Part shown: piece after piece, positions 1-64,000 of the stretch
How the letters are laid out: each line of letters starts with the position of its first letter
How positions within the stretch are numbered: position 1 is the first letter of the stretch
From: Apostichopus japonicus
Lineage: Eukaryota > Echinodermata > Holothuroidea > Aspidochirotida > Stichopodidae
Length of the DNA: 64,000 nt
Assembly: GCF_037975245.1 (NCBI RefSeq)
Contig: NC_092582.1
Span: 24,652,077 to 24,716,076, forward strand
Direction: 5' to 3'
Made by a program: the position numbers and the translations under genes
The notes under the pieces: generated by a model
The model's database searches: none
Seen by the model: only the letters and a program-made list of their open reading frames with translations
What the model was told of the DNA's origin: nothing

Positions 1-565
1 GGAAGAGGATGGGGTGTGGAGATAAGTGAACTGATTCTTGTACAGTAATACTGTTTAACACATACATTACTTTCATAGATTGGGAGAGGATTAGATCCTT
101 GAGTTACGAGTCAATAATTGTTGACATAAACTTTTCAATTTTGTTACTTATATACCTATTTTTAATATTTCAAGCAAACAGTTGAACCTTTTTATAGAAT
201 TCAACCTTCAAAAAGCAGTCCTTTCAAGCATGAAATCAAAGAGACTACAGCATTAGTGACTATGATTTCATGGATTTAGCCTTCATGTGTATATCATGTT
301 CAGTACTAAAAATATTCGCAGGACATACTCGTTAGAAATCCCTAAAATAATAACTGAAATAATAATAATGAAAAGAAATTTGTCAAGACAATAGAAAACA
401 TGCACAATTTAGTGTAACATGAATCGATTTATCTGAAATAACACTTTTAATATGGATTCGTATGATTCGTATGATGATATTTACAACATTTAACTATACT
501 GCATTGTCTTTGTTTCTGTGTTATCTTATACATATTTATTACTTATACTTTTTCCTCTTGTTTAG

Positions 566-1245
566 GGATTCGATGAGGAGACTTACAAGAGAAAACTGGC
601 GAGGCGCAAGTAACTGTAAGTCAATACAGCTGATTACTCTCTACCTTAGTATTTAAAATTATATTTGTTAACAGTGATTGTCTGCTACTTTTAATTGTAG
701 AATCTTAATATATTAAAAATAACCCCGATCAATAACCAGAATTTGTATTCATATATCTGTGATTATCTATTTTATCTGGTCACTAATATCATTTGCTTCA
801 ACTGTAATTGGTTTTATTATATTTTTCCTTCACAAAGCAAACCCCTTATTAAATGTATGGAAATGAGTGATGAGTTCCTTCCATTAACAGAAACATTGTT
901 CGCTTTTTTCCTGTGTCGCGGTGTTTTGTTTAGCTGGCTGGTTTAATTACTTGTTGGCTCGTGGTACTACTGGCGCTTTTTCTGGGGGGGGCGGGTTGGG
1001 AGGGGGGTTGCTTAGGTATCACTTCCCCGTTATTCTACTAATAAGTATGTTGTTCTACTTATTTATTATGATAACAATGTTACCTAATATATCTCATTTT
1101 ATCTCTATCTTACAGCTCAATGCAAGATGAATGATCATCTGGCGTCGCCAGTCATCAGCAGGACTGTGACGTCATTAAATCAACTCTGAAATTGATGGCA
1201 GTAATTTCAGTGAGAAGGATCTAATAAAGATTTAGGTAGTAAAAC
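566..1245 (+). CDS. Terminal exons of a gene extending left of the window
   Basis: A pyrimidine-rich acceptor (cctcttgtttag) precedes an exon at 566-615, followed by a good donor (ctgtaagt). A second strong acceptor (ctctatcttacag) opens a last exon at 1116, with AATAAA at 1223-1228. One frame of the first exon reads GFDEETYKRKLARRK and stops at 611-613, just before the donor, so the last exon would be 3' UTR. Another frame crosses the splice and ends at a TGA after LNQL in the last exon. The first reading looks more protein-like because it is acidic then basic. The family is not recognised and most of the gene lies outside the window. The gene ends about 30 bp before the 1274 transposon. Confidence 0.35.
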
Positions 1246-2877
1246 TATTAATATATCCCAAATACTACAAACACACTGAAAAAAACTCTGGTGTTATATT
1301 CAACACCGATGGTGTTAAATTTGATTCTCCTTTGGTGTGTATATCTGACCACACCAGCTGGTGTTAAATGAACACCCTTCTTGGAATACTATTTTAACAC
1401 CAAATAGGGTGTTGAATCTATACTCTGTGGTGTTAATTATGTGACACCACATGGTGTTGATTTAACACCATTTTAGGATATATGTACACCAAATATGGTG
1501 TTACTCTAATCCTTTGGTGTATATATTATTCTACACTAGATGGTGCTGAATTAACACCACAGGATATTTGTTTATACTCTTTATATAGTGTTAATTTGAC
1601 TCATATGCATGCTCTATCTCAGTATAAATTGTTCACTGTATCACATGTACAGCAAAGCTAGCATTTACTTAAACTGATATAACAAGTGAAACAAAAATTG
1701 AAACAAGAAAGTCATATTCCTTTTTTTTTCTCTACAAATTTATTGATATAACCTTGAGGAAATTCAACTGATGATATGACCAATAAAGGGGAAATGGTCA
1801 TTCGTTAACTTATGAAAAACGTATTCCATTACACAAATTATTTTTCTTTATATGTATATCATTAACAAATAACCCATCTTGAATTATCCTCTTACTGGAA
1901 AGACCCATGCATCAGACTGTATATAGAACAAATGCCAAATACTCAACAGTTGTCAAAACTTTGTTCACAAAAAGACCTCCCTAGCCAAAATGTTTAATAT
2001 AAAGACCTCTTGCTTCATGTAACACACCAACCAACCACAAAATAGAGGTATTTACAAATAATTTGCTGTAAGATAATTTGCTAGTAAAATAAATGTTTAA
2101 TGATATAATTGCTTACAAAGTACAACACTATAAAAGGCATAAAAATGACAGTCTGCTGCATCCATTGATTGATTGAACATCAACAATTTTGGTAAACTTT
2201 AAATCACATTTTTTTTTAAATTACTTAAAAATGATGTGCCTTGGACAAACAAATTTGTCATAAATCATCCACATAACCATGTGTTGCAGCACTGTATGAT
2301 GAAGAAAATCTGTGGTGGGATTTGAGGTACAAGTGGCAGTTGAGATTTTAGTCAAATAATATACTGAAAAACATGTAAAAAGTTTATTCTAGGTAAAATC
2401 TCACAAACAGTAGGTAAATTCCAAATATTTACTGATGTAATTTAATTGTCTGTTTCCCATATACAGTATATACTACATACCCTATTGATTGAAAAGGGGC
2501 CCCTCTTGTAAAATAGTGTTTTTACAGAATGAGGTGAATATTAATAATCAAAGTTTTTAGTGTTTCACAAGGATTATATGTGAAACGCCATGAAGTCAGA
2601 AGCTCATTATCCCTACCCATTGCCAACAGGGTCAACTACTGTAGGGGCTTAAGTTTGGGGGCTCAGATTGAGGCCCATTTTTGTCCCACACTGAAATTTT
2701 AGGCCCTCCTATACCTTCATGAATGGCCTACTATTTCATTTTTGATTAAGAAAAGTGACAATAGTCCCCAAATAGTTGGGGAACACTTATTTGACAAACA
2801 TACAAAACTGCTGATGAGATCATGTTATGAACCCCCCAAACTGAAAAATGATTGGCAAAATGAAAATAGGGATTTGT

Positions 2878-3408
2878 GGGGGGGGGGGGCTAGAGTTAGT
2901 CACTGTTAAAACACAGAATTGAAATTTACTGTGTAAAATTGGTATACAGTATAAAGCCAAACTTAAGGTGCATAGATCTATTCAACAAATCTATAGATCA
3001 GAATTTCAAACTCAAACATTTAAACTCGGGATTCCTTCCTTTTGGACCATAAGACATTTGACACTTAAGTATGAATTGACATGAACTAAATAAACTGTAA
3101 CCATGTCTTATTAAAGCCTTGATAGGAACTAATAAACGCTATTGTGGGGGGGGGGGGCTACAGCCTAGAGTTAGTCACTGTTTAATCACAGAATTGAAAT
3201 TTACTGTGTAGAATTGGTATACCAAACATGAGGTCCATAGATCTATTCAACAAATCTATAGATCAGAATCTCAAACTCAAACTTTCAAACTTGAGATTCC
3301 TTCTTTTTGGGCCATAAGACATTTGACACTTCAGTGTGTGAGCATTGACATGAACTAATAAACTGTAACCATGTCTTATTCAAGCCTTGATAGGTACTAA
3401 TAAAGGCG
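2878..3408. repeat. Tandem direct duplication, about 265 bp unit
   Basis: Two diverged copies (2878-3143 and 3144-3408) each start with a long G run followed by ctagagttagtcactgtt. Each continues through the same blocks, including catagatctattcaaca and gccttgatagg. Many substitutions and small indels separate them, so the duplication is old. It lies in the non-coding interior of the CACTG-ended element. Confidence 0.8.
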
Positions 3409-4055
3409 ATATATAACATATTTGCTACATAGCTTCTTAGTACATAGTCTCATCAAGGAACTAGGTTATATTATGTACCATTACCAAATGCAAGCATTTA
3501 ATAAGTTCGATTTGGCATACAAAAGTTTTTCTTGACTTTTTAACTGGCATTGAAACAATAAATAAACAATACTGTTACTGAGATACAATAGCATTTTATT
3601 ATATTTTTTTATCTTCAAAATCGTGATTTTTTCGATGCTTAATATAACGTTTAGCATATCGTTTGACTACAATAAAGGATGATTGGTCAGCTAATCGCGC
3701 CTTCAAGAACAAAGTGCTTACATTATAGCAATAGTTTGTCAACACTTCTTTACACCTAAAATCATCGACTAAATAATATAGCCTTAAGTTTGGCTATGCA
3801 TAGTAAAAACAGCAAACATTACTACATTATATGTTACTGCACCAAAACATACCGCATAAACTTTTTTCTGTGAGCAAAAATCGTCAGAACAAATATATTT
3901 CTACGAACTAAAAGTATATTTATCAGTCTGGAGCCATGTTTGTCATCTTCCATTCTTCCATCTGAGAAGCTTGATATTGCCAAAAAATCAAATTCAAACA
4001 GCGCAAACAATATGGCTTTACATGCCTACTAAAACTACTACAAAAACTTGATTAC

Positions 4056-5672
4056 CTCAACTGCTTCATCTGTTGGATTGTTAGATTTTGTCTTTGTTAG
4101 AGCAGTTTTCAATCTTTTCAAAGGAAGTCCAGCGCTGGAGGAGGGCAAATCAACATTTGGCAAGTCCTCATCAGAAATCAAGTCTGTATCGGAATCACTA
4201 TCTGCAGAACAGGGTACAGTTCCTCGGGAAGGCGAAGCTAATGAGGGAGAAACATGTTTTTAATCATTCCATTGTGATGGCTCAATAAATAGATATACCA
4301 ATCGGCATGAAGAAGTGGGCCCGGTTTGTAATATACTTAATGGGCCATTTTTTCACCTGAATTGCAAAATGTGAGAAGCAGGGGTGGAGGGTGGGGGGGG
4401 GGAATGGGCATCATCTATCTGGGTCATAGTCTCGGTTTTGACAGCTATCTCCTGTGTTGCAACTTTTATGGGGGGAGGGTACGTGGGTGGAGCTTTTTTT
4501 ATGTTTTATACAATTTCTGCAAATGACCCTTTATTGACCTTACTTCTCAAATTTTTTAGCACCTCTCATGGCCCACTATTAAATGATTGGCCGTAATAAG
4601 GGTTTTACTAGTGTTCAAATAATGATAAGAATCGGAATAAGGCGTTAATTGGATCCTGACAATGACCCCACTTAACATTCTATATGACCTGCTAAAACAG
4701 ATTATTACAAGCCAAATTTAGGAATATCCAAGAGTTACTATCGAAGGACACAGGAATTCCCCCAAATTTACTGGTTTGGGTAGTCACGAGCGGACTATAC
4801 TTACCCCGTCACAGCTACTGTTAGCATTTCTGACCGATCTAGCTTATTACTTGTCTTAGCTACTTTTCTCACAGACTACTGCCCTCTACTATGTGCCCCA
4901 ATATCTAGCATCTTTTTCCCTCCGCTTAAAGACTCAACATGGAGAAAAAATTCTCAGCTTATGTGGGAACGTTTCGACCAACTAGAATCGAAACATGGAT
5001 GATCTCTGAGAGAAGAAGTATTTTGAGTACTAGAGGAGCATGGTGGTCGGTTGGCTAAAACAGAATCACAGGTTCGAGCCCTGGCAAGGCACTGCATTTG
5101 TGTCCTTGGGCAAGGCAATGTATTGTGGCCACTCTATACTATTTTATCATTCTTTAGATCTAAGCGCAATTTGATTCAATGGATTCAAGTTATTCAGGAT
5201 ACTTTTTGAAAAATCTGGCAATTAAGTGGACGGCACTTTGGCATCTATACAGATTCACTCAAGGATGTGCCCATGCTGGTCGGTACCGGGTACTGACAGC
5301 CAGCACTTATGTAAAAATAGCCAAATTTATCAACTCTGTATAATACATCTCCGTAACTTTAACTTCGGCAACATTTTTTTAATACCAGCCCTGTAGTTTG
5401 TATCCAAATTTAGATGGCACTCAGAATCAAATAGGCACATCCCTGTTCACTTTAAACCACACAACTAGCCCACATTAAAACTTTAATAATGGCTAGGCCA
5501 GACATGTGTTATTGAAGTACTCACCCCTTTTCACCTCTTCTCAATACCATAATATCATTGTTTGGTTCAGCCTCAAGTAATGGTGCTAAAATCTCTTCAT
5601 CTATCTCGGGGCCATCAGTTCTATCTACCAATATGACTTGATCCTCCTCTTCAATCGCAAACTTCTTTTTGG
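4056..5672 (-). CDS. Two exons of an unrecognised transposon-borne gene
   Basis: Exon A (5672-5535, 138 nt) follows acceptor atgtttag and ends at donor AGAG|gtgaaa. It encodes KKKFAIEEEDQVILV..., then a DGPEIDEE stretch, ending DIMVLRR. Exon B (4237-4056, 182 nt) follows acceptor ctccctcattag and ends at GAG|gtaatc. It encodes a serine/aspartate-rich segment with DSDSDTDLISDEDLPN and then a basic region (LKRLKTALTKTK). Phases fit: A ends in phase 1 and B begins with two bases that complete the codon. The VILV...DG.EID.E...IMVL pattern of exon A recalls the second half of a CIDE-N/PB1-like ubiquitin-fold domain, which is only an inference. No start codon could be placed upstream. A donor-like site at about 6333 may mark a 5' exon. 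No downstream catalytic exon was found, so this is likely a remnant of an element gene. Confidence 0.45.
5036..5290 (+). mobile_element. tRNA-derived SINE-like fragment
   Basis: A B-box match, GGTTCGAGCCC, lies at 5071-5081. A degenerate A-box-like stretch (tggtcggttgg) lies about 30 bp upstream, the spacing of a RNA polymerase III promoter. It is followed by TGTGTCCTTGGGCAAGGCA, a segment that in my recollection recurs behind tRNA heads in SINEs of marine invertebrates. The 3' limit is uncertain. It sits inside the CACTG-ended transposon. Confidence 0.5.
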
Positions 5673-6624
5673 CTAAACATAAAGGGGTAAGAAATAAGAT
5701 GTAAGAAAATGTATTAGTATAACAGCCACTTTATCCTCCACATCTCAATTCCAAAACACATATAGTTTTACCACATAAATTACAAAACATGTATTAATAG
5801 AGAAAATGCAGGTTGGCTTCAAAGCTATTTATCAGTGTAAAAAACAAACACATGAACACGTATACATTTGTGAAATATCAACAAAGTGCAAATTTATTTT
5901 ATTTGAAACAATTTGGTTCACTTTCCCTAGATACATCTGATTTATAGTGATTGCCTGTACTTTCCACAGTAATGTATATAATTCAACACTTTGTTACAAT
6001 GCATACAGGCACTTAATTGTTTGGGTTGTATTTTATGGTTAATTCAATTTCTGCTTAACATCTGCAATTAGAGCAAATTTTATCGATACCAATATTTAAT
6101 CACTAATGAGAGTAATGTCAAATATAGGCCGATAGTCCGATACCGATATTGAAAACCGATTAATCGACCCAACACTCAGTGGCATAACGCTAGCTGTTTT
6201 CACGCCTAGGCTTATATTAGGCTAGCCTAACGTAAGGCTTTGTCCAACTACTAACTGTTAGGCTTGTCTATTAAGTTCTTTTCTCGATCAATAACGCTAC
6301 ATTTACAACAAAAATTTGCACAATAAACACTTACCGATTGCAACTAAATCTCAATACTCTCAAAAAACAAAGATTTTCTTTGTTTCGTTGCGAATAGCCG
6401 TATAAGGGGCATCTTGTAATACTGGATTTGGGCTTCGAAACCCTCAATTCCGCAAAATATCACAGTCAACGCACGATATGGCGCGGAAATGGTATAGTAA
6501 GGTATGTGCGTTTACGTTTGTACGTACAGCGCACAGTCGATCGTGCACACAATGTGTACATGAACCACACTGAAATGTACCGTCGCGCACTGCACTCACG
6601 TTGGGCCTTATTTGCATATTAATC

Positions 6625-6953
6625 CAAGGGCGTAGGAACCGGGGAAAAAATGTGGAGGGGCGGAAGTATCATTCCGCCCCCCCCCCCCCCGCTTCGCAAG
6701 TCAGAAAACCCCTTTTTCATTTCCAAATGAGAAAAAAATCTCATTTAGAGCACCAAATTGCATCTAAGGCCAGGTGAAAATGCAAAATTATATACAAAAT
6801 GGAGTGGGTGGGTTGAAGTGTGCTATATTGCACCAAATTGCATCTGAGGCCACCTGGAAATGCAAAAAAAAATCCCCCCTCCCCTTAGACCCCTCCCCCA
6901 GGCCGGCCATCCATCTTCAGCCCCCCACTCAAAAGTACCTTCCTACGCCACTG
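6625..6953. mobile_element. Non-autonomous hAT-type element, family 1, copy a
   Basis: The ends are CAAGGGCGTAGGAACC and, inverted, CAGTGGCGTAGGAAGG. A perfect 8-bp target duplication, TATTAATC, flanks it at 6617-6624 and 6954-6961. The interior has G and C runs and short copies of 'accaaattgcatct'. There is no coding capacity. 8-bp duplications and CAnnGGCG ends fit the hAT superfamily. It is nested in the right part of the 1274-7150 transposon and is therefore younger. Confidence 0.9.
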
Positions 6954-7514
6954 TATTAATCTAAACATCAACTATAGACCAATACCGAAAGCGTTTTCGG
7001 GTGACGTAGAAAAATTGTCGGATAACACCGTAAAATGATTGGTTTATTTGAGTGGCGTGATATTCGTTGACTCTTTTCGGTGTACAAGTAACACCGAAGT
7101 TAACACCGGTTTGTTGACACCAGGATTTTAACACCGTAGTTTTTGCAGTGCAGCGCCAGATAGAGCTCCAGTATAATACACATGCAACTAGTCTAGTATG
7201 ATTGTGACGTCATCAAATGCCTATATTCTCAAGACAATGGAATGTTGACTTGATGAAGACTGTAACTTTTACATTCATTGTGAATGGATCTTGTAGAGAG
7301 ATAAGGAGACTATTTATATAGGAGACTATATATATCTTGGATGTTAACTATTGAGAGAGGGAAGAAAGAGAGCACAATCCCTACCTTACTCTCTGTGTGT
7401 ATGTGGAGGGGCGGGTTGGGGTGTTGGAGGGAGTGTTAGAGGGGTTAAGTGACGTACCCACCACATTGGTGACCAAGTAGATATTATAGTAGTCATTTTC
7501 ACCACCACCAGAAC

Positions 7515-8156
7515 CATAGGCGTAGGAGCCTAATTTGATTTGGGGGGGGGGCTGTAACGACCTGCCCGAAAAAATATAACCAAAACTTTTCGCGCGCTCC
7601 GCGCGCGCTTTATATCGTCATGTGCATATCATATAGGAGTTCATCGGGTATTACACATCATCGGGTATATCACATGCAAATAACCGATGAATGCCTATAT
7701 GATATGCACATTAAGATGTTGAACGTGCGCAAAGCGAGAAAAATTTTGATATATTTTCCGTGTTATTACCCTTCCATATTGGTTATAATTATTGGGGAAG
7801 TCGTTACAATAATAACGATAATAATAATATCATTATAACCATTGAAAAACACATTGCAAATTATTCTTCTTTCAGTGGGTGCCCGAAAAATGCTCTGCAT
7901 ATTGCCCGAATTTTCACAAAAAAAATCAAAAAACACACTGCAGATTTTTCTTCTTTCAGTACAGGTAGGTGCCCGAAAAATGCTCAGCATAATTGCCCGA
8001 ATTTTCACCAAAAAAAATCGAAAAAATACACTACAAATTTTTCTTCTTTCAGTAGGTGCCCGAAAAATTCTCAGCATATTGCCCGAATTTTCACCAAACA
8101 AAATTGGTTGGGGGGCTGCAGCCCCCCCCCCCATTCCCCCGCCTCCTACGCCTATG
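7515..8156. mobile_element. Non-autonomous hAT-type element, family 2, copy a
   Basis: The ends are inverted copies of CATAGGCGTAGGAG. The target duplication ACCAGAAC is perfect (7507-7514 and 8157-8164). The interior contains three imperfect repeats of about 90 bp (about 7840-8100), each holding a 'tgcccgaattttcac' type block and a 'ttcttctttcag' block. Open frames over this part follow the repeats and are not genes. Length is 642 bp. Confidence 0.92.
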
Positions 8157-8164
8157 ACCAGAAC

Positions 8165-9518
8165 GCTTATTGTAGAATTGGAATTAAATGGTAATATGCA
8201 GTATTTTTTTTAATTTTATTTTCCTGGTATGTAACAAAGTCTTCGTTACTTGCGTAAATGAAGAGAAAGGTTTGTACACCTACTCGTGTGTCCCTGGTCA
8301 GGTATTGCTGGTGACCTGCTCTCAGCCTCCACGTAATCATCGGTGCAGGGTATAACATCCTTCATTGGTCCAATTGTATATAATGATACAATTCATCCAG
8401 ACCCATATTCATTTCCATATTCATTCCAGACCCATATCTCCACCTCCCTACCAACACCCCCCCCCCCTCACCCTTTCCCGACTAACACTTTACTACTCAG
8501 AACAATACATAAACGCTCATAATTCTGTTAATATTTCTAACTTTTTCCTAAGCAGACATGTTTTTAATGCTTTTGTGATAATCTGTACATATGGTATCCA
8601 CATACACTCGGTAACTAGGAGTGCATGATTACACTTTACTGTGGTTTCTGTATTCCTCCTTTTACTACATTCGGATTTAAACTGTGACGTATCGATTACG
8701 TAATGTCTTAAATTTAACAAGAGTCGAAGGCTTCATGAACCTGTAGCCACCAACCTGGCGGTGGTGATGGCGCGCGTGTATGTGTGCGTCTGTGACATTT
8801 GCTTGAGTCCGCGATGACTCAACAACGGGGTGATGCATATTTGTCATACTTGCTATGTAGTTGTATTATTGTCGGATTTTAGCCAAACTAGGTATACAGT
8901 TGCTGGTTAATATCTGGGCCCCCAAAAAATCCGCAACCAGTTTTGAGCTGGTGGGACCAGATTTTATTTCCAACTAAAATGAATTTTGGGGCAACTTCTT
9001 GGGCCCGAATTTTGGGGCCCAATATTTTTGGACCATCTGAGCCCACATTTTCTCTCCATTGCAATAACACCGCAACCGTAAGTCGGGTTGTAGCAAAACT
9101 TGGTAAACAGTTGTTGTTTAGTAGCTGGTACATGTAGACATAAATATTATGATAATGAGTGATGACGTACAACACTTTAATATTCCACTTACCAAGGAAC
9201 CATAGTGACCGTTGGGCTCTTGTTAATATTTTATCGGCTTCATTTACCCTACGTTGTTATTTTAGTCCTAAGTAAAGCCATATCTTTTTAAGATAATACA
9301 ATCACGTGAGCTTACATAATTTAACAAGATTGAATATGATAATTTATACTGCTAATGTTCTGTATATTAAGTAAACACTAAATACAATGGTATGCTCTCT
9401 GTGTTTCACTTTTCATTTTATTATTTCCTTAAAGTGTTTAATTGACTGCATCTTTTAAAGTTTCTACTTGTTTGTGAGACTAAAGGAGAATCAAACTTAA
9501 CAATCATTTTACAATTAT
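8165..9518. other. No gene seen; weak internal repeat
   Basis: No convincing exon was found on either strand. Two diverged copies of a segment ('ggtatacagttgctgg' near 8891 and 'ggtaaacagttgttg' near 9101) lie about 210 bp apart. Between them are several gaattttggg/gggccc blocks, suggesting an old repeat remnant. Confidence 0.5.
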
Positions 9519-12500
9519 ATGATAGGTAAGTTATCGATCATTGATATATTATGTTATAGGTAAGCTATCGATCATTTTAATATTATGTGATAGGCAAGCT
9601 ATCGATCATTTTAATATTACATGATAGGTTAGCTATCGATCATTTTAATATTACATGATAGGTAAGCTATCGATCATATTTAATATTACATGATAGGTAA
9701 GCTATCGATCATTTTAATATTACATGATAGGTAAGCCATCGATCATATTTAATATAACGTGATAGGTACGCTATCGATCCTTGCAATATTATGTGATAGG
9801 TAAGTTATTGGTCATTGATATATTATGTGATTTTATCGATCATGTTAATATTATGTGATAGGTATGCTATCGATCATATTTAATATTACATGATAGGTAA
9901 GCTATCGATCATTTTAATATTACATGATAGGTAAGCCATCGATCATATTTAATATAACGTGATAGGTACGCTATCGATCCTTGCAATATTATGTGATAGG
10001 TAAGTTATTGGTCATTGATATATTATGTGATAGTTAAGTTATCGATCATGTTAATAGTATGTGATAGGTAAGCTATCGATCATTTTAATATTACATGATA
10101 GGTAAGCTATCGATCATTTTAATATTACATGATAGGTAAGCTATCGATCATATTTAATATTACATGATAGGTAAGCTATCGATCATTTTAATATTACATG
10201 ATAGGTAAGCCATCGATCATATTTAATATAACGTGATAGGTACGCTATCGATCCTTGCAATATTATGTGATAGGTAAGTTATTGATCATTGATATATTAT
10301 GTGATAGTTAAGTTATCGATCATGTTAATATTATGTGATAGGTATGCTATCGATCATATTTAATATTACATGATAGGTAAGCTATCGATCATTTTAATAT
10401 TACATGATAGGTAAGCTATCGATCATTTTAATATTATGTGATAGGCAAGCTATCGATCATTTTAATATTACATGATAGGTTAGCTATCGATCATTTTAAT
10501 ATTACATGATAGGTAAGCTATCGATCATTTTAATATTACATGATAGGTAAGCTATCGATCATATTTAATATTACATGATAGGTAAGCTATCGATCATTTT
10601 AATATTACATGATAGGTAAGCCATCGATCATATTTAATATAACGTGATAGGTACGCTATCGATCCTTGCAATATTTTGTGATAGGTAAGTTATTGATCAT
10701 TGATATATTATGTGATAGTTAAGTTATCGATCATGTTAATATTGTGTGATAGGTATGCTATCGATCATATTTAATATTACATGATAGGTAAGCTATCGAT
10801 CATTTTAATATTACATGATAGGTAAGCTATCGATCATTTTAATATTATGTGATAGGCAAGCTATCGATCATTTTAATATTACATGATAGGTTAGCTATCG
10901 ATCATTTTAATATTACATGATAGGTAAGCTATCGATCATTTTAATATTACATGATAGGTAAGCTATCGATCATATTTAATATTACATGATAGGTAAGCTA
11001 TCGATCATATTTAATATTACGAGATAGGTAAGCTATCGATCCTTGCAATATTATGTGATAGGTAAGTTATTGATCATTGATATATTATATGATAGGTAAG
11101 CTATCGATCATATTTAATATTACATGATAGGTAAGCTATCGATCAAATGTAATATTACATGATAGGTAAGCTATCGATCAAATGTAATATTACATGATTG
11201 GTAAGCTATCGATCATATTTAATATTACGTGATAGGTAAGCTATCGATCATATTTAATATTACATGATAGGTAAGCTATCGATCAAATGTAATATTACAT
11301 GATAGGTAAGCTATCGATCATATTTAATATTACGTGATAGGTAAGCTATCGATCCTTGCAATATTATGTGATAGGTAAGTTATTGATCATTGATATATTA
11401 TGTGATAGTTAAGTTATCGATCATGTTAATATTATGTGATAGGTAAGCTATCGATCATTGTAATATTATGTGATAGGTAAGTTGTCGATCATATTTAATA
11501 TTACGAGATAGGTAAGCTATCGATCATTTTAATATTACATGATAGGTAAGATATCGATCATTTTAATATTACATGATAGGTAAGCTATCGATCATATTTA
11601 ATATTATGTGATAGGTAAGCTATCGATCATTGTAATATTATGTGATAGGTAAGCTATCGATCATTTTAATATTATGTGATAGGTAAGCTATTGATCATTT
11701 TAATATTACATGATAGGTAAGCTATCGATCATTTTAATAGGTTAGCTATCGATCATGTTAATATTACATGATAGGTAAGCTATCGATCATTTTAATATTG
11801 CATGATATAAGCTATCGATCATATTTAATATTACTTGATAGGTAAGCTATCGATCATTGTAATACTAGGTAAGTTATCGATCATTTTAATATTACATGAT
11901 AGGTAAGCTATCGATCATATTTAATAATATGTGATGGGTAAGCTATTGATCATTTTAATATTCAATCATTGTAATTATTCATTATTCGATCATTGTAATA
12001 TTGTGTGATAGGAAAGTTGTCAATCATTGATATATTATATGATATGCAAGCTATCGATCATATTTAATATTACATGATATGCAAGCTATCGATCATATTT
12101 AATATTACATGATAGGTAAGCTATCGATCATATTTAATATTACATGATAGGTAAGCTATCGATCATATTTAATATTACATGATAGGTAAGCTATCGATCA
12201 TATTTAATATTACATGATAGGTAAGCTATCGATCATATTTAATATTACATGATAGGTAAGCTATCGATTATTTTAATATTACATGATATGCAAGCTATCG
12301 ATCATATTTAATATTACATGATAGGTAAGCTATCGATCATATTTAGTATTACATGATAGGTAAGCTATCGATTATTTTAATATTACATGATATAAGCTAT
12401 CGATCATATTTAATAACGTGATAGGTACGCTATCGATCCTTGCAATATTATGTGATAGGTAAGTTATTGATCATTGTAATATTATGTGATAGGTAAGCTA

Positions 12501-13508
12501 TCGGTCATATTTAATATTACATGATAGGTAAGCTATCGATCATATTTAATATTACATGATAGGTAAGCTATCGATCATATTTAATATTACGAGATAGGTA
12601 AGCTATCGATCATTGCAATATTATGTGATAGGTAAGTTATTGATCATTGATATATTATGTGATAGTTAAGTTATCGATCATGTTAATATTATGTGATGCT
12701 ATCGATCATTGTAATATTATGTGATAGGTAAGTTGTCGATCATTGTAATATTATGTGATGGGTAAGCTATCGATCATATTTAATATTACATGATAGGTAA
12801 GTTATCGATCATTAATATTACATGATAGGTAAGATATCGATCATTTTAATTTTACATGATAGTAAGCTATCGATCATATTTAATATTATGTGATAGGTAA
12901 GCTATCGATCATTGTAATATTATGTGATAGGTAAGCTATCGATGTTAATATTATGTGATAGGTAAGCTATCGATCATTTTAATATTATGTGATAGGTAAA
13001 CTATTGATCATTGTAATATTATGTGATAGGTAAGCTATTGATCCTTTTAATATTACATGATAGGTAAGCTATCGATCATTTTAATAGGTTAGCTATCGAT
13101 CATGTTAATATTACATGATAGGTTAGCTATCGATCATTGTAATACTAGGTAAGTTATCGATCATTTTAATATTACATGATAGGTAAGCTATCGATCATAT
13201 TTAATAATATGTGATAGGTAAGCTATCGATCATTTTAATATTCAATCATTGTAATTATTCATTATTCGATCATTGTAATATTGTGTGATAGGAAAGTTGT
13301 CAATCATTGATATATTATGTGATAGGTAAGTTATCGATCATTTTAATATTACATGATAGGTAAGCTATCGATCATATTTAATATTACATGATAGGTAAGC
13401 TATCGATCATATTTAATATTATGTGATAGGTAAGCTATCGATCATATTTAATAATATGTGATAGGTAAGCTATCGATCATTTTAATATTATATGATAGGT
13501 AAGCTATG
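9519..13508. repeat. Satellite array, ~34-bp unit with ATCGAT core
   Basis: About 118 head-to-tail units, each built as gataggtaagctatcgatca followed by an AT-rich spacer (ttttaatattacat or tatttaatattacat). Each unit contains GATAG-gtaag-CTATC, a 5-bp stem with a 5-base loop, and a palindromic ATCGAT. Variants such as 'gatccttgcaatatt' and 'gttattgatcattgatat' recur together (near 9775, 9975, 10250, 10660, 11040 and 11350), so a higher-order repeat is present. The right third is more degraded, with truncated units. There are no stable reading frames. Confidence 0.97.
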
Positions 13509-14970
13509 GACGAGCAAGTCACTTTAGGCCACTCACGCATTTTAGAAAAATTACATTTAATATTAGAGATACCGTTTCTGAAATATTCGTTAAGATACAA
13601 GACTTGTATATTTGAATAACTATTGAAATTTTACATTTTGTCTTCATTAATTGCTTCATTAACAGCCTTCTCTAATATAAGGAGAACGTTAACTAGTGAT
13701 TGTTTAGCATTAAATCATTTTTTCGTAGTAAAGCTGATAATATTATGTATATATCAAGTAATTCTTAAATACCAAGATCGGCTCTGTATAGTATATATAC
13801 TTCTCATTTGTTCTTTCATTGTTATTTTGATGCGCCTTATAAATGATTCTACTGGTTTCATTTTATTAAAGATCTTCTTTATTTCTTTATATTCCGATAT
13901 TTTCCTTCGAATTAGAACAATTATAAGACTACAACTAATACTTGCTCTAATTAATGTTATATTTAGTCATTAATTGTTAGATTTCATACTACTTCAACCA
14001 TTTATTAATTTTACTTTCTTTCGATGTTTAGTTGATTTCTTTCGTTCCTCATATTCTATATTATGAATTAATCTTTCATATTACTCACGCGTAATACAGT
14101 GAATATTAGAAGAATATTGTTCAATGTTATCATAATAACAATGACTGGCTGTCTACCGTTCAACCACTGATTGTGTAACTCAAAATCATACTAAAACATT
14201 GTCTTAGACATTAATTAATAACAATAACATGTTTTGTTTTTTAATCCAGTTCTTTGTTCCATTATTATGATCTCTAATGATGTTTACTTGAAGACAATAG
14301 GAACACGTGACTTTGACGTATTATAGTAAGATTTTAACATGATAGTAGCGAAGATAATGTTCTGTATATTTAACATTACTCTTAAATGCGATGATCGGCT
14401 CTCCATACATATCTTTCATTCTTCTTGCATCGTAATTTTGCTTCTTCTTATTAGGTGCTGGTTGATGATTAATGAATATTCATGATCTCTTCATTGTTAT
14501 TCAGTTTTTGTCGTATTTGCTTTAAACCAATTGGATATGATGAAGCCATAAAGTTTACCAATATAACACAAGCCCCATCCCGCAAAACTGAATATAAGTA
14601 CATTACTATACAAACACCGACTAACAGATAAATATGGATGAAATCACTGCATTGCGGTTTATGATATTAGGTATTTCCATGGTAATAATTATTCCTTTAT
14701 TTTGTAATTGTTCTTGGTATCTTCCATATTTCTGTATGCTTGTACAATATATAATTTTGCAACCAAACACACTTGTTCCCTTTGAGGCGATCCTGGTCTC
14801 TCATTATGATACAATCACAACCTATCCATCCCGTTTATCTGTTCGTATATCATAAGTTCATATCGTAGAATCTTATAATGAAAATTATTGATATGTATGT
14901 TGTAATGTCAATGGAAGCAATAAAAGAAAACTAATCAGAGATGTATTGTCAACATCGTTATCTCTGTGTA
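13509..14970. other. AT-rich stretch without recognisable genes
   Basis: An open frame of 116 codons at 13623-13973 (+) would give a hydrophobic, Ile/Leu-rich product. It lacks a recognisable motif, a supporting splice context or gene-like composition, and probably arises by chance from the AT bias. Nothing else stands out. Confidence 0.4.
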
Positions 14971-15749
14971 CATGGGCGGCGATCATGGGGGGAACGGGGG
15001 CATGCCCCCAATATTTTAGGTGGGGATATAGTATCTACTATCCCCCCCCCCAATATTTGGTGGCATAGTTTTCTTGTGTTGCTCTAAATAGAAAATAATG
15101 CGTGAGATTGTTTATCCAAATCATATTTTGCGGTGGCTAAAACTTCATCCAAAACATGCTGCATGAGGTAAATGACACTTCGTGGTCGTTTCTGTGACCT
15201 GTGACCGTATAGCAAGTTGTAACTCATGATTATTATCATAATATCTGTACATCTCTTGTGTATGAGTGTAAGTACGTACAATCATAATGATCCACGTCGA
15301 TATGGGTTCACTGGGTTTCCATTTGGCCTGTTTCCTACAAGATTTATAACCGCCGGCGCGTAGCCAAGGGGTGGGGCGAAAGTGGGCGACCGCCCCGCCC
15401 CTCGAGCATAGTTTTTGTATTTATTTATGATATCGCTAGTAATTTCAAAATAGAAAATGCTTAGATGCAACTTACAAGGCCTGGGAAGTGCCATTTTCAG
15501 CGATCTGGGAGGCATTTACGGCCAAAATTTTCTTAAAGCAAGCTTCGCCCCTCCCTTGGCAAATTCCTCACTACGCGCCTGTCTAACCGTGACACAATTT
15601 GTTACTCAATGTCACCCAAAAATGTCACACATTTTCACCGAAAGTATAGTTTTTACCTTTTTTTTCGAAATGTGTGTGTATATACACAAAATATCATAAA
15701 GCGCGTCCTCCCCCCCCCCCCCAATATTTGTAACAAATCGCCGCCCCTG
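14971..15749. mobile_element. hAT-type element, family 3, carrying a nested insertion
   Basis: The ends are CATGGGCGGCGATC and, inverted, CAGGGGCGGCGATT. The 8-bp target duplication TCTGTGTA is perfect (14963-14970 and 15750-15757). G and C runs lie near each end, and ccccaatattt blocks occur at both. A second hAT-like element at 15353-15581 sits inside. Without it the host element is about 540 bp and non-coding. Confidence 0.9.
15353..15581. mobile_element. Nested hAT-type element, 229 bp
   Basis: The ends are CCGGCGCGTAG and, inverted, CAGGCGCGTAG. Longer inverted similarity follows inward (CCAAGGGGTGGGGCGAA against ttcgcccctcccttgg). Flanking octamers are TATAACCG (15345-15352) and TCTAACCG (15582-15589), one mismatch apart, consistent with an aged 8-bp duplication. 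It lies wholly inside the 14971-15749 element and so inserted later. Confidence 0.82.
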
Positions 15750-15757
15750 TCTGTGTA

Positions 15758-17392
15758 ACATGTAGTCGATGTACTGACATGTAATTTCAAGCTATACTCT
15801 TTTCCTTTCATGCATCAAGGTCACACAGAAAGTCATAGCTATACAGTAACTCTCAAACAGGTGAGGCTGGTATAGTTGAGGTTGAGATTAAGAGTTGATG
15901 GGAGTTAAAGGCCAACTTGTTATAATGTACATAATTTAAACAGGATGACCATCGAAATATTGCTCGTTATGGACGTATGGCATATATGGATACAAACGAT
16001 TAGTCCGGTTAATTAGCCCATAATCTAGCATTGCCGGTCGAAGAACCTTGATTAACAATGATCAACTCCGATTATTATTACTCAGACAATCGGTCTAAGT
16101 TTTAACCGATAATCAAACTTTATTGCCTATAAGCTTTCATTTTCAGTTGTAAAACCTGGAGTACCGGTTCAAAACAAGACCGGCATTGAGCAATGATCCA
16201 ATTTTTCCGACAGAATCAAATTGGAATATATCATTAGTGGGTATTTTGATTTTCCATACACGTGAGTCAGGAATAATTTCGACATGCGAGTAAACATCCG
16301 GTAAGATTAGCATTACAATACGAGTTAAATCCCATTCTGAATGAGAAGAAAACCGCAGGTGGCTTTAGCTTTGTGAAAAGTCCAGATCATACAGTATTGT
16401 ATTAAGTTATAGCTTGAATAGGCTCGTTGTACGGGGACTGCTGGTGATAGTGTAACCATTTAGTTAAATAATATTTACTTCAAAGGCATCAATAAGACAC
16501 TGCAACCTTCTGAACGTGCTCTTCATCCATGGAAATGTTTGTGCAAATTATTCTCATTGGATCAATATCCCAGGATTTTACCTTGTGAATATTTCGCCAT
16601 GATTTCGTAATCCAAAGTGTCGTACCATGAATTCAGGATCAATAGTTGTCAGAGACCTGCATCTTTTCGTGGGCTGAGAAAATGATTCCTTATGGATGAG
16701 GATTTAATTTTCGAGAGGATCACTTAGGTTTTATACCGGGATACACTTTAAACTATAACATAACGATAATTGTTATCAGGTGTTGAAGTTTGTAGGTAAT
16801 TTTACCTTCCTGACTTCCCGAGAGGTTTGGATTTAAACAGATATTGGGAAACAAAGTATTGTCCCGTTTACCACTCGTAAACTCATGTGAGTACACATTC
16901 CATTGAAAATATTTGTTATCAGCGTTATCTATATATAACAGAACATACAGATCTAATATCAGAGAGATCCCTATCAACAATGTTCCATCAGCGTTATATA
17001 TATATATATATACGACAGAACATACAGATCCAAGCGTCGCTGAGTTACTGTATCCCAGTAGAGACTTATATAGGCTTGTAATCACTGAATTTAGTTGACA
17101 GTGGTAAATGTTAAACGTTATTTCTATTTTGATGATGACAGCAATTAAAATGATTTACTTCCTGTTACGTTTAATTCATTTAGTTTTCCTTTTTAAAAAT
17201 GATATTATTATTTTTAGATGTTAAGCTCATGGTGAATCAAGCTAAGTATGTCGGCCGTATTTTCACTGCATTGTAAACCTACGGAAAGATGATTGTATAG
17301 CTATCAATGGTATCAGTTTGACGTCATATTATCTGCATACTTTATAGTCTTCGCTTCCGAATTCTTCTTTCCTGGATGAAGTTCGTAGTATC
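15758..17392. other. No firm gene; one exon-like stretch on the minus strand
   Basis: On the minus strand an acceptor-like site (cattttctcag) precedes 92 open nucleotides (16673-16582) encoding PTKRCRSLTTIDPEF..., ending at AAG|gtaaaa. No partner exons or family could be found, and neighbouring frames are also open, so it is only a hint. A short AT-rich duplication (cagcgttat...acagaacatacagatc) occurs twice in 16919-17032. Confidence 0.25.
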
Positions 17393-17751
17393 CAAGGGCG
17401 TAGGAACCGGGGGGCTGGGGGCGCCAGCCCCCCAGTGAAAAATATGGTGGGGCGGAAGTATCATTCCCCTCCCCCACTTCGCAAGTCAGAAAACCCCTTT
17501 CAATCAGAAAAAAAAAATCTGCTTTGGAGCACCAAATTGCATCTAAGGCCAGGTGAAAATGCTGCAAAATTATTTATAAAATGGAGTGGGTGTTGAAGTG
17601 TGCTATATTGCACCAAATTGCATCTGAGGCCACCTGGAAATGCCAAAAAAAATCCAAAGGGGGACACCCCCTCCCCTTAGACCCCTCCCCCAGGCCGGCC
17701 ATCAGTCTTCAGCCCCCCCCCCCCACTCTAAAGCACCTTCCTACGCCACTG
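17393..17751. mobile_element. Non-autonomous hAT-type element, family 1, copy b
   Basis: The ends are CAAGGGCGTAGGAACC and, inverted, CAGTGGCGTAGGAAGG, with a perfect target duplication GTAGTATC (17385-17392 and 17752-17759). The interior closely matches copies a and c, with the same 'accaaattgcatct' blocks and C-rich 3' part. It is 359 bp and has no coding function. Confidence 0.93.
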
Positions 17752-17759
17752 GTAGTATC

Positions 17760-20580
17760 GTACGTATTTTGTTAATTTTTGGAAATTTCTTGATAAATTC
17801 GCGACACTATAGAAGGGTTGTCAAACCACTGTCCCGTTGACCCCCTCCTTATGTACCGGGTAAGTACACTCGTTTACTAAATTAGTTTAAAAACAGTAAG
17901 TCATAAACTACAGGCTACATACTTGTAAGAAATTGTTACTTTTTGAACTTTTCATTCTCATCCCAAATAGCGTAGGATTAATTGTGGACTTGAACATACA
18001 TGGTTTTGTCCAATAGACCTATATTAGTTGTTAGTATGGTTTAACGATACTTTTACAACTAGGGATAAAACCTTTTCCTCTGGTGTTTATTACAGCCAAC
18101 GCTGTGCAAAAACAAAGTTTCTATATACTCTTTGGGTGGGATAGCTAATTAGATGTGTTATTGGTGGTTTCATTATAAACACTAACGGTATCACGTATGG
18201 CGTATTTGGGGTTCCATTTGTATAGGGACAATGAGGTCCAGAAGACTACAGTATGTTTACGCCTAACCTCATACACAATGTACGTGTACACGCAATAAAG
18301 GTATGTACTGTACACGCTGTACATGTATGTACTGGTTGACATTCATTTTATAGTAAAGTCTTTTAATTAAATGAATTAAACCAGAAACAGACAAGTACAT
18401 TGCAAATAGTTTTTGTTTATATGACATTATTAACTGCACAGTATTGAATTGAATGACCTTGAAGTACAATATACCTTGGCTCAAAACATGTGTAATATCA
18501 AAACAGCAAAAGCGCTTTTATTTATTTTAAATCCCAAACATCGGGAATTTTTCATTTCAAAATAAGGCTAAACACCCTCCTGATTTCTTTTTGCAAACAG
18601 GGTGGTACTATATCTCTCCCTGAAAAAATAATCAGATTTTTTTTAGCATGACGCGTTTGAGTTATTGGCTGTCAAAGATGACCTCTTTTGTACATCGGAG
18701 CAACTTATCAACTTCATAAATTAATATTGAGGAAAGCTATAGAACCCTGAAATTTGCTTAGGTTTAAGAACTTAATACTTTTTAGTATAAAACTCTGACA
18801 GCTCTAACATGGTTACTTTGGTAAACAAAAATGGCATCAAAACCCCTTTCCTCATGCTGAATCGCAGCATGAAATAGCAACTTTAGAGTTGCACAACTTG
18901 CATATATATTATAGGAAAGCACTGTAATCATTATTTTGTATTGTTTGTACTAGACATAATAAATTCTGAAAGAATCAAGTACCCTGAATCAATGGATTAG
19001 GTCGGAGCAAGTTAGCACTAAAAATAACATATTTGTTGGTGGGGGAAGGGGAGGGGTGATGTAATGCTGTGTCCGAAAAATGTAATAATTATGGAAGGGC
19101 ATACCGTTGAGATCCCCTCACCTTTGAAATTCGAAATTGTGGGTACTAAATTGGGCTCCTACGCCCATTAGTGTTGTACGAGTCAATAACTTTAATCTTT
19201 AAGAAGTCTAATTCAAGGCATAACTGATTTGTTGAAGACCTTCTAAGTTTCAATCATTGTAAATAGTTTGATCCATCTGTTCTGTAAGTCCTGTTGGATA
19301 AATAACTGGAAATCATATTATAAGCATTCCCACAAATCCCAATGTAAAATATTTCTTTAAAAGTACATATTAAATTATCAACTGTCATCTGATCAAGCTG
19401 AGAATGTTTACTGTTGATAGTTGATAATAAAGCAGGGTAAGTGCAGTGACCCTCCCTATCAATTCAAACTGAAAATTATAACAAAAAATATCATTCTTGT
19501 GTTAAGAAAGTAGGTAACCTTTTTCTCTATGACACTCCTACGAAGGTTATTAATGGAGGAAGTAAACTAATAGGTCCATAAGTTCTGGCAAAGTTGTATC
19601 ACTCTCTTTGAATAATGGAATAACTTTTGTGCATTAAGATCCCAGCTGAAAAGACATCGTTGGAGATATTGACCAATACAGAGGATATAGCACGTATAGT
19701 GGAAAAAGGATTTAATACAAATTTAAGCCGAATACCGTCAACATCTGGAGCCTTTCCAATCTTTAATCCATCAAAACATTAACATGCTTATTTAGCAGGT
19801 CGGATAATCATCGTTTTAATGCAATTCTATATGACATAAGTTTAATCTTATGATTAGGATTATTAATGTACACTTACCATAGATTTATTCTTGGAGAAAT
19901 TGATTTGTTTAATTCCAGGGGTAATCAAAGACTTATCATTAAAATTATTTCTAGACATTCTTGACAAAGACTAGTTAAGGTTGTGGTTATGATTTTATAA
20001 TATCAATTAACTGATGATAAGATGCATTACCGTCATGAATATGATTTATAATCACCACTCCATGTTTGTATTTACAGATAAGGGACACACCACAGAAAAT
20101 GAACAACATAATAAATACCTTAAATAATGATTCATTGTCTCCATAGCAACTATACTTTACAGGAATTGCGATATTCTGAATCAAAGTGGTTCATAGGAAA
20201 AAAACTGAATAAACATTTTAAGACATTTTCTTGAATGCATGATAACCCCAAAGTTCTTGTTTTTCTATGTCTTAGTTCTGAAAACGGGTATTTGTAAATA
20301 CTTCTAGCAAAAAGACAAAAACAGTTTTATACCGGTAAACAAAAACGCAGGAAAACCATGTATAATGACCGTCTGTTGCAATATTTGTCTTCAATGGACA
20401 ACTGAGGATAACTCTGTCAGAGCATAGAAAAGGGCTTCAAATTACTATACTCTTGTTTAGTAATAAACTTATCGGGATAGCGCTTTACCTATCAATATTG
20501 GAAAGAGCGTTTTCGCCATGCATACAAATGCAGCCTTATGTGTACCACTGGCTCAGCCTCAAAAAGATTTATAAACGTGG
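17760..20580. other. Intergenic stretch, no gene recognised
   Basis: No exon with supporting splice sites and phase was found. Near 19030-19170 there is a G-run followed by 'ggctcctacgccc', resembling one end of a family-2 hAT element whose other end is missing. This stretch lies just downstream of the homeobox gene and may contain its 3' UTR. Confidence 0.4.
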
Positions 20581-22785
20581 TTATTTTATTTCCTCGCTAA
20601 TAACTTTTAATTTCTTGATTGTCTTCGACCAAATGGCTTTATTGGAAGATGTCCTCCGATTAAATTTCAAGTTCCGACCTGGAACAGAGCGGGGCTTCTC
20701 CTTACAATTGCCAGTGACCTTCCGCCATTTTGTTCTATAATGGAAGAAACCGATGAAGATCGTTAATCATGTTAATATAGGTTGACTCAAATCACGCAGA
20801 CCCAGGCGAGGCATTACATATAACAGGAACATATTCTGTTCTCCTGTCACATAATTTGTCACAGTCATGCAGTAATTTCTGTAAGGCTTGGAAGATTCAA
20901 CGATGTACTCACAAAACTAACGCAAAAACCAGCAACACTTTACTTTCATTGGCAGGAGCGCTACTAAGTAGAGTTCTGAGGGGCTTTAGCAGTTTAGCCC
21001 CCCCCCCTCCCTCCCTCCCTCTCTCTTTCTTTCCACTGGCAAACAGAATATTCAAAAGCAATCCTAGTGTAAACAATATTTTAAAAAGGTATGCGGTACA
21101 ATTTAAAAAGTCGAAACATCTTCAACGTTGTTTCAATAGTTGCAAAATATTGCACCAGTTTCCCTCCTTTTCACCCCCCCCCCCCCAAAAAAGAAAGAAA
21201 CTGGTACTTTTTCTCTTAAAATTCGTGCAAATGTCGTTGGCAAAGTTATTATCTCCACAGAGCGATGTCCGATATGGTATACCAAATCGGACATAGCATT
21301 GTTTGCCCCGTGTGGAAGCCACTAAATACTAACCCGTGTAGCGGTTCGGTTCATCGGTAAGGATCCCGAGCGAGAATGATCTCACCTGACGTCACAGTCT
21401 TGCATAACTACGTAGATGCACATGTTGTACATTTCACGTGCATAGTGCGGGTACGAGCTCGTGTAACACGTACGATTAAGTAAAAGAGGGGAAAATAGGA
21501 GACAAATATCCAAATATCCAAACGTTTCACGGTTTATTCTTGACATTTTAAGTTAACAAATGTATATAAGAAAGCTGCAACTGTTGTATTTATCTTTATA
21601 TCTCAAGTAGCAGGCCTCACAAGTTGTTACATAGAGTCAACTAACCTCCAAGACCTGGTTGTGTACATATATCATTTTAAAAACTTCAAGTACCGTTTCA
21701 AATCGCTATTACATCTATCTTTATCTCGTAGCAGGCCTCACAAGTTGGTACATAGAGTCAACTAACCTCCTAGACCTGGTTGTGTACAAATATCAAATTT
21801 AAAAGCTGCAAAATTCACTTCAAACGTTTAGATCTATAGTCATTTCAAATAACAGGTCTCACAAGTTATTACATAGAGTCAACTAACCTCCAAGACCTGA
21901 TTATTTACAAATATCATTTAAAAACTGCAAGTACCGTTTCAACTACCGCTATTATATCTATCTTAATCTCGTAGCAGGCCTCATAAGTTATTACATAGAG
22001 TCAACTAACCTCCAAGACCTGGTTGTGTACATATATCATTTTAAATACTGCAAGTACCGTTTAAAACCGCTATTATATCTATCTCTATCTCGAGTAGCAG
22101 GTCTCACAAGTTATTACATAGAGTCAACTAACTTCCGAGACCTGGGCAAAATAACGTAATTCGGGAACCGAGAGCGCCGAGCACAGTTGCACCCGAAACC
22201 GAGTTCCGAGAGCACTCGAAATGGTCCGACCCGCTGTAGGGGTTAGTATTTAGTGGCTTCCTTTGCCGTGTATGGGGGTGTGTGTATGTTTGTGTAAAAG
22301 TGGTGGCGCTAGATCGAAGTACCTTTTCTTAAATCCTTGCTTATGTACAAATGATTTACGCATACGAACCTTGCAAATTGTATGTGAGGGCCGCAGATGC
22401 TTTTTAAGGGTAACTGTAAAGTATATATACTGACCCCACCTGACTCATTCTGGTTTCCAGCTAATTACCTTATTAATCAACGCAATGTGTTTCGGCTTAT
22501 CTTCCAGAGTACAAAAAGGAAAACAGAGCAAGAAACAAAGACCAACCTTCTGTTTTGAAACCATGTTTTGACTTGAGCCTCTTCAAGACCTAGTCTAGTT
22601 GCTAGCACACACCTCTCATGAAGACCCAGGTATTTCTTGGCACTGAAAGTTCTTTCTAAACCTGACGAAAAGTAGTATCAAATATATGTTATGCAATGAC
22701 ATGCTCCAATTTGTTTATAATTTTAGAGGTAATTTCTCATTACTATTGTTACTAAATACCATATCTGATGCCATAGATGTATGTA

Positions 22786-22877
<92 letters not shown>

Positions 22878-24724
22878 AGACCAAACTACTGTCTAAGATC
22901 ATGTCCTGCATGAGGAACGCTCAAGGAAACTGAGCAGTGACGACTGTGTTTCATCAGGTGGGTTATAGACATTGGGAATGGTTGCGAGCCACCTGAGTGT
23001 TATATACTGGGTGTGAAAATGGCCACGAGCACCTTACCGGCATAACAAAAAATAATATCATAGCTTGTAAAGGTATACGTGGAAGGACTAAAACTCACTT
23101 GTCAATTGTTCCCCTTGAAATATGGCGCGCTTACGTCTTGGTAAGAGATGACCAGTGGGAAGTGTCCCTGGTAAAGGAGTGGAGCCACGAATCAAAGAGG
23201 ACGGAAATGTAAGACAATTACACCATCTTGAAGGATGAACTGGATTACATACATATTCACGATCAGATAAAATACGTCTTGAATCAAATGAAGTAGTTTT
23301 TCGGTGATCTTCATTTAAAGTCCAAGAGTTGTTTTGCCATCCTAATGCAGACACGAACGAAAGTAAAACTACCTGTGTGCATAGGTATTGTAAAGGTAGA
23401 GGGAGGTTACTATTTATGAAAATGCAACCCCCCTATACCCACTTTGATTCTTTAAGAGAACCGTCCTACAATGTTATAAAAACGTGTGTATTCAATATGT
23501 ATTTAACAAGCCTGTTGCGTTGCATATAACCCCCCTCTTGATTGAAACGTCAGGCCCTACTTTTATACATGAATCAAATGTTCCAAGGTATATGTAACGT
23601 TAAGCTGTGTTACATATATTAACTCAATCATATTTATTGAATGATGGATATTAGTTCATCACCGATATAAATTATGTAAAATTAACATGAATAAATCAAA
23701 TGATAATACAAAAAGTACATTAATATTTGAAGAAAATTTGATTTTTCACTGTTGTTTTACTTCCTGATCAGTAATTACAGCAAACAGTAAGCAGTGAGGT
23801 TATTAATCATAACCTTTGTCTGATCAAGTAGGCAATGTTCGTATGACTACGAGGTCTAATTTAATTAAGTGTTTGTCTTTGTATTTTGTGTTTATGTATA
23901 GGCATTTGACGTAGCTCTGCGGTGAAATCCGCCATTCTCTAAAGAAATATTCTTAGTCTATTTATATAAAATTAAAAACTCAAATTGCGCGAGCAACGTT
24001 CTAGACTTTGCTTTTAATTTCAGCAGTGAAACCCGCCTTTACATGTACAAAGTAATTAGTTTTTTATGTTCCAGCGTTTCAAAACTTAAAGGAGAAGCAC
24101 CGTCTGGCGGCTGGCTGTGCGGCGGTTTCATCTGGCCCATAGGCATATGTATATAGCGTAAGCTAACATGTTTAACAACTCCCAACAATCCTTGCACCAC
24201 GTGGAATGTACCTGGATTAAAAAGTGCCCAAATAGCTGCTAATTATCTACTTCTTTTGGTATTGCTTTTGTAGGCTTAGTTCAAGCTTATTGCACAAAGT
24301 ATTGACACGGGAACTAATGTGGATATTAGGGCATGATAAACACTTCAATATATCATCTCCAGTACTGGAAACATCAAGGGTATCTTGTTGTTCTATACAT
24401 GTATATATAGATCAATCATTCTACTTCTATATATTTGCAAAGGACCATTACACTTGTGATATTTTCTTATATTGGAATACAAATTTTGGAATGTTTCTTC
24501 ATAACATAGACCACTGATGGTCGATAACTATTGCTTCTCATCTGAGATACAACCGACAAGTAAGCGGTAAGCAGAAAACCTTTGTATTAATTCAAAATCC
24601 TTACCTGTGTTACTGTTTGAATAAAAATCATCGGTGCATTTATTGTTCGAGTGGCTCTTGTCTTGTGAACTGGTGTCGATTCCAAAATATCACGAATAAA
24701 AAACGACTTTCCTCTCGTTGACAT
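20581..24724 (-). CDS. Homeobox transcription factor, NKL-type, four exons
   Basis: Predicted DNA-binding transcription factor of about 220 residues, assembled from four exons with matching phases: exon 1 24724-24605, exon 2 23372-23099, exon 3 22661-22547, exon 4 20734-20581. Exon 1 starts [23 protein letters not shown] is an eh1-like motif, which in known families recruits Groucho/TLE corepressors. The homeodomain (about residues 118-177) runs from [14 protein letters not shown] in exon 2, through [12 protein letters not shown] and QVKTWFQNR in exon 3, to TKWRK in exon 4. F8, L16, F20, W48, F49, N51 and R53 are all present, with K46, T47, Q50 and T54. Two introns cut the homeobox, after codon 14 (phase 1) and within codon 53 (phase 2). 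The Thr47 and the eh1 motif point to the NKL group (TLX, HHEX, BARHL and VENT relatives), but I cannot assign an orthologue. Exon 3 and 4 junctions are the firmest; the exon 1-2 junction is less certain. Confidence 0.85.
21314..22261. mobile_element. TIR element inside the last homeobox intron
   Basis: The two ends are perfect inverted copies of 22 bp, GGAAGCCACTAAATACTAAC plus CC, with further imperfect pairing inward (TGTAGCGGTTCGG against TACAGCGGGTCGG). The flanks are TTTGCCCCGTGT on the left and TTTGCCGTGT on the right, a likely target duplication of about 10 bp with a 2-bp indel. Long duplications and an interior made of tandem repeats recall Foldback or MULE-type elements, which is an inference. 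There is no coding capacity. It lies in intron 3 (20735-22546) of the homeobox gene. Confidence 0.82.
21590..22145. repeat. Minisatellite of ~122 bp, five copies
   Basis: The block 'ttacatagagtcaactaac' recurs five times, near 21627, 21750, 21870, 21992 and 22115. It is preceded by gcaggcctcacaagtt and followed by 'agacctggttgtgtac' and a tail with 'gcaagtaccgtttcaa'. Copies differ by a few substitutions. It makes up most of the interior of the 21314-22261 TIR element. Confidence 0.92.
22795..22875. repeat. (TA)n microsatellite in a homeobox intron
   Basis: About 40 uninterrupted TA units, in intron 2 (22662-23098) of the minus-strand homeobox gene, between the two exons that split the homeodomain. 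Open frames across it are artefacts. Confidence 0.97.
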
Positions 24725-27700
24725 GAAAACAACCTCTGTTTTTTTTTTAAATTTCAAACAGTCCCATAAATATAAAGTCACAATTCCCCAGAATAATATG
24801 CAAAAATTCAATAGCCTATCATGTGTAAATCTATACAAATTATTTGTTGGTATACAGTAGAAGGTATCTCAAATACTCAATGTTAAGTCAGAGAATAATA
24901 CAGTGTCATTATTGATGAAAGAATTAAAATAATTCTGCGGCCAGAACAAAGTTTGAATCCTCCAACAACGGCGGTAGAAGAATCTGATGATCATTGAAGC
25001 TGTTACCGTCATTTAAGAAAAATTTAAGTAATTTCTGATTTAAGAACTGTTAAATGTAACTATTAACGTTATTAAGTGATCACTCACTTCAATATATATA
25101 AGAACATGTATATACGGATTGTGGAAATTTTAATACTACTCTGCTTTTTTTGAGTATTTTTTGATTGCATTCTTCAGCCACGTACAAGTAAACACTCCAG
25201 GTATTGGAGAGCGACACTATAGGCGTGACTTTTACTGATACTATATAGTAGTTGATTCATCGCGATATATAGGCACAAATACGGTGCAATATAGTATAGC
25301 TGTTTGAAGAACAAAAAGGCCTGTCTAATGAGAATAGAATAATCAACTGCGGGCGTGCATCTTAATATGAAGTGTATCCTGCTCTCAGCCCCTCCATTTC
25401 TCCCTGACAGGTTATAAGATATATGTTATGTGATATGCTATATGTTATATATCATGTATTATATGTTATATGTTATACATTATATGTTCTATCATGTTAT
25501 ATGTATATATACAGAGAGAGCTTTATTAGGCTTCGTATCAACTGTGATATGTGATATGTTATATATCATTTATTATATGTTATATTTTATATGTTTTATG
25601 TATATATACAGAGAGAGCTTTATTATAGTCTTCGTATCAACTGTGATATGTTATATGTTATATATTATATGTTATATATTATATGTTCTATGTTATATAT
25701 ATATGTAGAAAGAGAGAGCTTTATAGGCTTCGTATCAATTGTGATGTTATATGTTATATATTATATATTATATGTTATATATCATATAATGTATGTTATA
25801 TATTATATGTTATATGTTATGTATTATATGTTCTATGTTATATGTATATATACAGAGAGAGCTTTATCAGGCTTCGTATCAATTGTGAAACGATTGTCTC
25901 ATTACCACTTCTTTAGAGGCGATGAACAGACTTACTTCCTGAATAATACAATAAAGCATTAATTAAGGCTTTTAATAATTATCAACAACTGAATAGCAAC
26001 ATGTGTAGTATGCCAAGAATATACAGTACCTGCTCTGTGATGATTTTACAGCCACAGCTAAATTCTATAATATTCTGTCAAGGCTGGAATTTATGGTCTT
26101 TATCTTTGTGTATGTTAACTTTGATAGTGAAGAGGAAATGTCCTTAGCAGAAACGTCTGAAATCCATAAAAGTTTATCCCTCTACCAAAATCAGTTTGGG
26201 GGCGATTTGAAATTTGGCCCAATTTAAAAAGGCATTCAGGAGGATGGGTGAAGAGAAGGGAAAGATGTTTATAAATTCACCTGTAAACATAATAATATGT
26301 ACCTCACAATATAAGATAATTTCTTATTTTCACTCTAATTATTATCGACAATATGTTGTTGACACGAACGTCAATATTTTAGATTTAAAACATACAAAAA
26401 GGGTCCCATCTTTAGTACGGAAAATAAATATTGAAATTAATAGAGACATCGAATAAAACCAACAGTTGAGGCATATATTTCGATGTTTGTATATTTAACC
26501 TTGCTTAATATTTCAAAACTGGATTATGACAATTCTTCCGTTTTTTGGGAGGAGTTGTTCACTGTATTACATATATATATTATTTAAGACGGTTGGACTT
26601 GCTTCTATTTTAATGAATATCAATTAAGTTAACACGAAATTAAATCGGATATCTCACAATCATTAACTTATCAACTACAATATTGAAGGAGTCGTCGTAA
26701 ATGTTAAAGTATATAAGGATTACAGCTCTCTTCAATATACAATGCCTAATAAAGGGTCAATGTTATCGTTGTTAGTGTCGCAATACAGTCATTAACCTTA
26801 TAAAGCAGTATTTTGTTATTATGTTAAATGACTCTGTTATTAACGTTTCAATTCTTTACAACAAACGATATTTACCCAAATTTAATATAATTTTCAATAT
26901 TTTCACTGACAATCCATTTATTGACCTCATTTCATCGTTCTCTTGTAACGCAGGAGCAATGTACCGTGACTGTACCACAAAAATATTCGGTTTAAATTCA
27001 GTTTTCATTGAGTTTAAGTTTTAGGAAATTCTTAGGGACTATAGTACACTTTGTCAGTTACAAGTTCTCAGCACAACTGTTTGTCCTTATAAAAGACATA
27101 TATATGCAACACATCGTTATGAGCATTTGAAATGAACATAACAAATTATTCAGCTGATTTTAGTTTGTATAATTAAGATAATATACTCGACTTCTGTAGT
27201 CATTTTTATCTCGCCATAAAAATGACGTCATTGTCATTATTAACTTACGATATCCTAAGAAATTCTGACTTTAATGTCAGAGTTGAGGTTTGGAGAGACT
27301 CTTTCTAGAGTGATATCAACCAATATCAGCTTATTGTTTGTAAATAACTGTCGATTTTTTGGAGAGAAATTTTACTTATAGTGATTCATAAACTTACTAG
27401 GCCTATATACGTTACATTAATATCCAACAGTCACGTGCAACATAGGAAAAGCTGTGAAACGCGGGACAGAACAGCTTTTTTATACAATCCCACATTGCTC
27501 TGCCAAATCTATAGAAACAATTAGTTTTAATCAAAATCATCGATCAATTGATTCGATTCGGACATTCTTCTAAAGTTTTCACAGTATGAGTGTCAATGAG
27601 CGACTATCTGAACCATATACTAGTCCGATGAATTCTATGCTAACAAATTGTTATTAAATTACAGTATGGCGTACACGAATCCACAGCAGGAACTGTCTTT

Positions 27701-27787
27701 CCTTGAAATCTGGAGAGAAAAAGCTAAACCATCAGCGATTATTCAATTCTTTTAAATTGAGTTGAATAAATAGATAACGAAAAGGTG
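24725..27787. other. Intergenic region; no gene recognised apart from repeats
   Basis: This region lies upstream of the homeobox gene and downstream of the minus-strand MIF-like gene, so promoter or UTR sequence is expected but not identifiable by eye. A short open frame at 26214-26456 (+) has no recognisable domain. The AT-rich minisatellite is listed separately. Confidence 0.4.
25410..25885. repeat. AT-rich minisatellite, ~100-150 bp units
   Basis: The block 'agagagagctttat' followed by ggcttcgtatcaa(c/t)tgtga occurs four times (near 25513, 25611, 25710 and 25855). Stretches built from tatgttatatattata tetra- to octamers separate the copies. The units have no stop codons in some frames, which creates spurious Tyr/Ile-rich open frames. 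Confidence 0.88.
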
Positions 27788-29217
27788 TTACTCGCTGAGG
27801 AGACTGCCATTCGGTAAGGAGTAGTTGGTACCCCAAACTTTCCGAAAAATCACGAAAAATCTGTAAAGAGATAAAAACAAAAATGTGAGACTGATTTATG
27901 AGGGTCAAACATCACTTGCAAGAACTTCTTTCTACCCGTATTCACACGGACAACTGGGAGAATTCCCCTCCCCCAGCTGTTACGTAACAAATTACAGTAT
28001 TTAATTTTAGGTCTACGTTTAGGGCTAAAGGTCATTTCTTCCAGGATGATTTGAAATTCAGTTGTAGTATGTGAATATCATGCCAAATTTTTGATTTTTG
28101 TGGAACAACACCCTGAATAAATACGGCAGCTCTTTAAACAACATAATTTTGAAACGTATACAGTTTGGAGTTTTGACGTGATCGTCCTTTTTCTCAAGTT
28201 ATAAGTAGTCTGTTGAAGAAGTTACTTCAGCTCGTTATGGAGTAGGCGTTTCTCATCTCTATGACTTTTTAATGAGAAAACCATTTAAACTCTCTCATGG
28301 CTGCCTGGTTAATTTGGTTAATAAGGGAGTTAAAATCTAAGCTAAAAGGTTTGGCACGTTAACTCAAGGAGGCTCTAATTCTTTTATAATCCTTTACAAG
28401 ACAACAAAATGGTACCAGGCAGGAAAAGCGTATATAATATGAGGTAAAATATAAGTAATAAAAAACTTCCATTCTTACGTCTAACTTAAAATATGGCATA
28501 ATCAAAGATAAAGTAGAAATAACTGCCAAACCATAATTTGACGGCCTCTTTTAGCATAATTTTCTCAATTAAATTAAACTGCGATTTAAGTAAAAATCAA
28601 TCTCACCTTCCCTCTGGCACTGACGTTTCTTTAGAAATAAACTGACTGATTTGTTTATGTAACTTCCTTGTATACGCTTCGTCTTCTAACTTTTCGAATC
28701 CAAATACTTCTAAATAACCACACGGCGAAGAAGAACAGTCCCGGAACAAGCGGAGATCAGGTCGTATCCACACAGTAACCTTGAAGAGAAAAATAAACTT
28801 TTTTTTTTATAAAAGATGTTCACAACCACCTCGACGACGTTAAAAATTCTAGCCACAGTGGCTATTTTAACATTCATCTTACCACAGGTTTACAAGACTT
28901 ATGAGAAGAACTTTTCCTAACGTTAGTGCATATTATTTTAACTGTTAACTGAAACATTTAAAAATATGTTAGATATTTTATATGGGGGCAATCTGATATG
29001 AAAATAAATATAGGCACCACTATACACACTGCTGCCATACAGGATCTCGCTTAAAACAAATATTTCTCTTGGTGAAAAATATAAACTTATCCCTAAACAC
29101 ATTATGCATTACCTCATGATCAATGTTAAACCATTCCTGAATATTTCTCACGAATTTCTTGTGAAAGTTCTCGTTGAACACGTCTGAACCGGCGCTGGTA
29201 TGGACAACGCACCTCAT
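27788..29217 (-). CDS. MIF/D-dopachrome tautomerase-like protein lacking Pro-1
   Basis: A complete three-exon gene of the macrophage migration inhibitory factor superfamily, 116 residues against 115 for human MIF. Exon 1 is 29217-29113 (35 codons, MRCVVHTSAGSDVF...), exon 2 28779-28607 (173 nt, VTVWIRPDLRLFRDCSSSPC...), exon 3 27860-27788 (FFVIFRKVWGTNYSLPNG..., stop TAA). Splice sites are good (GAG|gtaatg, tctcttcaag|, GAAG|gtgaga, ctctttacag|). Phases 0 and 2 and the 173-nt second exon match the human MIF gene as I know it. Family members act as cytokines or keto-enol tautomerases that use the N-terminal proline exposed after Met removal. Here residue 2 is Arg, and alignment with the neighbouring copy shows the proline position is missing. 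Tautomerase activity is therefore unlikely, though a signalling or binding role remains possible. It is head to head with the MIF-like gene at 32908. Confidence 0.85.
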
Positions 29218-30267
29218 TTTGTGAAATATTCAACGTCTTCCCCTAATTTGCTAGTACAATACAATTTTATTTTAAGTGTATGTGATCCAGTTGTCTTTCT
29301 CTGGTAATTCTTCTCTAAGCAGTAGACAATATTCCATTTTTAGAATTAAGAGAATCGATTTTCCTTTATTTACCAAACTCCTCCATATGGTTCCCATTAC
29401 TATACCCTCAACTGTGTATATAAACGATGACGTTTATCATAACTGTCAGGAATTAGGAATGTCATAATTAGGAAAAGTGCACCATACGCTCAAGAGTAAT
29501 AAATTATGCCATCAAAACTAATCTTTCTATTGTTTTCAAAATTCAACGTTATAGCGTAATAGATTTCTACTATTTGTTAATTACTAACTTATTTCGTTAA
29601 AGGCACATATGATATTCTACCATTACAATTTACCATATATATATGCATGGTTAAAATAATCTGTTGATAAAGAGAAAACTGCTCCAATTCTTGTGTTCCT
29701 GTTATTTTATACTAACTATGTTTCTTATACTTTGGCATTCCCTGTTATGAGGTTACAGCCAAACTTGTATCACACAAGGTTTAATAAAGAGACATTAATG
29801 TGTTAATATGTTTTCACTATTGAGATGTTAAACTTGATAATCGATATTGTCCTGATGTTTTGTACATAAACACAACCAATACGGAGGAGGGGGGGGGGGG
29901 GGGTTCTTTCAAGGTCACATGGACAACTGAACATCTTAATGACATTCAACAATATTTGTCCTTGATAAGTTTGCAATACATGTAATACCCAACTTTGTAA
30001 AACTGATCTGTTTTTCTTCAAAAGTTAAAAATGGTATAAACAACATTTTGCCTACATTTTGTCTACAACCGTATAATTTTTTTTTTTTTACCTTCAATCA
30101 TGCGTTTGACATTAGCAATACAAACTCTACTCATATGGTTCACCGATAAACATCCGGTTGAATAAAATTGATAAAAACAGAAGAAAAATGTATTAGTCTG
30201 TCTTGAATATATCTTTTCTATAGTTAACCCAAATTAATTTTTGGTTCAAATATATCATTGTTGAGAC
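29218..30267. other. Region 5' of the minus-strand MIF-like gene
   Basis: No coding exon was recognised. The AT-rich sequence directly upstream of the start at 29217 probably contains the promoter, but no distinct element can be named. A poly-G run (29886-29902) and a poly-T run (30077-30090) are present. Confidence 0.4.
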
Positions 30268-32560
<2,293 letters not shown>

Positions 32561-32907
32561 TTAGCTAAACTACCTGCAGGTTTATCGACGCACCCCCGTA
32601 ACTATTACTGTTCAGAAGACGTTTAAGCATTATGTACTAAACACAGCTGTATTGTAAACACAGCCGTATTGGGATAAGATGGAAAACACTTGACACCCCC
32701 CCCCCCCCCGAAGGAAATGGTAACATAAAATAAAATTGCAGGTCTACCAGTTATTACGATATGAAGCTGTAATTTCTGCACTAGATATGAATATCGACGT
32801 TGAGATTAGATTGATAAACACGCAAAACCTGACCATACTGATAGCTGTTATTCACACGACAACGGTTAAGAGACTAACGGGATTTCAACTGATATTTTTA
32901 CTTCAAA

Positions 32908-35900
32908 ATGCCGCTCTGTGTTGTCCACACCAATAAAGCTTCCGAGACGATCTCAGATTCAACGATCAAAAAGTTATGCCAGTTGGTCGCAGATGCTTTG
33001 GGAAGTAAAGTCAGTGTAAGAGTAACAATCTGTTCAATTCTTTTTGTACGTGTTAAATGTAAGGTCGACTGGGCTGGTGTTGTATATTCTAAGGCTATAT
33101 ACTGCAGTAGATTATGCGCTAGGTTAGACTAAACAATAGGTTTGACTAGACTTACTTGGTCTATAGGCTTGACTAGGCTATACTTGACTAGCTTAGCCCA
33201 GCCTATACTTTGACCTATTTTTTTTTAATTTTCTTGATTTTCAAACTCATTACCGTTTCAGCGTTACATTATATATATATATCATTAAATATATATATAT
33301 ATATATATATCAATATATATATATCAATATATATATATATATATCAATATATATATCAATATATATCTATATATTTTATTAACAAAAGTCTGTTCAAATA
33401 ACTCTTTCGAGATCTGGCATTAGGAATCACAAATGATTTTCGAGTTGATTAGCATCATGTTTGATCTCTAGAATAAGGCAAAATATGTCATCAAAAACAG
33501 AACTAGTATTGCTCGATACAGGTGTCAAACGCCTACAGTGAAATTACGACCTACCGAACATACAATCAGCGTCCATAGCCTAGTGGTTAGGGTGTACGCA
33601 TATAAAGTGGGAGGCCCGGGTTCGAATCCCGGTGAAGGCTGGAAGTTTGTTTTCTTACAATGATCTTCTTACATGATCTGGAATTTGCAACTCATTATAT
33701 TTCCAATTCCTGTCGTCGCACTGAGCGTTACTATAGCTGCTGACAAGCTTACTCGGACATGTCAGCAGCGAAAGTTTGTTGATAATGTTAAGGCGCCCTC
33801 AGCTGGAAGACACAACAGTTTCTGAGTGGTCGCAATCTATAGTTTGATGTTCAGTCGTAATACTGGTGATGGGTAACTTTACTATTCGAGAACACTTTTG
33901 TAACTATAATTTGCGACAATGACACCAATCAAGGGCGTAGGAACCGGGGGGGATGGGGGGCGCCAGCCCCCCCCCCCCAGTGAAAAATGTGGAGGGGCGG
34001 AAGTATCATTCCGCCCCCCCTACTTCGCAAGTCAAAAAACCCCTTTTTCATTTCCAAATGAGAAAAAAAATCTCATTTGGAGCACCAAATTGCATCTAAG
34101 GCCAGGTGAAAACACAAAATTAAGTTTACAAAATGGAGTGGGTGTTGAAGTGTGCTATATTGCACCAAATTGCATCTGAGGCCACCTGGAAATGCAAAAA
34201 AATCCAAAGGGGAGGGGGACACCCCCTCCCCTTTGGAGGGGGGCACCCCTCCCCTTAGACCCCTCCCCCAGGCCGGCCATCAGTCTTCAGCCCCCCCCCC
34301 CCCCACTCAAAAGTAACTTCCTACGCCTCTGACACCAATGTTCTGATACAACGTCCCTAATGATACAACTCATGAAGCCGATTGTGCCATTACGTAGTGT
34401 ATATCTTAATCAAAAGCGTGCTGTCAGAAATATTTGTAATGTTCATTTTCATTGAACATTCTTCTCCCCTATTTAAGGAATGAAATGTGCTCCCTATATT
34501 TCATCTCTTTAAACTTCAATTAGGCATGTTTCTTTTTAACTTTACAATGGGCTTCTTCCGACTATTTATAATTCATTCTTTAGCTGAAATTCTAGTCTGC
34601 ATAGTCATAATACTCGTATAAGTAGTAACTTACTTCATATCACGTCATCTCGTACTAAGTTAAGGTGACCCCAAGTACATTATTCAGGTGCAGTCTTGTG
34701 GAACAGTCTCCCACATTCTATTCGGTCAAAGGTTCTTCGTACTCCTTTAAGTGTGCACTCCATTATTATCTTTTAAACTCTCAACCCAATTAATTATCTC
34801 ATTAATATACCATAAACTTTTGTTATATCGAACTTTTTGTTTAGTTGTGTTTTTTGTTAATTTAATTATCTTTTTTGTTCAGTATTTGCTTATACATGAT
34901 TAAACATGTCATTAATATTTATTGTATACGGGAGCCAAACCAGAAAAGCTATGCTTATTTTTGGTTGCCTCTACCATTCATATACTGTATTGCTTTATTT
35001 CGATTTCTTTATTATTTGACTTTCACATTATGTGTTATTGTATTGTATGTATATTTTTGTTTTTTAATCAAACCAAATCAAATTAACAGTTGATTATAAA
35101 CGTGACGAAAGTTGAACTATTTGCAGTGACATATTGATCTGTATGGTGTATTGTTTGTTTCCTCCTCAGAGTGTTACCGTGGAGATGAGAAGTGGGAAGT
35201 TGATGTGTCGGGCGGGAGATCCAAGCAAATCGTGGGGGTTCTTCGAATTGCATGGCACCACAACTTTATTGATCCAAAAGACACCCTTGCTGTCGGTAAC
35301 AAAATGTTTGAATTCGGTGTGAACGAGTTGGACATACCTAGAAATTGGTAAGGATTAGAAAGAAAATTGTATGAGCAGGAAACTGGTTTATTGTCATTGA
35401 ACAATACCAAATACCTTTATTATAAATTAAATTTAATAATCATAAACAAAAACCCTCAAAATCTAAAAATCTCGAATCTCTTTCTCCCCCGTATCCCTAT
35501 TCATACACCATCCCGACCCCACTCCTCTTCAAGGGAGGGAGTAGTATAGACGCCCGTCTCTCCCTATCCATCAATCCCCACCCCCCCCCCCCCCGCCACC
35601 ATTCCTCCTCAAGGGAGGGAGTATGAAAGACGCCCGTCTCTCCCTATCCATCCACCCCGCCACCACTCCTCTTCAAGGGAGGGAGTACTATAGACGTCCG
35701 TCTCTCCCTAACCATTCACCCCCCCCTCCCTCCTCACTCCTTACAAGGGTGGGGAGTAAATAGACGCGTACATGTGTGCCTAAATTATTGCCCCTTTTTA
35801 AGGTACTGGAACACCCAAATAGATTCCCCATGAAACTCGTTCTCTGTTAATATTTTTGCCAGTTGTATATTTACAATATAACAGTTTCCATTTTATAATG

Positions 35901-36053
35901 CGCTCTCTTATTTTCTCTGTCAACAGCCTCTTCGTCTTGATGCATGAACATGACGCAAAGCATGTCGGGATACGTGGCAACCAGTTTCTCGTTGACCTAC
36001 CACACTATTCAAACTATGTGAAACCAGATTATTACAAAGACTTAAGAAAATAG
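32908..36053 (+). CDS. MIF: MIF/DDT-like tautomerase gene, exon 2 apparently frame-shifted
   Basis: Exon 1 (32908-33015) encodes 36 residues, MPLCVVHTNKASETI...GSKVS, with the catalytic Pro after Met, and ends AGT|gtaaga. Exon 2 (35170-35347) follows ttcctcctcag; its first half in phase 0 reads SVTVEMRSGKLMCRAGDPSK... to FFELHG, aligning with the paralog's VTVWIRP...GYLEVFG. After about 35256 the family match moves to another frame (NFIDPKDTLAVGNKMFEFG, DIPRN). Exon 2 is 178 nt, whereas phases 0 and 2 need a length of 2 mod 3, which suggests one missing base. Exon 3 (35927-36053) encodes LFVLMHEHDAKHVGIRGNQF and a C-terminal tail of about 18 extra residues, with AATAAA at 36161. A frame open throughout exon 2 exists only with weaker splice sites (GTCA|gtgtaa or cagag|). 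It may be a young pseudogene, a sequence error or an alternatively spliced gene. Confidence 0.78.
33270..33376. repeat. Imperfect (TA)n/ATATCA microsatellite
   Basis: Runs of TA broken at intervals by 'tatcaatata', located in intron 1 of the plus-strand MIF-like gene. Confidence 0.9.
33571..33640 (+). tRNA. tRNA-like sequence, probable pseudogene or SINE head
   Basis: The A box TAGCCTAGTGG and the B box GGTTCGAATCC both match the RNA polymerase III consensus. The T arm is perfect (CCGGG, loop TTCGAAT, CCCGG). The anticodon arm is weak: a 7-base loop ATATAAA would give anticodon ATA, which is rare, on a stem with a mismatch. The acceptor stem (GTCCATA with TGAAGGC) has two mismatches. No CCA or T-run terminator follows directly. 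A degenerate tRNA or a tRNA-derived SINE head is more likely than a working gene. It lies in intron 1 of the MIF-like gene. Confidence 0.55.
33930..34331. mobile_element. Non-autonomous hAT-type element, family 1, copy c
   Basis: The ends are CAAGGGCGTAGGAACC and, inverted, CAGAGGCGTAGGAAG. The 8-bp target duplication ACACCAAT is perfect (33922-33929 and 34332-34339). It is 402 bp with long C runs and the family's 'accaaattgcatct' blocks. It is inserted in intron 1 of the MIF-like gene. Confidence 0.93.
35521..35770. repeat. C-rich minisatellite in a MIF intron, 4 units
   Basis: Units share 'tcaagggagggagta' followed by 'gacgcccgtctctcccta' and a C-rich spacer of variable length, giving a period of about 63-80 bp. 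The last unit is diverged. It lies in intron 2 (35348-35926) of the plus-strand MIF-like gene. Confidence 0.9.
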
Positions 36054-36160
36054 GCAACTTCAGTCAAACCCACCCGCCTTAACAGCATTGTAGGCCCCAT
36101 GGACAAGATTATGTACTGTGCTGGTCCTTATACAACCCCTACCCAGGTCGCTCGCTATGT

Positions 36161-36166
36161 AATAAA
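36161..36166 (+). terminator. Polyadenylation signal for the plus-strand MIF-like gene
   Basis: Canonical AATAAA about 108 bp past the TAG stop at 36051-36053. It is the first canonical signal downstream, so it probably sets the 3' end. Confidence 0.55.
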
Positions 36167-36169
36167 TTC

Positions 36170-39100
36170 AAAATTAATCAAATTCAGAAAAACGCTGGTA
36201 CAAGTCTGCTATACATGTTGAGTATTTTTTATTTCACTGACAACAGTGTGCTTTCTTCACTTTATTCCTTCGATACTAATTATGATATATATTAAATCAG
36301 TAAGTTGTGATACCCATTAACTATCCATGGGGTTCCTTAATCTTAGGCCTTGGGCAACTAACTATCCAGAGTGTCTATTGTGTTAAGACGGGCCTAGTAC
36401 AGCCCAAGTCTCTATGAGAAATATTTTATCCAATTTCAATTCCAAAATCGCTTCACATTTCTTAACTAATGGGCACTGAGCATGCAGCAAATTTACATTG
36501 GTTTTAGGTGCGTGTGTGTGTATCGGTGTGTTTGGTTTTGTTTGTTGATATTGATATTTTTCTCGCTTTTGATTATTTTATTTTTTCTTGAGTGATTTGT
36601 TTTAGGTGTGTTCAAAACTTGTGTAACAAGTTGATTGTTTCTATATGCGTCATTATGAATAACTATAATTTGTGATTGTAATATTATTGCGTATAGGTTG
36701 GTCCTAATAACGCAAAGCATATATAGTTACAAACCAACGTATAATACATGCTTTGAACACATACGCGCACACACACGCACAATCAATGAACTGCTAATAA
36801 TTAGCGAGATTTTAACCGTTAAACCGTCAAGAAACTGTTCTCAAGTTGTGTTTATTACTATTAAAATTAAGTTTGTTTACTTTTAGTTTGAAGTCATAAC
36901 AACTTTCGCCTAATCTCATTGTTCTTACTACAATCTGTTTTTTGGATTAAAGTAAAAGATAAGATGCAAAAGCATTGTTTCTAAAGCTTTTCTAGTTTGA
37001 GATATTCACCTTTAAACTATGCTAATACCTCTGGAACGCTCCTTTAAGGTTACAGTGACGGCGACAACGTGCTCCTGAGTACATACCTTTATGTTACAGT
37101 TTTTTCTACTGTTTTTATTATAAATTATAAAACTTGAACCAAAACATGTTCTTAAAAGTTGTTAGGAGCTATAGATCACATTTGGATGGTATTCTACACT
37201 ATTTATCTTTGGCAATGTGAAATGCATTGTAGTATATTATTTAAGGCCATGAAATGTTTGTTGACGTCCAATATTGAGTTTTGTGTTGCATTTGAGCAAC
37301 TGACATTATGCGCTGTGTGTTAGACTAAGTAATACGACCACTTTCATTGTAACAACACCGTAACAACTAAGATGTTTTAGGTTTCGTTGAAAGGGGCAAG
37401 TCAAATAAACCACATCATGGTCGAGGGGAAGGGGAGGGGTCATTTAATATACTTGTTTTGATTAATTTTTTTTTAGTCTTGTATGGCAGCACATTCTGAC
37501 TTAAATGCCTTTTAATTGTCTTTTTTATTGCCAGTGAATACATCAACAAATTTCACCAAAAGTTATATACTCCCTCTAAATAGGACAAATACATCATCTG
37601 ATTTTTTTTTGTATTTATACTTTAAATCATAAGATATGCAAAATCATTCCAATGGAAAATGTTTATCTTATGAAACAGAAATCAATGATGATGCTGCTAT
37701 TTTTAATTCATGATTTGTCATTAACAAATGATAAATGTATACCTGTTCATACAGAATCCACAGTTGTTATTATAAGCTTTAATATAAACATGACAAAAAG
37801 GTACGTTTATGCGTTTTCATGCAATATAAAAATATGAATTCCAAACAAAAAGGAAAACGACGTTGGAAAAGCATTGGTATACTTATGCAGGGATTAGTAC
37901 GTTTGATAAATACTCGACATTTTGCGTTCGAAGTTTCCTGTATCGGTTCTTCGCGGAGCTAATGGTTGAAAAAATGCTACCCCCGGTTTCAATGTGAAAA
38001 GGGTTCTCGATGTAAAGGGTCGTTTGCGATACTCAATATGAAGTTTTATTCTTATTTCCTGTTAGAATGAAATGACTTATAAAATTGCGGATTACGATCT
38101 GTTTGTTATGTTGACTATCAATTGATTAATTTATGATGAATATAAATTATTTTAATTAACAAACTCATACTGTGCATGACTCTTTTCATCCACCTTGATC
38201 TACAAGAGTGCATAACCAGAGCACAGAAGCGTTGGCATTTAGATATACCCGTATATAAAGATTATACCTCATACCTCCACTCGGTCCCACTTCATATCAA
38301 CCTCGATAAAAATGAAATGCACACTGTAAACGTAGATATAAATACAGTGGTTTACGACGAGCCGGTTTCCAGACGGATAGGACCATCTTCCTTGACTAGG
38401 CCTATTCTAGCCTAACGATAGCAGTACTAAGGGCGTTTACGCCTAGCTTTCTTGCCCCCTCTTCGCATTCTTATCATACAATTCGTCTTTTCTTCTAACA
38501 AACTGAAACAACACGGAAGAGCAGGAGAACGGAATCGTTCAAGATATTGTTCATTAGTGTAATTAGTCACCGATTTAACTCTCAACAAGAATTGTTCCTC
38601 TAATTACCACAGTGCTTCGAATCATGGATGTGTTATACCGTAGTCCGACCACGCACTCTGTCAGTCTATATGTGTAACTGTTGATCATATGCACTGGTTT
38701 GTGGCGGTAGTACACATAAACTGCTGGGATGTCGTTGCCTCACGCTATTTGATGTTTTGTACGAATAATTGTAAATATATATGCTTTTCACAGACATTAA
38801 AATACAAATTTGATGTCGCGTTGTGTCGAAAAAGTTCATCAAGTCTAAGTTCCCCTCTGTCCGTTTAGGTAACTTGAACAGCATTGATCACATGCCCTGT
38901 ACAATTAGTGCTTGATAACCAAGGTGTAACCTGCAATGTGGGATACTTATAAGAAATATAAAAACAAGTGTCTATAGCAGGGTTTCCCTAACTAAATCTC
39001 AACAGTTCTCCATTTAAATGGAAAATCCACATATAAAAACCTAAGCTAATATGCCTGGCATGAATTTTGCCTGGCCTGGCATGAATTTTGAGACTATATA

Positions 39101-39270
39101 CGATTCACATAAATACGTTAATGACTAAAACGTTACTTTATAAGTGTAAGATAGTCCATACGGTGCACCCGTTCGTGCTAATGACGTCATTTTGACGAAA
39201 TCCGAAAATTCTTCGTCTCCAGAGGAGAGAGATCAGAGGTAAACTAAAATAATGTGTTGTGTTCCGTGTA
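36170..39270. other. Intergenic region without recognised genes
   Basis: Short open frames (for example 38176-38415 on plus and 38884-38666 on minus) have no family resemblance or convincing splice context. A (GT)n-like stretch occurs near 36512-36532, and a C/A-rich mirror of it near 36760-36780. Confidence 0.4.
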
Positions 39271-39273
39271 GGC

Positions 39274-39625
39274 TTATTCCTCATTATAATTTAATTGCAG
39301 TTTGTTGTCTGCTTCCCAAACACGACCTATATTAGCCACCAAAATGTCTTCTGAAATCCTTTTCCCTGAAAGGAGAAAACAAAACAAGATATGTACGGGA
39401 ATTAATCTATTCTATTTTAATCACATCCGCGGAGTTTCAATTTAACTTTCATTAAGTATTGACCGATCTCAATAGATTTAATAAATATATTTCATTGGTT
39501 CCTAATAAATTCGAAGTCAAAATATCTCACATGAAAAATGTGTGACGTCACCATACAGGCATTGTCGGTCTTACAGTCATGTCTTTCCATAACTCGCCAT
39601 CAGAGGCAAATCCAACTAAATAATT
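39274..39625 (-). pseudogene. Two exon-like segments, possibly a decayed MIF-like gene
   Basis: Segment 1 (39625-39575) lies between acceptor ttgatcag and donor ACT|gtaaga and encodes NYLVGFASDGELWKDMT. Its ELWKD followed by MTVRP, read past the donor, has the same spacing as RLFRD...SSSP in exon 2 of the intact MIF-like gene. Segment 2 (39365-39274) follows a strong acceptor (gttttctcctttcag) and reads KRISEDILVANIGRVWEADN... to a stop. Its D-x3-AN-x-G spacing resembles the end of MIF (DMNAANVG). The phases of the two do not join (0 against 1), and sequence between them has stops, so a working gene is unlikely. An overlapping plus-strand reading with splice sites also exists. Confidence 0.25.
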
Positions 39626-40523
39626 CTGATCAAAGGTATGTAATATAAGACTAACCTATTCAAATTTGAGCAAGAAATTCAGAAGATATTACTTGATCGT
39701 TACGATAGGAGATGAATAAAGGGTGCCGGGATATTCATGATGGTACGGGAAAGTTAGTTTGTTTACCGCTCACAATTAATTAGTGTAAAAACAACATAGC
39801 CAATATAAAGCTAAATCATTCCTCTTTTCCTTGGCGGTGAAACTTGGGTATTCGTTCAGTTTGCATGATGTCTTTCATACAAACTGTTATAAGAGGGTTT
39901 ACTCTTTGTGTTTCTGTTTTTCAGTGGTCGGATTAATCGCATCAAGGCTAGATCAGGCAGGGTAAGTATACCTTAATCCAGATAATCACGAATGTCGTTA
40001 CCGGCTTATCGTTCATCAGCTATTCATCAAAATATGCAGGAATTCAACTGCCCTTTTGTTATTTAAATTAACATCTATGCTCCCATACGAAAAAGATAAA
40101 GACTGGTTTATCATATCTATCGATGTACTGTATAGACCTACGCGTACAAGCCTGTACGTGTACACTGTACGTGTGCTTTCAGTATATAGCCTTCATAAGC
40201 ATACGTTAACTTAACCACTATACCTTCAATGGGACTGGGGTTTAGAGTGGAACCAGTTGTTTGTTACACAGGGTCTATTTTGGGTGACCTTTCTTAAATA
40301 GTAACTTCATTTGCACACTTCGGAATGGATTATCTTCTCCACAGTACCAACAATATTTATGGACAAATGTTCCTTATCGCGGTTTCGAGTAGAGAAATAT
40401 TATATATATTCTCATTGGCAGATAATGCAACCGGAATAACTCGCGTTTATTCCACATGAGCAAGCTGCTAGAGAATTTAGTCTGGTATAAGTCAATGCGA
40501 CTAATTCCAACTCTTGTAACAAT

Positions 40524-40935
40524 ATGGAGCTTATTATTCTAAAAATTCGACATACCGGAGATTTCAGCAATATATTATGGTATCAGCAATATATTCAGCA
40601 ATATATTATGGAGCTTATTATTCTAAAAATTCGACATACCGGAGATTTCAGCAATATATTATGGTCTCAATTTCCGATGCCCACATTAAAGTAATTCGGA
40701 AGTAAATACAGGACTTGCGTACGTTCTCGGAGGCTAATTGGATCCGTAAAGAAATTAAAAACAGGATTTTCGGAACTAAATTCAGGATTTTCGGAACTAA
40801 ATACACAATTTTTGTAACGATAATTACAATTTTTGGAACTAAATTCAGGATATCGGAACCAAATTCAGGATTTTCGGAACCAAATTTATGATTTTCGGAA
40901 CGAAATTAAGGATTTTTGGAACTTAATACGTGATT
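40524..40935. repeat. 85-bp duplication and adjacent ~21-bp minisatellite
   Basis: 'atggagcttattattctaa' and the following block down to 'cagcaatatattatgg' occur twice (from 40524 and 40609). From about 40750 a second repeat follows, with about nine units of the type aggattttcggaactaaatt, some diverged to ggatttttgg. Confidence 0.85.
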
Positions 40936-40973
40936 TGCTTGCGTTCTCAGAGTGATTGAACTCATAACGAAAC

Positions 40974-41071
40974 CTGTGTAGATCAATGAACTGCTTAGGG
41001 CAACCCTCTGCCCGGATCAGGAGGCTCTCTGCCAATACGCCGTACCGAACCAAACAATCAAACGGCGCCAT
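40974..41071 (-). CDS. Candidate first coding exon, unknown protein
   Basis: ATG in a good context (caaaATGG) starts an open stretch MAPFDCLVRYGVLAESLLIR..., ending QFIDLH and a phase-2 donor CACAG|gtttcg. No partner exon with matching phase was found downstream on the minus strand, and no family is recognised. A plus-strand donor (CCGTG|gtaagt, about 41190) lies close by, so this spot could be a bidirectional promoter region. Confidence 0.25.
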
Positions 41072-41734
41072 TTTGAATTCCTTTGCTCTGGATACTTTCA
41101 AGGGATATCTTGATTTCCAATCTAAGTTGTGTTAGAGTTTATTTTTCCATCGTGGTGATTGACTGATCTTTTACTTCGCCGGTCCGTGGTAAGTACCTAG
41201 GGACAGTAAGGGGACCAAGGGGAAGGAAGGGAACAGATGAAGAAGAAAAACCGTGAGTACACTTTGTCTATACTAAATGTTCCTGATCGTCTCACTAACA
41301 CTGGAAGAAGTCGCACTCAAACAATTTTATTGATGTACATTGAGACCCAATTTGAGACCCATTTAAACCATTTATTCAACAGACACGAAACAAAGCGTAA
41401 TGAATTACAAATCCAAACGCAATTATTAATAATTATTTGTCATTCCAAACTAACTACGCATAGTCAATTTATTCTATAGATAAAACAAAGTGCACTTAAA
41501 ACTCGTACTTATTTAAACAATTTTTAAGTATCTAATTACAATGGGAAATGAAACAAATTTAATCCTTACCAAAGTTGCTTAATTTCTTAATTCCAATCTC
41601 ATGACAAATTCCCAAACCTTATCTCGCGGATAAGTGGATCAACTCTAACCAGCGATTAAAAGAAATATGAAATTATTCTCCTTAAAGAGAGATTTTTTTT
41701 TAGAGCATGCCTCTATACATTCTCTCCACGTTCT

Positions 41735-41833
41735 TCAAAATTGAAGATCACGAAAGTATCCATTATTTCTTTTGCCTCGTAGCTCACTTGTATCTTCATC
41801 GATGATGGCGAAAAGTACAAATGTAGGATTTTG
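41735..41833 (-). pseudogene. MIF-like terminal exon fragment
   Basis: After an acceptor (ttgttgtacag) one frame reads QNPTFVLFAIIDEDTSELRG and stops at 41735. Its F-V-L...D....RG layout resembles exon 3 of the plus-strand MIF-like gene (LFVLMHEHDAKHVGIRG). The overlapping next frame is also open and contains DTFVIFNFEERGENV, again exon-3-like, so the true frame is unclear. The phase differs from the two assembled MIF genes and no exon 2 was found upstream, so it is probably an orphan fragment. Confidence 0.3.
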
Positions 41834-42228
41834 CTGTACAACAATTTTCAATTTTGTTTTTACAGCAAGCGCACGTTTGTAAAGATTTTTTTGGGTAAAC
41901 ATTTTTATGAAGCTGAAGGTGCTACCATGACATTACAGTTGCATTTATAGTTCAGTAAAATATTGTTTTCATATCTCATTCATTGAAAGACCTAGTTTTC
42001 AGCAAAACAGTATATAATTTTGCTTTCATGAAAGTATGTCGCTGGAGTACAAGTGTTTCACCCAATTATCCACACCGTGCCTCGTTAGAAGAAAAAAATC
42101 TCAAAGAAATGTTCTAGACATCAGCTCGTTTGGTTTTACTATTCCAACCACAAATATTACCTTAGCATTCCACCACACCTTATCTTCCATTCCCGAAAAA
42201 GTATGACTGCAATATAAATTTTGCACTT

Positions 42229-42495
42229 GTGCAATATAATTTTGCACTTGTGCAAAATAATTGCGAACGGAAGACCACGAAAAGGGATAATACAACCAGT
42301 GTATTTATATGTACAAACGCACTACTGAACGGCAGTTCCATACCTGCCGAGGTCGATTCCATTCTCGATGATGTTTTGACGGTATCGCCAAAGAAAGACC
42401 ATACCGAGGCATTCTGGAACCGGTTACAACAGCTACAACCGACCCTGAAAATAAAACCGTGTCAAGTTAAATTTGCTATCGGCACTTTTCGGTGA
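42229..42495 (+). CDS. Open coding-like fragment, not recognised
   Basis: An 88-codon open frame whose second half (GSSIPAEVDSILDDVLTVSP..., AFWNRLQQLQPTLKIK, ending AIGTFR) has balanced, protein-like composition unlike its AT-rich surroundings. The first part overlaps a 21-bp duplication (ttttgcacttgtgcaa twice), so the true start is unclear. It could be the last exon of a gene or a transposon remnant. It lies just left of the satellite block. Confidence 0.3.
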   Translation: MQYNFALVQNNCERKTTKRDNTTSVFICTNALLNGSSIPAEVDSILDDVLTVSPKKDHTEAFWNRLQQLQPTLKIKPCQVKFAIGTFR

Positions 42496-42606
42496 TGTCA
42501 GTATACAGTATGCTATCCAATTATCACGACATTGTTTTAGGCTTGTCACAAGTTGTTTGTATTTATGTAAAAAATAAATAAGGCTTATTAATGCTCTATT
42601 GTTGTA

Positions 42607-44301
42607 GTGTATATATTGGTTGATACAACTGTTTTGTCAGTGTTGTAGGCCACATATATTCATGGATATATATGTTATGTTAGTGTTGGAGGCCACAGAT
42701 ATTCATACATACATCTATTGTGTTAGTCTTGCAGGCCACATATATTCATAGATACAGCTGTTATGTTGGTGTTGTAGGCTACAGACATTCATAGATACAG
42801 CTGTTACGTTAAATATATTCATAGATAGGGATCTACATCTATGATATGTTAGTATTGTAGGCCACATATATTCATAGATACATCTATTATATTGGTGTTG
42901 TTGGCCACTTATTTTAATAGATATATCTATAATGTTAGGGTTGCATGCCACATATATTCATAGATACAGCTGTTATGTTAGTATTGTAGGCCACATATAT
43001 TCATAGATACATATATTATGTTAGTATTGAAGGCCAAAGATATTCATAGATACATCTATTATGTTATTGTTGCAGGCCACATTTATTCATAGATACATAT
43101 GTTATGTTAGTGTTGCAGGCCACATATATTCATAGATACAGCTGTCATATTGGTGTTGTAGGCCACCGACATTTATAGATATAGCTGGTGTGTTGAACAT
43201 ATTCATAGATAGGGATCTACATCTATTATATGTTAGTATTGTTGGCCACATATATTCATAGATACATCTATGATATTAGTGCTATAGGCCACTTATTTTA
43301 ATAGACATATCTATAATGTTAGGGTTGCATGCAACATATATTCATAGATACATCTATTATATTAGTGCTATAGGCCACATATATTCATAGATACATCTAT
43401 TATGTTAGTGTTGCAGGCCACATATATTCATAGATACATATGTTATGTTAGTGTTGCAGGCCACATATATTCATAGATACAGCTGTCATGTTGGTGTTGT
43501 AGGCCACCGACATTTATAGATATAGCTGGTGTGTTAAACATATTCATAGATAGGGATCTACATTTATTATATGTTAGTATTGTTGGCCACATATATTCAT
43601 AGATACATCTATGATATTAGTGCTATAGGCCACTTATTTTAATAGACATATCTATAATGTTAGGGTTGCATGCAACATATATTCATAGATACAGCTGTTT
43701 TGTTAGTGTTGTAGGCCACATATATTCATAGATACAGCTGTTTGTTAGTGTTGTAGGCCACATATATTCATAGATACAGCTGATATATTGGTGTTGTAGG
43801 CCACATATATTCATAGATACATATATTATATTAGTGTTGGAGGCCACAGATATTCATAGATACAGCTGTTATGTTAATATATTCATAGATAGGGATCTAC
43901 ATCTATTATATGTTAGTATTGTTGGCCACATATATTCATAGATACATCTATTATATTGGTGTTGTAGGCCACTTATATTCATAGATACAGCTGATATATT
44001 GGTGTTGTAGGCTACATATATTCATAGATACATATGTTATGTTAGTGTTGGAGGCCACAGATATTCATAGATACATCTATTATGTTAGTCTTGCAGGCCA
44101 CATATATCCATAGATACAGCTGTTATGTTGGTGTTGTAGGCCACAGACATTCATAGATACAGCTGTTATGTTAATATATTCATAGATAGGGATCTACATC
44201 TATCATATGTTAGTATTGTTGGCCACATATATCATAGATACATCTATTATGTTAGTGTTGTAGGCCACTTATTTTAATAGATATATCTATAATGTTAGGG
44301 T
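42607..44301. repeat. 43-bp satellite, subfamily A
   Basis: About 39 units of the form ggccacatatattcatagat followed by acatctattatgttagtgttgta. Variants such as 'gatagggatctacatctat' recur about every 350 bp (42825, 43203, 43545, 43885 and 44185), showing higher-order organisation. It borders subfamily B directly. Confidence 0.95.
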
Positions 44302-47300
44302 ATTTGTAAGTATTCTAAGCCACAGATATTCATAGATTAATCTTATTCTTATATCTAAGCCACAGATATTCATAGTTTAATTCTATTCGTTAGTATTCTA
44401 AGCCAGAGATATACATAGATTAATCCTATTCTTTCGTATTCTAAGCCTTATATATTCATAGATTACTCCTTTTCATAAATATTCTAAGCCACAGATATTC
44501 ATAGTTTAATTCTATTCGTAAGTATCCAAAGCCATAGATATAGAAAGATTTATCCTTTCGTTAGTATTCTAAGCCACAGATATTCATAGTTTAATCCAAT
44601 CTAAGCCACAAATATTCATAGATTAACCCTATTCGTAAGTATTCTAAGCCACAAATTTTTATAGTTTAATCCTATTCATAAGAATCCTAAGCCACATTTA
44701 TTCATAGAATAATCCTATTAGTAAGTATTCTAAGCCAGAGATATGTATAGACTAATCCTATTTGTTAGTATTCTAAGACACAGATATTCATAGTTTAATC
44801 CCAAGCCACAAATATACATAGCTTAATCCTATCCGTAAGTATTCTAAGTCACAGATATTCATAGTTTAATCTTATTCTTAAGTATTCTAAGCCACAAATA
44901 TTCATAGATAACCCTATTCGTCATTATTCTAAGCCACAAAAATTGATAGTTTAATCCTATTCATAAGTATTCTAAGCCACATATATCCATAGCCTGATCC
45001 TATTCGTCAGTATTCTAAGCCACAGATATTCATAAGTTATTCCTAATACTCTAAGCCACAAACATTCATTGACTTACCCTATTCGTTAGTATTCTAGCCC
45101 ACAAATATTCACAGTTTAATCTAATTCTTAAGTATTCAAAGCCATAGATATTCATCGATTACTACTATTTAAGTATTCAAAGCCACAGAATTACATAGAT
45201 TTATCATATTCGTTAGTATACTAAGCCACCAATATTTGTGGTTTAATCCTATTCGTAAGAATTCTATGCCACAGATATTCATAGATTTATCATATTTGTA
45301 AGAATTCTAAGCCCGAGATATGTATAGATTAATCCTTTTCGTTAGTATTCTAAGCCACAGATACTCATAGTTTAAAACTATTCGTAAATATACTAAGACA
45401 CAGATATTCAAAGTAAAAAATTATTCGTAAGTATTCTAAGACACATATATTCATAGTTTAATCCTAAGCCACATATATCCATAGCTTAATCCTATTCGTA
45501 ATTATTTTCAGCCACAGACATTCATAGATTAATCCAAATCGTAAGAAGCCTTAGCCACACATATGCATAGATAGACCCTATTTGTTAGTATTCTAAGCAA
45601 CAAATATTCATAGTTTAATCCTAAGCCATAGATATCCATAGCTTAATCCTTTTCGTAAGTATTTTCAGCCACAGACATTCATAGATTAATCCTAATCATA
45701 AGTAACGTAAGCCACAATTATGCATAGATAAACCCTATTTGTTAGTATTCTAAGCCATAAATATTCATAGTTGAATTTGATTCGTAAGTATTCTAAGCCA
45801 CAGATATTCAAAGATTAATCCTATTCTTTAGTATTCTAAGACACATATATTCCTATTTCAATCCTAAGCCACAGATATCCATAGCTTAATCCTTTTCGTA
45901 AGTATTTTCAGCAACAGATATTCATAGATTAATCCTAATCTTAAGTAACCTTAGCCACAATATGCATATATAAACCCTATTTGTTAGTATTCTAAGCCAC
46001 AAATATTCATATTTAATTCGATTTGTATGTATTCTAAGCCACAGATATTCATAGATTACTCCTTTTCATAATTACTCTCAGCCACAGGTATTCATATTCT
46101 ATTCGTAATTATTTAAAGCCATAGATATTCATAGAATTATCTTATTCATTCATATTCAAAGCCAGAGATGTACATAGATTAATCCTATTCGTTAGTATTC
46201 TAAGCCACAGATATTCATAGTTCAATACTATTTGTAAGTAATCTAAGCCACAGATATTCATAGTTTAGTCCAATCTAAGCCACAAATATTCATAGATTAA
46301 CCCTATTCGTAAGTATTGTAAGCCACAAATATTTATAGTTTTATCCTATTCATAAGGATTCTAAGCCACAGATATTCATAGAATAATCCTATTATTAAGT
46401 ATTCAAAGACAGAGATATACATAGTTTAATCCTATTCATAAGAATTCTAAGCCACAGATATTCAAAGTTTATCTTATTCTTAAGCACTCGAAGCTACACA
46501 TATCCATAGATTAATCCTATTCGTAAGTATTCCGAGCCACATATATTCATAGTTTAATACTGTTTGTCATAAATATTCAAAGCCAAAGATATACATAGAT
46601 TAATCCTATTCGTTAGTATTCTTAGCCACATATATTCATAGTTTATGACTATTTGTTAGTTATCTAAGCCACAAATGTTCATAGTTTAATCCTATTCATA
46701 AGAATTCTAAGCAACAAATATTCATAGTTTAAACCTATTCTTAAGTATTCTAAGACACAGATATTCATAGCTTAAGTCTAACCATAGGTATTCTAAGACA
46801 CAGATATTCTTAGAATAATCCTATTCATAAATATTCAAAGCCAAATATATACATAGATTAATCCTATTTGTTACTATTCTTAGCCACATATATCCATAGA
46901 TTAATTCTACTCGTTAGAAGTCTGAGCCACAGATATTCATAGTTCAATACTATTTGTCAGTAATCTAAGCCACAAATATTCATAGTTTATTCTTATTCTT
47001 AAGTATTCAAAGCCACATATATTCATAGATTACTCCTTTCATAAGTATTTTAAGCCACAGATATTCTTAGAATTATCCTATTCATAAATATTCAAAGCCA
47101 AAGATATACAGAGATTAATCCCATTCGTTAGTATTCTAAGCCACAAATATTCATAGTTTAATCTCATTCTCAAGTATCCTAAGCCACATATATCTATAGC
47201 TTGATCCTATTCGTCAGTATTCTAAGCCACAGATATCATAGTTCAATCCTATTCATAAGAGTTTTAAGCAACAGATATTCATAGCTTAAGTCTATTCATA

Positions 47301-48340
47301 ATTATTCTAAGCCACAGATATTCTTAGAATTATCCTATTCATAAATATTCAAAGCCAAAGATATACAAAGAATTATTCTATTCGTTAGTATTCCAATGCC
47401 ACAGATATTCATAGTTTAATACTATTTGTAAGTAATCTAAGCCACAAATATTCATAGTTGAATCTTATTTACAATTATTCTTAGCCACAAATATTCATAG
47501 ATTACTCCTTTTTATAAGTAGTCTAAGCCACAGATATTCTTAAAAATTATCCTATTCATAAATATTCAAAGCCAAGGATATACATAGATTAATCCTATTC
47601 GTTAGTATTATAAGCCACAGATATTCATAGTTTAATACTTTTTGTAAGTAATCTAAGCCACAAATATTCATAGTTTATTATTATTCTTTAGTATTCTAAG
47701 CCACATATACCGGTATTCATAGATCACTCCTTTTCATAAGTATCTTAAGCCACAGATATCCTTAGAATTATCCTATTCATAAATATTCAAAGTCAAAGAT
47801 ATACATTGATTAATCCCATTCGTCAGTATTCTAAGCCACAGATATCCATAGATTAATCCTATTCGTTAGTATTCTAAGCCACAGATATTCATAGTTCAAT
47901 AATATTTGTCAGTAATCTAAGATACAAATATTCATAGTTTAATCTTATTCTCAAGTATCCTAAACCACAGATATCCATAGATTAATTCCACTCGTTAGTA
48001 GTCTGAGCCACAGATATTCATAGTTTAATACTATTTGTAAGTAATGTAAGTCACAAATGTTCATAGTTTAATGTTATTCTTTAGTATTCTAAGCTACATA
48101 TATTCATAGATCACTCCTTTTCATAAGTATCTTAAGCCACAGATATTCTTAGAATTATCCTATTCATAAATATTCAAAGTCAAAGATATACATAGATTAA
48201 TCCTATACGTGAGTATTCTAAGCAACATATATTCATATTTTAAACCTATTCGTAAGTATTCTAAGCCAAAGATATTCATAGCTAAATACTATTCATAAGT
48301 ATTCCAATCCACATATAACCATAGATTTATACTATTCATA
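44302..48340. repeat. 43-bp satellite, subfamily B
   Basis: About 94 units of the form aagccacagatattcatag followed by attaatcctattcgtaagtattct. It shares GCCACA-ATATTCATAG and the 43-bp period with subfamily A and differs in the linker, so both derive from one ancestral unit. Units here are more diverged from one another, with frequent deletions. Confidence 0.95.
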
Positions 48341-51300
48341 TGATTGTCTGTGTGTCTGGTTATCTACTAGCCTTGTTTTCTGTGTGTCTGGTTGTCTTCG
48401 TGTCTGGTTGTCTGTGGGTCTGGTTATCTGTTTTTCTGCGTGTCTGGTTGTCTGCGTGTATGGCTGTCTGCGTGTCTGATTGTCTGCCTGTCTGGTTGTC
48501 TGCGTGTCTGGTTGTCTGATTGTCTGCGTGTCTGGTTGTCTGCGTGTCTGGTTGTCTGCGTGTCTGGTTGTCTGCGTGTCTGGTTGCGTGTTTGTCTGCG
48601 TGTCTGGTTGTCTCTGTGTCTGGTTGTCTGCGTGTTTGATTGTCTGCGTGCCTGGTTGTCTGGAGTCTGTGTGCCTGGTTGTCTTCGTGTCTGGTTGTCT
48701 GTGTGTCTGGTTGTCTGCGTGTCTGACAGTATTCGTGTCTAGTTGTCTGCGTGTCTGCGTGTCTGGATGTCTGTGTTTCTGATTGTCTGTGTGTCTGATT
48801 GTCTGCGTGTATACGTGTCTTGTTGCCTGCGTGTCTTGTCTGCGTATCTGCTTGTCTGATTATATGCGTGTCTGATTGTCTGCGTGTCTGATTATCTGTG
48901 TGTCTGATTATCTGCGTGTTTGATTGTCAGCGGGTTTGATTGTCTGCTTGTCAGCTTGCGTGTCTCATTGTGTGATTGTCTGCGTGTCTGATTGTCTGCG
49001 TTTCTGGTTGTCTGCGTGTTTGGGTGTCTGTGTGTAACATTGTCTGCGTGTCGTATTGTTTGCGTGTCTTGTTGTCTACGTGTCTGAATGTCTGCATTTC
49101 TGATTGTTGCCGTGTCTGATTTTCGGCGTGTCTTTTTGTCTGCTTGTCTGATTGTCTACGTGTTTAAATGTTTGCGTGTCTGATTGTCTTCGTGTCTTAT
49201 TTTCTGATTGTTTGCGTGTCTGATTGTCTGTTTGTCTGCGTCGCTGGTTGTCTGCGTTTCAGGTTGTCTGCATGTTTGGTTGTCTGCGTGTCTTATTGTC
49301 TGCGTGTCTTATTGATTACGTGTCTTGTTGTCTGTGTGTCTGATTGTCTGTGTGTCTGATTGTCTGCGTGTCTGATTGTCTGCGTGTCTTATTGTCTACG
49401 TGTTTTGTTGTCTGTGTGTCTCATTGTCTGCTTGTCTGATTGTGTGCGTGTTTGATTATCTGCGTGTCTGATTTTCTGCGTGTCTGATTTTTTATTGTCT
49501 GCTTATCAGCTTGTCTAATTGTCTTATTGTCTGCTTGTCTGATTCTCTGATTGTCAGTGTGTTCGATTGTCTGGTTGTCTGCGTGTCTGCTTGTCTGATT
49601 GTGTGCGAATCTGATTTTCTGCTTGTCTGATAATCTGCGTGTTTGATTGTGTGCGTGTCTGATTTTTTATTGTCTGCATATCAGCTTGACTGATTGTCTT
49701 ATTCTCTGCTTGTCAGAGTATTTGATTGTCTGGTTGTCTGGCCGTCTGGTTGTTTGCGTGTCTGGTTGTCTGCGTGTCTGGGTGTCTGCGTGTCTGGTTG
49801 TCTGCCTGTCTGATTATATTCGTGCCAGGTTGTCTGCGTGTCTGGTTGTATGATTGTCTGTTTGTCTGCGTGTCTGTTTGTCCGCTTGTCTGGTTGTCTG
49901 ATTCTCTGGTTGTGTGATTGTTCGATTGTCTGCATGTTTGGTTGTCTGTGTGTCTTATTGTCTGCGCGTTTTATTGATTGCGTGTCTTGTTGTCAACGTG
50001 TCTGAATGTTTGCATTTCTGATTGTCGCCGTGTCTCATTGTCGACGTGTCTTATTGTGTGTGTCTGATTGTATGCTTGTCTGATGGTCTACGTGTCTGAA
50101 TGTCTGCGTGTCTGATTGTCTACGTGTCTTATTGTCTGTGTGTCTGATTGTCTGCGTGTCCTGTTGTTTGCGTGTTTTGTTGTCTGTTTGTCTACTTGTA
50201 TGATTGTGTGCGTGTCTGATCTGGTATCTGGTTATCTGCGTGTTTGATTGTCTGCGTGTCTGATTTTTGATTGTCTGCTTATTAGCTTGTCTGATTGTCT
50301 TATTGTCTGCTTGTCTGATTCTCTGATTGTCGGCGTGTTTGATTGTCTGGTTGTCTGTTTGTTTGCGTGTCTGGTTGTCTGTTAGTCTTGTTATCTGATT
50401 GTCTGGTTTCTGTAGCCTGCTTTTCTGCGGGTCGGTTGTCTGCGTGTCTCTAATTGTCTGCGTGTCTGATTGTATGCGTGTCTGATGGTCTGTGTGTCTG
50501 ATTGTCTGCGTGTCTGATTATCTGTTTGTCTGCGTGTCTGGTTGTCTGCGTGTCTGGTTGTCTGATTGTCTGTTTGTCTGCGTGTCTGGTTGTCTGCGTG
50601 TCTGATTGAGTTCGTGTCTTATTGTCTGCGTGTCTGATTGTCTGTATGTTTGATTGTCTGCGCTTCTGATTTTCTGCCAGTCTGTTTGTCTGCGTGTCTG
50701 GTTGTCTGATTGTCTGCGTCTCGAATGGTCTGCGTGTCTGATTATCTGCATATATGACTGTATGCCTGTCTGATTGTCTGCGTGTCTGGTTGTTTGTTTG
50801 TGTGCGTTTCTGATTGTGTGCGTGCGTCATTGTCTTCGTGTCTGATTGTCTGCGTGTATGGTTGTCTGATTGTCTGCATATATGTTTGTATGCCTGTCTG
50901 GTTGTCTGCGTGTTTCATTGTCTGAGTATGTGCGTGTCTGATTGTGTGTGTGTCTGATTGTCTGCGTGTCTGATTGTCTGCGTGTGTCAGATTGTATGCG
51001 TGTCTGGTTGTCTGGTTTTCTGATTGTCTGGCTGTCTGATTGCCTACATATATGATTGTCTGATTGTCTGCGTGTCTCGTTGTCTGCATGTCTGATTGTG
51101 TTCGTGTCTGATTGTCTGCGTCTCGGATGGTCTGCGTGTCTGCTTGTCTGCATGTCTGCTTGTCAGCTTGTCAGCTTGTCAGCTTGACTGCGTGTCTTGT
51201 TTGATTGACTGCATGCCTGATGTTCTGATTGTCTGCATATCCGATTGTCTGCGTGCCATTATTGTCTGCGTGTCTGATTGTCTGCGTGTGTGGTTGTCTG

Positions 51301-54300
51301 CGTGTTTGGTTGTTTGCGTGTTTGTTTGTCAGCGTTTTTGGTTGTCTACGTGTCTGGTTGTATGCGTTTCTAATTGTCTGCGTGTCTGGTTGTCTGATTG
51401 TCAGCGCTTCTGGATGCCTGCGTGTCTGACTGTCTGCATATATGATTGTGTGCCTGTCTGATTGTATGCGTGTTGGTTGTTTGATTGTGTGCGTTTCTGA
51501 TTGTGTGCGTGCCTAATTGTCTGCGTGTTTGATTGTCTGCGTGTCTGGTTGTCTGATTATCTGGCTGTCTGCGTGTCTGATTGTCTGCGTGTCTGATTGT
51601 CTGGTTGTCCGATTGTCTGTATGTCTGCGTCTACGATTGTCTGGTTTTCTGCGTGTCTGATTGTCTGCGTGTCTGGTTGTCTGATTGTCTTGTTGTCTGC
51701 GTGTCTGATTGTCTGGTTGTCTGCGTGTCTGGTTATCTGCGTGTCTGATTGTCTGGTTGTCCGATTGTCTGTATGTCTGCGTCTACGATTGTCTGGTTTT
51801 GTGCGTGTCTGATTGTCTGCCTGTCTGGTTGTGTGATTGTCTGGTTGTCTGCGTGTCTGGTTGTCTGGGTGTCTGGTTGTCTGACTGTCTGCGTTTCTGA
51901 TTGTGTGCATGCCTCATTGTCTGCGTGTCTGATTGTCTGCGTGTCTGATTGTCTGACTGTCTGCGTGTCTGATTGTTTGGTTGTCAGATTGTCTGTGTGT
52001 CTGCGAGTCTGCTTGTCTGCTTGTCTGATTGTCTGCCTGTCTGATTGTCTGCGTGTGTCATTGTCTGATTGTCTGCTTGTCTGCTTGTCTGATTGTCTGC
52101 GTGTCTGGTTGTCTGTTTGTCTGGTTGTCTGTTTGTCTGTGTGCCTGTTTTTCTGCTTGTCTGGTTGTCTGATTCTCTGGTTGTGTGATTGTTTGATTGT
52201 CTGCGTGTTTAGTTTTCTGCGTGTCTGATTGTCTGCGTGTCTGATTGTCTGCGTGTCTGATTGTCTGCGTGTCTGATTGTCTTCGTGTCTGATTGTGTTC
52301 GTGTATGATTGTCTGCGTGTCGGATGGTCTGCGTTTCTGATTGTATGTGAGTCTTATTGTCTGCGTTTCTGGTTGTCTGCATGTCTGCTTGACTGCAAGT
52401 CTGCTTGTCAGCTGTACTGCGTAACTGATTGTCGGCGTGTCTGATTGTTTGATTGTCTGCATGACTGATGTTCTGATTGTCTGCGTGTCTGATTGTCTTC
52501 GTGTCTGATTGTCTGATTGTCAGCGCTTCTGGATGCCTGCGTGTCTGACTGTCTGCATATATGATTGTATGCCTGTCTGATTGTATGCGTGTTGGTTGTT
52601 TGATTGTGTGCGTTTCTGATTGTGTGCGTGCCTAATTGTCTGCGTGTTTGATTGTCTGCGTGTCTGGTTGTCCGATTGTCTGTATGTCTGCGTCTACGAT
52701 TGTCTGGTTTTCTGCGTGTCTGATTGTCTGCGTGTCTGGTTGTCTGATTGTCTTGTTGTCTGCGTGTCTGATTGTCTGGTTGTCTGCGTGTCTGGTTATC
52801 TGCGTGTCTGATTGTCTGGTTGTTCGATTGTCTGTATGTCTGCGTCTACGATTGTCTGGTTTTGTGCGTGTCTGATTGTCTGCCTGTCTGGTTGTGTGAT
52901 TGTCTTGTTGTCTGCGTGTCTGATTGTCTGGTTATCTGCGTGTCTGGTTGTCTGGGTGTCTGGTTGTCTGACTGTCTGCGTTTCTGATTGTGTGCGTGCC
53001 TCATTGTCTGCGTGTCTGATTGTCTGCGTGTCTGATTGTCTGACTGTCTGCGTGTCTGATTGTCTGGTTGTCAGATTGTCTGTGTGTCTGCGTGTCTGAT
53101 TGTCTGCATATACGATTGTCTGCCTGTCTGATTGTCTGCATGTGTCATTGTCTGATTGTCTGGTTGTCTGCTTGTCTGGTTGTCTGCGTGTCTGGTTGTC
53201 TGTTTGTCTGGTTGTCTGTTTGTCTGTGTGTCTGTTTTTCTGCTTGTCTGGTTGTCTGATTCTCTGGTTGTGTGATTGTTTGATTGTCTGCGTGTTTAGT
53301 TTTCTGCGTGTCTGATTGTCTGCGTGTCTGATTGTCTGCGTGTCTGAATGTCTGCGTGTCTGATTGTCTTCGTGTCTGATTATTTGCGTGTCTGATTGTC
53401 TGCGTGTCTCGTTGTCTGCGTGTCTGATTGTGTTCGTGTATGATTGTCTGCGTGTCGGATGGTCTGCGTTTCTGATTGTCTGTGAGTCTTATTGTCTGCG
53501 TTTCTGGTTGTCTGCATGTCTGCTTGACTGCAAGTCTGCTTGTCAGCTTTACTGCGTAACTGATTGTCGGCGTGTCTGATTGTTTGATTGTCTGCATGTC
53601 TGATGTTCTGATTGTCTGCGTGTCTGATTGTCTTCGTGTCTGATTGTCTGATTATCTGTGTGTCTGATTGTCTGCGTATCGGGTTGTCTGCATGTCTGCG
53701 TGTCTGATTGTCAGCGTGTCTGGTTTTCTGCGTGTCTGGTTGTTTGATTGTGTGCGTTTCTGATTGTGTGCGTGCCTCATTGTCTGCGTGTCTAATTTTC
53801 TGCGTGTCTGGTTGTCTGATTGTCTGGCTGTCTGCGTGTCTGGTTGTCTGCATATACGATTGTCTGTCTGTCTGATTGTCTGCGTGTGTCATTGTCTTGT
53901 TGTCTGCATGTCTGGTTGTCTGGTTGTCTGTGTGTCTGGTTGTCTTTGTGTCTGGTTGTCTGCGTTCTGGTTGTCTGTCTGTCTGTTTGTCTGTGTGTCT
54001 GTTTTTCTGCTTGTCTGGTTGTGTGATTCCATGGTTGTGTGATTGTCTGATTGTCTGCGTGTTTGGTTTTCTGCGTGTCTGATTGTCTGCATGTCTGATT
54101 GTCTGTGTGTCTGATTGTATGGTTTTCTGCGTGTCTGATTGTCTGCATGTCTGGTTGTTTGAATATATGATTGTCTGACTGTCTTATCGTCTGCATGTCT
54201 GATTGTCTGATTGTCTGGTTGTCTGCGTGTCTGGTTGTCTGCGTGTCTGGTTGTCTGCGTGTATGGTTGTATTCGTGTCTGGTTGTATTCGTGTCTGGTT

Positions 54301-54599
54301 GTCTGCGTGTCTGGTTGTATGATTGTCAGTTTGTCTGTGTGTCTGTTTTTCTGCTTGTCTGATTCTCTGGTTTTGTGATTGTTTGATTGTCTGCGTGTCT
54401 GGTTTTCTGCGTGTCTGATTATCTGCGTGTCTGATTGTCTGCGTGTCTGATTATCTGCGTGTCTGATTGTCTGCGTGTCTGGTTGTCAGTGTCTGTTTGT
54501 CTGCGTGTCTGGTTGAGTGATTGTCTGTTTGTCTGCGTGTCTGGGTGTCTGGTTTTCTGCGTGTCTGATTGTCTGCGTGTCTTATTGTCTGCGTTTCTA
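48341..54599. repeat. TGTCTGNN octamer satellite, left block
   Basis: About 780 head-to-tail octamers of the form TGTCTGNN, where NN is mostly CG, AT, GG or GT, often paired into 16-mers such as tgtctgcgtgtctggt. The unit lacks stop codons in most frames. The plus strand gives Cys/Leu/Val/Ser-rich open frames and the minus strand Gln/Thr/Arg/Asn-rich ones; none is a gene. Larger duplications are visible: 51597-51812 recurs at 52660-52875 and the 52462 region at 53597 (offsets 1063 and 1135 bp). Confidence 0.97.
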
Positions 54600-55337
54600 A
54601 TAAGCGAGTTCAGAGTTACGAGTGCGCATGCCCGATTCTCACTTGGGGTCAGGTCAACTGAGAATTGAATCCTCGGAAAACGTAAACAATGACAGCTTTT
54701 CATAACGATAATCGCACTAAGAATGGGTTACTGCGACATTCGGAATTTATTTCTAGTGCATATTTCGGTGTGTACGACTTAAAAACGTGTATAAATTGAC
54801 TGAAACTACTTCATAATAATATTGAATATAATGGAACACAGGTCCGTATCGCACGTGAAATAGTTAGTCTGATATAGGCCTACGAACGGGAAAAAGGAGT
54901 ATATGTGACTGTATCCTTCGTATGGGTTACGCGACCTTACGTGGTTGCGGGTGTCTTAATGCTTCGCGGAAGTTCTAACTGATAATTTTCGGAATTGAAT
55001 TTAAAATATAGCATGGAACAAACTATTTTGCCCTTTTGTTTGTCATTATGAGCCTGAACTGTTTTTTAGAGAATATCGTAAGCAACTCGAGTCTAAAATA
55101 CTAACAGTGACACTGACAGAACTGTAGATCTAAATAGGCCTACATAACCTATCCTCATACTCGTTGCTTTTACGTCCATCAACGAAAACTGCATAGTATA
55201 GGCATTGGTATCTTGTAGTTGCAACTACATGGTTTTTCATGTTAAGAAATATTAGTTCTCTTCATTTTTATGCGTGATTTAAAATAAGCTTAGTCTTATT
55301 CTTGGCATATTCCTACTACTCATAGGGGGGTGTTACT

Positions 55338-55895
55338 AAAACGAATGACAATTGCATTACACATAACGAATGACAATATGTTGTAGGCCTACACACTAAA
55401 AAATTGCGTTGACTAAAACGAATGAAAGTAAATGACAGCACAGACATTTGCTTCAACCGGATATCACAGTTCAGACTTTGTGGGTATATTAAAGCCACGC
55501 AAAAAAAATCGGAAAATTGGGGTTTAAATCGCAAAAATTCGAGTTGACATTTTGCGACTGTGACCGGTGTTTTCGGTAAATTCTTGAGCAAGATGTTTGA
55601 CTTGTCCTGTGGGATTTTACCCCGTGAACTTAGGGGAATTGAAAAAAATTGTTGCTATATAAAAAATTATTGTTTTTATTACCCCCCCCCAGGGCAAGGG
55701 GACGGTCGCCTCCCTGGCGGAGGTTCTTTTCCCAGACTGATCATAAAGGTGGGACCTCTTCTCTCTTATCCCTCTTATATCCACTCACCACCGTCCTTCG
55801 TTGTTATTCGTTGTCATTCGCTGTCATTCGCTGTCATTCGCGAATGATAATTAACCCTGTACAAAGTCAATTGTCATTCGGTCATTCGCTGTCAT
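55338..55895. repeat. Inverted clusters of a 10-bp motif
   Basis: acgaatgaca and close variants occur three times at 55338-55440. The inverse form tgtcattcg(c/t) occurs at least six times at 55808-55895. The poly-C run and other sequence between them make this look like a small nested element or a regulatory cluster inside the TIR transposon. Confidence 0.6.
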
Positions 55896-55980
55896 TCGTT
55901 TTTGTTTGTCCTCTTATAGGGTGGGTTCAATTTGTTCGAAAAAAAAAAATAAAATTATTTATTTTATTTGGAGAAGAACA

Positions 55981-56529
55981 TTATAAAAAATAATAGTGGG
56001 TGGGGGATTTCCAGGGGTTATTCCAAGGAATATTATTAATACGCTGCGATGGTGTACACTCTGCCTTTAGAAAGCACAACCTTGACTCGGCAGAAATGGC
56101 ATTGTAAAATATTTCCCTGAGCCACCCAGACTCTAAATAGCTGAAGACTTTACCATCTTTATAGTCCGTCATCAGTCTTTGCTTCAGTTCAATGTTATCA
56201 ATACTGGTAAAATAATGCGCAATATCAATGTACATGCAAGGCGGCCATTTTTTCATTTCAATTTCGCCTTCCCATGCAAGTGGTAAATCCGAAAGAGGAT
56301 CGGGCATGGTCTTTCCTTCAACCTGAAGTACCGATGCGTAGTCATCTGCCTTTTCATTTCGCGCATCTGCTTTATTAACTTCAGCAATGTTCATCTGAAC
56401 GGCAGCATACGCTAAAGCAACCAACTCTTCTTTCCGGCCATTCATCTTTAACTTTCGTTTCTTTAAAAATTCCTTCAGTCTGTCAACTTTCCAAAGTTTA
56501 AACTCTTCCAAACTTGTAGGAATATCCAT
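55981..56529 (-). pseudogene. Truncated SAP-domain protein of a transposon (YqaJ/SWIM type)
   Basis: A continuous frame of 182 codons from a good ATG at 56529. Residues 6-43 form a SAP domain, a DNA-binding helix-loop-helix (LEEFKLWKVDRLKEFLKKRK, then GRKEELVALAY). Further on, WPPCMYIDIAHYF, SGWLREIFYNAIS and CFLKAECTPSQRINN are typical of the region before a SWIM zinc finger and YqaJ-like nuclease domain in transposon-linked invertebrate proteins. That assignment is from memory of the family. Soon after NNIP the match ends and a stop follows, so the SWIM and nuclease domains are missing. The gene is close to the right TIR (about 170 bp), as expected for an element-encoded gene. Confidence 0.65.
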
Positions 56530-56704
56530 CGCAAAGCGAAAAAACAGAGTAAATTTAGACGTAAATTATGCGATTTCTAATGTTTACTGTAAGTGCTCAT
56601 TAAGTTAACGTGGGTACGCGAGCATACAACTCTCGTCGCAACGAGAGTATTCTTATTTGACCTCTTGACCTCCATTGCGCAATGCAAACTCTGAACTCGC
56701 TTAT

Positions 56705-57420
56705 TGTCTGCGTGTCTGATTGTCTGATTGTCAGCGTGTCTGGTTGTCTGCGTGTCTGCATATATGATTGTCTGTCTGTCTGTATGTCTGCCTGTCTGGT
56801 TGTTTGATTGTGTGCGTTTCTGCTTGTGTACGTGCCTCATTGTCTGCGTGTCTGATTGTCTTTGTGTCTGGTTGTCTGATTGTCTGGCTGTCTGCGTGTC
56901 TGGTTGTCTGCGTGTCTGATTGTCTGGTTGTCCGATTGTCTGATTGTCTGGTTTTCTGCGTGTCTGATTGTCTGCGTGTCTGATTGTTTGCATATATGAT
57001 TGTCTGACTGTCTGATTGTCTGCGTGTCCAATTGTCTGGTTGTCTGCGTGTCTTGTTGTCTGCGTGTCTGGTTGTATTTGTGTCTGGTTGTCTGCGTGTC
57101 TGGTTGTATGATTGTCTGTTTGTCTGTGTGTCTGTTTTTCTACTTGTCTGGTTGTCTGATTCTCTAGTTGTGTGATTGTTTGATTGTCTGCGTGTCTGGT
57201 TTTCTGCGTGTCTGATTATCTGCGTGTCTGTTTGTCTGCGTGTCTGGTTGTCAGTGTCTGGTTGTCTGCGTGTCTGATTGTCTGCGTGTCTGATTGTCTG
57301 CTAGTCTTATTGTCTGCATGTCTGGTTGTATGCATGTCTGATTGTCTGGTTGTCTACGTGTGTGATTGTCTGCGTGTCCAATTGTCAGTATGTCTGATTG
57401 TCTTCGTGTCTGGTTGTCTG
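56705..57420. repeat. TGTCTGNN octamer satellite, right block
   Basis: Same octamer array as the left block. Its order of variants closely follows that at about 53740-54500; for example 'gtgattgtttgattgtctg' with the same flanks occurs at 54375 and about 57171. The segment therefore looks like a further large duplication. The array ends abruptly at ggaaccagacc (57420). Confidence 0.96.
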
Positions 57421-58764
57421 GAACCAGACCAAACGGACAGACTGCTTAGGGCTGTTTTCAAATCGTTTGGAACACCCGATGTGTAACCTATTTAGAAGGT
57501 TTCAATGGAACTAACTCCTCGCCAGGTCCTACGGGACGAAAAGAGGGCATGGGCAGGGCCTCGGGGGGCAGTTCCCCAGGCGCTCAACTATGATTTCTCT
57601 TTCTTTTTTCTTCTGCCATTCAAAATCAAACATGTGAGAATCGAACTAAATGCACACGTGTTCAATTTGGCGGTAACATGACACAAAGTGTACAATATAT
57701 ATATGTGGGAAAGTAAGGATGGCGGAATAACACGGACCCTCAGGCTGGAACAGTACGATTGTTTGAAAGAAACACCACGGTAATTAGTTAACATTAGTCC
57801 AAGTTGTTAACTAGTGCATATCGTGCACTGTGTCTGTTTTTTTGTTTTTTTTTAATCTACTTTTTTATAACTTTGCCCTCCAGATTTTAATATGCCCATC
57901 CGCAATATCTGCATGACATATATGAGCTAGTCGTTGCTGTGTTACGGTTTAATCTACATTGTAAAATTGGGAATTTCCAGAAGACAATACAAACTGACTA
58001 AACAAAGCATACAACCGATAATTGTACAAAACTTGACACATTTACTGCAACGTGCAAAATAGTTGTTGGAAAGAATCTGAAATATTACACATTTATCTAT
58101 ATAAGATCTATGTATGGTTTTTCGCGGGTGACTTACGTTTTCTCCATGAAATGAATCACAGTAGGCTATGTGATCTGCTATATGTTCATGATACATGCAT
58201 GTTCTTCTAAGCCTTTACTATCCTTTGTTAACCTGAGGCTCAAATTGTGACAAGCTCCAAAACTTTTAAAATATTCATGATGGTGTCACTGTATACTCTT
58301 CAAAACTTCCATAAAATCTTAATGCTATTTTCCACTCTGAATACATGGTTTGTACATTATAAACTAGTTCAAACAAGTACGTCTTGAACTCTATTGCCAT
58401 AACGATTTCACTCACTCTGATATTTTCCGACACATATTTCGTAATAGCGCCATTAATTTGTAACGGTATCCCATGTCTCCGCTGTAATGATGTGCTGTTC
58501 AATTGTACGTCCAACAGAACATTTTGCAGGAAATTCCACGAGAAAGCCGTTTGTTGCTCGTAATATATAGTTTATATTCTGTAACCCGCCTTCTCATTAT
58601 TGTAGTGCGCGTGCGCGCTACAATATTGACTTTACTAGCCAAGTGAACGATACCTACATGACTGGACGTTGAAACTTAAAGTTTCAAATAGTCAATGGAC
58701 ATTTGCAGTTTCAGAGGCTAGCTGCGTAGCCAACTTATTCTGAGCCTGTCATGGCGCTCACTAA
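57421..58764. other. Non-repetitive stretch, no firm gene
   Basis: Directly after the satellite, 57421-57485 (+) reads EPDQTDRLLRAVFKSFGTPDV and a stop, possibly a coding remnant. On the minus strand an open frame at 58514-58275 (MDVQLNSTSLQRRHG...) has reasonable composition but no recognisable domain or splice context. Confidence 0.3.
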
Positions 58765-59620
58765 CGCCCTCACTTGAATTTGAATTGAATTTGAATTTAT
58801 TGTCATGCACAATCGGAAATTCGGCTTTACACAGGTCGTAAACGTAAAAAAAGCAGTATCAATAGACTGCGATACACATACAGTAATACAAACATATTCA
58901 CAGCAAGTCCTACAAATAAGAAACTTATCTTCTCACTTGTGAATTAAATATATTGATAGAATTAGGCACAAATGAGTATCTGTAGCGGGCCCTAAGTGTA
59001 CCTGGTGGGCATAAACGCAGTCCAGAGCGGTTGTAAATGTAGTGCTCAAACAAAGGGTGTGTTGGGTCTTGCATGATTTGTTTCACTTTATTGCAGACCC
59101 TCTCATGATACAAGCACTCTAACGAAGGTAAGTGACCACTGATTACCCACTGAGCAACTCTTCTAGATTGCTCAAGCATCTTCACATCGAGTCTTGTACC
59201 ATTGGCAAAGTAACAAATTATGTTGTACATCAAAACAATTGAATGAGGGATTTATAGAACTAGGTCATGATTGTTTTATCCACTCTGAGGTTATTTAGTT
59301 TTCTCAAGAAATACGGTACAGCCTTTGATTTGCTTTCTTTTGGTGGCATTACTAGACCAGTCAGGTTTGTTACTCAGCATGATTCCTAAGTACTCATGTT
59401 TATCTACTTGTTCTACTTGTTCCCCATCAACATAGTTGGGAGCGTGAGTTATTGGCTTGCGACGGAAATTTATAATCAGCTCCTTAGTTTTGGACACATT
59501 AAGTTGTGACCATAGGCGTACGAGGCGGGGGGGGGGGGGGGGCAGACTACCCCCATATTTCCAGAGGACAAGAAATTCGGGTAAAAGTCCTGAAAATTTC
59601 GGCAGCCTAAGAGGAGAAAA

Positions 59621-59658
<38 letters not shown>

Positions 59659-60850
59659 AGATATATATGCAATAGCATGCCCGAATCTTTTTCAAATTTT
59701 GCCCGACAATTCCATGATTTTCTTTATTTACCATCATGATGCCCGAATATTTCCGTGTAACACCACCGTAAGCGCAGCTCATCTGGGCTACCACGCTTTT
59801 TGCACGATCAATTTTTTTCTAACTAGTCAACTGTATACCTGGACATCCCCGACATGAGTGCATATAAGAAACATTTTCTTTTATATGGATGCAAGGGGGG
59901 GGGGGGCTGCCTACAAGCCTAGAAGTACAGGTTTATCATATTCTTTGTTATATTTTATACTTTTTTGTGAGACAAATTGCAGTCTCACCCGACACAGCGA
60001 CATTAGCCCGCCTACGTGTCGTTGAACAATGTTTGTTTTCTGGAGGTAGCTGAGTACTGTGTTAAAATAATAAATACGGTAACTAAATAGGAGCTTAAAA
60101 ATATACTGTCCTATTTTTCCCCTTCAAAGTGATGTTACCATTTTTTTCTTCTAATTTACCAAATTTTTGGGAAAGTGTAAATTTCTAAAACGTGAGATTA
60201 TAAAACAAAAAATGTTTAGATGCAACTTGCAAGGCCTCAAAAGTGCCGTTTCCGGCAATCTGAGAGGCATCTTATGCCAAAAATTTTCTTGTACGCTACG
60301 CGCCAACCGATGGTGGCGCTCCGCTTAGATAGTGTCACGGGAACTTTCGGGCACAAATATTTCTGCACATCCCCCCCCCCCAAAACTGAAATGGTCCCTT
60401 ACGCCTATGGTTGTAACAAATGATCATCGCACCACTGGACAAACCTTGCAATCGCGGTGGCGTTTGAGTCAATGTCACCTGACAGGTAACCAGTAATGAC
60501 ATTATCATCCGCATATTTGATGACGCTACAATCACTGGCGGCATATTCTGACAGTCGCTGGTATACAGGGAAAAAAGCCAGAGGGAGAGGACACCGCCCT
60601 GAGGCGCACCTACACTTAAAGTCATTTCCCCTGAGTAGACATCGCCTACCTTCACCCTCTGAGGTCTATTTCTAAGGAAATCATGAATCCATAGGGTAAT
60701 TTGGGGGGGGGGGGGGGACATCGTATGCCACTAGAAAAGTCTATAAAAGTAGATCTCGCATACTGCCTATCTTTATCTAAATGAGAGTAAATTATGTGAA
60801 GATATGTCAACACCGATCACCATCTTTGTATGTATACTTGAATACTCCAT
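58765..60850 (-). mobile_element. Decayed CR1/Rex1-like retrotransposon, split by a hAT element
   Basis: The minus strand carries reverse transcriptase parts in order. HLDKDRQYARSTFIDFSSG lies near 60750-60800. ITLWIHDFLRNRPQRVKVG and SVGAPQGGVLS lie near 60600-60700. SDCSVIKYADDN, with the catalytic YADD, is near 60510-60540 in another frame. Then come QWCDDHLLQ, a break at the hAT insertion, LNVSKTKELIINFRRKPITH at about 59440-59500, and an end portion ARYRYSFVPNSINIFN near 58930-59000. Frameshifts and a deletion before the WIHDFL block show it is dead. The 3' end on the minus strand has short TTCAAAT-type repeats (58770-58800), a tail like those of related elements. It is the same family type as the 32011-32560 fragment. 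Confidence 0.85.
59511..60409. mobile_element. hAT-type element, family 2, copy b, in the retrotransposon
   Basis: The ends are CATAGGCGTACGAGG and, inverted, CATAGGCGTAAGGGA. The flanking octamers GTTGTGAC (59503-59510) and GTTGTAAC (60410-60417) differ by one base. The interior shares 'gcccgaat' blocks and G/C runs with copy a and contains a (TA)n run near 59622. It interrupts the reverse transcriptase between QWCDDHLLQ and LNVSKTKE, so it inserted after the retrotransposon. Confidence 0.9.
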
Positions 60851-60892
60851 GGTGTGTTGTCCGATCAAAAAATAACACCATGAACAACCGGA

Positions 60893-61350
60893 AAGTTCTT
60901 CCTATAATATACTGCAAGCACTCCATGCGCACTGCAATAACCCGTATTTGCAAAGTACTTCCTATAATACTGCAAGCACTCCATGCGCACTACAATACTG
61001 CGTATTTGCAATTTCTTCCTATAATACTGTAAGCACTCCATGCGCACTACAATAACCCGTATTTGCAAAGTACTTCCTATAATACTGCAAGCACTCCATG
61101 CGCACTACAATACTGCGTATATGCAAAGTACTTCCTACAATACTGCAAGCACTCCATGCGCACTACTATATTGCGTATTTGCAAAGTACTTCCTATAATA
61201 CTGCAAGCACTCCATGCGCACTACAATACTGCGTATTTGCAAAGTACTTCCTACAATACTGCAAGCACTCCATGCGCACTACTATATTGCGTATTTGCAA
61301 AGTACTTCCTATAATACTGCAAGCACTCCATGCGCACTAAAATATTGCGT
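60893..61350. repeat. 58-bp minisatellite, ~8 copies
   Basis: Units run aaagtacttcctataatact, gcaagcactccatgcgcact, then acaatactgcgtatttgc. Most copies are over 90% alike by eye. Two alternating variants (ataatactgc and acaatactgc in the middle, acaatactg and actatattg at the end) suggest a two-unit higher-order repeat from about 61060. Open frames across it are artefacts. Confidence 0.96.
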
Positions 61351-61979
61351 ATTTCCATGCAAATGCAGTTCTAGTTAGAAGGATTTCTTTTCCCCTAGTT
61401 GTTTAGTTGTCACTACTAAACCGAATTCTAATTCTCATAAAAGGGAAGAAAAAGAGGGCGTGAAGTCTAGTGAGAGGCAATTGTCATTACGATCACTGTT
61501 GCTATGCTGTCGATGATGCGATTCAGAATTGTAATACACATGGAAAGTAGATTAAGCACAATCAAGTGATTCAAAATCTCAAAACAAATACGGAAAGATA
61601 ATGATTTATAGCTAAAAAATGTACATATACCATCTATATGTGACAGAACGGCTTACCCTTGATAATCTATCATAGCGCCATATTGATAGAGCCCTATTGA
61701 TTTTGGTGCTCATCTCTAGAATATTGTAACGCTTTCCGCTTCGGTGTGTACGGTGAAGTACCCAGTTGGCAATTGAGGAAGGGGGTTGTAGAAAGAGACT
61801 CGAGGACACCGTTGAAAAGAAGTACACTAACAGTGCATTAAGAGTTTTAAAAGTATAATTAGATCAACAATGTACCTGCCGTACATCTTTCGTAAAGCAT
61901 AATAAACAAATAATATATACAGAAAGTAGAACAATAAAACCTAAACACGATAACAAGGGCGTCATACATGAATTAGCCC

Positions 61980-62235
61980 TAATATGTAAGCTGCCTAGCA
62001 GCACAGCTAACTATAGGCGCTGCGTCAAAGACAACGCAGGCACAACGCAGCTAATCTATAGGTACTGCGTCAAGGGCGACGCAGCGTAAGGACAACGCAG
62101 CGCAGCTAACGATGATATTCGTCCGCCCGCGAACCCTACGCAGCGACGACCTTGCGCAGGCACAAGCAGTTACGCAGCGCAGCTGCAGAGTGCATGCAGG
62201 CACAAGCAGTTACGCAGCGCAGCTGCAGAGTGCAT
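61980..62235. repeat. CGCAG-rich cluster with 40-bp duplication
   Basis: About fifteen copies of cgcag/ctgcg lie in 250 bp that is clearly more GC-rich than its surroundings. It ends in a perfect tandem pair of a 40-bp block starting 'gcaggcacaagcagttacg' (62156-62195 and 62196-62235). No coding frame stands out. Confidence 0.8.
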
Positions 62236-63149
62236 TACTCGATTCTCTGCACAAGCCAAAAATAATCTAAGTCCCTAAAACAACATACAAATTCGGCATA
62301 GATTGTGCCTAGCAAATTACACTAAATATATCGCAACTTAATGTGTAAAAACGCTCCTTGCACGACATTATAAATACCCCCGTAACTGTATAGAACCCTA
62401 TACACGATTTAATTAACCAATTATGAAAAAGCCAGTAAGATTGACAAGCGCCATAGCCCAATGGCAGCCGGTCAACGGTCTCTACAATACTATACAAATA
62501 TGAACTAACCCCGCCCCACTGTCTATGCACCCCTAATAATTTCCCGTATACTAAGAACAAAGGAGGCCTTGTCCACCGGACTGTTTACATAAAGCCCCGG
62601 CAGCAAGAACCAACTTCCGCAGCCAGCAATAAACTGATACTCAAGTTACACAAACTAGAGACCTCCTAGCTGAAACATTACGTAAGAAACATTTTATAAC
62701 GGTAAATAGAAAATACGTTCACACGAGAAAATTAGGTTGTTTTCTCGTAACAATATTAATGAGGTCACAGGGTCCAATGTAAACATTTTCAGAATTGAAT
62801 CATTCTTTGTGTGAAGGTGTTGGAAGATAGCGGGTACATGCTAATGTATGTTCGATGTGATATTATGTACATTTATTAGGGGGCAAGGCTTGAGTTGAAT
62901 TTTGCTAAAAAATAGCTTGTATAACATGGTTAGTTAACCTATTGAGTAAGTAGCTCCACAGTTAGTGAAAGAACCTTGCTGATCAATTTAATAAACAATG
63001 ACGAAAGCTTGGGATTATAATCTCAATTGCGAAGGAATCACCAAAAGCCCACTTGGTTGGGATATGCAGAGACACTTATTGTTGATGTATCTCTTTTGTC
63101 TTTGTTCTTTCAGTTCTTAAATTCATCTCTCTCTCTATAACACAGTACA

Positions 63150-63380
63150 TGCTTGGTGAATTCCTTGAAAAGAAACTTGAAGCACCCTTCCCTCAACCAT
63201 TCATACCCCGGCCCCCCTCCCCCACCTTTCTTCCTACCATCACAGTGTATAGCATGCTACCGTTGTGGTGAAATCCTTGAAAGGGAACTTAAAGCATCCT
63301 TCCCCTCAACCCTTCATTCTCCCTGCAAAGCCCCACCCCTCACCTTTCTTCCTACCATCACAATGTGCAGCTAGCTACCA
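63150..63380. repeat. Two-copy direct repeat, ~112 bp
   Basis: 'cctttcttcctaccatcaca' occurs at about 63224 and 63341. It is preceded in each case by 'ccttgaaa(a/g)g' and a C-rich block (near 63165 and 63275), so the two halves are diverged tandem copies. Confidence 0.85.
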
Positions 63381-64000
63381 GTGTGGTGTTATTAATAATG
63401 TGCAGACGATGTTGTTTTTTACTCACTACAGGAAATGTGTTTTCCCATTGTTTTTAATATGCTTGTGGTACTTGGAACTTGTGCAACCACCAGATAGTTT
63501 AGAAGCAAGCAAGCTACTAACTGCATGAATCTGTTTGGAAATATTGCTTCACACAGATCAAATCAGACACATTTTTATATAAACTCACATCAACACAGTA
63601 GTCAAATCTGTTAAATATGAATCATTAGCCCAAGTCAACTCAGTACAGTAGTTGAGATAAATGATCACCAAAAGTAGTCACTCTACAATGATGAAGAATA
63701 ATACATGTAATTGCCTATTATACTCATATTGTAAGAAAATCATTTTATATTTTCCACTGGCATCTGAAGAAATCACGTTAACAAAAATCACGACTTTTTA
63801 AATTCTTACCGAATTCGTGTAAAGGGATTGTGGCGACCCTCTGATTGTTGTATACCAGCGATAATATGGTTACAATTCATCATAACTAAGAATTCCAAAA
63901 AGTCGAGATATTGTTCAAGAATATGAAAAATCACGCCTTACAAAATTGCTGTATTCGGGCTAAAATCAAATTTATTACTAAAGGTATGAATAGTAATGAT

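Follow-up and report, generated by a model that had tools for sequence, protein, structure and literature searches.

The window analysed here, a stretch of 64,000 nucleotides from Apostichopus japonicus (C22:24652077-24716076), contains a real homeobox on its minus strand, together with an upstream exon read from the same strand. Exon 1 (24605..24724, 120 nt, donor CAG|GTAAGG) carries the start codon and an eh1-type motif, SFFIRDIL. In the model conserved among the copies described below, exon 2 (23099..23341, 243 nt, minus strand) encodes the linker, homeodomain residues 1-14 and the first base of codon 15; its acceptor is GCATTAG|GA in the window copy and TTCATTAG|G in the other copies, and its donor is CAA|GTGAGT. 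Exon 3 (22547..22661, 115 nt, minus strand; acceptor CGTCAG|GT and donor AAG|GTTGGT in the window copy) begins with the last two bases of codon 15 and ends with the first two of codon 53, and exon 4 (20581..20734, minus strand, acceptor ATTATAG|AA) supplies the last base of codon 53, homeodomain residues 54-60, a basic C-terminal tail and the TAA stop. Two introns lie inside the homeobox, one in codon 15 (phase 1) and one in codon 53 (phase 2). Once exons 2-4 are joined at their GT/AG borders, the product matches the Pfam homeodomain PF00046 over profile positions 1-57 of 57 with 75.2 bits (E 3.4e-21; curated cut-off 22.9 bits), a score too high for a chance match, and W48, F49, N51 and R53 are all present, as they are in a member of PF00046. 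The homeobox exons of the initial annotation (exon 2 ending at 23099, 22661-22547 and 20734-20581, minus strand) and its placing of two introns in the homeobox are borne out by this score and by splice sites that are kept across copies. Intron 3 measures 1812 nt in the window copy, compared with 1029 and 1040 nt in two other copies (A and E below), and contains an interspersed repeat with a 121-bp tandem unit (21310..22264), which matches stretches on many other contigs at 76-95%, partly as tandem blocks; none was listed inside the other four copies.

The homeobox is not alone on its contig. Profile and protein searches covered 671,581,487 bases in 35 contigs of A. japonicus. Of the 93 matches listed for the homeodomain profile, five have their first profile position at 13 or 14 and their last at 52, as expected where the two introns cut the homeobox. 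All five are on the minus strand of C22 between 23.75 and 24.86 Mb, within 1.1 Mb, and are named here by the position of exon 1: A (23.757 Mb), B (24.032), C (24.519), D (the window copy) and E (24.855). The protein search gave 40 matches, 14 of which are exons of these five copies, the next being an NK1-type gene on C5 with 56 bits. When exon 1 was included in the query, a sixth locus was found on the plus strand at 25.625 Mb (C22:25625044-25625163), an exon-1-only fragment that agrees with copy C at about 96% in an alignment of 903 bases, ceases to resemble it in intron 1 and has a one-base loss of its own, different from that of the window copy. The likeness among the copies continues through the introns and beyond the genes on both sides, and they are thus segmental copies and not retrocopies.

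The copies share a common plan, with an exon 1 that ends in phase 1 after 121 nt (120 nt in the window copy), an exon 2 of 243 nt (240 in B), an exon 3 of 115 nt and an exon 4. The reading frame is open from end to end in A and E (210 aa each) and in C (201 aa); B is open through exon 3, and no exon 4 turned up for it in a search of about 16 kb below exon 3. One copy in five has a shortened C-terminus. The GT/AG dinucleotides are kept in all five copies at the exon 2 donor and at both ends of exon 3, and at the exon 4 acceptor in the four copies that have this exon. The eh1-like peptide noticed in the initial annotation at 24724 recurs in all five (FFIRDIL, of the form FxIxxIL, residues 8-14), as does Phe49. 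The annotation had missed both the existence of five copies on one contig and a one-base deletion in exon 1. A search for relatives in viral contigs returned 12 stretches that fit a pattern, none of which codes for a relative. As judged from their sequences, the five copies are a genuine homeobox gene family.

The ten pairwise comparisons of the copies show where they have diverged (JC distances). Exon 2 differs by 0.012-0.051 vs 0.042-0.179 for intron 1 and is the lower in all ten pairs, while exon 3 (0.009-0.045) is below intron 2 (0.009-0.202) in nine pairs and equal to it in one (A-E). For exon 4 the distances, from six pairs, are 0.013-0.067. Exon 1, which carries the eh1 motif, has distances of 0.043-0.106 and is below intron 1 in only seven of the ten pairs, so that constraint is not clearly indicated for it. 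Summed over all five copies, the homeodomain has undergone 4 nonsynonymous (N) and 8 synonymous (S) changes, where neutrality would give a synonymous share of 0.254 (p = 0.003), the remainder of the protein 28 N and 11 S (p = 0.37, neutral-looking) and the whole coding region 32 N and 19 S (p = 0.035); the numbers are low, and the branching order of the copies is not taken into account. The homeodomain seems to be conserved while the rest of the protein drifts.

The first junction of the window copy required correction. The initial annotation had joined exon 1 to an acceptor at 23372, which is private to this copy and gave an exon 2 of 274 nt, whereas the acceptor common to all five copies is 23341, where the 243-nt exon starts; accordingly, its splice phases of 0, 1 and 2 become 1, 1 and 2, the phases 1 and 2 inside the homeobox being right. 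The common acceptor needs an exon 1 that ends in phase 1, which the 121 nt of the other four copies provide; here one base has been lost after the Glu15-Ser16 codons, so the frame is broken: with the shared splice sites the window copy encodes 48 aa and then a stop, keeping the eh1 motif and no homeodomain. The 31-nt extension of the earlier model (23342..23372, minus strand, acceptor CACACAG|GTAG) would restore the frame, since 31 is a multiple of three plus one and cancels the loss. Among the sequences fetched, only the window copy has the stretch of about 130 nt that contains the acceptor at 23372. None of the other four copies has an AG at its place (B and C have one a single base further on), and all four have an in-frame stop directly upstream of that position. 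We considered a transposon origin for the private acceptor and rejected it, 23360-23510 having no second match in the genome in a search that skips simple repeats and very common words. The case illustrates how paralogues can correct a gene model that looks perfect alone.

Two explanations of the fate of these copies have to be weighed against the one that we prefer. The window copy could be functional as originally modelled, with splicing at 23372 giving an altered linker between an intact eh1 motif and an intact homeodomain. The frame through the private acceptor is indeed fully open and tandem acceptors are present, and the changes proper to this copy (4 N and 4 S, with one of the N changes next to the deletion) are not the pattern of an old pseudogene. 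However, no copy has a stop in the exon 1 tail in the alternative frame, and the four others would likewise read through the 31 nt, which makes the open frame weak evidence. The pyrimidine tract of the shared acceptor also falls within these 31 nt; that acceptor is still present, and its tract is the richer of the two (11 vs 9 of 16). We regard a functional window copy as somewhat unlikely; unless the private upstream acceptor is used, this copy is probably disabled or decaying. At the scale of the whole family, it could be proposed that all copies are dying or non-functional duplicates carried along by segmental duplication, given the frameshift in one of the five, the exon 4 not found in another (16 kb searched), the truncated C-terminus, the sixth locus reduced to an exon-1 fragment with a one-base loss, and the neutral-looking changes outside the homeodomain. 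Against this stand three open frames, the preservation of the splice sites and homeodomain changes that are biased to synonymous, and we find it improbable.

In regards to the kinship of the family, we looked at the other homeobox genes of the genome, whose names we assume on recognition from their sequences. Present separately are what we take to be NK1, BARX, two BARHL (BARHL-a and BARHL-b), TLX, HMX, MSX, LBX, EN, rough, DLX and DBX, and likewise EMX, NOTO, BSX, NK6, NK7, HHEX and HLX; TLX, HHEX, BARHL and BSX, all named in the initial annotation, are thus presumably separate genes. Since these genes are present separately, the five-copy family is an addition to the gene set. A homeobox gene without a recognised family name lies at C4:17061549. 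At C3:27874381-27877272 four homeodomain matches fall in one open frame of 3340 aa, presumably as in ZFHX-type genes.

The description of a divergent NKL-like homeobox gene with T47 and T54 and short exons was right, and the statement that no family could be named can now be narrowed to BARHL-like by the intron position, the eh1 sequence and the contig, although it holds to the extent that homeodomain phylogeny alone is not decisive. The codon-53 phase-2 intron (AGAAG|GT) occurs in BARHL-a, BARHL-b, all five copies and also C4:17061549; it is absent from TLX and BARX (five loci read), and the homeobox of NK1, HMX, MSX, LBX, EN and GSX is unbroken at codon 53. As a BARHL trait, this intron is taken from the BARHL genes of the A. 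japonicus genome alone. An eh1 motif is found in the upstream open frame of both BARHL genes (SFFIKDIL in BARHL-a, SFLIRDIL in BARHL-b, compared with SFFIRDIL in the family), and both are on C22, at 15.3 and 15.4 Mb. The FxIxxIL form found in the copies is that described for the BARHL eh1 upstream of the homeodomain, of which the acorn worm and the roundworm are said to have only one of two (PMC8651982). In a PDB search the best single-domain match was BarH-like 2 with 62.5 bits, followed by GBX-1 with 61.2 (a lead of 1.3 to 2.4 bits); the nominal top row was a two-domain engrailed construct whose better domain scored 43 bits.

The homeodomain phylogeny that had been called for was run within the A. 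japonicus genome with the PDB BarH-like 2 added. The pointer to echinoderms in the initial annotation was right. The 28 homeodomains of the tree were copies A, C and D, BarH-like 2 and 24 others of the genome; copies B and E, the second NK1, the second EMX, CDX, Xlox, the posterior Hox and Hox-like sequences and those with a PRD, POU or other non-NKL-like appearance were left out by choice, and many of the 93 profile matches were never fetched. The best tree joined the family to BARHL with a weak support of 33/89.8. Ten alternative sister groups survived the AU test (p-AU 0.15-0.35), among them TLX (p-AU 0.244), which the best tree did not join to the family. Over residues 1-53 identity is highest to NK1 (30/53), BARHL-a having 29/53 and the BARHL range being 51-55%, and over residues 1-45 NOTO and NK1 are highest (23/45). 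Naming the family by best identity alone was rejected, since only a few residues separate NK1, NOTO, BARHL, LBX, GSX and BARX. The phase-1 intron that precedes the homeobox was also discarded as BARHL evidence: by eye, nine of 12 other homeobox loci show an acceptor no more than 150 nt away, in each case in phase 1, so that this intron supports only the corrected gene model.

The family shares with BARHL Thr47, Thr54 (as in BarH-like 2 of the PDB), the codon-53 phase-2 intron, an eh1 of the type SF[FL]I[RK]DIL and the contig, and differs from it in Phe49, the codon-15 intron, a short protein (210 aa) and the number of copies, five. The BARHL homeodomain has Tyr49 (PMC8651982), where the family has Phe49. 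The NKL signature is given as [AKST][DENPS][LAST]QV at residues 41-45 (PMC2959044), and the family reads E-E-A-Q-V, fitting at four of five positions, with Glu41 departing. None of the other 88 homeodomain-profile matches listed begins at the place that corresponds to the codon-15 intron, which was thus probably gained in the five-copy family; homeobox introns at 13/14 or 14/15 are described in some ctenophore genes (PMC2959044). Given Phe49 in place of Tyr49, the extra codon-15 intron and the mismatch to the NKL signature at 41, we do not file the family as BARHL. TLX (HOX11) likewise has Thr47, Phe49 and Thr54, but it is a separate gene at C5:9197718 with an intron inside codon 57, which the family does not have, and none in codon 53.

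It could be argued that the family descends from another NKL group, for example from the C4:17061549 gene or from a Vent-like or Not-like orphan. The codon-53 phase-2 intron shared with C4:17061549, the tree placements that were not rejected, Phe49 and the lead of NOTO and NK1 over residues 1-45 all speak for it. On the other hand, when the 6.1 kb that precede C4:17061549 were scanned for the pattern, no open frame contained an eh1 of the SFFIRDIL type, and that gene is on another contig and has an identity of 48%. Such a descent appears to us a tentative alternative, on the unlikely side, and descent from BARHL is most likely.

We consider it reasonably likely, all parts taken together, that this is a segmentally duplicated NKL-like family, most likely BARHL-derived, whose homeodomain and Groucho-type eh1 predict a repressor and whose window copy is probably decaying. 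A BARHL-type ancestor would have given rise to a small homeobox family, which segmental duplication would have spread along contig C22. From family knowledge, the homeodomain would bind a TAAT-type site through Thr47, Gln50, Asn51 and Thr54, all of which are present in the family, and the eh1 motif would recruit Groucho/TLE and bring about repression, as BARHL proteins do. The window copy has lost one base between the eh1 motif and the homeodomain, which would leave the 48-aa peptide if the conserved splice sites are used. BARHL2 is described as binding Groucho through its EH1, FxIxxIL being the Groucho-binding form (PMC8651982). Expression of BarH in the tube foot epidermis and in scattered cells of the radial nerve cord is described for a brittle star and, by citation in the same paper, for a sea star (PMC12126913).

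The preferred reading of a BARHL-derived family can be extended by comparison with pmar1/phb. Those genes have a repressor role and are PRD-class, whereas the five-copy family has a stretch of ANTP-type sequence. Both are echinoderm homeobox genes that have multiplied, in pmar1/phb by tandem duplication (PMC11310086). Homeobox families expanding in one lineage have been tied to new developmental roles, as with pmar1/phb in the echinoderm larval skeleton (PMC11310086). We may be looking, doubtful as this bolder proposal is, at a Groucho-type repressor family of the sea cucumber lineage that arose from BARHL by loss of Tyr49 and gain of an intron and is still multiplying with a constant homeodomain, as in pmar1/phb, the window copy being perhaps remodelled by its new acceptor. 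If A, C and E are expressed, the family would offer a compact example of how a repressor selector gene diverges and multiplies, in an animal that regenerates strongly and with a damaged sister copy alongside. The 2017 A. japonicus genome paper gives 26 NKL genes (PMC5638244), and among the titles listed in our literature searches none concerned a BarH-like homeobox family in this species, which is not proof of its being unpublished.

Elsewhere in the window, an AGAT array of about 437 copies (30264-32011, 99% match) gives rise, on the minus strand, to three long spurious frames that encode YLSI repeats, and large satellite-like arrays with units of 34, 43 and 16 bases occupy 9503-13507, 42611-48337 and 48341-54598, respectively. 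Reverse-transcriptase-like fragments were seen by eye at 59.3-60.7 kb, 60335-60730 being without a Pfam match. Finally, an open frame on the minus strand at 55981-56565 contains a SAP domain (Pfam, E 2.8e-6) and probably belongs to a mobile element.
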